From assembly GCF_033723955.1 (NCBI RefSeq), contig NZ_CP137555.1, positions 124,001 through 188,000 on the forward strand: a DNA stretch of 64,000 nt, in the 5' to 3' direction. Under the pieces are notes generated by a model that did no database searches, was not told where the DNA came from, and saw only the letters and a program-made list of their open reading frames with translations. The stretch comes from Microbulbifer pacificus (lineage in GTDB: Bacteria; Pseudomonadota; Gammaproteobacteria; Pseudomonadales; Cellvibrionaceae). The number at the start of each line of letters is the position of its first letter. Within the stretch, counting starts at the first letter, position 1. Position numbers and translations under genes: made by a program. Of the stretch, positions 1 through 64,000 are shown in pieces.

Positions 1-35
1 ATCGCGCCCCCCAGCGCTATTGCAATCCACTGCAT
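1..35 (-). CDS. crcB: Fluoride channel CrcB, N-terminal fragment
   Basis: Only the first eleven to twelve codons are inside the window; the gene continues past the left edge on the minus strand. The visible residues, MQWIAIALGGAI, are the hydrophobic start typical of the CrcB/Fluc small membrane channel that exports fluoride. The position directly downstream of lolA and rarA is the usual place for crcB in pseudomonad-like gammaproteobacteria, where serS often follows. The identification rests on this short match and on synteny. Confidence 0.6.
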   Translation of the reverse strand, partial: MQWIAIALGGA

Positions 36-146
36 GGGATACCCTTTTTATTGTTCCCTAACCTTGTTTTTCTGGGCAGCTGCCCGCGAGTACCAGTGTG
101 CGGCGATTCTAACGCCTTTTTATGCGCCTAGCGTCTGCTTGTGCCG

Positions 147-1511
147 CTAACGCTTGTGCGTGTCAGAACCGCGCTCCTCTGTATAGCGTTGCTGCGGGCT
201 GGCCCGGTTCAGCGCGCGCAGGCGCTGCAGCTTTTCCTCGATCTTGAGCTCCAGGCCGCGATTGACCGGGTGGTAGTAGCAGCGCCCGGCGATGGCCTCC
301 GGGAAATAGTTCTCCCCAGCAGCGAATGCATCCGGTTCGTCGTGGGCGTAGCGGTATTCGGCACCGTGAGCCATTTCCTTGGCAAGCTTGGTCGGCGCAT
401 TGCGCAGATGGATCGGCACTTCATAACTGGGCTCGCGGCGGATATCCGCCAACACACGCTTATAGGCGCTGTACACCGCGTTACTTTTGGCCGCAATCGC
501 GAGGTACACGACGGCCTGAGCTATGGCCAACTCCCCTTCCGGGCTGCCGAGACGCTCCTGCACATCCCAGGCGCTTAATGCTATCTCAAGTGCTCGCGGG
601 TCCGCATTGCCAATATCTTCGCTGGCCATACGCACCACCCGGCGCGCCACATACAGCGGGTCGCAACCTCCGTCGATCATGCGCGCAAACCAGTAGAGCG
701 CCGCATCCGGATCCGAACCGCGCACAGATTTGTGCAGCGCAGAAATCTGGTCGTAAAAGTATTCGCCGCCCTTGTCGAAACGCCGCACATCCGCGCTCAG
801 CACTTCCGCGAGCACGTCGTCATCAACTACCTGACGCCCACCCTCTTCCCGCGACAAGTCGCAGGCGATCTCCAGCAGATTGAGCGCACTGCGCGCGTCG
901 CCATCTGCGCTGAGGGTGATGCGCTCAAGCACCTCCGGTGTCATCTGAATATTGCGTGCGCGCAGCTCTTCATCTTCGGTCAGCGCGCGCTGCAACAGCC
1001 CGAGGAGTTCGGGCTGACTCAGGCTGCGCAGCAAGTAGACCCGACAACGGGACAGCAGTGCATTGTTCAGCTCAAACGACGGGTTTTCCGTGGTGGCGCC
1101 GACGAAGGTCACCGTGCCCTCTTCCACGTAGGGCAAAAACGCATCCTGCTGGGCCTTGTTGAACCGGTGCACCTCATCAACAAACAGGATGGTGCCGCGA
1201 CCAAACTGCGCCGCGTGCTGCTCCGCCTCGGCCACGGCCTGACGGATTTCTTTCACTCCGGCGAGAACGGCCGACAGGGTCGCGAAGCGCACATCGCACT
1301 CCTGCGCCAGCAGGCGTGCGAACGTGGTTTTACCGACACCGGGTGGCCCCCACAGCACCATGGAGTGCAGCTGGCCCCGCTCCACCGCTTCGCGCAGTGG
1401 TTTACCGGGGCCCAATAAATGCGTCTGGCCCACATAGTGGGCCAGAGAATGGGGTCGCATACGCGCGGCCAGTGGCTGATGCCGGGGCGGCGCCCTGAAA
1501 AGATCATTCAT
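147..1511 (-). CDS. rarA: Replication-associated recombination protein RarA (MgsA) AAA+ ATPase
   Basis: RarA is a clamp-loader-like AAA+ ATPase that acts at stalled replication forks. The protein has 454 residues, close to the 447 of E. coli. Walker A GPPGVGKT lies at about residues 55-62 and the Walker B/DEVH segment at about 110-115; the rest matches the helical and tetramerisation regions. I chose the ATG at 1511 (MNDLFRAPPR) because the upstream in-frame extension is unlike the family. The start overlaps the lolA stop by eight bases, so the two are probably translationally coupled. Confidence 0.95.
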   Translation of the reverse strand: MNDLFRAPPRHQPLAARMRPHSLAHYVGQTHLLGPGKPLREAVERGQLHSMVLWGPPGVGKTTFARLLAQECDVRFATLSAVLAGVKEIRQAVAEAEQHAAQFGRGTILFVDEVHRFNKAQQDAFLPYVEEGTVTFVGATTENPSFELNNALLSRCRVYLLRSLSQPELLGLLQRALTEDEELRARNIQMTPEVLERITLSADGDARSALNLLEIACDLSREEGGRQVVDDDVLAEVLSADVRRFDKGGEYFYDQISALHKSVRGSDPDAALYWFARMIDGGCDPLYVARRVVRMASEDIGNADPRALEIALSAWDVQERLGSPEGELAIAQAVVYLAIAAKSNAVYSAYKRVLADIRREPSYEVPIHLRNAPTKLAKEMAHGAEYRYAHDEPDAFAAGENYFPEAIAGRCYYHPVNRGLELKIEEKLQRLRALNRASPQQRYTEERGSDTHKR

Positions 1512-2121
1512 CGCGGATGATGTCGGTACCTTTCGGCGGCTTGAAGTTGAACATCGCAGACGACAGTTTCGGGTTTGCCTGCAGGCCATTGAACTGGATG
1601 TCAGTGGTCTGGCCCATACCGTCACGTACGGTCATTGCTGCGGGCAGCCCTTTGCTGTCGAAGCGGATCACCATGGATTTGAACGGTGCGGATGCACTCT
1701 TAGGAGTGAGGTAATAGGCCCCTTTCTTGCTCTCCACACTGAAGGAACCACGTATGTCTTCCACCTTGCCGCCAAGCAGCAATGCCGGGGTCTCTTTCAT
1801 GCGGTTGTCTACCGGGCGAATGGTCACCTGCTCCAGATCCGGGTCGTACAGCCACAGCTTCTGGTTGTTGGTCACCAGCAGTTGCGAGAAAGGCTCGCCG
1901 GTCTGCCAGCGCAGTTTGCCCGGTCGCTGCACGGAAAAGTTGCCGCTGCTTTTCTGCAGGGTCTTGCCCTTCTGGTCTTTAAGGGTTTGGCGGAATCCAC
2001 CGGAGATTGAGCCCAGAGGCTGCAGCAGGCGGCTCAGTTCTTCACTGGCGTCGGCGGTCGCGCCAGCAGCGCCAAAGCTCAAGCCCAGTGCGATAAAAAG
2101 AATGCCAAGTGTACGTCTCAT
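1504..2121 (-). CDS. lolA: Outer-membrane lipoprotein carrier protein LolA
   Basis: LolA is the periplasmic chaperone that takes lipoproteins from LolCDE to LolB. The 205-residue product begins with a clear Sec signal peptide (MRRTLGILFIALGLSFGAAG, cleavage near residue 23). The mature part has the expected size and segments such as GNFSVQRPGKLRWQ and a QLLVTN/LWLYDPDLEQVTI beta region. It lies between ftsK and rarA, and this ftsK-lolA-rarA order is conserved in gammaproteobacteria. Confidence 0.95.
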   Translation of the reverse strand: MRRTLGILFIALGLSFGAAGATADASEELSRLLQPLGSISGGFRQTLKDQKGKTLQKSSGNFSVQRPGKLRWQTGEPFSQLLVTNNQKLWLYDPDLEQVTIRPVDNRMKETPALLLGGKVEDIRGSFSVESKKGAYYLTPKSASAPFKSMVIRFDSKGLPAAMTVRDGMGQTTDIQFNGLQANPKLSSAMFNFKPPKGTDIIRDE

Positions 2122-2218
2122 AAGTGCCTTCCAGATTTGCTGATCCAGTCCTTAAAGCCTAGTCGGCGACAGGTGAACCCGGCCTGAACCGGGTTCCCTG
2201 TGTAACCCTGCAAGCTTG

Positions 2219-4540
2219 TCAGGGCGGAGGAACCAGCACTTCCCGGTTGCCATTTGGCTGCTGGGCGGAGACCACACCGGCCGCCTCCATCGTCTCGATC
2301 ATACGCGCGGCGCGATTGTAGCCGATGCGCAGCTGACGCTGCACGGATGAAATGGACGCCTTGCGAGATTTGGCCACAAATGCGACCGCCTCGTCGTAGA
2401 GCGCGTCTGCCTCCGGGTCGTCCTCACCACCTTCGGTGGCCATACCCGGTACCGGGATACTGTTGTTGGAATCGTCCACAATGCCGTCGATATATTCCGG
2501 TTGGCCGCGGCGACACCAGTCCGCCACAACTTGGTGCACTTCATGGTCGTCCACGAATGCACCGTGCACCCTTACAGGGAGCGCTGTACCCGGCGGCAGA
2601 TAAAGCATGTCGCCGTGGCCAAGCAACTGTTCGGCGCCCCCCTGATCCAAAATGGTGCGGGAATCGATCTTGGAAGAAACCTGAAAAGCCATACGTGTGG
2701 GCACGTTCGCCTTGATCAGGCCGGTGATTACATCCACCGACGGACGCTGGGTGGCCAGCAGCAGGTGGATACCGGCGGCGCGCGCCTTCTGGGCAATCCG
2801 GGCAATCAGCTGTTCTACTTTTTTGCCGACAATCATCATCATGTCTGCAAATTCGTCGATCACCACCACAATGGCGGGCAGCGGTTTCAGGTGCGGTGCG
2901 GTCTGTTCCGCCTCTGGCACACTGGACATGGGGTCCGGCTGCCAGGTCGGGTCGATCAGAGGCTCGCCGGCGGCATTGGCCTCCTTTACCTTGCGATTGA
3001 AGCCCGCCAGGTTGCGTACCCCCATGGCCGCCATCAGTTTGTAGCGGCGCTCCATCTCACCCACGCACCAGCGCAAGCCATTGGCCGCGTCGTTCATGTC
3101 GGTAATGACCGGGGTGAGCAGGTGCGGAATACCTTCGTAAACCGAGAGTTCGAGCATTTTCGGGTCCACCAGGATCAGGCGGACTTCATCCGGAGTGGAT
3201 TTGTACAGCAGACTCAACAACATCACGTTGATGCCCACAGACTTACCGGAACCGGTAGTACCGGCCACCAGCAAATGCGGCATCTTGGCCAGGTCCGCCA
3301 CCACCGGCTGGCCGGCGATATCGTGCCCGAGTGCCAGGGTCAGGGCTGAGCTGGCTTTTTCGTAGAGTTCGGAACCCAGCACTTCCGACAGGCGTACCAT
3401 CTGGCGGTTCTCGTTGGGAATCTCGATGCCCACCACCGATTTCCCGGGAATCACCTCCACCACCCTCACACTGATCACCGCCAGGGAGCGGGCCAGGTCT
3501 TTGGCCAGATTGGTAATACGGCTGACCTTTACCCCCGCCGCGGGCTGGATTTCAAACCGGGTAACCACCGGTCCCGGCAGTACCGAAACGACTTCGGCCA
3601 CAACACCAAAATCTTTGAGTTTCAGTTCCAACAGGCGCGAAAGCGCCTCCAGTGCCTCGCGGCTGAAGCCGGCCTTTTTGTTGGCTTCCGGGGCATCCAG
3701 CAAGGACAGCGGCGGCAAATCGCCGGTCACCGGGCCTTTGAACAACTCACCCTGTTTTTCTTTTACCGCCCGCGGGCTCGGCTTCGGTGGTGGTGCAACC
3801 GGCGCAATCTGCGGCGGCTGACGTTTGGCGGTGCGCTGTTTTTCCTCTTCAAAAACTGCTTTACGCACGAGCACGGCTTCGCGGGCCACCCTCTGCTCTT
3901 CGCGCTCCTGGCGTGCACGCGCAAGGCGCTGGCCGAGCCAGCCGAAAATAAACAGCACGCTGCGGCCGATATCCTCAAACAGTTTCAGCCACGACATTCC
4001 GGTAAACACGGTGACACCGATGGCGAACATAGCCAGCAGCATGATGGTGGCGCCAACATAACCCAATCCGGTTTCCATAAAGTCGGACACAGCGGCCCCC
4101 ACAATGCCGCCATTGGAAAACCGTGACAGCTCGGAGGACTGGACAAAACAGAGGGTAGCGAGAGCGGCACCGGAAACCAGCAACAGCACGAGACCACCGA
4201 CCCGCAGCGCAAAGAGCGGGCCGTGGAAACGGGCGTTCTTGTCCCGCAGGATGAGGTAGGCCCGCCAGCCGATCAGCACAGGAAACAGATAGGCCATCCA
4301 GCCAAGTAGCGACAGGCAGACATCCGCAAGCCAGGCACCGGTCGGGCCGATGGCGTTATCGATACTTCCGCCACTGCCGGTGTGGGACCAGCCCGGGTCT
4401 TGTGGGCTGTAGCTCAGGAGACTGATGCCCGCCAGCAGCGCGCCAGCCAGCAGTGCGATCAACGCCCCTTCGCGCAGGATACGCGCCATCAGGGAATCGG
4501 GGATGGCAGGGCCAGATTCAGTTTCGCTTTCCGCCTTCAA
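2219..4540 (-). CDS. ftsK: DNA translocase FtsK
   Basis: FtsK is a septal DNA pump that coordinates division with chromosome dimer resolution at dif. The 773-residue protein has four membrane segments in the first 190 residues. A short charged and proline-rich linker (about 200-280) is followed by the alpha/beta motor with Walker A GTTGSGKS at 427-434 and a Walker B around [13 protein letters not shown]. The C-terminal winged-helix gamma domain (about 710-773, [17 protein letters not shown]) recognises polar sequences. The linker is much shorter than in E. coli (1,329 aa), as in Pseudomonas-type FtsK. Gene order suggests transcription into lolA and rarA, across a 97-bp gap. Confidence 0.97.
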
Positions 4541-6147
<1,607 letters not shown>

Positions 6148-6167
6148 GCCTGCACTCAGGCTTCAAC

Positions 6168-6194
6168 GAAAGGCGGCTGCAGGGCCGCCTTTTT
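6168..6194 (+). terminator. Rho-independent terminator of trxB
   Basis: An eight-base-pair stem (AAGGCGGC / GCCGCCTT) with a six-base loop is followed by a T run, just after the trxB stop codon. Confidence 0.85.
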
Positions 6195-6270
6195 CGTTTG
6201 CGGCTTGTACGCGCCGGAAATCACGAAATCGCCCCACACAAGCGTATCGACAATGATATAGGGCCGCTAA

Positions 6271-7005
6271 TTGAGCCAAGGCACGAACAACATACTCACC
6301 CTGCTGGATCCGGACCTAATCGCATTTCCGGATACCTCCCATGCACTGGGAGATCCCGATGGCCTGCTGGCGGTGGGTGGCGACCTGACGCCCGAGTGGC
6401 TGCTCGCGGCCTACCGTAGGGGCATATTTCCCTGGTTCTCCGATGACCAGCCCATCCTCTGGTGGTCCCCATCGGCGCGTTGCGTGGTGCGCCCGCAGAC
6501 CCTGAACTTCAGTCGCAGCTTGCGCAAGGTAATTCGCCAGGGGTGCTACCAGGTGACCTTCGATCGGGCGTTCGAAGCGGTAATGGAGGCCTGTGCCGCA
6601 CCCCGCGCTGATCAAGCGGGCACCTGGATCACTGACGAGATGTGCGACGCCTACCAGGCTATGCATCGGCTCGGATACGCACACTCTGTTGAGACATGGA
6701 TGGACGGGGAGCTGGTTGGCGGCCTGTACGGGCTCGCAATAGGCCGGATGTTCTTTGGCGAATCCATGTTCCACCGAGCGACCGATGCCTCCAAAGTGGC
6801 CTTCGCTCACCTTGCACGACAGCTGTCTTCCTGGGGCTGCGAGCTGATTGACTGCCAGGTCAGCAACCCGCACACCCTGAGCCTGGGTGCAGAAGAGTTG
6901 CCCAGGGCGGAGTTCGAGTTGATCCTCCGGGCCGAGGTGGAAAACCAGGGATTCCCCACGACCTGGCCCTCGGTGCCGTCACCTGGTTTGTTTGATGCAA
7001 CTTAG
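6271..7005 (+). CDS. aat: Leucyl/phenylalanyl-tRNA--protein transferase
   Basis: Aat adds Leu or Phe to proteins with N-terminal Lys or Arg and so creates N-degrons read by ClpS. The 244-residue product matches the family throughout, with segments such as [17 protein letters not shown] and [18 protein letters not shown]. The start is TTG: an in-frame TAA ends at 6270, immediately before it, and no ATG occurs until deep inside the domain. The substrate adaptor clpS and unfoldase clpA of the same pathway lie 1.5-4 kb away. Confidence 0.95.
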
Positions 7006-7188
7006 ACATATCTGGCGCGTTTGTGTTTTTTGTGACGGCAAATTACCCTCGGGTCTGAAAACGCCGGTATACAAGCGGTGGTCGTTCGGTCACGACTTTC
7101 ATCCGGCAGTTTAAACGCGTACAAAGATGGAGTGGCCACGGCAGTGAGCTATGTGTAACAACATTCGACAGCGGGAAACCCTTACACC

Positions 7189-7920
7189 ATGAGCCAGTAT
7201 TCGCAACTGGACTCTGTGCGCCTGCTCGCAACCCTGCCCCATCCCTGCGGCTATCTGGATGGCCGCGAGGCCACTACTGTGTTCGTTGATCCGCAAACTG
7301 CGGTAGATCAGCGCCTGTACAGCCGCCTCTCCGAACTGGGCTTCCGCCGCAGTGGCAACTATCTCTATCGCCCCCAGTGTACCCACTGTCAGGCCTGCAT
7401 TCCGGCGCGAGTGCCGGTAGAGCTGTTTGTGCCCAGTCGCGCCCAGCGCCGCTGCTGGCGACGGAACCGGGATCTGGATGTATTCCACAGCTACGACATC
7501 GATACCGATGAACACTACGCCCTGTATGCACGCTACATCGAGGGACGGCACGCGGACGGTGAAATGTACCCCCCGAGTCGCGACCAGTTTCGCAGTTTCC
7601 TCAATAACGCCTGGGGCACGACCCGCTATCTGGAATTTCGCGCGCGGGGGAAACTTCTGGCAACGGCAGTTACCGATGTATTGAGCGGCGGCGTCTCGGC
7701 CATCTATACCTTCTACGACCCGGATGAAATCAAGCGCGGCCTGGGCAGCTACTCGATTCTTTACCAGATTGAATGGGCGCGACGCCTGGGTCTGGCGAGC
7801 CTGTATCTCGGATACTGGATATCCGCTTGCCAGAAGATGGCCTATAAAAGTCAGTTCCAGCCGCTGGAAATTCTCCAGGGCGGGCGCTGGACCCTGAAGT
7901 CAGGCAATCCGGACTCATGA
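7189..7920 (+). CDS. bpt: Aspartate/glutamate leucyltransferase (arginyltransferase family)
   Basis: Bpt transfers leucine to N-terminal Asp or Glu, a second entry route to the bacterial N-end rule. It has 243 residues, with the N-terminal cysteine-containing segment [18 protein letters not shown] and the C-terminal ATE region with the [16 protein letters not shown] motif and [15 protein letters not shown]. It follows aat and precedes infA, a conserved order. Older annotations call such genes ate. Confidence 0.93.
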
Positions 7921-8089
7921 GCGCTTATTTCCGCTCTTTTTCGCCATTTCTACCGACCAAATGGTTTCACTTGGCGTAATGCCACTTTTCGTGCAAAATG
8001 CACGCCCGTCGTACCGCCGGGCTCCCGCTTTGAGAGCCATAATTACCTGGCGGAATAGCAAGTACACATTAATCAAAGGTTCCTGCCGC

Positions 8090-8308
8090 ATGGCAAAAGA
8101 CGATTACATTGAAATGGAAGGCGAGGTGATCGACACCCTGCCCAACACCACATTCCGAGTAAAACTGGAAAATGGACATGTGGTAATCGCGCACATTTCC
8201 GGCAAGATGCGCAAAAACTACATTCGTATCCTGACCGGCGACAAGGTAAAGGTTGAGCTCACTCCCTACGACCTGAGCAAAGGCCGCATCACCTACCGCG
8301 CCCGCTGA
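8090..8308 (+). CDS. infA: Translation initiation factor IF-1
   Basis: This is a 72-residue S1/OB-fold protein that binds the 30S A site. The sequence is almost canonical: [19 protein letters not shown], then the nucleic-acid-binding [14 protein letters not shown] region and the terminal GRITYRAR. The ATG at 8090 is chosen because the open frame to its left adds 43 residues foreign to IF-1. A bidirectional terminator follows. Confidence 0.98.
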
Positions 8309-8360
8309 ATACCGCTCCGGTCTGCGCCGACAACCAATAGGCGCAAATGTCCGGACAATA

Positions 8361-8388
8361 AAAAAGCCACCTTTAAGGTGGCTTTTTT
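8361..8388. terminator. Bidirectional terminator between infA and clpA
   Basis: The stem GCCACC / GGTGGC with a five-base loop (8366-8382) has an A run before it and a T run after it, so it can end transcription of both convergent genes. Confidence 0.85.
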
Positions 8389-8433
8389 GGTTGCGCGGCC
8401 TTCCGCAAAGTCAGCATTGATGCCTCACCGCAA

Positions 8434-10722
8434 TCAGTGCAGTGCCGGCACGGCGGTATTTATCTTGAGCTGATCGTTCTCCACGGTCACCTCGACCTTG
8501 CCCCCCTCTTCTGACAGCTCACCGAACAATACGGCCTCTGCCAGCGGCTTGCGCAGTTTTTCGCGGATCAGGCGCGCCATTGGGCGCGCGCCCATTTTCT
8601 CGTCATAGCCGTGGACAGCGAGCCACTCACGCGCTTCATTGTCCACCTCGAGCGTAACCCGGGAATCATCCAGTTGCGCCTGCAGCTCAACCACAAATTT
8701 GTCCACCACGGTTTTGACCACATCCATGCTCAGCGCGCCGAACTGAATGATGCTGTCCAGGCGGTTGCGGAATTCAGGAGTGAACATTTTCTTGATTTCT
8801 TCCATTCCGTCGGTGGAGTGATCCTGGCTGGCAAAGCCGATTGAGCGACGACTCATCAGCTCGGCACCGGCGTTGGTGGTCATAATCAGGATGACGTTGC
8901 GGAAGTCGGCTTTGCGGCCATTGTTGTCGGTGAGGGTACCGTGATCCATCACTTGCAACAGGAGATTGAACACTTCCGGGTGCGCCTTCTCGATCTCATC
9001 GAGCAACACCACGCTGTGGGGGTGCTTGGTGACAGCGTCCGTCAGCAGGCCGCCCTGATCGAAGCCCACATAGCCGGGGGGCGCGCCGATCAGGCGGGAT
9101 ACCGTGTGGCGCTCCATATATTCCGACATATCAAAGCGGATCAGCTCGATCCCCATCACTTTGGCCAGCTGGCGACAAAGCTCGGTTTTACCCACGCCGG
9201 TGGGACCAGCAAACAGGAAGGACCCGATGGGTTTCTCTTCGGCACCGAGACCAGCCCGGGATAGCTTGATAGAGGTGCTCAGGGCTTCGATGGCGATGTC
9301 CTGACCGAACACCACCATCTTCAGATTGTCGTCGAGCTTCGCCAGCGCAGCCTTGTCGGAGGCCGATACACTCTTCGCCGGAATCCGCGCCATCTTTGCC
9401 ACCACCTGTTCGATCTCGGTGACGGTAATGGTGCCGGTGCGTTTTTCCGCGGGCAGCAATGCCTGGTAGGCACCGGCCTCATCGATCACATCGATGGCCT
9501 TGTCCGGCAGGAAACGCTCGGTAATGTGGCGATTGGCCAATTGGGCGGCAGCCTCCAGGGCCGAATCGGTAAACCGCACCTTGTGGTGATCCTCAAAACA
9601 GGATTTGAGCCCCTGCAGAATCTGTACGGTTTCGTCAACGGAGGGCTCATGTACGTCGATTTTCTGGAAGCGGCGTGAAAGCGCACGGTCTTTCTCAAAA
9701 ATTCCACGGTACTCGTTAAACGTGGTGGAGCCGATACAGCGCATCTGTCCGCTGGAGAGCAGCGGTTTCAGCAGATTGGAGGCATCCATGACACCGCCGG
9801 ATGCCGCACCGGCACCGATAATGGTGTGAATTTCGTCAATGAACAGCACCGCGTGTTCGCGTTTTTTGAGCTCAGCCAGCAGTGCCTTGAAGCGCTTTTC
9901 AAAGTCGCCACGGTACTTGGTGCCTGCCAGCAGCGAACCGAGATCCAGCGAGTAAATTGTGCTGTGCTGCAGTGGCTCTGGCACCTCGCCATCGACAATA
10001 CGGCGGGCCAAGCCCTCCGCAATCGCGGTCTTGCCGACACCAGACTCGCCTACCAGTAGCGGATTGTTCTTGCGGCGGCGCGCCAACACCTGGGTAACGC
10101 GCTCCACTTCCAGGGCGCGACCAACGAGCGGGTCGATCCGGCCGAGAATGGCCTCTTGGTTGAGATTGGTTGCGTAGCTTTCCAGCGGATCAGAGCCACC
10201 GGATTCCGACGTGGTACCGAGGTCTTCATCCACCTGCTCCGGTGATGGGTCCGGGCTGTGGTGGGCGTTGTTACCGCCGGAAGAGCTGACGCGGGAAATG
10301 CCGTGGGTGATGTAGTTCACCACATCAATCCTCGCCACGCTCTGCTGCTTGAGGTAGTAGACCGCTTGGCTTTCCTGCTCACAAAAGATCGCCACCAGCA
10401 CATTGGCTCCGGTCACCTCTTTCTTGCCGGACGACTGCACATGGAACACCGCGCGCTGCAGCACCCGCTGGAAGCCAAGTGTGGGCTGGGTTTCGCGTTC
10501 CGTATCATTTTCCGGAATCAACGGCGTCGTGGAGTCCACAAACTCCAGCAGCTCCCGGCGCAGTGCGCTGAGATCGGCACCGCAGGCATGCAGAACATCC
10601 GCCGCGGATTCATTGTCCAGCAGCGCCAGCAAAAGGTGCTCTACGGTCATGAACTCATGGCGTTTCGCCCGTGCACCTTTGAACGCTAGATTGAGCGTTA
10701 CCTCTAAATCCTTGCTGAGCAT
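8434..10722 (-). CDS. clpA: ATP-dependent Clp protease ATP-binding subunit ClpA
   Basis: ClpA is the hexameric unfoldase that feeds ClpP. It has 762 residues, with the double Clp-N repeat at 1-140, the first AAA+ module (Walker A GESGVGKT at 225-232) and the second module (GPTGVGKT near 505). A ClpP-docking loop is visible as IGF near residue 620 in [10 protein letters not shown]. clpS lies 127 bp upstream on the same strand and supplies the N-degron adaptor. No clpP is in the window. Confidence 0.97.
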
Positions 10723-10849
10723 CTGAACCTCAAACCTTACTGGCCAATGTAATCCGGGTTGCGGTTACACACCCGGTATTCATGTTTGTCGCCGCTGTAC
10801 CGGCCGGAAAAATCACGCCCTTCAGGAGTCAGGCGCTGGAACTGCTTTC

Positions 10850-11242
10850 TCAACCCTCCTCGCCGTTTTCATCGCCCTCGTCAGCTTCAATTTCACACAG
10901 CAGCGGGTGCTCGTGATCCCTTGCAAACTGATTTACCTGCGCGGCCTTTGTTTCCGCTATATCCCGAGTATAGACACCGCAGATCGCTTTTCCCTTAGTG
11001 TGCACCTGCAACATCAGTTGAGTGGCGCGCTCTCGATTTACATAAAAGAAAAGCTCCAGCGCTTCGACCACAAACTCCATCGGGGTGTAGTCGTCATTGA
11101 GCATGACCACCTTGTACATTGGCGGCCTTTTGAGGCGCGGCCTGGCTTCCGCAAGCGCGGTATCTCCGCCAGGCTCGTAAAAATGGTCGTCGTCACCCTC
11201 GCCTTCGTTCGAGTGTAGTTTAATGATTTGTGATTTTCCCAT
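10850..11242 (-). CDS. clpS: ATP-dependent Clp protease adaptor ClpS
   Basis: ClpS binds N-degron substrates and hands them to ClpA. The 130-residue product has a variable acidic N terminus (about 1-40), then the core [20 protein letters not shown] and the [19 protein letters not shown] segment. An acidic tail follows, [10 protein letters not shown], longer than in E. coli (106 aa). I use the ATG at 11242; a TTG four codons upstream is possible but has no better ribosome binding site. Confidence 0.95.
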
Positions 11243-11606
11243 AGTGCAAGTCAATCAGGTTTCAGGTATCAGTTCACAGTACTGACGCCCGGAAAGTTTC
11301 AGTCCGGGCTCGATCAGGTTTTGTTAGACCACGAATGGCCCAAAGGTATCAGTCACTGCAGTGAAATTGGCAAGCGCGCATTGTAACCCCAAACGCCAGC
11401 GGACACAGTCCGGAGCTCTGATTCACTTGACAACCACTGGGGTCTTGGCTACAAGAGGTAGTAACCGCGCCAAGCGGTTTGAAGGCACTAGCATTTAGTC
11501 GTACAAATGACTTTGTGCGAATAATGAAGCGCATGAAGCGCGATAACTATAAAGAAAACTTATTAGGCGGCCAGCAGTCGCCCCGGCAATTTAGAGGGAT
11601 TTCGCC
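11243..11606. other. Divergent clpS/cspD control region
   Basis: This 364-bp gap carries the divergent promoters of clpS and cspD. It contains two related 20-21 bp elements beginning GGTATCAGT (11265-11285 and 11345-11364) and a CCCGGA/TCCGGG hairpin at 11288-11308. A sigma-70-like promoter for cspD lies near 11427, and a perfect 9-bp tandem ATGAAGCGC sits at 11524-11541 in the cspD leader. I see no coding sequence. Confidence 0.5.
11427..11455 (+). promoter_or_regulatory. Possible sigma-70 promoter of cspD
   Basis: TTGACA (11427-11432) is followed after 17 bases by TACAAG (11450-11455), a perfect -35 and a four-of-six -10 match. Transcription from here would give a leader of about 145 bases before the cspD start. 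This is inferred from sequence only. Confidence 0.45.
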
Positions 11607-11891
11607 ATGCCTACCGGTACCGTAAAGTGGTTCAATAACGCCAAGGGTTACGGATTTATTCTTGCGGATGAGGGCGGAGAGGATCTGTTCGCACACTACT
11701 CAGCCATCCAGATGGAGGGCTACCGCACCCTGAAGGCTGGCCAGCAGGTCAACTTCGATATCATTCAGGGCGATAAGGGCTATCACGCAGCCAACATCAG
11801 CCTCGCCACCGCTAATGCGCCACGCGCATCTTCGTCGGCATCCCAGACGCAAGCCGTGCATGAGAAAGAGACCGAAGTAGCGCTCGATTGA
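11607..11891 (+). CDS. cspD: Cold-shock-domain protein CspD
   Basis: A 94-residue protein with one cold-shock OB fold at 1-68 carrying the RNP1-like KGYGFI and RNP2-like DLFAHYSAI motifs. A 25-residue Ser/Thr/Ala-rich tail follows. In E. coli, CspD is a stationary-phase inhibitor of replication rather than a cold-induced chaperone. The location divergent from clpS-clpA is the classic cspD position, which supports this paralogue over cspA. The ATG follows a GAGGGATTT ribosome binding site. Confidence 0.9.
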   Translation: MPTGTVKWFNNAKGYGFILADEGGEDLFAHYSAIQMEGYRTLKAGQQVNFDIIQGDKGYHAANISLATANAPRASSSASQTQAVHEKETEVALD

Positions 11892-12191
11892 CCTAAGCGC
11901 GACAGATTAGGCCGTAAACGGCTTTCTGCCGGCGCAAGCATCCCCAGCCGATGGCGAGGGAAACCGGGCCGTATTAAAAAGGGTGCGGTTGGGAAGCTGG
12001 GCGGCGGATTGCGGCAACCCTCCAGGCGCCCCACGGCAATTGCCAGGCAAACCCCTCAGGTACTGTCGGTGGTACGGCCGTACCAGGATGCATCCGCGCG
12101 CAAAGCGCAGCCAAGTCCAGGCCGACAAAAATAGATGGCACAAAAAAAGCCCCGCACCTTTCGGCGCGGGGCTTTTTCATTCAGTGATGAA
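11892..12191. other. Convergent cspD-icd intergenic region
   Basis: About 300 bp lie between the convergent stops of cspD and icd. It contains a perfect 16-bp palindrome, TGGTACGGCCGTACCA, at 12070-12085 and the shared terminator near 12142-12178. No gene is supported. Confidence 0.5.
12142..12178. terminator. Bidirectional terminator between cspD and icd
   Basis: The stem AGCCCCGC / GCGGGGCT (12148-12173) is flanked by an A run on the left and a T run on the right. Confidence 0.85.
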
Positions 12192-13442
12192 TCAAGCCAT
12201 GTGCTTGATCACTTCCTCACCAAACGCGGAGCAGGATTTCAGCTCGGCACCGTCCATCAGACGTTCGAAGTCATAGGTAACGGTCTTGGCTTCGATCGCG
12301 CCTTCCATACCCTTGACTACCAGCTCGGCAGCCTCGTTCCAGCCCAGATGGCGCAGCATCATTTCAGCGGACAGGATCAGGGAGCCCGGGTTTACCTTGT
12401 CCTGACCAGCGTACTTCGGTGCGGTACCGTGGGTCGCTTCGAACAGGGCAACTTCGTCAGACAGGTTGGCACCCGGAGCGATACCGATACCACCTACCTG
12501 TGCAGCCAGTGCGTCGGACAGGTAGTCACCGTTCAGGTTCAGGGTGGCGATCACGTCGTATTCGGCCGGGCGCAGCAGGATCTGCTGCAGCATGGCGTCG
12601 GCGATCACATCCTTAACCACGATTTCCTTGCCGGTGTTCGGGTTTTTGAAGCTGCACCAGGGGCCGCCGTCGATCAGCTGAGCACCGAACTCTTCGCGGG
12701 CCACTTCGTAACCCCAGTCAGCGAAGGCACCTTCGGTGAACTTCATGATGTTGCCTTTGTGCACTAGGGTCAGGGAGTCGCGATCCTGGTCAATGGTGTA
12801 CTGCAGGGCTTTGCGCACCAAGCGCTTGGTGCCTTCTTCGGAAACCGGCTTTACACCGATACCGCAGTTTTCCGGGAAGCGGATTTTCTTAACGCCCATC
12901 TCTTCGCGCAGGAATTTGATGACCTTGTTCGCTTCATCGGTACCGGCCTTCCACTCGATACCCGCGTAGATGTCTTCGGAGTTCTCACGGAAGATCACCA
13001 TGTCTACCTTGTTCGGTTCTTTAACCGGGGAAGGTACACCGCTGAACCAGCGAACCGGACGCTGACATACGTACAGATCCAGCTCCTGACGCAGAGCAAC
13101 GTTCAGGGAGCGGAAGCCGCCACCTACCGGAGTGGTCAGCGGGCCTTTGATGCTGACAACGTAATCTTTGATCGCTTCCAGGGTCTCGGCCGGGAACCAG
13201 TCGCCGCTGTAGGTTTCTGCCGCTTTTTCACCACAGAAGATTTCCATCCAGGCAATGGACTTGTCGCCGCCGTAGGCCTTGCTGACCGCAGCGTCGATCA
13301 CCTTAATCATTACCGGGGTGATATCCACGCCGATGCCGTCACCTTCGATGAACGGAATGATCGGGGTGCTCGGTACGTTCAGAGAACCATCTGCATTGAC
13401 TGTGATTTTTTCGCCGTTGGCCGGCACTTGGATATGACCCAT
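12192..13442 (-). CDS. icd: NADP-dependent isocitrate dehydrogenase
   Basis: Icd catalyses oxidative decarboxylation of isocitrate to 2-oxoglutarate in the TCA cycle. The 416-residue product matches the E. coli-type enzyme end to end. It includes the [15 protein letters not shown] segment that holds the regulatory serine phosphorylated by AceK in enterics, and the metal-binding [16 protein letters not shown] region. It competes for isocitrate with aceA at 31,024. No aceK is in the window. A HexR-like palindrome lies about 170-186 bp upstream. Confidence 0.97.
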
Positions 13443-13611
13443 TAAGTTGACTCCCGTAACTCTTTGACTAAACGCCCGGCTTTATCTGGGAAAAACCGGC
13501 ATAATGCGCCGAATTTTCCACCGCCGGTCATGGTTGCCGCCCATTGTTTGCGTCGTTGCATACGCCGAGCCGGCTAAAAATCGGCGGGATTATATCAGTA
13601 TCTGTCCAATT

Positions 13612-13628
13612 TTGTAGTTTGATTACAA
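13612..13628. promoter_or_regulatory. HexR-like operator between icd and rluE
   Basis: TTGTAGTTTGATTACAA has perfect TTGTA/TACAA arms around seven bases and agrees with the reported HexR pattern (TTGTAATWWWATTACAA) at 15 of 17 positions. It is 170-186 bp upstream of the icd start and 34-50 bp upstream of rluE. Assignment to HexR is inference. Confidence 0.5.
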
Positions 13629-13661
13629 CCAAGGGACCAGAACCAACGTTCACCGAGCTTC

Positions 13662-14312
13662 ATGACTCAACTCATTCTATTCAACAAACCCTACGGCGTG
13701 CTCTGCCAGTTCACCGACCCGGAGGGTCGCCCTACCCTGGCGGATTACATCAACAAGCCCGGGGTATATGCCGCGGGCCGCCTCGACTACGACTCCGAGG
13801 GGCTGCTGTTGCTCACGGACGACGGCCGCCTGCAGCACCAGATCGCACATCCAGACAACAAACAACCCAAGGTCTACTGGGCTCAAGTTGAGGGCGAGGT
13901 AACGGAAGAGGCTCTGTATATGCTGCGCCACGGCGTCGACCTGAAGGATGGTCGCACCGCACCGGCCAAGGCGCGAATCATTGTCGAGCCGGAGATGGAT
14001 CTGTGGCCGCGGACGCCACCCATTCGCGAGCGCAAATCGATCCCCACGAGCTGGATCGAGCTGACAATCACAGAGGGGCGCAATCGCCAGGTGCGACGCA
14101 TGACCGCCGCCGTCGGCCACCCCACCCTGCGTCTGATTCGCCGATCCATAGGCAACTGGAGCCTGGACGGCCTGCAGCCGGGAGAGCAGCGTACGGAAAC
14201 CGCCGGCCTACCCCAGATCAAGGCCAGACCGCAAACCCGCCCCAAACCCAAAGCGGGGACACATAAACCTTCAGGCTCCCGCGGCGGCCAGGGGCGCAGC
14301 CGTAAGCGCTAA
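13662..14312 (+). CDS. rluE: 23S rRNA pseudouridine(2457) synthase RluE
   Basis: An RsuA/RluB/E/F-family pseudouridine synthase of 216 residues. It lacks an S4 domain and begins directly with the catalytic fold ([14 protein letters not shown]). The catalytic aspartate is in [14 protein letters not shown] near residue 42, and the conserved GRNRQVRRM motif is near 145. The last 40 residues are basic and low in complexity, so they probably contact rRNA. Divergence from icd is the arrangement also seen in enterics, which supports RluE over its relatives. Confidence 0.9.
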
Positions 14313-14552
14313 AAGAAACACCCCGGCACACCGCCACGGGCCATTCGACTAGGCTGATAGGGTGTTGGCGCGTATTTTTCTGACGGACCATCCGCGTTGC
14401 TTTTCGGACCAGATATCCACAGATTGGTCAGCGACCGCAATCACGGGTAAAATGCGCCCCCATTTTCCAGCCCCCTGTGGGCTTCTGGGCACCTGGAGCT
14501 ACTCAGGGTTGAAAACCCCTCCGCGCCCCTCACTGTAGTGACCCGGTATTCC

Positions 14553-15752
14553 ATGTCAGATTTGGATATGTCTTTGCCTTCTAGCACCAATGACCAGTCA
14601 GTAAAAGCGCCCAAGCGAGTCATCGTCGGTATGTCCGGTGGTGTGGACTCCTCCGTGGCCGCCCTGCTCCTGATGCAGCAGGGCTACGAAGTCGAAGGGC
14701 TGTTCATGAAGAACTGGGACGAGGACGACGGCACCGAATACTGCACCGCGAAACAGGATCTGGCGGATGCCGAAGCGGTTTGCGGCCGACTGGGCATCAA
14801 GCTCCATACCGCCAATTTCGCCGCCGAGTACTGGGATAACGTGTTCGAGTATTTCCTCGCGGAATACAAAGCGGGACGCACACCGAATCCGGACATCCTG
14901 TGTAACCGGGAAATCAAGTTCAAAGTGTTTCTCGAATATGCCGAAATGCTCGGCGCCGATGCCATTGCCACCGGTCACTACACCCGCCGATGGGATGAAA
15001 ATGGTCGTACCTACTTGTTAAAGGGGCTGGACGCGAATAAGGACCAGAGCTACTTCCTGCACGCCGTGGGCGAAGCGGAATTTGCCCGCTCGCTGTTTCC
15101 CATCGGTGAGCTGGAAAAGCCGGAAGTGCGCCGCATCGCGGAAGAAAATGGACTGATCACCCACAGCAAAAAAGACAGCACCGGTATCTGTTTTATTGGC
15201 GAGCGTCGCTTCAAGGACTTTCTTGAGCAGTACCTGCCGGCACAGCCCGGCGAAATGCAGACTCCGGAAGGGGAAGTCATGGGCCAGCACAGTGGCCTGA
15301 TGTACCACACTATCGGCCAGCGTCAGGGGCTGGGTATCGGCGGCGTGAAAGGTGCCGGCGACCAACCGTGGTATGTCGTGGGCAAAGATCTCGACAAGAA
15401 TGTTTTGATCGTGGCCCAGGGCAAACACCACCCCCTGCTCTACTCCACCGGGTTGACCGCTACGCAGACACATTGGATCAATGGCACCCCGCCGGCAAGC
15501 GAGTTCCGCGCCGCGGCCAAAACCCGCTATCGCCAGGAAGATCAGCCATGCCTGATCAAGGTGGGGGAAGATGGCAATCTGACGATTGCGTTCGACAAAC
15601 CACAGCGCGCTGTCACCCCCGGCCAATCGGTGGTTATCTACCAGGGCGAAGTCTGTCTCGGCGGCGCTGTGATCGAACAGGCTACCGGCATCGGCGAAAT
15701 CGACGTTCAACACCCGGGAAATACCCAACAGGCTGCAGGGAGCAACAATTGA
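14553..15752 (+). CDS. mnmA: tRNA-specific 2-thiouridylase MnmA
   Basis: MnmA makes 2-thiouridine at position 34 of Lys, Glu and Gln tRNAs. It has the PP-loop [10 protein letters not shown] near residue 30, a catalytic cysteine in [12 protein letters not shown] and the second cysteine in [12 protein letters not shown]. The start is uncertain: ATG at 14553 (used here), ATG at 14568 or GTG at 14538 all fit, and none has a clear ribosome binding site. The stop overlaps the TTG start of hflD. Confidence 0.95.
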
Positions 15753-16384
15753 GCAACTGGCGAGATCAGGCACTGGCGCTGGCCGGCGTTTTTCAGGCTG
15801 CAATTCTGGTGGAGAGGCTGGCAAAAACCGGCACGGCGCCCACAGAGCAGATGGAAACCGCGGTTTACAGCCTGTTCCAGCAGAATCCCGAAACCACTGA
15901 GGACGTGTTTGGCGGCGTTGAGAAAGTGCTCGCAGGCCTGCGCGGCGCGCGCCAACTGCTCGCGACCCGCAGCCACCCGGAATACACCGATTGCCTGCGC
16001 TATGTGCTTTCTATCCTGTACCTGCAACGACAGCTGGCGAAGAAACCCGGACTCCTGTCAATCATCGGCAGCCGGTTGGAAAAGGCCCGCACGCAGACCG
16101 ACCACTTCGGGATTGGCCACGAGAATGTCTATGCAAACCTTGCCAGCATTTACAGCGACACCCTGAGTACCTTCCGCTTCCGTATCCAGGTGCTGGGTGA
16201 TTTCAATTACCTGCAGCAGCAGCGTATCGCCAACCAGATTCGCACCATGCTGTTCGCCGGTGTGCGCTCCGCGATGCTCTGGCGACAGCTGGGGGGGCGC
16301 CGCCTGCACCTGCTGTTTCAGCGCAAGAAACTGATCGCGGCCATGGATGCGCTGGTGGCCAAATACGAATCACTGGAACACTAA
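15749..16384 (+). CDS. hflD: High-frequency lysogenization protein HflD homologue
   Basis: A 211-residue all-helical protein of the HflD/YcfC family, known in E. coli as a membrane-associated factor that affects lambda CII; its cellular role is unclear. Family residues run from [17 protein letters not shown] to the C terminus. The start is TTG, overlapping the mnmA stop (TTGA), with a good AGGGAG ribosome binding site seven bases upstream. The mnmA-hflD-purB order is conserved in gammaproteobacteria. Confidence 0.92.
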
Positions 16385-16434
16385 TTTTTTTCATTTTCCG
16401 CCGCACGGAAACTGTCCGTTAGCGGTGATATTGA

Positions 16435-17823
<1,389 letters not shown>

Positions 17824-17863
17824 GTGAAACACTGAATCTGCTTTTCAATTCGGGAGATGTTCC

Positions 17864-19072
17864 ATGACGGCATCGGTGTACCGCTCCGTTGACCCGCTGA
17901 CTCACCTGGGAGACATCCCGGTGGAAACATTTTTGCGGGAATACTGGCAGAAAAAGCCATTGCTGATCCGCAATGCATTTCCCGGATTCGAGGCGCCCAT
18001 TTCCGGCGAAGAACTCGCCGGCATGGCGCTTGAGGAGCAGATCGAATCGCGCATTGTCGAAGAGCATGGTATCGACGGCCCCTGGCAACTGCGCAACGGC
18101 CCGTTTACCGAAGAGGATTTCTTCTCGCTGCCGAAAACCCACTGGACCCTGCTGGTGCAGGCAGTGGACCAGTGGATTCCGGAAGTGGCGGACATCAAGG
18201 ACTACTTCCGTTTCATTCCCGACTGGCGGCTCGACGACATCATGATCAGCTACGCTGCCGATCAGGGCAGCGTCGGTCCCCACTACGATTTCTACGACGT
18301 GTTTCTGCTGCAGGCGGAGGGCAATCGCCGCTGGCACCTGGGGCCCAAGGCCGATGCCAGCAGCCCGCGCGTGGAAGGCACCCCGCTGAATATCCTGCGG
18401 GAGTTCGAGTCCGAGGCCAGCTGGCTGCTGGAGCCCGGCGATATGCTGTACCTGCCCCCCCAGTACAGCCACTGGGGCATAGCTGAAGGAGGCTGTACCA
18501 CCATTTCCGTGGGCTTCCGCGCACCATCCGCACGCACCATGCTGGAAGATCTGGCGGCAGAGCTGGGTGCAGGGCTGCCAGACCACTATCGCTACACAGA
18601 TGCGGACCTGACTCTGCCGGCAAACCCGGCGGAAATCGACAGCGCGACGGTGGCGCGGGTACAGCGCCAGCTGGCGGAGTGGTTGCAGCAACCGCAGAAT
18701 ATTGCCCAGTGGTTCGGCGCCATCATGACCGAAGCCAAATATCCGGATACCGTTGCCCTCGATGCGGGCGCTGCCGAGGACTGGCGCGAGCACCTCGCCG
18801 AAGGCGGTAACCTGATTCTCAACCCCGGTTCCCGCTGCGCCTTTTGTCGCGACCCGGCCACCCTGTTTGTGGACGGCGAATCCCTGCCGGTGCCGTTACT
18901 GTTCGCCGAAGGCTTCTGTGAGTCCCGCGAAATCACCCAGAGTGACGTGGATGCCCATCCCGAGCTGGCGGCCAAGGATGCACTGATCGACCAGCTGGTT
19001 TCCCAAGGCAGTCTCATTTACCCTGAGCTTCTCGATGATGACGATCTCGATGAAGATCAGGAGAGTGATTGA
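17864..19072 (+). CDS. roxA: Ribosomal protein uL16 arginine 3-hydroxylase (JmjC/cupin dioxygenase)
   Basis: A YcfD/RoxA-family Fe(II)/2-oxoglutarate oxygenase that hydroxylates an arginine of ribosomal protein uL16. The 402-residue product has an N-terminal JmjC-like fold with the iron-binding HxD in GPHYDFYDVF (near residue 143) and the distal His in PPQYSHWGIAEGG. A winged-helix-like dimerisation region lies at the C terminus. It is 40 bp behind purB and its stop overlaps the next ATG. The acidic tail (DDDDLDEDQESD) is longer than in E. coli. Confidence 0.9.
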   Translation: MTASVYRSVDPLTHLGDIPVETFLREYWQKKPLLIRNAFPGFEAPISGEELAGMALEEQIESRIVEEHGIDGPWQLRNGPFTEEDFFSLPKTHWTLLVQAVDQWIPEVADIKDYFRFIPDWRLDDIMISYAADQGSVGPHYDFYDVFLLQAEGNRRWHLGPKADASSPRVEGTPLNILREFESEASWLLEPGDMLYLPPQYSHWGIAEGGCTTISVGFRAPSARTMLEDLAAELGAGLPDHYRYTDADLTLPANPAEIDSATVARVQRQLAEWLQQPQNIAQWFGAIMTEAKYPDTVALDAGAAEDWREHLAEGGNLILNPGSRCAFCRDPATLFVDGESLPVPLLFAEGFCESREITQSDVDAHPELAAKDALIDQLVSQGSLIYPELLDDDDLDEDQESD

Positions 19073-19533
19073 TGAGCCTGTTTGTACGCCTGGCGGACTG
19101 GCAGACAGATCGCGATGCCATCCGCGGCATCCGCCAGAAAGTGTTCGTAGAAGAGCAGCAGGTCCCAGCGGACCTGGAGTGGGATGAGCTGGAGGAAAGC
19201 GCGCAGCATTTCCTGATCTATCAGAGCAACAAGGCCATCGGCACGGGGCGCCTCACCGGTGGTGGCAAAATAGGCCGCATGGCGATTCTAAAGGATGCTC
19301 GCGGCAATGGCGCCGGACTGGAACTGCTCAACCGCATCTGCAAGTTTGCACGGGTATCCGGGCAGAAAAACGTCTACCTGAACGCCCAGGTTCACGCCGT
19401 ACCCTTTTATCAAAAAGCGGGCTTCGCGGTGACCGGGGAAGAGTTTATGGAGGCGGATATTCCACATGTGCGCATGGACCTTACCCTGAACGACCAGGAA
19501 CCCAGCGAGAATGCCGACGACTGGAACCGCTGA
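19072..19533 (+). CDS. GNAT-family N-acetyltransferase
   Basis: A 153-residue acetyl-CoA-dependent acetyltransferase of the ElaA/YjcF-like GNAT type. N-terminal IRQKVFVEEQQVP, the acetyl-CoA pyrophosphate loop region AILKDARGNGAGLELL and the C-terminal VHAVPFYQKAGFAVTGEEF are clear. The substrate is unknown. The ATG shares its first base with the roxA stop and follows a GGAGAG ribosome binding site. Confidence 0.85.
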   Translation: MSLFVRLADWQTDRDAIRGIRQKVFVEEQQVPADLEWDELEESAQHFLIYQSNKAIGTGRLTGGGKIGRMAILKDARGNGAGLELLNRICKFARVSGQKNVYLNAQVHAVPFYQKAGFAVTGEEFMEADIPHVRMDLTLNDQEPSENADDWNR

Positions 19534-20023
19534 CTCAGGCACCAACCCCGCACCAATGCCGCTGGAAACTGCCGAGCAGTTTGCCAGCGCACTACAGCGG
19601 TTGATCGCTGACGCTCGCCGTCACATTGTCATCTACTCGCAACATCTCGCGCGCCCCCTCTACCACGAGCCGCACACGGTACAGGCGCTGTCGGATTTTG
19701 CCCGCAGCAGCCGTTACGCCCGTGTGCAGATCCTGATTTGCGATAGCGAGCCGCTGCTGCGTTCACCTCACCGTATGCTGCCGCTGATCCAGCGACTGGA
19801 AAGCCGCATCGAATTGCGCAAGACCCAACCGGGGTCAGAGCCGGACAATTACGAGTTTGCACTGGCGGATGATCGGCAGCTGTTACTGCGCACTGATGGG
19901 GAAAAGTGGCTGGGGCAATACCAGGACGAAAATGCGGTGCGGACGCGCCAGTTGCGGGAAATCTTTGAGCGAGCCTGGCTGCATGCGCAACCAGACCCGA
20001 ACCTTAAACAATTTTTCCTTTAA
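19511..20023 (+). CDS. Conserved protein of unknown function, possibly phospholipase-D-like fold
   Basis: A 170-residue cytosolic protein with no signal peptide. Its pattern (alternating strands such as RHIVIYSQHL, VQILICD, then FALADDRQLLLR) resembles one half of a phospholipase-D-like fold, but no HxK catalytic motif is visible, so I assign no activity. It overlaps the GNAT gene by 23 bp. Homologues behind GNAT genes in pseudomonads, as I recall them, suggest a linked function. ATG at 19556 is an alternative start. Confidence 0.75.
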   Translation: MPTTGTADSGTNPAPMPLETAEQFASALQRLIADARRHIVIYSQHLARPLYHEPHTVQALSDFARSSRYARVQILICDSEPLLRSPHRMLPLIQRLESRIELRKTQPGSEPDNYEFALADDRQLLLRTDGEKWLGQYQDENAVRTRQLREIFERAWLHAQPDPNLKQFFL

Positions 20024-20038
20024 TTTCTGACGGCGGAC

Positions 20039-21577
20039 TTACGCCACCTCCCTGAAGCTCCTGTCATCCCAGATCGGCACCACGGGTTTGCGCTCAATGA
20101 TTTCCACATCGATTCCGCGATTGGCCGCAGTCTCGATGAAGTCAGCAATTGCCTCTGCGACATCGTGATTGATGTACACGCAGTTGCGCTTGTCCAGAAT
20201 CACATGGGCGTTATCTGGAACTTCACTCAACTCTTTGCGGATGGCGCCCTTGTTGAGGAAAGTCACCTCCTCTGCCAGCTGCATTCTGATACGGATGCGA
20301 TCACCCTGCTCCGTGTCCTGTTTTTTGTGCAGGAAATGGGAGTTGAGGTAATTGCGACGCAGCAGCGCAAAGATAGCCGCTACCACACCCAAACCAACGC
20401 CGGTCAACAGGTCGGTAAATACCACCCCGAAAACCGTGATCAGGAATGGCAGAAACTGTTCGGTACCGTTATCCCACATCTTGCGAAACAGTGCGGGCTT
20501 GGCAAGCTTGTATCCGGTCAGGATCAGGACCGCGGCAAGTACACCGAGCGGAATCATATTGAGCCAGGTCGGCAGTGTAGCCACACACACCATCAGCAAA
20601 ACACCATGACAGATGGTCGACGCCTTGGAGCGGGCTCCGGTCTGCAGGTTTACCGAACTGCGAACGATCACCTGCGTAACGGGCAGACCGCCGATCAACC
20701 CGGAAACAGAGTTACCCACGCCCTGCGCTACCAGTTCGCGGTTGGTCGGTGTAGTGCGTTTCAGCGGATCCATCTTGTCGATGGCTTCGACACTGAGAAG
20801 TGTTTCCAGGCTTGCCACCACCGCTATGGTCACAGCGACAGTCCACACCAATGGATTGTTCAGTTGCGAGAAGTCCGGCAATGTAAACAGACCGATAAAT
20901 TCATTGAAGCTTGTCGCCACAGGTACGCTCACCAGGTGGGATTCATTTAACCCCAGGCTCGCAGAGTTGCTAAACAACAGGTACATCAGCACCGAAGACA
21001 ACACCGCAACCACCGGACCCGGCACCATCGCCAGCCAGCGCGAACGCTTCACCAGGGGAGTCTCCCAGACAATTAACAGTGCGAGGGAAAGCGCAAAAAT
21101 CACCAACACCCCCGGGTGTACCGAACTCAGTAGCGAGAGTGCACCGTCACTGAAAGATACGCCTTCGTCCAGGCCAAACGCATAGGGAATCTGCTTCAGC
21201 ACAATGATCAAACCGATACCGGTGAGCATCCCGTTGATCACGGACGACGGAAAGAAATAACCCAAAATACCCGCGCGCAGCAGACCGAGCACAATCTGTA
21301 TCAGGCCCCCAATCACCACCGCCAGTAAAAATAGTTCAAATGAACCCAGGGTCTCGATGGCGCTTAGCACAATCACCGTAAGGCCGGCAGCGGGTCCGGA
21401 AACACCGAGACGCGAACCGCTCACCGCGCCCACCACAATGCCACCGACGATACCGGCAATCAGGCCGGAAAACAGCGGTGCTCCGGACGCAAGTGCGACC
21501 CCCAGGCAAAGTGGCAGTGCGACAAAAAAAACCACCACACTTGCGGGAATATCTTTTTTGAGATTCTGCAAATCCAT
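20039..21577 (-). CDS. SulP-family inorganic anion (sulfate/bicarbonate) transporter
   Basis: A 512-residue SLC26/SulP permease with about twelve to fourteen membrane segments at 10-410. The N-terminal DIPASVVVFFVALPLCLGVALASG and SVSGLIGGLPVTQVIVRSS regions are characteristic. A C-terminal STAS-like domain (about 430-512) is present. The substrate cannot be read from sequence; relatives carry bicarbonate or sulfate. The ATG at 21577 is preferred because AGGAG precedes it. It is divergent from the two-component system and ends 15 bp from the preceding convergent gene. Confidence 0.88.
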   Translation of the reverse strand: MDLQNLKKDIPASVVVFFVALPLCLGVALASGAPLFSGLIAGIVGGIVVGAVSGSRLGVSGPAAGLTVIVLSAIETLGSFELFLLAVVIGGLIQIVLGLLRAGILGYFFPSSVINGMLTGIGLIIVLKQIPYAFGLDEGVSFSDGALSLLSSVHPGVLVIFALSLALLIVWETPLVKRSRWLAMVPGPVVAVLSSVLMYLLFSNSASLGLNESHLVSVPVATSFNEFIGLFTLPDFSQLNNPLVWTVAVTIAVVASLETLLSVEAIDKMDPLKRTTPTNRELVAQGVGNSVSGLIGGLPVTQVIVRSSVNLQTGARSKASTICHGVLLMVCVATLPTWLNMIPLGVLAAVLILTGYKLAKPALFRKMWDNGTEQFLPFLITVFGVVFTDLLTGVGLGVVAAIFALLRRNYLNSHFLHKKQDTEQGDRIRIRMQLAEEVTFLNKGAIRKELSEVPDNAHVILDKRNCVYINHDVAEAIADFIETAANRGIDVEIIERKPVVPIWDDRSFREVA

Positions 21578-21674
21578 CACCAACAACTCCTGTACAACTC
21601 ATCAGTCAATGCGATCAACGGAAATGGAACGCGGTCACCGCAGCATATGCAGAGTGACCATAAGGCCAGCGAGA

Positions 21675-21697
21675 TTACTGACGACCGCTTTCAGTAA
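21675..21697. promoter_or_regulatory. Inverted repeat between sulP and the response regulator
   Basis: TTACTGA and TCAGTAA form perfect seven-base arms separated by nine bases, about 105 bp upstream of the response regulator and about 98 bp upstream of the SulP gene. It could be an operator for either divergent gene; nothing identifies the binding protein. Confidence 0.35.
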
Positions 21698-21802
21698 CCT
21701 TTCACTGCGACAGATTTCTGGATGTCTCAACAGTCAGGTACGAATGCGCGGAATCGTGTACTCTTTCCCGCATTGAAAAAGTCAAACGGTTAGCCCGACG
21801 CC

Positions 21803-22471
21803 ATGAATGTATTGCTGGTAGAAGACGACCCACTGATCGCACAGGGGTTATTGCAGGCACTCAAGCAGAGCGCCTATACGGTTGTGCACGCACCTTACGG
21901 CGAACGCGCCGAAGGCCTGCTACTTGCCAACGACGTGGACCTGATCATTCTCGATCTGGGGCTGCCGGACATGGACGGGCTCGAGCTGTTGCGGCGCCTG
22001 CGCGCCCGCCAGAGCCGCGTGCCGGTGCTGGTACTGACCGCCCGCGATGGCGTTGAACAACAAGTCGCTGCACTGGACCAGGGCGCCGACGACTACATGG
22101 AAAAGCCTTTCGACCTGCGCGAACTGGAAGCCCGACTACGGGCCCTGTTGCGTCGCAGCCACGACCTCTCTACCGATGAGGTCAGTTTGGGCGCCCTGCA
22201 ATTGAGCCCTTTCCAGCGCACTGCCACCCTCAATGGCGAACGGCTGGAACTGCCGGCGCGTGAATACGAAATCCTGGAAATTCTCTCGCTCCATGCTAAT
22301 CGGGTGGTAACCAAGGCGCGCCTTGCCCAGCGTCTCAGCCGCGAGGGCGATGAGGTGGGCGATAACGCCGTAGAGGTCTACGTGCACCGCCTGCGACGCC
22401 GACTGCAGGAATCTGGGCTCGCCATCCGCACTCAGCGGGGTGCCGGCTATGTGCTGGAGGAAACCGGTTGA
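21803..22471 (+). CDS. OmpR-family response regulator
   Basis: A 222-residue DNA-binding response regulator. The receiver domain is at 1-115 with the acidic pair at 8-9, phospho-acceptor D51 (in IILDLGLPDMDG), a conserved threonine and EKPF lysine. The winged-helix OmpR domain is at 125-220. It most resembles the TctD/QseB group. Its stop codon overlaps the histidine kinase TTG start, so the pair is co-translated. Confidence 0.92.
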   Translation: MNVLLVEDDPLIAQGLLQALKQSAYTVVHAPYGERAEGLLLANDVDLIILDLGLPDMDGLELLRRLRARQSRVPVLVLTARDGVEQQVAALDQGADDYMEKPFDLRELEARLRALLRRSHDLSTDEVSLGALQLSPFQRTATLNGERLELPAREYEILEILSLHANRVVTKARLAQRLSREGDEVGDNAVEVYVHRLRRRLQESGLAIRTQRGAGYVLEETG

Positions 22472-23865
22472 ACCCCCCCCTGGGATTGCGCTCGCTGCTG
22501 CTATTGCTGGTCGGCGGGCCACTGTTTGTCCTGTTGCTGATCGAAATGCTGATCACGTTCGGCATCGGCCTGCATGTGACCAACCAGGTGTTTGATCGCT
22601 GGCTGCTGGACTCGGCCTACTCACTGGCTCAGGAAGTCCGGCGTGATAACGACAAGCTGGTGCTCTATGCCGACGAAGCTGCCATCGAAGTTTTCGAATG
22701 GGATGAGTTGGACGAGGTCTACTATCGGGTCTCGACCCTGGACGGCCAGGTGCTCGGCGGTCGAAGTGAAGCCTGGGTAAACCCGGATATCGCCGCGCTC
22801 AAACAGGGGCCGGTATTTACCAACGTGAGAATGGGGGGCGAATGGGTGCGCAGTGTCACCGTGCTTGCGAACCCTGATTCCCCCCGCGACAGCGCACTGG
22901 TCAGCGTGGCGGAAACCCTGCACAAACGCATTCCGCTATCGCGGACCCTGATGTTTGAAGTGGTGCTTTCCAAGGCCACCATGATCGTGGTTGCTCTGCT
23001 CGTCGTTGCCTTCGCGCTCAGTCGGGGGATTCGCCCCCTGCTCCGCCTTAGCCAGGAGCTTGCCAGCCGCTCGCCGCGCGACCTGACACCGATCAGCGCG
23101 TTGCCGGCGCCGAAGGAAGTGCGCACGGTGATCGACAATACCAATCGGTTACTGGAGCGATTGGACGACGCTTTCAGTGCGCGCGAACAGTTTATCGGCA
23201 ACATTTCCCACCAGCTGAAAACCCCGCTCGCGGGCATCAAGCTGCAGGCGCAACTGGCGCTGCGCGAGAAAAATCTCGACACCGCGCACCAGGCACTGGA
23301 GCGTATTTGCCAGACGACCGATGCCATGACGCACCTGAACAACCAGCTGCTGAAACTGGCACGCGCGGAGGCCGCATCCGGTCGCGGGTTGCGCAATGAG
23401 CCGGTGGCTCTGGACAACGTGGTGCGCGAAGCGGCGGAGAGCCTGCGTGAACTGGCCCGCGGCCGCAAGGTTCAGGTGCACCAGAATCTCAGTGGTGAAA
23501 CACTGGATACCTTTAAAGTCCCAGGAGACTACTACCTGTTGCGGGAACTGGTGTGGAACCTGATGGAAAACGCCATTCTCTATGTGCCGCAAGGCGGCAA
23601 TGTGTGGGTAGAACTCACGCGCATCGAAAACAATATCCGGCTCGCGGTAAAGGACGATGGCCAAGGTATTCCCCGAGAGCACTGGCCGCAGATTTTCGAG
23701 CGTTTCTTCCGCTCCAAAATCACCGGTGAAGGTTGCGGACTGGGGCTCGCGATTGTTCGCGAAATCGCCTACGCCCATGGCGCCACGGTGGAATTACAAC
23801 AGGCGCCCGACTCTAGCGGCGCCTGCTTTGTATGCACATTTCCGGCAGTGGGCAATAAGGACTAG
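22468..23865 (+). CDS. Two-component sensor histidine kinase (TctE/QseC-like)
   Basis: A 465-residue membrane kinase: transmembrane segment at about 10-35, a periplasmic sensor of about 130 residues (2CSK_N-type), a second segment near 165-187, a HAMP-like linker, the H-box FIGNISHQLKTPLAG with H248, and the HATPase domain with N, G1 (DDGQGIP) and G2 (GCGLGLAI) boxes. The start is TTG with GGAGG upstream. Its stop TAG lies in the same CTAG that encodes the stop of the convergent oxidoreductase gene. The signal sensed is unknown. Confidence 0.92.
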   Translation: MNPPLGLRSLLLLLVGGPLFVLLLIEMLITFGIGLHVTNQVFDRWLLDSAYSLAQEVRRDNDKLVLYADEAAIEVFEWDELDEVYYRVSTLDGQVLGGRSEAWVNPDIAALKQGPVFTNVRMGGEWVRSVTVLANPDSPRDSALVSVAETLHKRIPLSRTLMFEVVLSKATMIVVALLVVAFALSRGIRPLLRLSQELASRSPRDLTPISALPAPKEVRTVIDNTNRLLERLDDAFSAREQFIGNISHQLKTPLAGIKLQAQLALREKNLDTAHQALERICQTTDAMTHLNNQLLKLARAEAASGRGLRNEPVALDNVVREAAESLRELARGRKVQVHQNLSGETLDTFKVPGDYYLLRELVWNLMENAILYVPQGGNVWVELTRIENNIRLAVKDDGQGIPREHWPQIFERFFRSKITGEGCGLGLAIVREIAYAHGATVELQQAPDSSGACFVCTFPAVGNKD

Positions 23866-26195
23866 ACAATACGCTGCGGCGCGCTACTCGGCTCCAGACG
23901 AATCGCGATGTACTTGGACGTGGGCGTGAAACTGCCGATGCCGTAACTCTCCAGCGGTACCAGCGGGTTTGCTTCCGGGTAATAGGCCGCCGCCTGCCCT
24001 TTCGGTATATCGAACGCAATCAGGGTAAATCCCTGCACCCGGCGCTCCACGTCATCGCTCCACAGAGAAACGATATCCACCGGTTGCCGGTCGGTAAAAC
24101 CCAGGCGCTGGATATCATCATGGTGTGCAAACAGTACACGGCGATTGCCGGTCACGCCGCGATAGCGGTCGTTCAGGCCATAAACCGTGGTGTTGTACTG
24201 GTCGTGGGAGCGCAGTGTCTGCAGCACCAGATCCGCCTTGCGCGCCCCCTCCTTGCCGATTTTTTCCAGTACCTCGGGGGGCAATGGCGCGGGCAGCGAG
24301 TGGCTGACGAAATTCGCCTTGCCATTTCGGGTTTTCCAGCGGCGCTGGCCCGCGGAGTTTGGAAGATAGAATCCTCCCGGGGTTTCCAGTTTGCGGTTGA
24401 AGTTTTCGAAGCCGGGAATGACATCCGCGATCAGGTCGCGAATAAGCCGGTAATCCTCCACCAGCTTCACCCAGGGCACGGGTTTCTCTCCCAGGGTCGC
24501 CTGCGCCAGTCCGGCGATGATCGCCGGTTCAGAGCGCATCTCCGCCGACAGCGGCTTCAGCTGTCCAAAGGAGGCGTGCACCATGCTGAACGAGTCTTCT
24601 ACCGTGACCGCCTGGGCGCCACCTACCTGGATATCGATATCGGTGCGCCCGAGACACGGCAGGATCAGCGCCTGCTTTCCGGTGACCAGATGGCTGCGAT
24701 TCAACTTGGTACTGATCTGAACCGTGAGATCGCACTTGCGCAGTGCACCGTGAGTCCGTGCGCTGTCCGGTGTGGCCTGGGCAAAGTTGCCGCCGAGACC
24801 GATAAACACCTTTACCCGCCCCTCAAGCATCGCCTCAATTGCCTTTACCACGTTCACACCCGCTTCCCGCGGCATTGGCAGCGCAAATTTCCGCTCCAGT
24901 GCATCGAGCAATGCCGCGGAGGGGTTGTCATCGATACCCATGGTGCGATCGCCCTGCACATTACTGTGTCCGCGCACCGGGCAGAGGCCGGCGCCGGGCC
25001 GCCCTACCTGGCCGCGCAACAGCTGCAGGTTGGTGATTTCCTGAATGATCGCCACCGAATGACGGTGTTGGGTGACACCCATGGCCCAGCACATGATGGT
25101 GGCATTGCTGCGACTGTAGACATGCGCGGCACACTCGATCTCATCCTTGGTGATGCCGCTGTACGCGAGAATTTCCTCCCAGCTGGCGTCATCCACTACC
25201 GCGCGATACTGCTCGAACCCCTCGCTGTGCTCGCGGATAAAATCCAGATCAAGCGGGCCTGTTTCCCCGATCTGCTGCGCCTCGTCCTGCCACTGAAACA
25301 GGAACTTGGCGATACCGCGGATCACCGCCATATCGCCGCCGAGCGCAGGGCGGAAATAATCCGTACTCAACGGGACCTCGCCGCCCGTCAGCATCTGCAC
25401 CGGGTTTTGCGGAGCCTGGAAGCGCTCGAGACCGCGCTCCCGCAGGGGATTGAACACCAATACCCGCGCGCCGCGCTCCACCGCTTCGCTCAATGGTTCC
25501 AGCATGCGCGGGTGGTTGGTGCCGGGATTCTGGCCGATGACAAAAATGGCCTCGGCCTTGTCGAAATCCCCATAGGTAACCGTGCCTTTTCCGGTACCGA
25601 TACTGGCCTTCAAAGCTACGCCGCTGGCCTCATGGCACATGTTGGAGCAGTCCGGCAGATTATTGGTGCCGAAAGCGCGGGCGAAAAGCTGGTAGAGAAA
25701 TGCCGCCTCATTACTGGCACGGCCGGAAGTGTAGAACGCCGCCTCATCTGGCGAATCGAGGCCCTGCAGATGTTTGGCCACCAATGCAAAAGCCTCATCC
25801 CAACTGATGGGACGATAGTGATTGCCCTCGCCATCGTAAAACATCGGTTCGGTGAGGCGCCCCTGATATTCGAGCCAGTAATCGTCCTGCGCCATCAGAT
25901 CCTGCAGGCTGTGGCGCGCAAAAAAATCACGGTCCACGCCGCGGCCCGACGCCTCCCAGTTCACCGCCTTGGCGCCGTTCTCACAGAAACGGATGCGCCC
26001 CTCTTTCGGCGCTTCGCCCCAGGCGCAACCGGGGCAATCGAAACCGCCGTTCTGGTTGGTCTGCAACATGGCGCGCAGGTTCTTGAATGGCTGCCGGCTA
26101 TCCAACCAGGCGTGAGCGACGCTGCGCAGTGCACCCCAACCGGCGGCCGGGCGCTGGTATGGTCTGAAGCGGAAGCGGTCGACAGGCGTTTTCAT
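23862..26195 (-). CDS. FdhF/YdeP-family molybdopterin-dependent oxidoreductase
   Basis: A 777-residue bis-MGD enzyme of the YdeP branch of the formate dehydrogenase family. The N terminus has DCPGCAW (C54, C57), a motif of this branch that lacks the full ferredoxin-type cluster site. The molybdenum ligand is probably the cysteine of NMCHEASG, where formate dehydrogenases have Cys or Sec followed by His. A C-terminal molybdopterin dinucleotide domain is at about 640-770. YdeP is linked to acid resistance in E. coli, but its reaction is not established. fdhD overlaps upstream by four bases, consistent with sulfuration of the cofactor. Confidence 0.88.
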   Translation of the reverse strand: MKTPVDRFRFRPYQRPAAGWGALRSVAHAWLDSRQPFKNLRAMLQTNQNGGFDCPGCAWGEAPKEGRIRFCENGAKAVNWEASGRGVDRDFFARHSLQDLMAQDDYWLEYQGRLTEPMFYDGEGNHYRPISWDEAFALVAKHLQGLDSPDEAAFYTSGRASNEAAFLYQLFARAFGTNNLPDCSNMCHEASGVALKASIGTGKGTVTYGDFDKAEAIFVIGQNPGTNHPRMLEPLSEAVERGARVLVFNPLRERGLERFQAPQNPVQMLTGGEVPLSTDYFRPALGGDMAVIRGIAKFLFQWQDEAQQIGETGPLDLDFIREHSEGFEQYRAVVDDASWEEILAYSGITKDEIECAAHVYSRSNATIMCWAMGVTQHRHSVAIIQEITNLQLLRGQVGRPGAGLCPVRGHSNVQGDRTMGIDDNPSAALLDALERKFALPMPREAGVNVVKAIEAMLEGRVKVFIGLGGNFAQATPDSARTHGALRKCDLTVQISTKLNRSHLVTGKQALILPCLGRTDIDIQVGGAQAVTVEDSFSMVHASFGQLKPLSAEMRSEPAIIAGLAQATLGEKPVPWVKLVEDYRLIRDLIADVIPGFENFNRKLETPGGFYLPNSAGQRRWKTRNGKANFVSHSLPAPLPPEVLEKIGKEGARKADLVLQTLRSHDQYNTTVYGLNDRYRGVTGNRRVLFAHHDDIQRLGFTDRQPVDIVSLWSDDVERRVQGFTLIAFDIPKGQAAAYYPEANPLVPLESYGIGSFTPTSKYIAIRLEPSSAPQRIV

Positions 26196-27097
26196 TGGGA
26201 ATCTCGTATTGAATGTATTTCTGACGTGCTGCTATCCAGGGCAAGCTCGGCATCGCTGTAAATTCGGGCGACATCGGCGGCGGGCTGATGCAGCAGATTG
26301 ATGCCGTAGCGCTGGGCCCAGCGCACACTGATATCCGACGGTGAGGACAGGCTGATCAGTGTGCCGATACCCGCGCGCACGGATTTTTGGATAAGCTCCA
26401 GACTGCAACGGCTGGTGACCGCGACATACCCGCGGCGCAGGTCCAGGCCCTCAGCGATGCAGGCGCCGATCAATTTGTCGAGCGCATTGTGGCGGCCGAT
26501 ATCTTCCCGGCACAGTCGGGTTTCCCCGGACTCATCGACATACAGTGCACAGTGCATGGCACCGCGCAATTGCCGATGTTTCTGTGCGGCATCAAATCGC
26601 GCCCGCAGGTCGGTGAAATGCTCCGCAGGCGGCAGCGACGAAAACATATCGCGGGAAAAGCGTTCGCTGCGGGCGGCATCAAAAGAGAGTGCCTGTGACA
26701 GCGCCTCGACACCACAGAGTCCACAGCCACTGGTGCCCGCCAACGTGCGCCGCTGATGCCTGAACTGGCTGAGCGCACGCTGGTTGAGAGTGATTTCCAC
26801 CAGCACTCCCTCATCGGCCTCTACAAGCTCGATATCCAGTATCTGCTCGCGGCGCTCAATCACCCGGCTGGTAAGGCTGAATCCGAGGGCAAAATCCTCC
26901 AGGTCTTCCGGGCTCGCCATCATGACAGCGTAGTTGAGACCGTTGTAGTTGATACCCACCGCCACTTCCCGCACCAGTTGCTGGCTCGCGCCTTGCCGAT
27001 TCGGGATATGTTGCCCTTGTTCTCGCGGGGATCCAGTGGAATCCGGACTCTCTTCTTTGGGAAGATAGCGCCGGTAATTCAGTTCTCTGTACTTCAT
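26192..27097 (-). CDS. fdhD: Formate dehydrogenase accessory sulfurtransferase FdhD
   Basis: FdhD moves sulfur from IscS to the molybdenum cofactor before its insertion. The 301-residue product has the paired cysteines in GCGLCG (C125, C128), the family motif that carries the persulfide, and the conserved REDIGRHNALDKL segment. A 35-residue N-terminal extension is of low complexity. It overlaps the downstream oxidoreductase gene by four bases, so the oxidoreductase is its likely client. Confidence 0.92.
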   Translation of the reverse strand: MKYRELNYRRYLPKEESPDSTGSPREQGQHIPNRQGASQQLVREVAVGINYNGLNYAVMMASPEDLEDFALGFSLTSRVIERREQILDIELVEADEGVLVEITLNQRALSQFRHQRRTLAGTSGCGLCGVEALSQALSFDAARSERFSRDMFSSLPPAEHFTDLRARFDAAQKHRQLRGAMHCALYVDESGETRLCREDIGRHNALDKLIGACIAEGLDLRRGYVAVTSRCSLELIQKSVRAGIGTLISLSSPSDISVRWAQRYGINLLHQPAADVARIYSDAELALDSSTSEIHSIRDSQ

Positions 27098-27109
27098 GGG
27101 CGCGGAGTA

Positions 27110-27430
27110 TTAGCGAATTTTCACCGCAGTACCACTGACGCTCACCATCATCATGCCGCCCTTTTCACCCACGACTTCATAATCCAGATCGATGCCGACG
27201 ATCGCATTGGCACCAAGGGCGCGGGCCTGCGCTTCGATTTCCGCAAACGCGATCTTGCGCGCCCTGCCCATCTCGCGTTCGTAAGCGCCGGAACGGCCGC
27301 CGATAATGTCGGTAATGGAGCCAAACAGGTCCTTGAATATATTCGCGCCGAGAATGGCCTCACCGACGACAATGCCGAGGTATTGGTCAATCTGGCGACC
27401 TTCAATGGAGGGCGTGGTGGTCTTGATCAT
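27110..27430 (-). CDS. YbjQ/UPF0145-family protein
   Basis: A 106-residue protein with the family core [16 protein letters not shown], the [16 protein letters not shown] motif and [18 protein letters not shown]. Members form pentamers in crystal structures and are loosely called heavy-metal-binding; no function is proved. I place the start at the ATG at 27430 because the longer open frame reads across a terminator and the glcB end. It lies 12 bp upstream of fdhD on the same strand, so co-transcription is likely. Confidence 0.88.
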
Positions 27431-27517
27431 TGGGCGGTCCCGCGTTCCAGGTTGGATTTCCGTTGAGCTTACACAAAGAATCCGCCGGCAGTGCCAAATA
27501 ACCCGCGGCTGCAGAGA

Positions 27518-27546
27518 ATAAAAAAAGCCCCGCACACGGCGGGGCT
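27518..27546 (-). terminator. Terminator of glcB
   Basis: The stem GCCCCGC / GCGGGGC with a five-base loop (27527-27545) is followed on the minus strand by a run of T, 30 bp beyond the glcB stop. Confidence 0.85.
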
Positions 27547-27575
27547 TATGTTTCGCGCAACGAGCCGGACCGCGC

Positions 27576-29750
27576 TTAACGCTGGCTCGCCTTGAACTCG
27601 CGGCGGCGGCGGTGCAAGACCGGTTCGGTATAGCCATTGGGCTGGGCGCAACCCTCGAATACCAGCTCGCAGGCGGCCTGAAAGGCGATGCTCTGGTCAA
27701 AGTTAGGCGCCATATCGCGGTAGGCGGGATCACTGGCATTCTGGCGGTCCACCACGGCGGCCATGCGGCGCATGGTTTCCTCCACCTGCGCACGGGTACA
27801 GACGCCCTGCTTGAGCCAGTTGGCGATGTGCTGGGAGGAAATCCGCAGGGTTGCACGGTCTTCCATCAATCCTACGTCGTGGATATCCGGCACCTTGGAA
27901 CAGCCCACACCCTGGTCGATCCAGCGCACCACATAGCCGAGGATACCCTGGGCGTTGTTGTCCAGTTCGCGCTGGATTTCCTCCGGGCTCCACTCGGGGT
28001 TGTCTGCCACCGGCACCGTCAGAATATCGTCGAGATTGGCGCGCTTGTGTTTTGCCAGTTCTTCCTGCACCTGCGCCACATCGACCTTGTGGTAGTGCAA
28101 TGCGTGCAGGGTCGCGGCGGTGGGGGACGGCACCCACGCAGTATTTGCGCCCGCCTTCGGGTGGCCGATCTTGGCCTCCATCATCGCCGCCATCATGTCC
28201 GGCATGGCCCACATTCCCTTGCCAATCTGCGCGCGACCCTTGAGGCCAGTAGCGAGACCGGTGTCCACGTTCCAGTCTTCGTAGGCCGCAATCCACTTGG
28301 ACTGTTTCATTTCCCCTTTGCGGATCATCGGACCCGCCAGCATGGAGGTGTGAATCTCGTCACCGGTGCGATCGAGGAAGCCGGTATTGATGAACACCAC
28401 CCGCTCTTTCGCCGCAGCGATACACGCCTTCAGGTTGACCGTGGTGCGCCGCTCTTCGTCCATGATGCCCATTTTTACCGTATTGCGAGCAAGGCCGAGG
28501 GCGTCTTCGATACGGTTGAACAGGGTATTGGCAAATGCCACTTCTTCCGGCCCGTGCATCTTCGGCTTCACAATGTACACGCTGCCGGTGCGGGAATTTT
28601 GGTGCGGGCCGTTGCCACGCAGGTCGTGGATGGCGATCAGGGAGGTCACCATGCCGTCGAGAATGCCTTCCGGAACCTCGTTGCCATCCTTGTCGAGTAC
28701 CGCATCGTTGGTCATCAGGTGACCCACATTGCGTACAAACATCAGGCTGCGCCCGGGCAGCGTCAGCTTGCCGCCTTCGGCGCCGGTGTACTCGCGATCC
28801 GGATTGAGGGTGCGCAGGATTTCCTTGCCATTCTTGCTGAGTTTTTCCTGCAGGTCGCCCTTCATCAGACCAAGCCAGTTGCGATACACAACCACCTTGT
28901 CTTCCGCGTCGACCGCGGCGACGGAATCCTCGCAATCCATGATGGTGGTGAGTGCGGATTCCACCAGAATGTCCTTGATGCCGGCCTTGTCGGTCTTGCC
29001 AATCGGACTGGTACGATCGATCTGGATTTCAAAATGCAGGCCGTTGTGGCTGAGCAGAACCGCGTCCGGCGCCTCCTGGGCACCGTGGTAACCGACAAAC
29101 TGGCGGCTGTTTTTCAGCGCCGCGACCTTGCCATTGGCAAGTTCCGCCTCCAGCAGAGAGCCGTTGATGCGATAGGCGGTCACGTCGCGATGGCTGACGC
29201 CATTGAGTGGCGCGGCCTGATCGAGAAAATCACGGGCATAGGCGATGACCTTGTCACCGCGTACCGGGTTGTAAACACCGGCCTTCTCGGCGCCGTTGTC
29301 TTCACTGATAGCGTCGGTACCGTAGAGGGCGTCGTACAGACTGCCCCAGCGCGCATTGGCGGCGTTCAACGCATAGCGCGCATTCATCACCGGCACCACC
29401 AGCTGCGGGCCGGCCATGGTGGCAATTTCCGCGTCCACGTTTTCGGTTTTCGCGGCAAAGTCCGCGGGCTCGTCCACCAGATAGCCGATCTCTTTCAGGA
29501 ACGCTTTGTATGCGTCGAGATCGCGGTAGCCCCGCGGATTTTCGCTGTACCACTGATCCATACGCGCCTGGATGTCATCGCGTTTTTTCAACAGCGCGCG
29601 GTTGACCGGCGCCAGGTCGTTCACGACGTTCTCGAATTCCGCCCAGAACACCTCGGCACTGAATCCGGTGCCGGGGATGACTTCTTCCGCAATCAATGCG
29701 TGCAGTTCTGCGGCGATCTGCAGACCGCCAATACGGACTCTTTCCGTCAT
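27576..29750 (-). CDS. glcB: Malate synthase G
   Basis: This enzyme condenses glyoxylate with acetyl-CoA to malate, the second step of the glyoxylate shunt. The 724-residue product is the monomeric G isoform. It has the TIM-barrel segments [13 protein letters not shown] and [15 protein letters not shown], and the C-terminal [14 protein letters not shown] region near the catalytic base. aceA, the first step, lies 1.3 kb away across a LysR gene; the pair is unlinked to aceK. Confidence 0.97.
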
Positions 29751-29821
29751 GACTGACCTCTTGTACTGGTTATGGAGACTCGTGAGTTTCGCAGCATTCT
29801 AAACAGCGGGCTCACCATACC

Positions 29822-29831
29822 GCTAATTTAT
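29822..29831 (-). promoter_or_regulatory. Element shared by the glcB and aceA upstream regions
   Basis: On the minus strand, 72-81 bp upstream of the glcB ATG, the sequence is ATAAATTAGC. The same ten bases lie 78-87 bp upstream of aceA on its own strand. It may be part of a promoter or a common operator. Confidence 0.3.
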
Positions 29832-29879
29832 AGGTGCGATACTCGATATTCGCTAAATGAATTTACGTGTAGGCAGATG

Positions 29880-30815
29880 TTACAACTGGCGCCCTACATC
29901 CAGGATCAGTCGGCGCATCCAGCGGTGCGGAGCACTCTGCTGCAACAGCGGGCTCCAGGCCATTTTCAGTTCCAGAGGCGGGATCTTGAGCGGCGGATCG
30001 CGCAATACCACACGCGGGTTACTGGACGCCAGCTGCGCCATACGCGTGGGCACAGTAACGATAAGGTCGCTCTGCTCTGCCAGCAGCATCGCCACCTGGT
30101 AGTGACGGGTGAATACCGAAATATCACGCTTGCGCCCCAGACGGCCGATGGCCTCATCCACCCAGCCCAGACGCTGTACATCCTCCGGATTGACCCCTAC
30201 CCCCACACCCATACCGGTCTTGCTCACCCAGATGTGCTGCGCGCGCAGGTAGCTGTCCAGATTGTAGTCCTGCAATATCGGGTTATCCGCGCGCATCACA
30301 CAGGAGAAGCTGTCGCTCCAAATGGTTGCCTGGTGGAAGCTCTGGGGCATGGAATCGAAACGGTTGATTACCATGTCCACCTTGCCCTGCTCCACATCGA
30401 CGAAGCTCACGTCGCTCGGCGTCATGATGTCCAGACTGATGCCGGGTGCACTTACGCGCAGCTGTTTCAGGAGCGGCGGAATCAGCGTGGACTCCGCGTA
30501 ATCGCTGGCCATGATACGGAAAGTGCGGCGCGCCTCCGCGGGAGAAAAATCCCGATTCGGCTGGATCACCTGATCGATGGCGGCGAGCGCCTCCCGCACC
30601 ATCGGCTGCAGTTCCAGCGCGCGTTCGGTGGGCATCATGCCCTCGCGGGTACGCACCAGCAGCGGATCATCAAACAACTCCCGCAGGCGTTTCAGGCCGT
30701 TACTCATCGCAGGCTGGGACAATCCCAACTGGTTGGCGGCGCGGGTGACATTGCGCTCGCGCAGCAGAACATCCAGGTACACCAGCAGGTTCAGATCGGC
30801 TCTTTCCAGATTCAT
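29880..30815 (-). CDS. LysR-family transcriptional regulator
   Basis: A 311-residue regulator with an N-terminal winged helix (about 1-62, DVLLRERNVTRAANQLGLSQ recognition segment) and a periplasmic-binding-protein-like effector domain at about 90-300. It belongs to the NodD/LeuO-like group that starts MNLxxxDLNLL. It sits between glcB and aceA and is divergent from aceA, so it is a good candidate regulator of the glyoxylate shunt; this is inference from position. No ligand can be deduced. Confidence 0.9.
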   Translation of the reverse strand: MNLERADLNLLVYLDVLLRERNVTRAANQLGLSQPAMSNGLKRLRELFDDPLLVRTREGMMPTERALELQPMVREALAAIDQVIQPNRDFSPAEARRTFRIMASDYAESTLIPPLLKQLRVSAPGISLDIMTPSDVSFVDVEQGKVDMVINRFDSMPQSFHQATIWSDSFSCVMRADNPILQDYNLDSYLRAQHIWVSKTGMGVGVGVNPEDVQRLGWVDEAIGRLGRKRDISVFTRHYQVAMLLAEQSDLIVTVPTRMAQLASSNPRVVLRDPPLKIPPLELKMAWSPLLQQSAPHRWMRRLILDVGRQL

Positions 30816-30936
30816 TCAGGGGACTCCAGGCGGGCTTCTTGCGGCCGTTTTCAAATCGGCCTTTTTCAGTCTGAGGCCCAGGTTTTACAGGCGCTTCAGT
30901 CATATATTCATCGCTTGTATAGCGGGAATCATGACA

Positions 30937-30954
30937 ATAAATTAGCCAAATTAT
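30937..30954 (+). promoter_or_regulatory. Imperfect palindrome upstream of aceA
   Basis: ATAAATTAGCCAAATTAT pairs at seven of nine positions and starts with the ten bases also found upstream of glcB. It lies 70-87 bp before aceA and 122-139 bp before the divergent LysR gene. It is a possible LysR site; TTGTAT (30915) and TAAATT (30938) with 17-bp spacing could alternatively be the aceA promoter itself. Confidence 0.35.
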
Positions 30955-31023
30955 GCCAGCACTCCTAGGATACGTACAACCTGATCGCAGTCACCTTTTA
31001 GGGAAAGTTGAGGAAAGATAACC

Positions 31024-32622
31024 ATGTCTAACTACGCTCAAGAAATCGAAAAAGCCGCCAAACTCTGCGAGGCCAACGGCTCATCCTGGGATGCCATCAA
31101 TCCGGAATCCGTCGCCCGTATGCGCCTGCAGAACAAATTCCAGAACGGTCTGGATATCGCACGATACACCGCCGATATCATGCGCAAGGACATGGCCGCG
31201 TATGACAAAGACACGTCCAAGTACACCCAGTCCCTGGGCTGCTGGCACGGCTTTATCGGCCAGCAAAAAATGATTTCCATCAAGAAACATTTCGAAGGCA
31301 AAACCGACCGCCGCTACCTGTACCTGTCCGGCTGGATGGTGGCTGCACTGCGCAGTGAGTTCGGTCCGCTGCCGGATCAGTCCATGCACGAGAAAACCGC
31401 GGTAGCCGGCCTGATCGAAGAACTGTACACCTTCCTGCGCCAGGCGGATGCGCGCGAACTTGGCGGTCTGTTCCGCGAGCTGGATGCCGCCCGCGAAGCC
31501 GGCGACCAGGTGAAGGAAAAAGCCACTCTCAACAAAATCGACAACCACGTTACCCATATTGTGCCGATCATCGCCGATATTGATGCCGGTTTCGGTAACG
31601 CCGAGGCGACTTACCTGCTGGCGAAGAAAATGATCGAAGCCGGCGCCTGCTGTATCCAGATCGAAAACCAGGTTTCCGACGAGAAGCAGTGCGGCCACCA
31701 GGACGGCAAGGTAACCGTGCCCCACGAGGACTTCCTCGCCAAGATTCGCGCGGTGCGTTACGCGTTCCTGGAGCTGGGTGTAGACAACGGCGTAATCGTT
31801 GCGCGTACCGACTCCCTGGGTGCCGGCCTCACCAAACAAATCGCGGTTACCCGTGAACCGGGCGACCTGGGCGACCAGTACAACGCCTTCCTGGATTGCG
31901 AAGAAGTGGCGCCGGGCGACCTGGCCAACGGCGATGTAATCATCAACCGCGACGGCAAGCTGCTGCGTCCGAAGCGTCTGGCTTCCAACCTGTTCCAATT
32001 CAAGAAAGGCACCGGCGAGGCGCGCTGCGTACTCGACAGCGTCACCTCCCTGCAGAACGGCGCAGACCTGATCTGGATCGAAACCGAGAAGCCGCACGTA
32101 CGTCAGATCGGCGCCATGATGGATGAGATCCGCAAGCAGGTACCGGACGCCAAGCTGGTGTACAACAACAGCCCGTCCTTCAACTGGACCCTGAATTTCC
32201 GCCAGCAAGTATTCGATGCGTGGAAAGACGAAGGCAAGGATGTATCCGCCTACGACCGCGCCAACCTGATGAGCGCGGAGTACGACGAAACCGACCTGTC
32301 CAAGGCGGCGGACGAAAAAATTCGCACCTTCCAGGCGGATGCGGCGCGCGAGGCGGGCATTTTCCACCACCTCATCACCCTGCCCACCTACCACACTGCC
32401 GCCCTGTCTACCGATAACCTAGCCAAGGAGTACTTCGGTGACAAAGGCATGCTGGGTTACGTGGAAGGCGTGCAGCGCAAGGAGATCCGCCAGGGTATCG
32501 CCTGTGTGAAACACCAGAACATGGCCGGCTCCGACATGGGCGACGACCACAAAGAGTACTTCGCCGGCGAAGCTGCGCTGAAAGCTGCAGGCAAGGACAA
32601 CACCATGAACCAATTTGGTTAA
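31024..32622 (+). CDS. aceA: Isocitrate lyase, large (about 530-residue) form
   Basis: It cleaves isocitrate into succinate and glyoxylate. The 532-residue product is the long isocitrate lyase found in Pseudomonas and relatives, about 100 residues larger than the E. coli enzyme. The catalytic segment reads KQCGHQDGKV, where the common signature is KKCGH; the catalytic cysteine is present. PTYHTAALSTDNLAKEYFG at the C terminus is typical. A GAGGAAAG ribosome binding site precedes the ATG. Confidence 0.96.
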   Translation: MSNYAQEIEKAAKLCEANGSSWDAINPESVARMRLQNKFQNGLDIARYTADIMRKDMAAYDKDTSKYTQSLGCWHGFIGQQKMISIKKHFEGKTDRRYLYLSGWMVAALRSEFGPLPDQSMHEKTAVAGLIEELYTFLRQADARELGGLFRELDAAREAGDQVKEKATLNKIDNHVTHIVPIIADIDAGFGNAEATYLLAKKMIEAGACCIQIENQVSDEKQCGHQDGKVTVPHEDFLAKIRAVRYAFLELGVDNGVIVARTDSLGAGLTKQIAVTREPGDLGDQYNAFLDCEEVAPGDLANGDVIINRDGKLLRPKRLASNLFQFKKGTGEARCVLDSVTSLQNGADLIWIETEKPHVRQIGAMMDEIRKQVPDAKLVYNNSPSFNWTLNFRQQVFDAWKDEGKDVSAYDRANLMSAEYDETDLSKAADEKIRTFQADAAREAGIFHHLITLPTYHTAALSTDNLAKEYFGDKGMLGYVEGVQRKEIRQGIACVKHQNMAGSDMGDDHKEYFAGEAALKAAGKDNTMNQFG

Positions 32623-32683
32623 TGGATGGTCATCAACCAGGTTCCAAAAGCGAGTATCCCTGAGTAATCGCTTCATTCTCTTC

Positions 32684-32709
32684 GGGCTGCCAGTGGCAGC
32701 CCTTTTTTA
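32684..32709 (+). terminator. Terminator of aceA
   Basis: The stem GGGCTGCC / GGCAGCCC with a three-base loop is followed by six T, 60 bp after the aceA stop. Confidence 0.88.
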
Positions 32710-32766
32710 TTGTGCGCACAGATACACTAGTCTTTATGGCATGCCTGTAACCAATCTGCGCCAGCT

Positions 32767-34002
32767 ATGTCGAAATCCAGCCGTGTACTCGTCCTGAACT
32801 GTGGCAGTTCGTCGCTGAAATTCGCCCTGATTGACCCCCACAGCGGCGCCCTGGATCTGAGCGGAATGGGCGATGCCTTCGGCCAGGGTGAACCAACAGT
32901 CAGCTGGAAATTCAACGGCGACAAACAGTGCACCACACTTCCCGCGGAGGCACGCCACGCTGAAGTGATCCGTTTTCTGGTGAACGAAATCCTCAGTGAT
33001 TGCCCGGACCTTCGGGACAATCTGGTGGCCATCGGCCACCGCGTGGTGCACGGCGGCGAGAAGTTTTCCCACTCGGTGCTGATCGACGACGCGGTGATCA
33101 GCACTATTCAGGATTGCGTCGCCCTGGCGCCGCTGCACAATCCCGCCGCGTTACACGGGATAGAAGCAGCGCACGAGGCGTTTCCGGGGCTGCCCCAGGT
33201 GGCGGTTTTCGATACTGCCTTCCACCAGTCCATGCCACGCCACGCGTATATCTACGCCCTGCCCTATGAGCTGTACCGGGATCACGGCATCCGCCGCTAT
33301 GGGATGCATGGCACCAGTCACCGTTACGTCACCGAGCGCGCGGCGGAGCTGCTGAACCTGCCGGTGAACGAGGTGAACATCATTTCCGCTCACCTGGGCA
33401 ACGGCGCTTCCATCACCGCCGTGCACAACGGCCACAGTGTGGACACCAGTATGGGGCTCACGCCACTGGAGGGACTGGTCATGGGCACCCGCAGTGGCGA
33501 TGTTGACCCGGGCCTGTTGCTGCACCTCAGCAGCCGGCTGGATTACTGCCTGAAAGAAATCAACGACATGCTCAACAAAAAAAGCGGATTGCTGGGCATT
33601 TCCGAGCTGAGCAGTGACTGCCGCGCACTGGAACAGGCGGCCTCGGAGGGACACGACGGCGCCCAACTGGCACTGGATATATTCTGCTACCGCCTGGCGA
33701 AGTACATCGCCTCCTATCACGGCGTGCTGCCACAGGTCGACGCGCTGGTGTTTACCGGTGGGATTGGCGAAAACTCGAGTTTGGTGCGGCAAAAAACACT
33801 GGCACACCTCAGTGGGCTGGGATACGCACTGGACGAGGCGCGCAACCAGCGTGCGCGCTTCGGTGAAGAGGGCCCCATCTCCACCGAGCAATCCGCGGTA
33901 ACCCTGGTGATCCCTACCAACGAGGAGTGGGTGATCGCCCGTGACGCCGCCGGGTTGGTGCCACCGACCAGTCCCAACAGCGACCCCTGTTCGAGGGAAT
34001 AG
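32767..34002 (+). CDS. ackA: Acetate kinase
   Basis: AckA interconverts acetyl phosphate plus ADP with acetate plus ATP. The 411-residue product shows the ASKHA-fold signatures VLNCGSSSLKFALI, GHRVVHGGE and ISAHLGNGASITAVHNG, with DTSMGLTPLEG. Three bases separate its stop from the pta start, so it forms an operon with pta. Confidence 0.97.
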   Translation: MSKSSRVLVLNCGSSSLKFALIDPHSGALDLSGMGDAFGQGEPTVSWKFNGDKQCTTLPAEARHAEVIRFLVNEILSDCPDLRDNLVAIGHRVVHGGEKFSHSVLIDDAVISTIQDCVALAPLHNPAALHGIEAAHEAFPGLPQVAVFDTAFHQSMPRHAYIYALPYELYRDHGIRRYGMHGTSHRYVTERAAELLNLPVNEVNIISAHLGNGASITAVHNGHSVDTSMGLTPLEGLVMGTRSGDVDPGLLLHLSSRLDYCLKEINDMLNKKSGLLGISELSSDCRALEQAASEGHDGAQLALDIFCYRLAKYIASYHGVLPQVDALVFTGGIGENSSLVRQKTLAHLSGLGYALDEARNQRARFGEEGPISTEQSAVTLVIPTNEEWVIARDAAGLVPPTSPNSDPCSRE

Positions 34003-34005
34003 CCC

Positions 34006-36144
34006 ATGTCGCGCACCATCATGCTGGTTCCCATCGGCGCCGGTGTCGGCATCACCTCCGTCAGCCTGGGTACCCTGCGCGCACTGGAGCGCAACGGTGT
34101 CAGCGTGAGTTTCTACAAGCCCATCGCAGAAACGGTAAAGCACGAAAAAAACCGCGATCGCAGCAACGAGATACTGCGCCAGGCCTCGAATCTCAAGGTG
34201 CCGGAATCCTTTTCCATGCACCACGCGGAATCCCTGATCGGCCGCGGCGACTTGTCCGACCTGCTGGAAGAAATTCTTGCGCGCTTCAACACCGGTGCTA
34301 ATCAGGCAGATGTGGCGATCATCGAAGGTCTGGTACCCAATGCGGAAAACCAGTTCGCCAACCAGCTGAATTTCCAGATCGCAAAAACCCTGGATGCTGA
34401 AATCGTGCTGGTGGTGTGCCCCAACCTGGATTCCCCGCAGCAACTGAAAGATCGCCTCGAAGTAGCGATGGCGACCTTCGGCGGCAGCCAGTCGGGTCGC
34501 GTGGTGGGGTGCATCGTCAACAAGGTGGGGGCACCGTCGCAGTTACCCGACACCCCGGGAGCGGATATCACCGGAGTCTTTGACGGACCGAAGGCGCATC
34601 GCGGCAGCCTGGAAATTCTCTCGCTGTTTGGCAAAAGTCCGCTGCCGATCATCGGCTGTATTCCGTGGAATGCGGACCTGGTTGCACCACGGGCCAAGGA
34701 CCTGGCGGATCACTTTCACGCGGAGATCATCAATTACGGCGAGCTGGATTCCCGCCGCCTGCACAGTGTCACCTTCTGCTCGCGCTCCCTTGGCAACATG
34801 ATCTACCGTTTTGAACCGGGTTCCATGCTGGTCAGCTCCGGGGACCGCCCCGATGTCATCGTGGCCGCCTGTCTGGCCGCTATGAACGGGGTAAAGATTG
34901 GCTGCCTGCTGCTGACCGGCGGCTTCTATATCGAGCCGATGGTGCGCAAACTCTGCGCACCGGCGATGGAAACCGGGCTGCCGGTGATCCTCGTCAACAG
35001 CAATACCTGGCAGACAGCGCTACAGCTGCAGTCGTTCAATACCGAAACCCCCTCCGACGACCACGACCGTATCGAGCGGGTACAGGATTTTATTGCCGGC
35101 CACCTGGACAACCATTGGGTCGAATCGCTCGGGCGCGATTCCAATCGACCGAAACGTCTGTCACCGCCGGCTTTCCGCTTCCACCTCACCGAACTCGCGC
35201 GCCGCGCCAACAAGCGTATTGTGCTACCTGAGGGCGATGAGCCACGTACCGTCAAGGCCGCCCTCGCCTGCGCCGAACGTGGAATCGCGCGGCCGGTATT
35301 GCTGGGAGACCCGAAAGAGATCTACCGCGTCGCCGAACAACAGGGCCTGACCCTGAGCGACAAGGTGGAAATCATCGACCCCAAAACCGCGCGCAACAAA
35401 TACGTCGAGCCGATGGTGAAATTGCGCAAGAACAAGGGCCTGACCGACATCGTGGCCAAGGAGCAACTGGAGGATAACGTGGTGCTCGGCACCATGATGC
35501 TGGCGGAGGGTGAAGTGGACGGGCTGGTATCCGGCGCAGTGCACACCACCGCCAACACCATTCGCCCGGCTCTGCAGCTGATCAAGACCGCACCGGGCGC
35601 GAGCCTGGTGTCCTCGGTTTTTTTCATGCTGCTGCCGGATCAGGTACTGGTCTACGGCGACTGCGCCATCAACCCGGACCCCAACGCACAGGAACTCGCG
35701 GACATCGCCATACAGTCCGCGGACTCCGCCTGTGCGTTCGGTATCGAACCGCGAGTCGCGATGATCAGTTACTCCACCGGTACCTCCGGCAGCGGTAGCG
35801 ACGTGGACAAGGTGCGGGAAGCAACAAAACTCGCCAAGTCAAAGCGCCCGGATCTGGTGATCGACGGGCCGCTGCAGTACGACGCGGCGATCATGGAAAA
35901 CGTGGCAAAGAAAAAAGCACCGGACAGTCCCGTAGCCGGACGCGCCACGGTATTTATCTTTCCCGATCTCAATACCGGCAACACCACCTACAAAGCGGTT
36001 CAGCGCAGCGCGGAACTGATCAGTATTGGCCCCATGCTGCAGGGGATGCGCAAACCGGTGAACGATTTATCGCGGGGCGCGCTGGTGGACGACATTATCT
36101 ATACCATCGCGCTGACCGCGATTCAGGCCGGGCAACTGAAATAA
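34006..36144 (+). CDS. pta: Phosphate acetyltransferase
   Basis: Pta converts acetyl-CoA and phosphate to acetyl phosphate. This is the long 712-residue form: an N-terminal P-loop-like region (1-210, starting [19 protein letters not shown]), a central DRTGG domain (about 215-330) and the catalytic C-terminal domain (about 385-712, with [13 protein letters not shown] and [19 protein letters not shown]). The start lies three bases after ackA. Its stop is eight bases from the convergent CoA hydrolase gene, with no terminator between. Confidence 0.96.
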
Positions 36145-36151
36145 TCCAGGT

Positions 36152-38386
36152 TCAGCTGCCAGGCGAAATATCGGGGCCGACGGGTTCTGGATCACACACC
36201 ACGCCAAGCGGCCGGTTTATATCCAGAAACTGTACCAGAGACCCGGCCACCAGATAGGCTTCCAGGCGGTGTTCAAACGTATCGCTGTACTCGAATTCCA
36301 TACGCTGCAGGCACTCGTGCACATATTTGTATTCCGGTGCCCGGCTTTTACACGCGGCCCGGCCCCTGCGAATTAACGGCCACAGATCCCAGATCTTGCG
36401 ACCTTCTTCTTTCAGGGCTTTTAGCCCCACTGCCAGCTGCGCTTCTTCACGCGTTAAATCAGTTCCCAGCGGATAGTACGGCAGCAATTGCAGGCGGTGC
36501 CCCTGGGTGAAAACCGCGTCTATCCGCGCCGGAGTGTTATTGGCAAACGCTTCGGGAATGGTGTAATCGGCTTCAATCTTGCCCGCCGCCCTGGCTTTTT
36601 CCAGCAACTCGCCCTGAAAGCGCGAGTCGGCGATGCACAGCATGGCTTCGATCACGTCGCGGTCGCATTTGCCGCGCAGGTCGGCGACGCCGTATTCGGT
36701 GGCCACAATATCCCGCAGATGTCGCGGGATGGTGCAGTGCGGGTATTCCCACACAATGTTGCTGCGTATGCGGCCGCCACTGACGCGGGTGCTGGCCAGG
36801 GCAATTATCGAGCGGCCGCCGGGCAGTTCGTGAGCCTGTGCCACAAAGTTGTACTGACCGCCCACGCCACTGACCACCTGCGCGTTTTCCAGGCCGTCGG
36901 AAATTACCGCACCGTTCAGGGTGACCATCATCGCGGAATTGACGAAGCGCGCGTACTGGCGCTGAGCGGTTTTTAGCGCGCGGTCTTTATGTAGCTCGTT
37001 GATAAAGTCGATGGCGGTCATGTTAATACCGGCCATTTCCCGTTCCGGCATTTCCCGCAAAGCACGGTACAAGGCATTGGAACCGAGATAGAAACCGCCG
37101 TGTAACCAGGTTCCACCGGGAAGTGGTTTGCCTGCGCAGCTGCCGAGCAGTTTTTTGCGGCCGGTACTGCTGTGCAGATCGCACTCCTCCAGTTCGCCAT
37201 GCTGGTCAAGAAAGCGGTGTCCTCGCCAGCTATAGCTGGGGTCGACGATCCCGGCTGCCTGCAAAAATTGCGTATCAGCTTCCGTCAGCGGGCACTGGAT
37301 CCGCCCGGCGTCGTGCAGCGCAATCAGCAGGTCTTCGTCAACTATCGGGGATATTGCGCCTTTGTTCAGTAACTTCTGTAGTGTCACATCGGCGTAAACC
37401 TGACGCTTCAGTACGCCAGCGCGGCGCAGATGCAGGAAGCCTTCCGGCACCATTTCGCTGGCACCGTACAACCCTTGTTGGAAAGGCCCGAGTCCCAGCG
37501 GCAACTTGCACAGGGCTCGCTCGGTATCCACGTCGAGAGACTGCAGGATGTCCCGGTAATCCGCGTTATTGCCGTGCCGCAACCGCAGTACGTGACAGAT
37601 GGCATCGCCCAGCGCGCCGATGCCAACCTGCAGGGTACCGCCGTCGCGGATAAGTCCGGCGATATGAAATGCCAGCGCATACTCGGGGAGCCCCACCGGA
37701 GCGTTCGGCGCAGGAAACAGCTCCCGCTGGAACGTCTCTCCCTCCAGCACAAAATCAAACATGCCGGCGGGCACCCTGGCATCGCCACCGACAAACGGCA
37801 GGCGCGGATTGACCTCGCCCACCAAGGTGATCGGACGATGCCCGCGCTCCTGCGCCAGTTCGATCACCGGCAGGGTAAGGTCGGGATTACTGCTCAGGCT
37901 GAAATCGCCACTGCCATCGGTGGACGGTGAAACCATCTGCGCAATCAGATTTACTCCCCGATCCAAAAGATCCCTCGGCACGTGGGTGTAATTAGCACTG
38001 ACGTAGCTCTGCTGGACCGATGGGGAATGCAGAAAACTGCCGGGCTGCAGGAAAAACTCACACACTTCCACATTGGGGGGCAGCAGGCCCTTGCGGCGGG
38101 CCCGGTTATAGGCGAGGTCCTGATAATCGGTATAGAGCCGGTCCAGCAACGGCTGGACAAAGCGTCGTTGCAGCTCATTACCTGCGGACGGCCGCTCCAG
38201 CGTCAGTGCGGTAAAGATGGTCAGGGAGATTTCCGGATCTGATTCCGCGCGCGCATACAGGGCATTGGCAAACTGGTTGGCCTTGCCGATGCCCAGGGGC
38301 AATCCAAGGACGATGCGCTTGCCCACTTTCTCCAGCACCGCGTCCACGCAGGTATCGACCGCGCCGAATGTTTCCGGTTTCGCCAT
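36152..38386 (-). CDS. Acetyl-CoA hydrolase/transferase-family protein
   Basis: A 744-residue protein of the class I CoA-transferase superfamily. The C-terminal domain (about 460-640) has NMTAIDFINELHKD and the GVGGQYNFVAQAHELPGGRS region typical of acetyl-CoA hydrolases and 4-hydroxybutyrate/succinyl-CoA:acetate transferases. It is about 100-200 residues longer than the well-studied 430-550-residue enzymes, with the extra length in the N-terminal half. The substrate may be acetyl-CoA given neighbours ackA-pta, but that is inference. fadE ends 15 bp before its start. Confidence 0.85.
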   Translation of the reverse strand: MAKPETFGAVDTCVDAVLEKVGKRIVLGLPLGIGKANQFANALYARAESDPEISLTIFTALTLERPSAGNELQRRFVQPLLDRLYTDYQDLAYNRARRKGLLPPNVEVCEFFLQPGSFLHSPSVQQSYVSANYTHVPRDLLDRGVNLIAQMVSPSTDGSGDFSLSSNPDLTLPVIELAQERGHRPITLVGEVNPRLPFVGGDARVPAGMFDFVLEGETFQRELFPAPNAPVGLPEYALAFHIAGLIRDGGTLQVGIGALGDAICHVLRLRHGNNADYRDILQSLDVDTERALCKLPLGLGPFQQGLYGASEMVPEGFLHLRRAGVLKRQVYADVTLQKLLNKGAISPIVDEDLLIALHDAGRIQCPLTEADTQFLQAAGIVDPSYSWRGHRFLDQHGELEECDLHSSTGRKKLLGSCAGKPLPGGTWLHGGFYLGSNALYRALREMPEREMAGINMTAIDFINELHKDRALKTAQRQYARFVNSAMMVTLNGAVISDGLENAQVVSGVGGQYNFVAQAHELPGGRSIIALASTRVSGGRIRSNIVWEYPHCTIPRHLRDIVATEYGVADLRGKCDRDVIEAMLCIADSRFQGELLEKARAAGKIEADYTIPEAFANNTPARIDAVFTQGHRLQLLPYYPLGTDLTREEAQLAVGLKALKEEGRKIWDLWPLIRRGRAACKSRAPEYKYVHECLQRMEFEYSDTFEHRLEAYLVAGSLVQFLDINRPLGVVCDPEPVGPDISPGS

Positions 38387-38401
38387 GGACTCCTCCAGTC
38401 C

Positions 38402-40627
38402 CTATTTGCCAGCAGGGGCAAGGGATTCGTAGTGATCCACCTGGATGGCTTGGTTGACGGCAGCGGCGGTTCTGCGGATTTTTTCTGCCTCTTCCGCGCT
38501 GATCAGTTTCTTCGCCAGGGCCTTGTCGATGGCATCGTCATTCAGTGGCCGCAGCCCACCTTTTTTCATCTTGTCGCGGATGTTTTCGGTCTGGTGGCTG
38601 CTAATAAACGCCTGTTCGACGATGTCGATGCCATCACCGGGGTTGCCGAGAAATACGCCTTTGGTCAGACGATCGCGGGTTTCACCCGGCTCCATGATCA
38701 GGTTGGCACAGGCGCGCGCCTGGCGGTCGGATGCGGCGCGGATGCTGTGCCCCCAGGGCATGGTGAGGAACTGCATCAGCTGGCCGATAAAGCGTATCGG
38801 GAAGTTGTGAAATACCTCAATCAGGCTCACCTCGATATTGTGGAAGCCGGCGCGCATGGCAAATTCCAGCAACGGGCGATCCGCCGCGGGGCTGCCGTCG
38901 TCGTTGAAACGTTTCAGGGTGGCGCTCATCAGATAGAGTTCGCTGAGCACATCCCCGAGCCGCGCGGAAATCAGCTCCTTGCGCTTCAGCTCGCCACCCA
39001 ATGACATCAGCGAAATTTCCGTCACCAGGGTCAGCACCGCGGAGTAGCGGTTCATCTGCCGGTAGTATTTGGCCGCATCCCCTACCCCTTTCGGGCTGCT
39101 GGCAAACAGTCCCCCGGTCCAGCCGTGGAAAGCCGCTCGGCAGAAGGTCTTTAACTGGAACAACGCGTGTTTTGGCAACAGCGCATCCAGCTGTTTCAGC
39201 CCCTCCGTTGCATCCGGATTGGTGGCCGCTTCCATTTCCTGCAACAGGTACGGATGGCAACGGATCGCGCCCTGGCCGAAGATCATCAGGCTGCGGGTGA
39301 GAATGTTCGCCCCCTCGACGGTGATGGCCACCGGTACCGCGCGGTATACGTTGCCGAGGTAGTTCAGGGGGCCATCCATGATGGCCTTGCCCGCGTGGAT
39401 ATCCATGGCGTCATTGACGGCTTGGCGCAAACCGTTGGTGGCATGCGCCTTCATGATGGCTGACACCACGGCGGGCTTGCGCCCCTGGTCCAGCGCGCGG
39501 GTGGTAGTCTTGTGCGCAGAATCCAGCACATACGCGATGGCGGCAATCTCTGCCAATCGGCGCTGCACACCCTCGAATTTACCGATGGGAATGCCGAACT
39601 GTTCGCGGATGTGCGCATAGGCACCGGTGGTGCGCGCCGCCAGCTTGGCGCCGCCGGTGGAGAGTGATGGCAGTGAGATACCGCGCCCCGCGGCGAGCGC
39701 ACTCATCAGCATATGCCAGCCGTGGCCGATGTTTTCCTGGCCGCCGATGATCCAGTCCATGGGGATGAATACGTCCTTGCCCCAGTTAGGCCCGTTCATA
39801 AATGCCTGCAGCGCCGGCAGGTGGCGCTGGCCGATGGTCACCCCGGGGGTATCGGTGGGCACCAGTGCCACGGTGATGCCCAGCTCTTCTTCCTCGCCGA
39901 GAATGTGGTCGGGGTCGTAGAGTTTGAAGGCGAGACCGAGAATCGTCGCCACCGGCCCCAGGGTGATATAGCGCTTGTGCCAGTTCACTCGCATGCCCAG
40001 GGTTTTTTCGCCGTTGTACTCCTGGTAACAGACCACGCCGTTATCCACCATGGCCGCCGCGTCAGAGCCGGCCTCCGGGCTGGTCAGGCCGAAACAGGGA
40101 ATCTCGCGGCCATCGGCAAGACGCGGCAGGTAGTGGTTTTTCTGCTCCTCGGTACCGTGGGCCATTAGCAGCTCGCCTGGGCCGAGTGAATTCGGCACCA
40201 TCACGGTAACGCCGACACTGGTACTGCGCGTGGAAATCTTGGTCACGATCTGCGCGTGCGCGGTGGGCGAGAAGCCGAGGCCGCCAAATTTTTCGGGGAT
40301 GATGATGCCGAAGAAGCGGTTCGTTTTCAGAAAGTCCCAGATCTCAGGTGAGATGTCGTGGTCTTCATACGAGATCTTCCAGTCATCCACCATCCTGCAG
40401 AGCTCTTCCACGGGACCGTCGATAAACGCCTGCTCCGCTTGTGTGAGCTCTGGCGGCCCCATGTTCAGTAACTGGTTCCAATCCGGCTTGCCGGATAGTA
40501 ACTGTGCATCCCACCAGACTTCCCCCGCTTCCATGGCCTCGCGCTCGGTGTCGGAAATCGGGGGCAGGACTTTTTTAATCCAGTTCAACAGCGGCGCGGT
40601 GATCCACTTCTGGCGCAGGTTGCTCAT
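38402..40627 (-). CDS. fadE: Acyl-CoA dehydrogenase (FadE-like)
   Basis: A 741-residue flavoenzyme for the first oxidation step of fatty acid degradation. It has the three acyl-CoA dehydrogenase domains (N-terminal helices around 80-190, the beta domain with CFGLTSPEAGSDAA near 190-215, and a C-terminal helical bundle) plus the extra C-terminal region typical of the large FadE type. I prefer the ATG at 40627 (MSNLRQKW) because AAGGAAAGG precedes it. A perfect 12-bp palindrome lies in its leader. It probably forms an operon with the CoA hydrolase downstream. Confidence 0.9.
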   Translation of the reverse strand: MSNLRQKWITAPLLNWIKKVLPPISDTEREAMEAGEVWWDAQLLSGKPDWNQLLNMGPPELTQAEQAFIDGPVEELCRMVDDWKISYEDHDISPEIWDFLKTNRFFGIIIPEKFGGLGFSPTAHAQIVTKISTRSTSVGVTVMVPNSLGPGELLMAHGTEEQKNHYLPRLADGREIPCFGLTSPEAGSDAAAMVDNGVVCYQEYNGEKTLGMRVNWHKRYITLGPVATILGLAFKLYDPDHILGEEEELGITVALVPTDTPGVTIGQRHLPALQAFMNGPNWGKDVFIPMDWIIGGQENIGHGWHMLMSALAAGRGISLPSLSTGGAKLAARTTGAYAHIREQFGIPIGKFEGVQRRLAEIAAIAYVLDSAHKTTTRALDQGRKPAVVSAIMKAHATNGLRQAVNDAMDIHAGKAIMDGPLNYLGNVYRAVPVAITVEGANILTRSLMIFGQGAIRCHPYLLQEMEAATNPDATEGLKQLDALLPKHALFQLKTFCRAAFHGWTGGLFASSPKGVGDAAKYYRQMNRYSAVLTLVTEISLMSLGGELKRKELISARLGDVLSELYLMSATLKRFNDDGSPAADRPLLEFAMRAGFHNIEVSLIEVFHNFPIRFIGQLMQFLTMPWGHSIRAASDRQARACANLIMEPGETRDRLTKGVFLGNPGDGIDIVEQAFISSHQTENIRDKMKKGGLRPLNDDAIDKALAKKLISAEEAEKIRRTAAAVNQAIQVDHYESLAPAGK

Positions 40628-40647
40628 AACCTTTCCTTGTCGATCCA

Positions 40648-40659
40648 TTTCAGCTGAAA
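40648..40659. promoter_or_regulatory. Palindrome in the fadE leader
   Basis: TTTCAGCTGAAA is a perfect 12-bp palindrome 21-32 bp upstream of the fadE start codon. It could be an operator for a fatty-acid regulator, but it does not match the FadR or PsrA patterns I know. Confidence 0.3.
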
Positions 40660-40745
40660 AATACGACTATCGGCGGATGCGTGCCGTCAGCCATGTGCCT
40701 GCAACTATAGGCAATGAACAGTCCCTCATTACCATCACGATACGA

Positions 40746-41588
40746 TCAGGCAAATGCCAGCGTGCCAACGCCGCAGAAAATGATCAATGCAGCCAGCAGG
40801 CGTTGGGTGGAAAACCGCTCATTCAGCAGGAATACCGAAATCACGGAAGCAAACAGGATGCTCACCTCTCGGGTGGCGGCCACCGCCGCCACCGGCATCA
40901 TCGACGTGGCCCAAAGCGCAATGCCGAAACCGCCGGTAGCCAGCACCCCGGACAGGGAGCTGCGCAGCAAATTGGCACGGGCAAATGCGAGGCCTTTCAG
41001 CGGCCGGGTACACAGCACGGCGAGAATGACACCGCCACCAGAAAGGATTTCCAGCCAGGCAACATAGCTGAGTGGGTTGGCCACACTGCGTACACCCGCT
41101 GCACCAAGGGTGGTATAACCGGTAATGGCAATGCCGGTACCGAGAGAATAGAAAATCCCCTTACCGCTGACTCTCAGCTCTTTCATGATCAGCGCGAAAA
41201 TACCGCAGGTTACCAGCAATACACCGGTAATCTGCAGCGGCTGCAGGGATTCATCCAGGAACAACAGCGCCGCAATCGATACCATCAGTGGGGTGACGCC
41301 GCGAGCCATCGGGTAGGCGGTACCGTAATCCAGCGCCTGGTATGAGCGGGATAGCAGAAAGAAATACAGATACTGGAAGAAGGCCCCGCCGACAAGAAAA
41401 CCCAGGGCGTTTTTACCGGGCAGCGGCAGCTGCGTCGCCAGTGCCGCGCCGACCAACAAGCCGACACTGCGAATCATCGCCAGCTGCAGGAAACCTTCAC
41501 CACTGTGTTTGACCACCGCATTCCATACGGCGTGCGCAAGGGCAGACAGCAGTACCAGCGCAAATAAAATGGATTCCGATATTTCCAA
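40746..41588 (-). CDS. EamA/DMT-family inner-membrane transporter
   Basis: A 280-residue permease with about ten membrane segments arranged as two EamA repeats (1-140 and 145-280). It is of the drug/metabolite exporter superfamily; the substrate is unknown. The likely start is TTG at 41588: no in-frame ATG occurs before the first helix, and the ribosome binding site is weak. It begins one base after the rraA-family stop, so translation is probably coupled to that gene. Confidence 0.85.
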   Translation of the reverse strand: MEISESILFALVLLSALAHAVWNAVVKHSGEGFLQLAMIRSVGLLVGAALATQLPLPGKNALGFLVGGAFFQYLYFFLLSRSYQALDYGTAYPMARGVTPLMVSIAALLFLDESLQPLQITGVLLVTCGIFALIMKELRVSGKGIFYSLGTGIAITGYTTLGAAGVRSVANPLSYVAWLEILSGGGVILAVLCTRPLKGLAFARANLLRSSLSGVLATGGFGIALWATSMMPVAAVAATREVSILFASVISVFLLNERFSTQRLLAALIIFCGVGTLAFA

Positions 41589-41589
41589 T

Positions 41590-42078
41590 TCACATAAGCG
41601 GTTGGGGAGAAACTATCACGCCGTTATTATCAGCGTATACATACTCTCCAGATTTAAAGGTGACGCCGCCGAAAGTCACTGCGATATCACGCTCACCGAC
41701 CCCTTTTTTGTCGGTCTTCATGGGGTGGCTTCCCAGCGCCTGTACTCCTAACTCTAGTCCAGAAATCGCATCCACATCCCGGATGCAGCCGAACATCAGG
41801 ATACCCTCCCAACCATTTTGTACCGCTTTTTCCGCCAGCAGGTCGCCGAGACAGGCCCTGCGCATGGAGCCCCCGGCATCCACCACCAGAACCTTGCCAG
41901 TACCCTCTTCCGCCACCAGATCCCGGACCAGGGAGTTATCTTCAAAGCATTTGATGGTCACGATCTGCCCGCCAAACTGCTCCCGGCCGCCGTAATTGAT
42001 AAACATCGGCTCCACCACCTGGACCAGTTCCGGAAACTCGTCGCACAGATCGGGGGTGGAAATTGTGGTGAGGCGCAT
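41590..42078 (-). CDS. rraA: RraA-family protein (regulator of ribonuclease activity A)
   Basis: A 162-residue protein of the RraA fold. E. coli RraA trims RNase E activity by binding its C-terminal scaffold; many relatives instead are 4-hydroxy-4-methyl-2-oxoglutarate aldolases. The length and the segments [39 protein letters not shown] and [10 protein letters not shown] match true RraA. The pairing with an EamA permease gene is close (one base) and so may be an operon. Confidence 0.88.
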
Positions 42079-42162
42079 GACGTGGACTCCTGTTTATTGT
42101 TCGCAATTGCACCAAGTTGGCCGATTCATCTTAGCGGCAGGAGAATCCTCGCGCAGCGCACA

Positions 42163-42204
42163 AATAAAAATGCCGGGAATTCTCCTGATGGATAATCCCC
42201 GGCA
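42163..42204 (-). terminator. Terminator of the L,D-transpeptidase gene
   Basis: An 11-bp stem with one mismatch (42171-42181 pairs with 42194-42204) is followed on the minus strand by TTTTTATTTG. A second hairpin (GCTTGTCC / GGACAAGC, 42209-42237) lies just before it. Confidence 0.65.
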
Positions 42205-42292
42205 AATGGCTTGTCCCCTCTCACTAAGTGGACAAGCGGGCTTGCCAAATCAGCTCAACGGCAAATGCACATAAACTGCCTGTCCTCCTCGC

Positions 42293-42970
42293 TTAATAGC
42301 TCACCCGAACCGGCATGCCGACACGGGCATACTGGTAGAACTTGCTCGCCATATGCGGGGGCATGCGCACACAACCGTGGGAAGCCGGGTAGCGCGGTAC
42401 ATGACCTGAAGCATGCAGCCCAATACCACCATTAAAACGGATATAGTGATTCATTTTCGCGCCGCGGTAATAGGTACCCGCGGGGCGACGATGTTTACGG
42501 GTATCGACATCGGCCTTTACCACTCTACCGGTGGAACTGTCGACATAGCTGCCGTAAATACTGGAGCGGTGGTTGGGATTTTTGGCCAGCACGCGGAAGT
42601 GACCGGGTCTTGTGCTGAATCCTTTTTTGCCCGAGGACACCAGCGAGACCCCCACTAGACGGGAACCTTTGTAAAAGTAGGCCTTTTGCTCCGACAGATT
42701 GATTCTGATCGATGGCGATCCGGAAGAATTCATCGCCGCCTCATCGTCAAACCAATTAACGCCGCTTTGCGCGCCGGCCAAATTCGGCCACAGACTGCCG
42801 ACGAGGGTTCCCAGCAGCAACATCAACACTGCTAACAGACGCCGCGTACCCTGTGCAGAATCCATTGCCACTACCGTCATATTTACCGGAGACGATACGC
42901 CCTGCTCACATTCGGTGAAGCTTCTTTGTGGTGTGCGCTTATCTGGCGTGTATTGGGGACTTCTTTGCAT
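42293..42970 (-). CDS. L,D-transpeptidase (YkuD domain)
   Basis: A periplasmic or membrane-anchored enzyme that forms or edits peptidoglycan 3-3 cross-links or attaches lipoproteins. About 45 residues precede a hydrophobic segment (RRLLAVLMLLLGTLVGSLW). The YkuD domain fills the second half, with the catalytic HASGH...SHGCVRMP motif containing the active-site cysteine. The ATG at 42970 is favoured by GAGG six bases upstream; an ATG at 42880 would give a more usual signal peptide. It ends shortly after the catalytic domain, as in small YkuD proteins. Confidence 0.88.
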   Translation of the reverse strand: MQRSPQYTPDKRTPQRSFTECEQGVSSPVNMTVVAMDSAQGTRRLLAVLMLLLGTLVGSLWPNLAGAQSGVNWFDDEAAMNSSGSPSIRINLSEQKAYFYKGSRLVGVSLVSSGKKGFSTRPGHFRVLAKNPNHRSSIYGSYVDSSTGRVVKADVDTRKHRRPAGTYYRGAKMNHYIRFNGGIGLHASGHVPRYPASHGCVRMPPHMASKFYQYARVGMPVRVSY

Positions 42971-43007
42971 GGTGCACCTCAATCAGAACTCAACTCGTCA
43001 GGACTTC

Positions 43008-43051
43008 AAGCGAAGGTAATCACTACATGAAGCGAAGGTAATCACTACATG
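43008..43051. repeat. Perfect 22-bp tandem repeat, two copies
   Basis: Positions 43008-43029 and 43030-43051 are identical (unit begins AAGCGAAGGT and ends CACTACATG). The pair lies 38-81 bp upstream of the L,D-transpeptidase start, so it could be a duplicated operator or a recent slippage event. Confidence 0.9.
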
Positions 43052-43296
43052 GGCAGTGAAATAGACGCCCCGGAAAAACTCTCCATAAAATAGGAATGTT
43101 TTTGCGGGAACCATTTCGATTCTATTGACTGAGTGTCGCGCTCTTAGACTGATTTCCATCCCCAATCGGGCGTTTTATGGAGATTGGCGATGGACTTAGG
43201 GTGCAGGAATACCGATCACAAGATCATGGACCGGTGGCCCACAATGACGTCTTTATGGAAAAACACGCAAGATTGGGAAATTGTTTCGAGTGCAGG

Positions 43297-43330
43297 TGAA
43301 AAAAAAGCGACCACAAAGGTCGCTTTTTTC
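43297..43330 (-). terminator. Terminator of ppsA
   Basis: AAAAAAGCGACC (43301-43312) pairs with GGTCGCTTTTTT (43318-43329) around a five-base loop; the minus strand ends in a T run 87 bp after the ppsA stop. Confidence 0.85.
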
Positions 43331-43416
43331 AGAGTCAAGCCCAATCCGCTGGTGATTCGGCGTCAGGCTAGATACGTAACCGGTGGACCTTACGGACCGC
43401 TGTCGGAGCGCGTATC

Positions 43417-45783
43417 TCAGGCTTTCTGGTTATTCGCCAGATACAACCAGGTATCTACCGCGGTATCCGGGTTGAGGGAGACGCTGTCGATACCCTCGTC
43501 CATCAGCCACTGTGCGAAATCCTTGTGATCGGATGGACCCTGGCCGCAGATACCCACGTACTTGCCCGCCTTCTTACAGGCTTGAATAGCGCGGGACAGC
43601 AGCATTTTCACCGCCGGATCGCGCTCGTCAAACAGCTCCGCCACCAGACCGGAATCCCGGTCCAGGCCCAGGGTCAGCTGTGTGAGGTCGTTGGAGCCGA
43701 TGGAGAAGCCGTCGAAGTACTGCAGGAAGTCTTCCGCCAACAGCGCGTTGGACGGCAGCTCACACATCATGATGAGCTTGAGGCCGTTCTCGCCGCGCTT
43801 CAGGCCATTTTCTTCCAGCAGTTCCACCACCTGACGCGCCTCGTCCGGGGTGCGCACGAAGGGCACCATGATCTCCACATTGGTGAGGCCCATTTCGTCG
43901 CGCACTTTTTTCAGTGCACGGCACTCGAGGGCAAAACACTCGCGGAAATCCTTGGAGCGATAGCGGGAAGCACCGCGGAAACCGAGCATCGGGTTTTCTT
44001 CACTGGGCTCGTACATCTGCCCGCCCACAAGGTGCGCGTATTCGTTGGACTTGAAGTCCGACAGGCGCACGATCGCACGATTCGGGGCAAAGGCCGCAGC
44101 CAGGGTGGAAATACCTTCCACCAGCTTCTCGACAATAAAGTCTTCCGGCGAGGCGTAACCGCCGATGCGGTTGCGGATATTCTGCTGCAGATCTGCCGGC
44201 AGGCGATCCAGCTCCAGCAACGCCTTGGGGTGAATACCGATCATGCGGTTCAAAATGAACTCGAGTCGCGCGAGTCCCACACCCTGGTTCGGCAGATTGC
44301 TGAAGGCAAACGCACGATCCGGGTTGCCCACATTCAGCATGATCTTGAACGGCAGTTCCGGCATATCGCTCACCTCGGTGAGGGAGCGCTCGAAATCCAG
44401 CTGGCCGGCCATCACGAAGCCGGTATCCCCTTCCGCACAGGTCACGGTAACCGGGGTGCCGGTGGTCAGTTTTTCGGTGGCGTCGCCACAGCCTACCACC
44501 GCGGGAATACCCAGCTCGCGGGCAATGATCGCGGCGTGACAGGTACGACCGCCGCGATTGGTGACAATGGCGCTGGCCTTTTTCAGTACGGGTTCCCAAT
44601 CGGGGTCGGTCATGTCGGTGACCAGGACTTCGCCGTCCTGCATCTTCGCCATGTCTTCCACGGACTCCAGCACCCGTACCGGGCCGGCACCAATACGCTG
44701 ACCGATGGCGCGACCTTCACACAGGATGTCACTGCGCTCCTGGAGCTTGTAACGCTCGATGCTGGTGCCGGTGTCGCGGGAGCGTACGGTCTCGGGACGC
44801 GCCTGTACGATAAACAGCTTGCCACTGTCACCATCTTTGGCCCATTCGATGTCCATCGGGCGCTGGTAGTGGGCTTCGATCTTGCGCGCCTGATTGGCGA
44901 GATCGGTGAGCTCCGCGTCGGTGAGCGAGAAGCGCAGACGATCCGCCTCGGACACCTGCACGGTTTTGACCGAACGGCCGCATTCGCCGCTCTGGTCGTA
45001 AATCATTTTGATGGCCTTACTGCCGCGGTTGCGGCGCAGAATTGCCGGTCTACCTGCTTCCAGCGCGGGTTTATAGAGGTAGAACTCATCCGGGTTCACT
45101 GCGCCCTGTACCACGGTCTCACCGAGGCCGTATGCGGCGGTAATGAAGATCACATCGCGGAATCCGCTCTCGGTATCCAGGGTGAACATAACCCCGGAGG
45201 CGCCGGTTTCACTGCGCACCATGTGCTGGATGCCCGCGGACAATGCAACCCCCACATCCGCATAGCCGGTGTGTACCCGGTAGGCGATGGCGCGGTCATT
45301 GTAGAGAGAGGCAAACACCTCTTTTACCGCCTGCAGCACCGCGTCGATGCCGCGGATGTTCAGGAAAGTCTCCTGCTGGCCGGCGAAAGACGCGTCAGGC
45401 AGGTCTTCCGCGGTTGCCGAAGAGCGCACAGCCACTGCAGTTTCGCCGCCACCCAGAGCTTCATAACCGGCGCGGATTTCCGCTTCCAGCTGGGCCGGGA
45501 ACGGGGTCTCCAGCAACCAGTTGCGAATCTCCTCGCCCGCCGCCGCCAGCGCGGTAACGTCTTCAACATCCAGACCTTTCAGTCTTTCAGCGATCCGGGT
45601 TTCCAGCTGGGCACCGGCCAGGAATTCACGAAATGCGTCAGCGGTAGTGGCAAAACCACCCGGTACACTGACTCCGGCACCGGAGAGAGAAGAGATCATC
45701 TCCCCCAGTGATGCGTTTTTACCGCCGACTTTGTCGACATCCGCCATGCCCAACTTCGCGAATTCGAGAGTGTGAATGCTCAA
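43417..45783 (-). CDS. ppsA: Phosphoenolpyruvate synthase
   Basis: PpsA makes PEP from pyruvate and ATP for gluconeogenesis. The product has 788 residues against 792 in E. coli. Domains: ATP-grasp/PPDK N-terminal (about 1-340, [10 protein letters not shown] and [20 protein letters not shown]), the phosphohistidine domain ([17 protein letters not shown]) and a C-terminal PEP-binding barrel. The start is TTG at 45783, just before [15 protein letters not shown], supported by AGAGGG eight bases upstream and by length. It is divergent from ppsR, the kinase/phosphatase that controls it, and a HexR-like site lies 99-115 bp upstream. Confidence 0.95.
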
Positions 45784-45881
45784 TGGATTGCCCTCTGCAA
45801 CTGCGTATTCAGGCCGCCGATTATAAGGAAGGGTTTTGTAAATAATACCCCGCAATAAGCGGGAAAAACGGGTATTTTCTG

Positions 45882-45898
45882 TTGTAATTTTTCTACAA
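45882..45898. promoter_or_regulatory. HexR-like operator between ppsA and ppsR
   Basis: TTGTAATTTTTCTACAA has perfect TTGTA/TACAA arms spaced by seven bases and matches the HexR pattern (TTGTAATWWWATTACAA) at 15 of 17 positions. HexR is known to act on ppsA in Shewanella. The site is 99-115 bp upstream of ppsA and 111-127 bp upstream of ppsR. Confidence 0.6.
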
Positions 45899-46008
45899 AA
45901 AATGCGGGAATCCATGTCAGAGCACCCGCGGACAAGCAAAAATCCGCACACGAATTTATCCAGCCACTGATATACCATTGTCGACAAACCAGCGGAGACC
46001 TATCGGCA

Positions 46009-46887
46009 ATGAGCGACGAACAGCGCAGCGAGAATCCAAAACAGGATACAAATTCCGAAAGAACCACCAAAAAACGCACCGCGTTTTTTATTTCCGATGG
46101 CACCGGCCTCACGGTAGAGGGGATAGGCCACAGCCTGCTGGCACAATTTCGCGATCAGCAGGTCGAACAGGTAACCCTGCCCTACGTGGATTCAGAAGTC
46201 AGAGTCAACCAGGTGCTGCAGCGCATTGAACGCGCCGCGCAGGAATCCGGGCTGCAGCCGATCATCATCACCAGTATCCTGTCCGACCAGATACGCAAAC
46301 AGCTGCACCAGAGTTCTGCGCTGATGCTGGATGTATTTGAAAGTTATCTCGCACCGCTGGCCGCGCTGTTTGGTACCGACCCTGCGCGCACTGTAGGGGT
46401 TTCCCACGGGATCGCGGACAACCGCCGCTATACCGCGCGTATCGATGCGGTGCACTATGCAATGGACAACGATGACGGGCGCCGTACCCGGGAGTTTGAA
46501 AGCGCGGACATCATTCTTGTCGGCGTCTCCCGCTCCGGTAAAACCCCCACCTGCCTCTACCTCGCGTTGCAATTCGGCCTGCGCGCCGCCAATTACCCAA
46601 TCACCGAAGAGGATATGGATTCCACCTCGCTGCCGAAAATACTGCGCCCCTTTCAGCACAAGCTGTTCGGCCTTACCATCGATCCGCGCCGTCTGATGAG
46701 TATCCGTCAGGAGCGTCGCGCAAACAGCCGCTACGCATCGCCGGAGCAGTGCGAGTTCGAGGTCCGCCAGGTAGAGCAGATGCTGCGACGCGCCCAGGTC
46801 CCATACCTCGATGCGACCGAACTTTCGGTGGAAGAACTCGCCACCAGACTGATGTCACAGGCCGGGATCGAGCGCAGGATCAGCTAA
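46009..46887 (+). CDS. ppsR: PEP synthase regulatory protein (kinase/pyrophosphorylase)
   Basis: PpsR inactivates PpsA by ADP-dependent phosphorylation and reactivates it by pyrophosphorylase action. The 292-residue product has the DUF299 fold with FISDGTGLTVEGIGHSLLAQF at the start and the P-loop GVSRSGKTPTCLYLA near residue 170. A 25-residue N-terminal extension precedes the domain. The divergent pairing with ppsA is the usual arrangement. Confidence 0.95.
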   Translation: MSDEQRSENPKQDTNSERTTKKRTAFFISDGTGLTVEGIGHSLLAQFRDQQVEQVTLPYVDSEVRVNQVLQRIERAAQESGLQPIIITSILSDQIRKQLHQSSALMLDVFESYLAPLAALFGTDPARTVGVSHGIADNRRYTARIDAVHYAMDNDDGRRTREFESADIILVGVSRSGKTPTCLYLALQFGLRAANYPITEEDMDSTSLPKILRPFQHKLFGLTIDPRRLMSIRQERRANSRYASPEQCEFEVRQVEQMLRRAQVPYLDATELSVEELATRLMSQAGIERRIS

Positions 46888-47044
46888 ATTTTCTGTATTG
46901 GTTGCACAGAAATTCGCCTGAACATCAATCCGTTTTGGCGTCGATCTGATTTGGAGTAAAGTAGCGCCGCCCAAAAGGCCGGCTCGCCAGCCCCGAAACA
47001 ACCCGTTATGAGAATCAGTCTGAGCGGATAACCCGCCCGAAGCT

Positions 47045-48388
47045 TTGGTTGACGTTTTGCAAATTGTTTCCCTGCCCTACTCGCTCAACACCGGCGCCGC
47101 GTTTGCGGCACTCGCAGATCTGCCCTGCCCGGTGTGGCTGGACTCCGGCCAACCCTCGGGCCGCGGCGGCCGCTTTGACATATTGAGCGCGGACCCGGTG
47201 AGCGGGCTGATACTTTCCGCCACAGACCCGGCGCCGTTTGAAGCCCTGGATGATCTGTTGTGCGAGCTGGCACCCCAGGAAGTGGACCAGCAGCTGCCGT
47301 TCTGTGGCGGCGCCATCGGTTTCGCCGGCTACGAGCTGGGCACCGCCGGCAACTTTCTCCCCGCAGACGACCGCACTACCCCGCTGCCCGCGGGCTACTT
47401 CGGCCTCTACACCTGGGCACTGATCGTTGACCACCAGCTGCAGGCAAGCCACCTGGTGTTCCACCCCGCATGTACAGAGATGCAGAAACGGGACCTGCGC
47501 GCGCGCTTCAGCGCCATCGACTGGAGCCAGGCCCCGCGCACGGAGGCCTTCCGTCTCACATCCGCGTTCGAACACGAATTTACCGCGGAAGAGTACCGCA
47601 CGCGGATAGCGCGGATTCTGGAATACATCGTCGCGGGCGATATCTACCAGGCCAACTTTACCCAGCGCTTCAACGCCGGCTTTGAGGGGAGCTCGCTGAC
47701 CGCGTATCTGGCCCTGCGCCAACTGGCCGCTGGCCCCTTCTCCGCATTTCTGTCCCTGCCGCAGGGCGACATCCTCAGCCTGTCACCAGAGCGCTTCATC
47801 CTCGCCGATGGCCGGTTTCTGCAGACGGAGCCGATCAAGGGTACCGCCCCGCGCAGTACCGACCCGAGCCGCGATCGCGAACTTGCCAGCACACTGGCGT
47901 CGAGCAGCAAGGACCGCGCGGAAAACCTGATGATTGTCGATCTGTTGCGCAATGATTTCGGCAAGGTTTGCACCCGCGGCAGTGTGCGCGTGCCATCGCT
48001 GTTTGAGCTGCAGAGCTTTGCCAATGTCCATCATCTGGTGAGTACCATCACCGGGCAGCTGCAGGAGGATACCGAGTTTGCACAGGTGCTGGCGGCCAGC
48101 TTCCCCGGCGGTTCCATTACCGGTGCGCCGAAGCGACGGGCGATGGAAATCATTCGCGAGCTGGAACGGAGCCCGCGCGGTGTCTACTGTGGCAGTATCG
48201 GCTATATCAGCAGCTGTGGCCGCGCGGATACCAGTATTGCGATACGTACGTTAACCGCCAGCAAAGGGAAACTCAGCTGCGCTGCGGGCGGCGGCATCGT
48301 CGCGGATTCCGATCCCGCCGCGGAACACAAAGAGTGCCTCGACAAGGTCCGCTTGCTGCTGGACACCTTGGAAAGCCGCTTCCTCTGA
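47045..48388 (+). CDS. pabB: Aminodeoxychorismate synthase component I
   Basis: PabB makes 4-amino-4-deoxychorismate from chorismate for folate synthesis. The 447-residue product has the anthranilate synthase fold: a variable N-terminal region, then IVAGDIYQANFTQRF, ERFILADGRFLQTEPIKGT and the C-terminal PGGSITGAPKRRAMEII and GGGIVADSDPAAEHKE motifs. No glutaminase domain is fused. The start is uncertain: TTG at 47045 is the earliest frame start, and TTG at 47057 is possible; neither has a strong ribosome binding site. Confidence 0.9.
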   Translation: MVDVLQIVSLPYSLNTGAAFAALADLPCPVWLDSGQPSGRGGRFDILSADPVSGLILSATDPAPFEALDDLLCELAPQEVDQQLPFCGGAIGFAGYELGTAGNFLPADDRTTPLPAGYFGLYTWALIVDHQLQASHLVFHPACTEMQKRDLRARFSAIDWSQAPRTEAFRLTSAFEHEFTAEEYRTRIARILEYIVAGDIYQANFTQRFNAGFEGSSLTAYLALRQLAAGPFSAFLSLPQGDILSLSPERFILADGRFLQTEPIKGTAPRSTDPSRDRELASTLASSSKDRAENLMIVDLLRNDFGKVCTRGSVRVPSLFELQSFANVHHLVSTITGQLQEDTEFAQVLAASFPGGSITGAPKRRAMEIIRELERSPRGVYCGSIGYISSCGRADTSIAIRTLTASKGKLSCAAGGGIVADSDPAAEHKECLDKVRLLLDTLESRFL

Positions 48389-48565
48389 CCATCGACCAAG
48401 TGCCCGCCCAGGTTATAACCCTATCGCCCATCGGTATTTCCAAGGTTTTTTCCCGTCTGCTAGATTTCGCGTCAATCCTCTACATTTTCCATTCCACTGC
48501 GTCGCCACAGCGGCGCTGGATACCCGCACAAGGTTGGTGGGGCGCAAATCATAAGGCCGTGTCAC

Positions 48566-48838
48566 ATGCACATTACCCTGGTCAAAAAAATCCTCGCCGA
48601 TGGTTCCCTGTGTGCCAAATGCAACGACGTTGAACAAAAAATCAAGGAAAACGATCAGGGAAAATATCTCGATGAAATTCTGATTGCCGACGAACGGGAT
48701 GCGCAAAGTCCGGGCATGCAGCTGGCCCAGCGCTTCAATGTACAGCGTGCACCGTTCTTTGTTGTGGAAGAGGAAGGCAAGGAACCCGAGGTTTACACCG
48801 TGTACTTCAAGTTCGTGAAGGAAGTGCTGAACCGCTGA
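48566..48838 (+). CDS. Small CxxC thioredoxin-fold (glutaredoxin-like) protein
   Basis: A 90-residue cytosolic protein. The order strand, CAKC (C16-C19) motif, helix, strand (DEILIAD) and a proline-containing strand (VQRAPFFVVE, the cis-Pro position) is that of a minimal thioredoxin fold. The CAKC pair could serve in disulfide chemistry or metal binding. It has its own leader and a strong terminator shared with cysB. No specific partner is indicated. Confidence 0.75.
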   Translation: MHITLVKKILADGSLCAKCNDVEQKIKENDQGKYLDEILIADERDAQSPGMQLAQRFNVQRAPFFVVEEEGKEPEVYTVYFKFVKEVLNR

Positions 48839-48864
48839 AGCAGCACCGCACCTGATTGCAAAGT

Positions 48865-48898
48865 AAAAAAGCCCGGTATTCTCTGCCGGGCTTTTTTC
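48865..48898. terminator. Bidirectional terminator between the CxxC protein gene and cysB
   Basis: AGCCCGG and CCGGGCT (48870-48891) form a stem flanked by an A run and a T run. Confidence 0.85.
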
Positions 48899-48923
48899 TT
48901 TTTAACAAGGGAAAACGTGCCGT

Positions 48924-49910
<987 letters not shown>

Positions 49911-50066
49911 TCAACCACGCGGCGCGAGCCTGCACGCGTCGTGCAGCGCTCAAATTTACGCCAGCTATTGGTTATAAAAACTAAGCAAGTATATGCGGGA
50001 AAAGCATAGCAGCGAATACGCTAGCGAGCCAATAGCACACATTCCAAAGAGGTCAAAAAACGAGGA

Positions 50067-50092
50067 AAAGGTCACCGAATGTGGCGACCTTT
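50067..50092 (-). terminator. Possible terminator of the nucleotidase gene
   Basis: AAAGGTC (50067-50073) and GACCTTT (50086-50092) form a perfect seven-base stem. On the minus strand the tail is only weakly T-rich, so termination is uncertain. Confidence 0.4.
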
Positions 50093-50174
50093 GGAGAGAA
50101 ACACGCAAGGGGACCAGAAATTACAGGAAATTATTCCGCAGTAATCCGCTACAACCCACAGATCTGATTGCGCG

Positions 50175-51092
50175 CTAGCTATCCAGGTTGGCAATGCCGT
50201 GGGGAACATGGCCGGTAGCTACGTGGGCGCCGGCAGAGGCGCAGTGGTTGGGCTGATCATCAAAGAATACATCGGCACCAAAGGCCCGCAGGAACTCCCC
50301 TTTGGGCAAACCGCCAAGGAAGATGGATTCGTCGATACGGATATTCCAGGCCCTCAGGGTACGGATAACCCGCTCGTGCGCCGGTGCGGAGCGCGCGGTG
50401 ACCAGGGCCGTACGGATCGGGCAGGATTCCGGATTGAATTCTGCCTGCAAGTGCTGCAATGCCTCGAGAAAACCCTTGAAGGGCCCTCCCTGCAGTGGCT
50501 GCCTGGCGGAAGCACGCTCGGCTGAGGTGAAGGCGGCGAGACCCTCGCGCTTGAAGATCTGCTCGGCCTCGTCGGAAAAAATTACCGCATCGCCATCAAA
50601 GGCAAAGCGCAATGTGTCGTCGCCTCGCTGGCGCGCACCGCCGGGAATCAACGTGGCAGCGGCCACTCCCTGCTCCAGTGCGCGGCGCACGTCGCCGCCA
50701 TCGGTAGAGAGGAAAAGATGGCAGCCAAAAGGCGCGATGTAGCGATACGGGCTTCCGCCATTGCAGAACGCAGCGCGGCTGATCTGGAGCCCGTAGTGTT
50801 CGATGGAATTGAACACCCGCAGTCCGGTATCGGCACTGTTACGCGACAGCAGGATGACCTCAACCCTGGGCTCCCCATCGAGGCGCTCGTTGATCTGCAG
50901 GAATTTCTCCACCAGGGAAAACGCCTCGCCCTTTGGCAACACGTCGTTTTCCCGCTCGATCTGATACGAAGAAAACGCATCCACTCCCTGCTCCTCGTAG
51001 ATCTGGTGGCTTTCGCGCAGATCAAACAGGGCCCGGGAAGAGATGGCGATGGTGAGCTTATTACCCCTGGGGGATTTCGGTGCGTTGCTCAT
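50175..51092 (-). CDS. Cytosolic 5'-nucleotidase family protein (cN-I-like)
   Basis: A 305-residue protein of the 5'-nucleotidase family related to eukaryotic cytosolic cN-I. The N-terminal KLTIAISSRALFDLRESHQIY, the HAD-like FDGDAVIFSDEAE and the C-terminal DVFFDDQPNHCASA motifs support a HAD-fold phosphatase acting on nucleoside monophosphates; the exact substrate is inferred. The start could be GTG at 51098 or ATG at 51092. It begins 13 bp after the TetR gene, so the two form an operon. Confidence 0.85.
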   Translation of the reverse strand: MSNAPKSPRGNKLTIAISSRALFDLRESHQIYEEQGVDAFSSYQIERENDVLPKGEAFSLVEKFLQINERLDGEPRVEVILLSRNSADTGLRVFNSIEHYGLQISRAAFCNGGSPYRYIAPFGCHLFLSTDGGDVRRALEQGVAAATLIPGGARQRGDDTLRFAFDGDAVIFSDEAEQIFKREGLAAFTSAERASARQPLQGGPFKGFLEALQHLQAEFNPESCPIRTALVTARSAPAHERVIRTLRAWNIRIDESIFLGGLPKGEFLRAFGADVFFDDQPNHCASAGAHVATGHVPHGIANLDS

Positions 51093-51105
51093 GGTCACTC
51101 AGCGC

Positions 51106-51786
51106 TCACGGCGCCTCCACATCATCAAGCCCGGAGGGCTTTAATTCGTCGCGGTGCGGCTCCAGCAACACCATCAACATATTGAGCAGGTCCTCTCGGG
51201 TGCGCCGCGAGCGCTCGCCCTGCTGGTTTACGATAACCAGCAGCATGGCATGACATGTCTCCAGCGTGGCGCGGGCGAGACGGTTGGTCTCGTTGGGGGG
51301 ACAACGAAAGCCCAGGCGCCGGAACATATCCACCAGATGGTTGATGACCATTTCATCGTGCCGCTCATCCAGCTGATGCAGTTCCGGGATACCCCACATC
51401 GCCTGCACCAGGGGCAGCAGTCCGCGCTGCTCGCGGTAGACGGAGAGCCAGCGGCTCAACAGGTCATCGAGAAAAGAGCGCAGGTCCAGATTCTCCAGCT
51501 CGCCCGCGGCCATATCGTCGAGGCGCTCGCTGAGGCTCGCCAACCACTGCTCGCCCATGGCGTAGAGGATCGCGTGCTTGTTCGGGAAGTAGTGATACAC
51601 GGAGCCGACGGACACACCGAGCTCCTTGGCAATCAGGATGGTGGTGAGGTCGTTCAGCCCGACCTGCTCCAGCAGGCGGCCGGTGGTATCCAGTATCTGA
51701 CGGGCGCGCTCGCGGGCGCGGGCCTGAACCGGCTCCCGTCGCGGCGACAACTGATTTCTGCGGCGATTCTGTTCTGCGGTCGACAC
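51106..51786 (-). CDS. TetR/AcrR-family regulator
   Basis: A 226-residue repressor. The helix-turn-helix is at about 25-75 (ARQILDTTGRLLEQVG and GVSVGSVYHYFPNKHAIL). The ligand-binding half is helical with no diagnostic residues. The start is GTG at 51786 with AGGAT seven bases upstream. It is co-directional with the nucleotidase gene and 128 bp beyond the TonB receptor terminator; it could act on either. Confidence 0.9.
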   Translation of the reverse strand: MSTAEQNRRRNQLSPRREPVQARARERARQILDTTGRLLEQVGLNDLTTILIAKELGVSVGSVYHYFPNKHAILYAMGEQWLASLSERLDDMAAGELENLDLRSFLDDLLSRWLSVYREQRGLLPLVQAMWGIPELHQLDERHDEMVINHLVDMFRRLGFRCPPNETNRLARATLETCHAMLLVIVNQQGERSRRTREDLLNMLMVLLEPHRDELKPSGLDDVEAP

Positions 51787-51842
51787 TTCGTGATCCTTTC
51801 TACTGAAGTGCCATTTTTAACACAAATGAGGGACCTGATTAA

Positions 51843-51876
51843 CAAAAAAGCCGGCAATGGTTGCCGGCCTTTTTGC
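51843..51876 (-). terminator. Terminator of the TonB receptor gene
   Basis: GCCGGCAA (51850-51857) pairs with TTGCCGGC (51861-51868); on the minus strand a T run follows, 40 bp after the receptor stop. Confidence 0.85.
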
Positions 51877-51914
51877 TCATCCTGCGAGATGAAGGGAGAA
51901 ACGGAAGGTGGGGA

Positions 51915-54287
51915 TCAGAAACGGTAGTCGAGGCTGATTCCCGCCACACGTCCGCGAGACGGGTCGGTCTGGGTGGCCGGCAGGTTGTAATCTGCTGCCG
52001 CGTAGCCCCAGTGGTAATACTCCTCACCGGTCAGGTTTTCCACGTAAACACCGGCGGTCCAGTTTTCGCTGGGCGCGGTGAGCGAAGCACGCAGATTAAC
52101 CAGTCCGCGGCTCGCCAGCTTCACCTCTTCGGTGTTTTCCAGGTCGGCGAACTGCTCACCGGTATAGGTGTACTCACCGGAAAGGGCCAGGCTGCCGAAG
52201 CCCACATCGGTGGTGTAGGTCAGCACGGTTGCCGAGGAAAACTCCGGAGAGAATGCCATCTGGTTGCCGTCGCACTCCTCGCACAACTCTTCCGGCGCAC
52301 CGGTGAACTCGGTATCGAGCCAGGCGAGCCCCATGTACAGATCCAGATTGTCGGTAATCAGCCAGCGGGCATCCACTTCTAGACCCTGCCCTTCACTTTC
52401 ACCCACGTTGCGGGTTACCGCCGCGGCGCCAATGAAGAAGGCCTGCTGCAGGTCGTCGTAGGTGTACTGGAATGCGGCCGCGTTGATGTGCAGGCGGTTG
52501 TCCAGCAGACGGGCCTTCACACCCAGCTCATAGGACAGAACCTGCTCTTCATCAAAGCTGTTGGGCTCACCGGTGGAGCTGTCGACGGTCCACTCATACT
52601 CTTCCAGCCAGGCATCCGGATCTTCGGCATAGGCCGCATCATTGATGCGGTAGGTCAGGTAATCGAAACCGCCGGACTTGTAACCGGTAGCCACACTGGC
52701 GTAAGCGGTAACGGAATCGGAGAAATCGTGGTTCAGCGTGGCGCGACCGGAAATGTTGCTCCAGGTCTTGTCGCCGGTAATCGGACCATCGGTAAACATG
52801 GCCTGGTAGTTCCAGCCCGCGGTCCAGGTGTCCGGCCACGGGGAGTCCACGGTGTATTTCTTCTGGTCTTCGGTATAGCGCACACCGAGGCCGAGGCTGG
52901 TGGACTCGGTCAGGTCAAAGGTGGTGTTCGCAAATACGCCCCAGCCGCTGAATTCACCGCGGGTGTATGCCTCCTCTACAGACATGCCGTCGGGCACTAC
53001 CACGCCACCGGGAATGGCCATGCCCGCAGTGGGCGCGTATTCCCAGGTTTCGCCACCGGTCCAGAAGGCATCATCCATCTCATCGGGGAATACTATGGCG
53101 AGCTCGTCACAGGTCATGGACGAGTTCACGCCGAGCTCGTAGTCCACTTCCATGGCACCGGCGCAGATGAAGTCCTCGGAGTCGACACCGGCAAAGTATG
53201 CGTCCAGATCTTCCTGGTAGTAGCTGGCACCCAGCACCCAGTTGAACGGGCCGGAATTGTTGGAGGTCAGGCGGAATTCCTGGCTGAAGAACTCCCCGGA
53301 CTGATCCCGCACAAAGGTGTCGATGGACTGCCCAGTGCCGTCGAAATCTTCTACATAGGTGTAATTATGGGTCTTGTAACCGGTGATCGAGCTGAAGGTC
53401 ACATCACCCATCTCGCGCTCGATGTTGAGAATCGCATCGGCGATTTCAGCTTGGTCGGTACCCTGCTGATCGTTGTAGACCTGATCGTAATCGCCCTCGG
53501 TGCCGAGAGCGCGGTAGATGGTACCGTCGCTGATGCGGTCTTCGTACTGTGCCAACAGGGTGATAGTGGTGCCTTCAATACCCTCGTACACACCGGTAAA
53601 GCGCATGGCATCTGCCTCGCTGGCACCCAGGTTGCGACCGCCAGCGAGGTTTTTCACATGACCGTCTTCTTCCTGGTGAATACCAGAAATACGCACTGCA
53701 AAATCTTCGCTTACCGGCATATCCACCGCGCCTTCGACGTTCAGGCGGCCGTATTCACCGGCATTTACCGAGATCTCGCTGCCAAATACATCCCCGGGCT
53801 TGCGGGAAGTCATGGAAATTGCACCGGAGGCGGTATTGCGGCCAAACAGGGTACCCTGCGGCCCTTTTACGATTTCCACACGATCCATGTCGAACATGGT
53901 CGGGGTGGCGCCAGTGCGGCTCTGGTAAACGCCATCGAGGAACACGCCCAGCGCCGGGTCACTGCCGGTACCGAAGCTGTTGTTGTTCACACCGCGTACG
54001 GACACGGAATCGAAGAAGGAATCCGTGGTATCGCCGGAAATACCGGGGGTGATCGCGAACAGGTCCTTGAAGTCGCTGAGGTTGGAATTTTTGAGGGTCT
54101 CGCCAGAAAAGGCACTGACGGACATCGGCACATCTTTCAGGGACTCGGCACGCATCTGCGCGGTGACGGTCACCTCTTCGATCTCCGGAGCAGCGATGGC
54201 GCCGCTCGTGATAGTAAATACAACGGCACCAATGGTAGAGGCCAGGATATGTTTTTTGCCTGCAAACGGTTGATCTGACTGCGTCAT
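51915..54287 (-). CDS. TonB-dependent outer-membrane receptor
   Basis: A 790-residue receptor with a signal peptide (1-33), a TonB-box-like EIEEVTVTA at about 34-42, a plug domain (about 45-160, with RVEIVKGPQGTLFGRNTASG) and a beta-barrel ending in the C-terminal phenylalanine (SLDYRF). An extracellular loop contains CEECDG and another pair of cysteines. The substrate is unknown; no iron or vitamin B12 signature is evident. The ATG at 54287 has GGGGAG upstream. Its promoter region carries a 19-bp element that also occurs twice in front of puuB/puuA. Confidence 0.92.
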   Translation of the reverse strand: MTQSDQPFAGKKHILASTIGAVVFTITSGAIAAPEIEEVTVTAQMRAESLKDVPMSVSAFSGETLKNSNLSDFKDLFAITPGISGDTTDSFFDSVSVRGVNNNSFGTGSDPALGVFLDGVYQSRTGATPTMFDMDRVEIVKGPQGTLFGRNTASGAISMTSRKPGDVFGSEISVNAGEYGRLNVEGAVDMPVSEDFAVRISGIHQEEDGHVKNLAGGRNLGASEADAMRFTGVYEGIEGTTITLLAQYEDRISDGTIYRALGTEGDYDQVYNDQQGTDQAEIADAILNIEREMGDVTFSSITGYKTHNYTYVEDFDGTGQSIDTFVRDQSGEFFSQEFRLTSNNSGPFNWVLGASYYQEDLDAYFAGVDSEDFICAGAMEVDYELGVNSSMTCDELAIVFPDEMDDAFWTGGETWEYAPTAGMAIPGGVVVPDGMSVEEAYTRGEFSGWGVFANTTFDLTESTSLGLGVRYTEDQKKYTVDSPWPDTWTAGWNYQAMFTDGPITGDKTWSNISGRATLNHDFSDSVTAYASVATGYKSGGFDYLTYRINDAAYAEDPDAWLEEYEWTVDSSTGEPNSFDEEQVLSYELGVKARLLDNRLHINAAAFQYTYDDLQQAFFIGAAAVTRNVGESEGQGLEVDARWLITDNLDLYMGLAWLDTEFTGAPEELCEECDGNQMAFSPEFSSATVLTYTTDVGFGSLALSGEYTYTGEQFADLENTEEVKLASRGLVNLRASLTAPSENWTAGVYVENLTGEEYYHWGYAAADYNLPATQTDPSRGRVAGISLDYRF

Positions 54288-54383
54288 CGTTACTCCCCGT
54301 GGGTTATTTTTGTTCGGGTTTCTGCCCATTCATTACCACTTAGGACGGACCCGGAGATTGAACTGACCGGCCTGTTATCCCAC

Positions 54384-54402
54384 AAACCGAACAAATATTC
54401 AA
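54384..54402 (+). promoter_or_regulatory. Candidate operator upstream of the TonB receptor gene
   Basis: AAACCGAACAAATATTCAA differs at three positions from the left arm of the palindrome at 55843-55886. It lies about 97 bp upstream of the receptor start codon. Confidence 0.5.
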
Positions 54403-54465
54403 TTTTTGGCCCCACTAAAAAACCTTCAGTCGAAGACGCAGCAGTTTCATAGCGGAAGCCACCAA

Positions 54466-55773
54466 TTACCGGCCCAGCTTGTCCTTCAAGCTGTAATAGA
54501 GCATTCCCGCTACCAGCCCAGGCCAACGCAACAGTGTTCCACCGGGGAAGCTGGGCGTTGGAATGCGCGCCAATATATCAAACCTTTCCTCGGTGCCGGC
54601 AAGCACTTCTGCGAGTATTTTCCCGGCGAAGGTAGCCGTCGGAACGCCGTGCCCCGAATAGCCCTGGCTGTAGTACACATTCGGCTCAAGCCGGCCGATG
54701 CTGGGCATTCTGTTCAGGGTGATGGCGAGCGTGCCCCCCCAGCCAAAATCGATGCGGGTATCTGCGAGTTGCGGATAGATTTCCAGCATGTACTTGCGCA
54801 CGAAAGCGCGAATGTCCTGAGGGAATCGGGAGGAGTAATTCTCTCCCCCACCGAAGACCAAGCGGTTGTCACCGGAGAGTTTCCAGTAATTGATGACAAA
54901 CAGCGTGTCCTGGAGCGCGTAGTCGTTTGCGATCAGCTCCCGCGCAAGCTCCTGCGGAAGCGGCTCGGTCGCCAGCACAAAGTTATTGATAGGCATGATG
55001 CGCCCCGCCATCCTCGGTTCCAGGCCGCCGAGATAGCCATTACAGGCAAGCACTACATTGCGGGCGCGCACACTGCCCCTCGCGGTATTCACAATACAGG
55101 GATTGCCACCGTGATAGCTGGTGACCCGACTGTGTTCAAAAAACTGCACCCCGGCTTTTTCTGCCGCTGCGGCGAGCCCCAGCGCGTAATTGAGTGGATG
55201 CAGATGCAGAGACCCGCTATCCACCTGACCACCGTAAAATCGCTCGGAGCCCACCAGTGACCGCACCTCGTCGCGCTCGGCATAGCGCATTTTGTCGTAG
55301 CCGTAGCGCTGGTTCAGCACTTCCACTTCTTCCTTCAGCCAGGCGTCGTGACTGGGCTTTGCCGCCAGGTGCATGATGCCGCGCTTGAGATCGCACTGGA
55401 TGTTGTGCTTGTGGATCAGATCCTCTACCAGCTGCACCGCTTCAAGCCCCATATCCCAAAGGACTTTGGCGGTATCGACGCCGAGCATTTTCTCCAGGTC
55501 TTCCTGGCCTTTGCGCTGGCCCACGCCAACGTGGCCGCCGTTGCGGCCAGAAGCGCCCCAGGCGATGCGCTCAGCCTCAAGCACTACCACCTTGAAACCG
55601 CGCTCGGCGAGATGCAGCGCGGTCGAGAGCCCGGTATAACCCGCACCAATAACGCACACGTCAGCCTCAACCACTCCCTCGAGTGCGTCGTATGCCGGCG
55701 TATCATTGGCGCTTGCGGCGTAATAGGAATCGGTGTGGCCGAGCAGCTTGGTAACAGTTCCACTGACTGGCAT
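54466..55773 (-). CDS. puuB: FAD-dependent gamma-glutamylputrescine oxidase-like protein
   Basis: A 435-residue DAO-family oxidase. The dinucleotide-binding motif is VIGAGYTGLSTALHLAERG near residues 39-57, and ASGRNGG marks the FAD site. The C-terminal WGGTLAITLNRMPSIG is typical of PuuB/OrdL proteins that oxidise gamma-glutamylputrescine. The start is ATG at 55773 with GGAGA upstream. It is divergent from the puuA-like gene, which supports the assignment; sarcosine-oxidase-like activity is the alternative. Confidence 0.82.
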   Translation of the reverse strand: MPVSGTVTKLLGHTDSYYAASANDTPAYDALEGVVEADVCVIGAGYTGLSTALHLAERGFKVVVLEAERIAWGASGRNGGHVGVGQRKGQEDLEKMLGVDTAKVLWDMGLEAVQLVEDLIHKHNIQCDLKRGIMHLAAKPSHDAWLKEEVEVLNQRYGYDKMRYAERDEVRSLVGSERFYGGQVDSGSLHLHPLNYALGLAAAAEKAGVQFFEHSRVTSYHGGNPCIVNTARGSVRARNVVLACNGYLGGLEPRMAGRIMPINNFVLATEPLPQELARELIANDYALQDTLFVINYWKLSGDNRLVFGGGENYSSRFPQDIRAFVRKYMLEIYPQLADTRIDFGWGGTLAITLNRMPSIGRLEPNVYYSQGYSGHGVPTATFAGKILAEVLAGTEERFDILARIPTPSFPGGTLLRWPGLVAGMLYYSLKDKLGR

Positions 55774-55842
55774 GTTTGAATCTCCGAAAACAGGCTGGTC
55801 CGCTCCGGTTTTGCATCCGGAATCTATAGAGCGCCCGAAACA

Positions 55843-55886
55843 AAACCGAATCATTATTCAAAATTTATTGAATGATAATTCGGTTT
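55843..55886. promoter_or_regulatory. Long inverted repeat between puuB and puuA, candidate operator
   Basis: AAACCGAATCATTATTCAA (55843-55861) and the reverse complement of 55868-55886 (AAACCGAATTATCATTCAA) agree at 17 of 19 positions, with a six-base spacer. The same element occurs once at 54384-54402. It lies 70-113 bp upstream of puuB and 145-188 bp upstream of puuA. It does not resemble the E. coli PuuR site. Confidence 0.65.
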
Positions 55887-56030
55887 TTTGCCATAATCAA
55901 AGCCCACGTGCCGGAATACCGACAATCTTCACGAGCCGTGGCCCCGCCCTGCACCTGCCTGGGTCGCCGAGGCGGGATATATACTAATGAACCCCAATCG
56001 GGGAAAAGCCTTTCATCATCAAGGTGTAAC

Positions 56031-57365
56031 ATGGACAAGATTACCCAGTGGCTCGCAGAACACTCAATTTCCGAGGTCGAGTGCCTGGTACCGGACATGG
56101 CCGGAAACGCGCGGGGTAAATTTACCCCCACCTCCAAATTTCTCACCCAGGACAGCCGACTGCCGGAGAGTATCCTGGTGCAGACTGTTACCGGCGACTA
56201 CGTCGACGAACACAATGAACTGGTGGACCCGGCAGATACCGACATGCTGCTGGAACCAGACCCCGGAACCATCCGGCTGAACCCTTGGGCCAACGAGCCC
56301 ACTGCGCAGATCATTCACGACTGCTACACCCGCGACGGCAAGCTCCACCCTATTGCCACCCGCAATATTCTCAGGTTCGTACTCGACAAATACGCCGAAC
56401 AGGGCTGGCAACCGGTGGTTGCCCCGGAAGTGGAGTTCTACCTGGTCAAACGCAATCTCGACCCGGATGAAAAACTTTCCGCTCCGGTCGGCCGCTCCGG
56501 GCGCACCGAGAAAACCCGGCAGTCCTACAGCATCGACGCCGCCAACGAGTACGAGGCGATCATCGAGGACATGTACGATTTCTGTGAAGCCCAGGGGCTC
56601 GATGTGGACACCCTGATTCATGAATCCGGCACCGCGCAGATGGAAATCAACTTCCTGCACGGGGATCCCCTGAATCTCGCCGACCAGGTGTTTACCTTCA
56701 AGCGCACCGTGCGCGAAACCGCGCTGCGCCACGGCATTTACGCCACCTTTATGGCAAAGCCGATGGAAGACGAACCCGGTAGCGCACTGCACCTGCACCA
56801 GAGCGTTCTGGACATCAAAACCGGCAAGAATATCTTTGTCGATGACGATGGCAATGAGACCGAACTGTTCAAGCACTTTATCGGCGGCACACAGGAATTT
56901 ACCCCGGGCTTTATCACCTTTTTCGCCCCCAACGTGAATTCCTATCGTCGATTCACCCCGGAGATGGCGGCACCGACCAGCCTGCACTGGGGCTACGAGA
57001 ATCGCACCACCGGCCTGCGCGTTCCCGACAGTGCCCCCCAGGCAAAACGTCTGGAAAACCGCTTCCCCGGTGCCGACTGCAACCCGTATCTGGCGATTGC
57101 CGCATCCCTCGCCTGCGGTTTTCTCGGCATGATGAAAAAGGTCAAACCGAGCGAACCCTACCAGGGCAGCTGCGCGTCCGAACCCATCACCCTGCCCCGC
57201 ACCCAGGAACACGCACTGAACCTGCTGGCCGAGTGCCCCGAGGCGGCGGAAATGTTTGGCGAAAAGTTCGTGCGCGCCTGGGCGGCGATCAAACGCGACG
57301 AGTACGAAGAGTTCAACCGTGTAATCAGCTCATGGGAGCGGGAATATTTGCTGCTGAACGTATAA
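56031..57365 (+). CDS. puuA: Gamma-glutamylputrescine synthetase-like protein (glutamine synthetase family)
   Basis: A 444-residue type I glutamine synthetase homologue. It has beta-Grasp and catalytic domains with APEVEFYLV, the metal/ATP-binding segment GSALHLHQSVLD and SLHWGYENRTTGLRVP. In this family PuuA ligates glutamate to putrescine. True GlnA is unlikely because the regulatory tyrosine adenylylation loop is absent and the partner is a puuB-like gene. Start at ATG 56031 with AAGG six bases upstream. puuC and puuD are not in the window. Confidence 0.85.
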   Translation: MDKITQWLAEHSISEVECLVPDMAGNARGKFTPTSKFLTQDSRLPESILVQTVTGDYVDEHNELVDPADTDMLLEPDPGTIRLNPWANEPTAQIIHDCYTRDGKLHPIATRNILRFVLDKYAEQGWQPVVAPEVEFYLVKRNLDPDEKLSAPVGRSGRTEKTRQSYSIDAANEYEAIIEDMYDFCEAQGLDVDTLIHESGTAQMEINFLHGDPLNLADQVFTFKRTVRETALRHGIYATFMAKPMEDEPGSALHLHQSVLDIKTGKNIFVDDDGNETELFKHFIGGTQEFTPGFITFFAPNVNSYRRFTPEMAAPTSLHWGYENRTTGLRVPDSAPQAKRLENRFPGADCNPYLAIAASLACGFLGMMKKVKPSEPYQGSCASEPITLPRTQEHALNLLAECPEAAEMFGEKFVRAWAAIKRDEYEEFNRVISSWEREYLLLNV

Positions 57366-57379
57366 GTACCACCAAGTAA

Positions 57380-57410
57380 TAAAAAACCCGGCATTGCCGG
57401 GTTTTTTATT
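57380..57410. terminator. Bidirectional terminator between puuA and the AGCS gene
   Basis: AACCCGGCA and TGCCGGGTT form a stem with almost no loop (57385-57402), flanked by an A run and a T run, so it can end both convergent genes. Confidence 0.85.
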
Positions 57411-57427
57411 GGGTTCAATTCCGCGGA

Positions 57428-59098
57428 TTACTTGTGGCTGGGATCTTTCCAGTAATCCTTCACGGTCTCTTTCATTTCTCTTGCCAGCACCGAGATACCG
57501 AACAGGTTCGGCAGTGTCATGAGCACGATCGCCACCGCCGACAGGTTCCAGATGATGGTAGTGTCTTCAATGGCAGCCCAGAAAAAGGCCACGACATACA
57601 CCAACCGATACGGCATTACCGATTTCGGGCCGAACAGGTAAATCATCGAGCGGTCGCCGTAGTAAGACCAGGCGATCGCGGTGGAAAAGGCGAACAGCAA
57701 AATACCCAAAGTAACGATGTAACTGCCGTACTCGCCGAAGAAACCCTTCTGGAAGGCCCGGTTGGTCAGCGCCACGGAGTGCAGCAGGGAGTTACCCCAG
57801 ACTTCCACATTCGGGTTCACCAGACGACCACCATTCACGTTCAGCACACCAGAGAAGTTGTCGTTACCTACCCGGAACTCTACATCTTCCGCCACAGAGC
57901 GGGAGTTGATCACGGTGTATTCACTGCTGTTCAGTGGGCGGCCATCAGCAACCACGATGGTACCGGTATAGGGGCGAACCTCACTGCTGCGGCCACTCAG
58001 GAATCCGAACAACTCCTTAACGTGCGCCTCTTCCTTATCCGAGTAAGTGCCAGCAACCACCATCATGTCCGCGCGCTCGAAGCGATTCATGAACTTCTCG
58101 GTCCACACACCGGAAGACAGGATCACAAGACCGGTGAGAGTACAGATAATCAGCGTGTCGATGAAAGGCTCGAGCAGGGAAACCATGCCCTCGGAAACCG
58201 GCTCATCCGCGCGCGCCGCGGCGTGCGCAATCGGGGCGGAGCCCTGCCCTGCTTCGTTGGAGAACAGGCCGCGGTTTACCCCGCGGTTGAACGCGTAGGC
58301 GAAACTTGCACCGAGGAAGCCGCCCATTGCTGCGCTGCCATTAAACGCGCCGGAAAACACCTCAACAAAGGATGGAATGATGTTCTCGTAGTTGTAGAGG
58401 ATAACCCCCAGTGCGCCGACGATGTACAGCACCGCCATTACCGGCACAATGGTAGAAGTTACCTTGGCGATACGGGTAATACCGCCAATGATCACCAGGC
58501 CGAGAAGAATGGCGAGTACACCACCGGTCAGCATTTTGCTGAGGCCAAAGGTGTCGTACATGGCCTGGGCGATATTGTTCACCTGCGGGAGGCTACCGGT
58601 ACCGAACGAACTGATGACCGTGGCAATGGCAAAGATTACCGCCAGCCACTTCATGTTCAGGCGGCGCTCCATGTAAAACATCGGGCCACCAGCATAGAAG
58701 CCATCGGCAGCCTTGATGCGGTATTTATGCGAGAGAGTTACCTCGACGAACTTGGTCGTCATACCCAGGAATGCAGTCACCCACATCCAAAAGAGTGCGG
58801 CCGGACCGCCGAGGAAAATAGCGAGACCAACGCCGCCGATGTTACCGGTACCTACAGTACCGGAAAGCGCGGTGGCAAGTGCCTGGAAGTGGGAAGTATC
58901 ACCAGGGTCACCTGGCTTGTCGTATTTACCACGCACAATCTTGATGGCGTGGCCGAAATAGCGGATCTGCGGAAACCCTAGGTAAAGGGTAAAGAAGAAG
59001 CCGACCGCCAACAATACATAAGGGAACCAGAACGCCGAACCCAGAAAGCCATCCAGCGTTAACAACAATTGATTGAACGATTCCAAACCAACCCCCAC
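57428..59098 (-). CDS. AGCS-family sodium:alanine/glycine symporter with a large insertion
   Basis: A 556-residue secondary transporter with the AGCS signature [15 protein letters not shown] and [16 protein letters not shown], taking up small amino acids with sodium. Residues about 333-440, between two membrane segments, form a soluble insertion of about 105 residues (from [14 protein letters not shown] to WGNSLLHS) that typical 450-residue members lack. The start is GTG at 59098 or TTG at 59086; neither has a clean ribosome binding site. Confidence 0.9.
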
Positions 59099-59373
59099 AA
59101 CCTAATTATTTTGATTGATTTACCAACAAAACGGCAAAAAAACAGGCAATCCCACTTAACAAAAAAAACGGACGCCTCTCAAGTGCCGGGCAGAGTAGCA
59201 GTTTCGTCCGCGCGAGAACAGTAATCCGCCAATCAACAGCAGCATAGTCGTTGTTTCTGCCAAAAATTCAACAAATCGCTAATTTTCTCACCAATATCGA
59301 CAATTCTGTCGTATATCCCTACCACCTGCCGATGGTGCAAATACCCGCAGATAAGGTCAGCGGCGCAAGCCGC

Positions 59374-60405
59374 TCACCCATCCGCCCAGCAGGCACTGAA
59401 ACCCGCCCGCTGGGGAAAAACCCCAAATTGCCCACCGGTATGGACAAATACAATGTGCCTGCAACCGGCGTAATGCCCCTGCTCGATATCCTTCAGCAAC
59501 CCGTGAAACGCTTTCCCCGTATACACCGGATCCAGCAAGATTCCTTCCAATTGCGCAGCAAGCGCGATGGTCTGGTATATCTCTTCGGTGGCGATGCCGT
59601 AACCGGGGCCGATATACTTGTCGTTCACATGAATACGCCGCGAGTCGAATGGAAATTCCTGAGCATAGGCCTCAGCCCACTGCCGCACATCCTCCTGTAT
59701 CTTGTCGATGAAATAGGCTTCATTGTCAGACACGGCATAACCGGTAACCCCTGTGTCCGCGCCTAACATCTGGCAACCCAGCGTCAATCCCGCCTGAGTG
59801 CCGCCGCTGCCGCTGGCACACACCAGCCGGTCGGGCTGAAACCCCACTCGCCGACAGTCTTCGAGCAACTCTTCTGCACACTGCAAATAACCCCAGATTC
59901 CAAGCCCGTCGCTACCTCCAGTGGGGATACACAGCGCACGATTTCCCTGATTCTGGTAAAAGCTCGCCCATTCCTCAAACAGCTCAGGCAATCGACTCAC
60001 GTATTCCCTCAGTGGATAGACGGAAACACGGGCGCCGGCGAGATAGTCCACCAGCAGGTTGCCGTCGGGTATATTCCCGCTAGTCAGTTCGGCCGCACCA
60101 CGAAGAATCAAGTGAGCTTTCATTCCGCACTTGGCCGCGGCAAGCGCCGTGGCCCGGCAATGATTCGACTGCTCACCACCACAGGTAATCAGGGTATTGC
60201 ACCCCCGCACCTTTGCCTCGGCAATAATGTATTCGAGCTTGCGCACCTTGTTGCCGGACATGGCACTCTCGGTGAGGTCATCCCGCTTGATCCAGACCTG
60301 AGGTCCACCGAATGGTGTTGAATAAAGCTCGGTGATCTTGTGTAGCGGTTGCAATGGCGTCGGCAGGTTCGCCAGGTGTTCGCGGGCGGGATATTGGATG
60401 CTCAC
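59374..60405 (-). CDS. PLP-dependent D-cysteine desulfhydrase / ACC deaminase-family enzyme
   Basis: A 343-residue fold-type II PLP enzyme. The catalytic lysine is in MSGNKVRKLEY, with TCGGEQSNHCRATA binding the substrate and ASGSGGTQAGLTLG holding phosphate. Family members desulfhydrate D-cysteine or deaminate ACC; sequence alone does not separate these, but the D-cysteine type is more likely. ATG at 60405. It is co-directional with the AGCS gene, but 275 bp away. Confidence 0.85.
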   Translation of the reverse strand: MSIQYPAREHLANLPTPLQPLHKITELYSTPFGGPQVWIKRDDLTESAMSGNKVRKLEYIIAEAKVRGCNTLITCGGEQSNHCRATALAAAKCGMKAHLILRGAAELTSGNIPDGNLLVDYLAGARVSVYPLREYVSRLPELFEEWASFYQNQGNRALCIPTGGSDGLGIWGYLQCAEELLEDCRRVGFQPDRLVCASGSGGTQAGLTLGCQMLGADTGVTGYAVSDNEAYFIDKIQEDVRQWAEAYAQEFPFDSRRIHVNDKYIGPGYGIATEEIYQTIALAAQLEGILLDPVYTGKAFHGLLKDIEQGHYAGCRHIVFVHTGGQFGVFPQRAGFSACWADG

Positions 60406-60446
60406 GGTCTACTTCCTCTCCTAAGCAATCGGTCCATATTCTGGGC

Positions 60447-60482
60447 ACAAAAAAACCCGGTGGGAAACCGGGTTTTTACTTT
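60447..60482 (-). terminator. Terminator of yajC
   Basis: AAACCCGGT (60453-60461) pairs with ACCGGGTTT (60467-60475) across a five-base loop; the minus strand continues with a T run, 56 bp past the yajC stop. Confidence 0.85.
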
Positions 60483-60537
60483 TCGCTCTAAATTCCCCAG
60501 CAAGTCACTGATACATGACATGGACGGGATCGGGCGA

Positions 60538-60870
60538 TCAGATATTTTTGATGGTGCCTTTCGGCAGTACCGCGTGTACCGCAACTTTCTGGAACTTCAG
60601 CTTCATATTGTCAGCCACTTCCAGAATCAGGTAATCGTCGTCTACTTTTTCAACGCGACCCAGCATACCGCTGGTCATTACCACTTCATCGCCCTTCTTG
60701 AGCGCGCCGACCAGTTCCTGGTGTTCTTTCTGACGCTTGCGCTGCGGACGAATAATAAACAACCACATGAACACAAACAGACCAGCAAACATCAGCAGGG
60801 TTACCAGTGGGTTACCCTGAGGAGCCGGTGCGGCCTCTTGCGCCATAGCGGCAGGAATAAAGAAATCCAT
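60538..60870 (-). CDS. yajC: Preprotein translocase subunit YajC
   Basis: YajC is a small single-pass protein that joins SecDF and SecYEG. The 110-residue product has the membrane segment NPLVTLLMFAGLFVFMWLFIIRPQRKRQ and the cytosolic domain beginning KKGDEVVMTSGMLG. Length is typical. It is isolated here: it is usually found between tgt and secD, neither of which is nearby, so this could be a rearranged or second copy. Confidence 0.9.
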   Translation of the reverse strand: MDFFIPAAMAQEAAPAPQGNPLVTLLMFAGLFVFMWLFIIRPQRKRQKEHQELVGALKKGDEVVMTSGMLGRVEKVDDDYLILEVADNMKLKFQKVAVHAVLPKGTIKNI

Positions 60871-60939
60871 GTTCCAAACCTCGATAGAGTCAGTCTTAAA
60901 TTCTGGGGGCCAACTCTAACGGCTTTGTCAAAATGAGGC

Positions 60940-60976
60940 AATCCAGAGCACCGGCGACAAACCGGAGCACTGGATT
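60940..60976 (-). terminator. Hairpin after the AraC-family gene
   Basis: Fifteen-base arms (60940-60954 and 60962-60976) pair with two mismatches around a seven-base loop, 30-66 bp past the stop of the regulator. On the minus strand TTTTGACA follows, so it may be a terminator. Confidence 0.5.
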
Positions 60977-61005
60977 ACGTGATGCGAGGTTTCTGTAGAA
61001 ATTTC

Positions 61006-61452
61006 TCAGAATCTTTGACGAACCTGACGGCGATACCCCGTGGGGGACATCCCGGTCCAGCGCTTGAAAGCACTGGTAAAACTGGTTCTGTCGGAGAAAT
61101 CGAGAATGCGCGAAATACCATCCACGCTCAGTGCGGTATCCTTCAGGAAGTGCACCGCATGACGGAAACGCACGTGATCACGCAGAGAGGCGAAACTCAG
61201 GTTATGCTCCTGCAAACGACGTTGCAGGGTCCGGGTAGACATACTGAGGTCAGAAGCTACGGGTCGAATTGCCAGAGATGCCTTTCCAATCCGTTGTTCA
61301 AGCACGTCGATTACTCGGGCGGCGATACCGAAGCTGGTAGCTTCCGGCGGCGCCAGCAACTGGTCAAGAATGTTCGGGTCACCGGACAGTCTTGCCTGCT
61401 GCAAGGGTTTGTCTTCTGAGAGCGAAGCTTGGTCTGGCTGAATATGGTTCAT
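61006..61452 (-). CDS. Short AraC-family transcriptional regulator
   Basis: A 148-residue protein whose C-terminal 90 residues form the double AraC helix-turn-helix (LSMSTRTLQRRLQEHNLSF, then SRILDFSDRTSFTSAFKRWTG). Only about 55 residues precede it, so it lacks the usual effector-binding domain of 250-340-residue members. A strong AAGGAG ribosome binding site seven bases before the ATG shows this is the natural start, not a truncation of the frame. Targets are unknown. Confidence 0.85.
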   Translation of the reverse strand: MNHIQPDQASLSEDKPLQQARLSGDPNILDQLLAPPEATSFGIAARVIDVLEQRIGKASLAIRPVASDLSMSTRTLQRRLQEHNLSFASLRDHVRFRHAVHFLKDTALSVDGISRILDFSDRTSFTSAFKRWTGMSPTGYRRQVRQRF

Positions 61453-61807
61453 TGAGCTGCTCCTTGTTGGGTTCCTTGAGCCGCGGTTATTGTTCTAAGC
61501 CCGCTTCCTGCGAGTCCCTATTTACCACTGCCAGCAATATGAATACCGCCACTGCTGACTACTACCTGGGTGCGGGGGCGCACCTGAAAACAAGCATCGA
61601 AGCCTACCCAGAGTGAGTGTTTTTTGTACTACTTCCTCGCACCACACCCAATCGCTCTGGGCCAGACGGTTGAGCGGCGCTCCTTTACACAAGCCAGTAT
61701 AGACCATTTGATGAGAATGCAAGGGACGACAGTGATTTTTTTTTAATTGGCGCACAAAACCTTGCTTCTGCCGGCCCCTGTAACCAGACGCCTGAGCCTC
61801 AAAAGAC
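61453..61807. other. Intergenic region between the AraC regulator and bcp
   Basis: About 355 bp without a supported gene. It contains a T-rich run at 61735-61744 and a CGCCTGAG/CTCAGGCG hairpin at 61789-61814 that overlaps the bcp stop. The short open frames here do not look like proteins. Confidence 0.5.
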
Positions 61808-62284
61808 TCAGGCGAGGTTTTCGTCAATCCACTGCAGTACATCGTCGTGGTGCGTCTTGGTTTTCACCTTGTCGATGACATGCCGCAGGCGACCGTCCTT
61901 GTCGATGATGAAGGTGGTGCGCAGCAGCCCCATATATTCACGGCCCATGAATTTCTTCAGGCCCCAGCAGCCGTACTTGTCGGCAACCTGGTGATCCTCG
62001 TCGGCAAGCAGGTCAAAGTTGAGCGCATATTTTTCGATAAACTTCTGCAGTTTGGCTTCCGGGTCGGGGCTCAAGCCAAAGACCACCGTATCTCTGCTCA
62101 AAAATTCTCCAGCGCTGTCCCGAATACCACAGGCTTGGGTCGTACAGCCAGGGGTCAGCGCTTTCGGGTAAAAGTACAGCACCACATTTTTTTTACCCTT
62201 GAAATCTTTCAGGGAAACCTTGTTGCCGTTTTGATTATTCAGCGTGAATGCCGGCGCCAGATTGCCGACTTTGGGAAATGCCAT
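61808..62284 (-). CDS. bcp: Thioredoxin-dependent thiol peroxidase (bacterioferritin comigratory protein)
   Basis: A 158-residue atypical two-cysteine peroxiredoxin that reduces peroxides with thioredoxin. The catalytic pattern is TPGCTTQACGIRD, with the peroxidatic cysteine and, five residues later, the resolving one. LLRTTFIIDKDGRLRHV is the C-terminal match. The ATG at 62284 is chosen for its strong GGGGAGGGGAT ribosome binding site and family length. Confidence 0.94.
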   Translation of the reverse strand: MAFPKVGNLAPAFTLNNQNGNKVSLKDFKGKKNVVLYFYPKALTPGCTTQACGIRDSAGEFLSRDTVVFGLSPDPEAKLQKFIEKYALNFDLLADEDHQVADKYGCWGLKKFMGREYMGLLRTTFIIDKDGRLRHVIDKVKTKTHHDDVLQWIDENLA

Positions 62285-62397
62285 ATCCCCTCCCCTACGG
62301 TACATGTATCGGATAATTGAATGACGCACGTTTCGCGTCGTGAAACGCGCGGATTATATCCAATAGACACCCGGGCTGCAGACAGCGGCTCTTAGCT

Positions 62398-62934
62398 TCA
62401 AAAGTCCTGCAGGCGGAAACACTGTTCGCGGCGCGCGCGCAGCCCACAACTGCCCAGTTTTTCCACAAGCGCTGCCTTTTCCGCATCGGTGAGAAACTCA
62501 CCCACTTCCAGGCAACCTTCCGGACCGGTAAAGGTCACCGCCGCGGGCTCCGCCGGCGTGGTGCCCATACGTACCAGTACCGCCAGGCTGTTGCGGTCAA
62601 ATTCGGTGTGGTAAACCGGGCGCTTGAGGCTGCCGCGGCTGGTATCCAGTATCACACGATCATCACTGATGCGAATCACTTCGCGCCGTGTACCCTCTAT
62701 ATATACGTACCCGAACAGCACCGCCAGCAACAGGATTTCCAGTCCTGCGAAGGGAATGACCATCCAGGCCCCCGCCAGCGCAAACGCGATGCTGATACCC
62801 AGAGATACGGCCACCAGCGAGATAAACACCCAGAGATTACCTTCCAGCGACAGGGATTGATTGGGCGCGAGGAGAATGCAGGTCCGGCGCCCGCGCGCGC
62901 CACCGACTTCTTTGACCATGGGTACTGCTTCCAT
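62398..62934 (-). CDS. DUF2244-family integral membrane protein
   Basis: A 178-residue protein with two membrane segments at about 34-77 (LWVFISLVAVSLGISIAFAL and MVIPFAGLEILLLAVLFGYV) and a C-terminal soluble domain. The N-terminal CILLAPNQSLS and the segment after the membrane, RREVIRISDDRVILDTSRG, fit DUF2244. Family function is not known; some members sit near cytochrome c oxidase genes, but none is present here. Confidence 0.8.
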   Translation of the reverse strand: MEAVPMVKEVGGARGRRTCILLAPNQSLSLEGNLWVFISLVAVSLGISIAFALAGAWMVIPFAGLEILLLAVLFGYVYIEGTRREVIRISDDRVILDTSRGSLKRPVYHTEFDRNSLAVLVRMGTTPAEPAAVTFTGPEGCLEVGEFLTDAEKAALVEKLGSCGLRARREQCFRLQDF

Positions 62935-63236
62935 CTCTGTGACGATTTCAGTGTAGGACAGCGGTTTTTCGAACCAAGGGTCACGACACGCAGCCAGGCC
63001 CAGACACGCACCCTGCCCACGTCCTCGACTGAACTACACTCTCCCGGAGTTGCGTACCAGCAAGTCAGTTTATCTGCCGTGTGCTGCCACATTGCTCCGG
63101 GGCTGGATTTTCGCGCGGTCAGGGGGCAAGATGCCGGCGTCATTCGCCTGCGCGACCACAAGCCGCGCATATAAAGCCGCGTCATTGCCCTCCGCGGGCA
63201 TGCCCATCAGCAAACGCGAACAACAAGAGCACCATC
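62935..63236. other. Divergent region between DUF2244 gene and asnS
   Basis: About 300 bp that should hold the divergent promoters of the two genes. I see no gene, repeat or convincing regulatory element. Confidence 0.4.
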
Positions 63237-64000
63237 ATGCAAGTTGAATCCATTGATAAGCTTCTAAAATCCAGCCAGCGCGAAGGCCAGACCGTGCGCA
63301 TTCAGGGCTGGATTCGCACCCGCCGCGATTCCAAGGCCGGCCTGTCCTTTCTCGCCGTGCACGACGGCAGCTGCTTCGACCCGATTCAGGTGGTCGTAGA
63401 GTCCAGCATCAACAACTACCAGTCCGAAGTTCTGCGCCTGACCACTGGCTGTGCGGTAGATATTGAGGGCACGATCAAGCCTTCCGAGGGTCAGGGCCAG
63501 GCAATCGAGCTGCTGGCGACCAGCGTTACCGTGGTGGGCTGGGTAGAAAACCCGGACACCTACCCCATGTCTCCCAAGCGTCACACCATGGAACACCTGC
63601 GCGAGCACGCCCATCTGCGCCCGCGCACCAATGTGAGCGGCGCGGTGGCGCGGGTGCGCAACTGCATTGCCCAGGCAATTCACCGCTTCTTCCACGAGCG
63701 CGGCTTCAACTACGTACACACGCCCATCATTACCGCCTCCGACTGCGAAGGTGCCGGTGAGATGTTCCGTGTGAGCACCCTGGACCAGAACAACCTGCCC
63801 CTGACCGACAAGGGCGAAGTGGACTATTCCCAGGACTTTTTCGGCGAGGAAACCTTCCTTACCGTATCCGGCCAGCTGAACGTGGAGAGCTACTGCCTGG
63901 CGCTGTCCAAGGTGTACACCTTCGGCCCCACCTTCCGCGCGGAAAATTCCAACACCACCCGCCACCTGGCGGAGTTCTGGATGGTGGAACCGGAAATTGC
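63237..64000 (+). CDS. asnS: Asparagine--tRNA ligase, N-terminal part (runs off the window)
   Basis: The window contains about 254 residues. The N-terminal OB-fold anticodon-binding domain (1-100, [20 protein letters not shown]) is complete, followed by the class II catalytic core with motif 1 and part of motif 2 ([20 protein letters not shown]). The gene stays open to the right edge. The ENSNTTRH segment distinguishes AsnS from the related AspS. Confidence 0.95.

Follow-up and report, generated by a model that had tools for sequence, protein, structure and literature searches.

Polyamines are nitrogen-rich nutrients, and regulons with substrate-specific TonB-dependent receptors exist for siderophores, vitamin B12 and sugars. 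In the stretch of Microbulbifer pacificus DNA analysed here (the window, 64,000 nucleotides in full), a short element recurs three times, once before the gene of a TonB-dependent receptor and twice between divergent genes that resemble puuB and puuA. The question raised by this locus is whether one regulator controls the receptor together with the puu-like pair, as the preliminary description had suggested, and which protein that regulator could be. Judging from the sequence comparisons, we consider it very probable that a single TetR-family repressor, encoded in the cluster itself (51106-51786), uses all three elements as its operators. The link would then reach further than the one first described, as it comprises a conserved operator plus a strong candidate for the regulator inside the window. 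In the literature on links between TetR proteins, polyamines and TonB, we found neither a description of such a regulon nor a described TonB-dependent receptor for polyamines or larger conjugates.

The elements and the genes beside them

The cluster contains the following features, in order of position:

51106-51786, minus strand: TetR-family regulator (TetR_N + TetR_C_15), co-occurring with the sites and in a conserved position after puuB
51850-51868, no strand assigned: hairpin between receptor and tetR, terminator-like on the plus strand
51915-54287, minus strand: TonB-dependent receptor, predicted target, 790 aa from the conserved start
54384-54402, plus strand: predicted operator copy 1, before the TonB-dependent receptor gene, exact match to AAACCGAANNANNATTCAA
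54466-55773, minus strand: puuB-like FAD-dependent oxidoreductase (DAO family), predicted target
55843-55861, plus strand: predicted operator copy 2, puuB-proximal, exact match to AAACCGAANNANNATTCAA
55868-55886, minus strand: predicted operator copy 3, puuA-proximal, over both divergent promoters, exact match to AAACCGAANNANNATTCAA
56031-57365, plus strand: puuA-like glutamine-synthetase-family ligase, predicted target

The positions and strands first reported for the three copies are exact. Their similarity had been put at about 16 of 19 positions; the pairwise values are 16, 15 and 17, and all three agree at 15 of 19. The length of 19 bp also needs revision, since the element, when complete, is a palindrome of 22 bp, AAACCGAATnATnATTCGGTTT, with the halves AAACCGAA and TTCGGTTT. 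In the window copies one half, AAACCGAA, is strong, and the other is weaker and ends in TTCAA, the complement of which is the start of a -35-like TTGAAT. The puuB-side copy of another genome (G010) is a complete palindrome, AAACCGAATCATCATTCGGTTT, and near-complete ones occur in other genomes. The two central copies, 2 and 3, lie 25 bp apart from centre to centre. Palindromic operators at the promoters of the target genes are a hallmark of TetR-family repressor regulons. The copies had been placed in promoter regions, and they are indeed intergenic with the starts conserved in relatives, 55773 for puuB and 56031 for puuA; the longest possible reading frames, beginning at 55854 and 55872, would extend into copies 2 and 3.

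Without mismatches, AAACCGAANNANNATTCAA occurs at these three sites only in the whole genome of 4,194,096 bases, and the next best match has 2 mismatches. At up to 3 mismatches the window holds 4 matches (0.97 expected), a number that 4 of 100 shuffles also reach, so that the loose pattern by itself is unremarkable. The same applies to the genome as a whole, where 97 matches at 3 mismatches compare with 48 for the reversed pattern and weak matches therefore carry little meaning. Across 48 Microbulbifer genomes, the element at up to 1 mismatch is found 208 times, against 5 times for the pattern read backwards, and 40 of the 48 genomes have at least one. A chance origin was rejected on the rarity in the genome and the counts in the genus, in agreement with the initial judgement that the copies are too many for chance; the three elements look like operators.

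The proteins encoded by the predicted targets are only distantly related to named families. The receptor has a plug and a beta-barrel (PF07715, 60.9 bits; PF00593, 110.1 bits); it reaches 165 bits with the siderophore-receptor model TIGR01783 (cut-off 223.5), and its PDB matches have E values of 4e-17 or weaker. The ligase scores 199.6 bits with the gamma-glutamylputrescine synthetase model NF045547 and does not reach the cut-off of 650, and the oxidoreductase stays below every named NCBIfam cut-off in the list. Because both enzymes lie far below these cut-offs, the puu names are used loosely here. Next to puuA, at 57428-60405 of the window, are genes for an AGCS-type amino-acid symporter and for a PLP enzyme resembling D-cysteine desulfhydrase or D-cysteate sulfo-lyase; the element at up to 3 mismatches was not found in that interval.

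Co-inheritance of the element with a TetR gene

Conservation of the element upstream of orthologous receptor and puu genes had been set as a test for this locus, and related genomes bear it out. A puuA-like gene is present in 48 of the 48 Microbulbifer genomes and an orthologue of the window TetR, always at E 4e-102 or better, in 41 of 48. We left out G033, as its puuA is only 53-55% identical and differently arranged, so that 47 genomes remain. In 36 of them the gene order is puuA / puuB-receptor-TetR, five have the TetR gene after puuB without a receptor, and six lack both an intact TetR gene and the receptor in this region. Between puuB and puuA, an exact site is present in every one of the 36 genomes with the full cluster. 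Copy 3 is exact in 35 of them (1 mismatch in G005), and 35 also have a facing site of up to 3 mismatches equivalent to copy 2, separated from copy 3 by 6 bp (28 genomes) or 7 bp (7 genomes) and in some relatives forming a complete palindrome. The receptor site, at up to 2 mismatches, lies 93-100 bp before the receptor gene in 35 of 36; the exception, G042, has 4 mismatches.

Where the TetR gene is missing, the element is missing too. The six TetR-free genomes keep puuA at 83-87% identity, and a site of up to 2 mismatches is found in none of them; the best has 3 mismatches in G038 and 5 in G040 and G043, and G021, G028 and G034 have none within 5. The five genomes with TetR and without receptor have weak best sites of 2, 2, 3, 3 and 5 mismatches, which were counted against the TetR. 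Sites of up to 2 mismatches are thus present in 38 of 41 genomes with the TetR gene versus 0 of 6 without it (Fisher p 8e-6, with kinship ignored). In a puuA tree the 11 receptor-free genomes form one clade (support 100/98) that holds all six TetR-free genomes. The TetR-free label, with G033 included and counted against the clade's five TetR-bearing genomes only, needs two changes and may go back to a single origin. In G043 a fragment of a TetR gene, 43% identical, is preserved after puuB (G043:C28:584704-584856, in L190) next to a site decayed to 5 mismatches, and here regulator and site seem to have been lost together.

The window TetR is therefore linked to and co-inherited with the operators, as is typical of a TetR-family repressor regulon. 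Its domains are clear (PF00440, 47.0 bits, cut-off 24; PF17918, 55.1 bits, cut-off 26.8). The nearest NCBIfam model is BetI with 35.8 bits, versus a cut-off of 118, and the best PDB match, 2oer (E 3e-13), is titled 'Probable transcriptional regulator'; a close characterised relative was found neither in the PDB nor in NCBIfam. In its TetR_N domain, in the palindromic operator over promoters and in having neighbouring genes as targets, the system is like those of TetR, BetI and AcrR. The regulator, called unidentified at the outset, now has a strong candidate in this protein, which on the comparative data is the best candidate for binding the element.

Another protein of the same family, weakly TetR_C_31-like (L051), is the likeliest other user of the sites and perhaps autoregulated. 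Its gene in G001 is preceded at 319 bp by a site with 1 mismatch and at 341 bp by a site with 2 (L051:4400-4440), and among 17 plus-strand loci a site of up to 3 mismatches precedes it in four (L070, L072, L074, L076), with degenerate versions visible by eye in others. This second TetR is present in 48 of 48 genomes, however, including those without sites, and did not turn up beside puu genes in the loci read, while the window TetR fits both the co-occurrence and the linkage to puu. We hence consider control by the second TetR improbable and have rejected it, given its universal presence as against a window TetR that tracks the sites. Its own upstream region holds one or two copies, often degenerate and hundreds of bases away, in part of the genus, and the gene may be one of the targets or its product may use the element as well.

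PuuR is a repressor of the XRE/cupin type. PMC9397018 describes it as repressing the puu genes of E. coli, and names PauR only in the title of a reference. A PuuR/PauR-type HTH-cupin repressor could in principle control the puu genes here as in E. coli and Pseudomonas. The genome has 15 Cupin_2 matches, which were judged by eye (8) or by frame length (2 frames of 122-127 aa, 5 in frames of 293-477 aa), and among these 15 no HTH-cupin protein was seen. PuuR-type control is rejected on this ground and has, in our estimate, very little chance of applying. The puuPADRCBE/PuuR system of E. coli still offers a useful comparison with the TetR-based regulon preferred here. In both, a gene pair of the gamma-glutamyl ligase/oxidase type is accompanied by a repressor gene within the cluster or close to it, and puuC- and puuD-like genes occur in relatives of the Microbulbifer cluster. 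In contrast to E. coli, the candidate regulator belongs to the TetR family, the ligase and the oxidase are distant relatives, and the regulon adds TonB-dependent receptors, speA and a membrane protein.

The association is also seen outside the genus. When 293 genomes of the order were scanned for the exact motif, without regard to TetR, 15 of them matched, 10 of these from outside Microbulbifer. In six of the 10 (G145, G173, G236, G295, G314, G291) the motif stands at puuB-like genes; in the remaining ones (G084, G143, G144, G265) it lies inside other reading frames, which looks like chance. In G145, G173, G236, G295 and G314 a TetR gene whose product is 42-47% identical to the window TetR follows directly after puuB, and in the sixth genome, G291, a TetR gene stands beside neighbouring puuD-puuA genes (read at L240, Aestuariicella albida). 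TetR relatives directly after puuB with the same site occur in Marinomonas, Oceanospirillum, Amphritea and Halieaceae. In 80 loci chosen by their TetR gene (25 from Microbulbifer, 1.25 Mb) there are 145 sites of up to 2 mismatches versus 2 for the reversed pattern, a count that cannot alone argue for the TetR because the set was selected by it. Among the 55 such loci from outside Microbulbifer, the TetR gene lies within 400 bp after a puuB-like gene in 47, and puuA and puuB are divergent in 44. A site of up to 2 mismatches is present in 39 of these 44 (reversed control 0), and the remaining five have sites of 3 or 4 mismatches, four of them palindromic. Shared by Microbulbifer, Marinomonas, Oceanospirillum, Amphritea and Halieaceae, such a regulator-operator pair would allow a function to be assigned to many TetR genes that are now anonymous.

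Promoter-like elements under the predicted operators

The predicted promoter elements of the three target genes are:

54374-54379, minus strand: predicted receptor-gene -10, GATAAC, 17 nt from the -35 inside copy 1
54397-54402, minus-strand reading: predicted receptor-gene -35, TTGAAT; copy 1 also holds most of the spacer
55868-55897, plus strand: predicted puuA promoter, TTGAAT 55868-55873, 18 nt, CATAAT 55892-55897
55872-55900, minus strand: predicted puuB promoter, TTGATT 55900-55895, 17 nt, TATCAT 55877-55872

These elements are conserved in the 36 genomes with the full cluster. At puuA, TTGAAT, which is the end of copy 3, is found in 36 of 36 and CATAAT in 35; at puuB, TTGATT is invariant (36/36) and the -10, inside operator copy 3, reads TATCAT in 19 genomes and TATTAT in 17. 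The receptor gene has TTGAAT in 28 genomes, with near variants in the rest, and GATAAC (30), AATAAC (5) or GATAAG (1) as its -10. A scan with the promoter consensus lists the puuA and puuB pairs and lacks the receptor pair, and with 5 found versus 2.8 expected consensus matches alone are little above chance. For copy 2, the puuB-proximal one, a conserved -10 in register was not found; this copy may be a second binding place. The predicted operators are thus nested over conserved promoter-like elements, which is the arrangement that a repressor would need.

That TTGAAT within the element fits a -35 at both puuA and the receptor gene could also mean that RNA polymerase, and not a regulator, is the reason for its conservation, the element being a composite promoter module. 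Against this, the element is decayed or absent where puuA is kept but the TetR gene is missing. Its placement also differs between targets: at the gene of a membrane protein the element fills the spacer, and at speA it stands upstream of the apparent core promoter. Moreover, the half AAACCGAA is no promoter sequence. A plain promoter repeat is for us a highly unlikely explanation, and was rejected in view of the loss without TetR and the differing placement at other targets.

Under the repressor reading, a TetR dimer would bind AAACCGAATnATnATTCGGTTT, and the weaker half of the operator would double as the -35 (TTGAAT) at puuA and the receptor gene. Bound repressor would cover -35 and spacer at puuA and the receptor gene alike, and at puuB the -10 and part of the spacer. 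With repressor over these elements, the promoters of puuA, puuB and the receptor gene would all be off. A polyamine or a pathway intermediate, the presumed inducer, would release the repressor, and receptor, oxidoreductase and ligase would come on together. We infer both the binding of TetR to the element and the sign of regulation from this geometry and from the comparison of genomes. That one regulator serves the receptor and the puu-like pair, as first proposed, is backed by the conservation of the sites (36/36 between puuB and puuA, 35/36 at the receptor), by the promoter geometry and by the loss of sites without TetR. The hairpin at 51850-51868 may limit read-through into tetR; terminator-like sites are as frequent as expected (6 found, 5.9 expected), and the T run on the opposite strand of the hairpin was read from the sequence by eye.

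Further sites, a membrane protein and other receptors

The element is also found away from the cluster. With one exception, we surveyed the neighbourhood of every off-cluster match listed at up to 1 mismatch, in genomes up to G031. The loci gathered in this way hold 81 sites with no more than 1 mismatch; for 63 of them a recognised gene begins within the next 700 bp, and for 18 none does. The recognised genes, among the matches listed, are speA (17), a conserved membrane protein (15), amine oxidase (10), puuC-like (8), an AptA-like omega-aminotransferase (5), a second receptor (4), puuA/puuB (2), the first receptor (1) and the second TetR (1), counts that show recurrence and not independent discovery, as the reference proteins were drawn from the same loci. 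The amine oxidase gene is followed by a PotF-like gene in L055 and L067, and not in L052. In the window's own genome, sites of 2-3 mismatches precede the amine oxidase, speA, puuC and membrane-protein genes; they are weak evidence, since chance matches are common at such mismatch levels. We inspected 8 of the 18 sites without a target, two of which, L305 and L309, fall within reading frames. In L302 and L336 the site occupies the same intergenic place in two genomes, overlapped by a small reading frame, with no recognised target, and an exact site at L131:5196-5214 (G017) stands just before a reading frame of 251 aa, likewise no recognised target.

The gene context of the PuuC- and PuuD-like genes in relatives is consistent with the Puu pathway. 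PuuC is the best-matching model for the L059 protein (670.5 bits versus a cut-off of 850), and the PuuD-like protein of L115 scores 192.7 bits versus a cut-off of 266. The element is also seen upstream of the biosynthetic arginine decarboxylase gene speA (L054:1177-4503, L069:3983-4001), which links polyamine synthesis to the site, and in L054 a carboxynorspermidine-synthase-like gene (below cut-off) stands behind speA. In 6 of the 9 rows listed for speA (of 20), about 34-36 nt separate the operator from the start of a TATAGTTATTG beyond it. The operator would then sit upstream of the core promoter, and this geometry would make activation possible.

The conserved membrane protein (L122:4846-5685, genome about 3382845-3383684; relatives in L050, L058, L119, L115, L116, L258 and L277) has 278-305 aa, and its motif WGxxGxFLDFWDAFLW is invariant in 8 of 8 aligned relatives. 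Its gene recurs as a predicted target of the operator or beside puu genes. TTGCAA and GATATT flank the operator, which fills the spacer between them, in the nine rows listed (of 16). No Pfam family was found for the one member scanned (L050), and a Foldseek search with a model of the protein (mean pLDDT 77.7) found nothing in the PDB at E 0.001 or better.

Receptors recur beside puu-like genes. In L277, puuD-puuA / puuB-puuC-TetR stand with a receptor gene that has its own site and whose product shares 34% identity with the window receptor, and in G291 a receptor gene follows directly after puuB. A second receptor family in Microbulbifer, 26% identical, has a site 52 bp before the start and is followed by another FAD oxidoreductase gene. 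As the receptor-puu link recurs in these three cases, a polyamine-type substrate may be expected, and the window receptor may import such a compound. In siderophore, B12 and sugar receptor regulons, too, the receptor is expressed with genes for its presumed substrate, which for the present cluster is a prediction; the difference is that the substrate would here be of the polyamine type and that the likeness to siderophore receptors is only distant. Concrete candidates follow from the sites, namely two TonB-dependent receptor families and one membrane protein. More tentatively, and with other outcomes clearly favoured, the TetR could be a two-way switch that represses uptake and breakdown from within their core promoters and supports speA, and hence synthesis, from a site farther upstream than the apparent core promoter, with the receptors as dedicated importers of polyamines or their conjugates. 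The second receptor family is represented at L063:374-7244 (G006) and L061 (G005), with sites also in L306 and L325, and in L063 genes for an aldehyde dehydrogenase and an APC-type permease lie upstream of the receptor.
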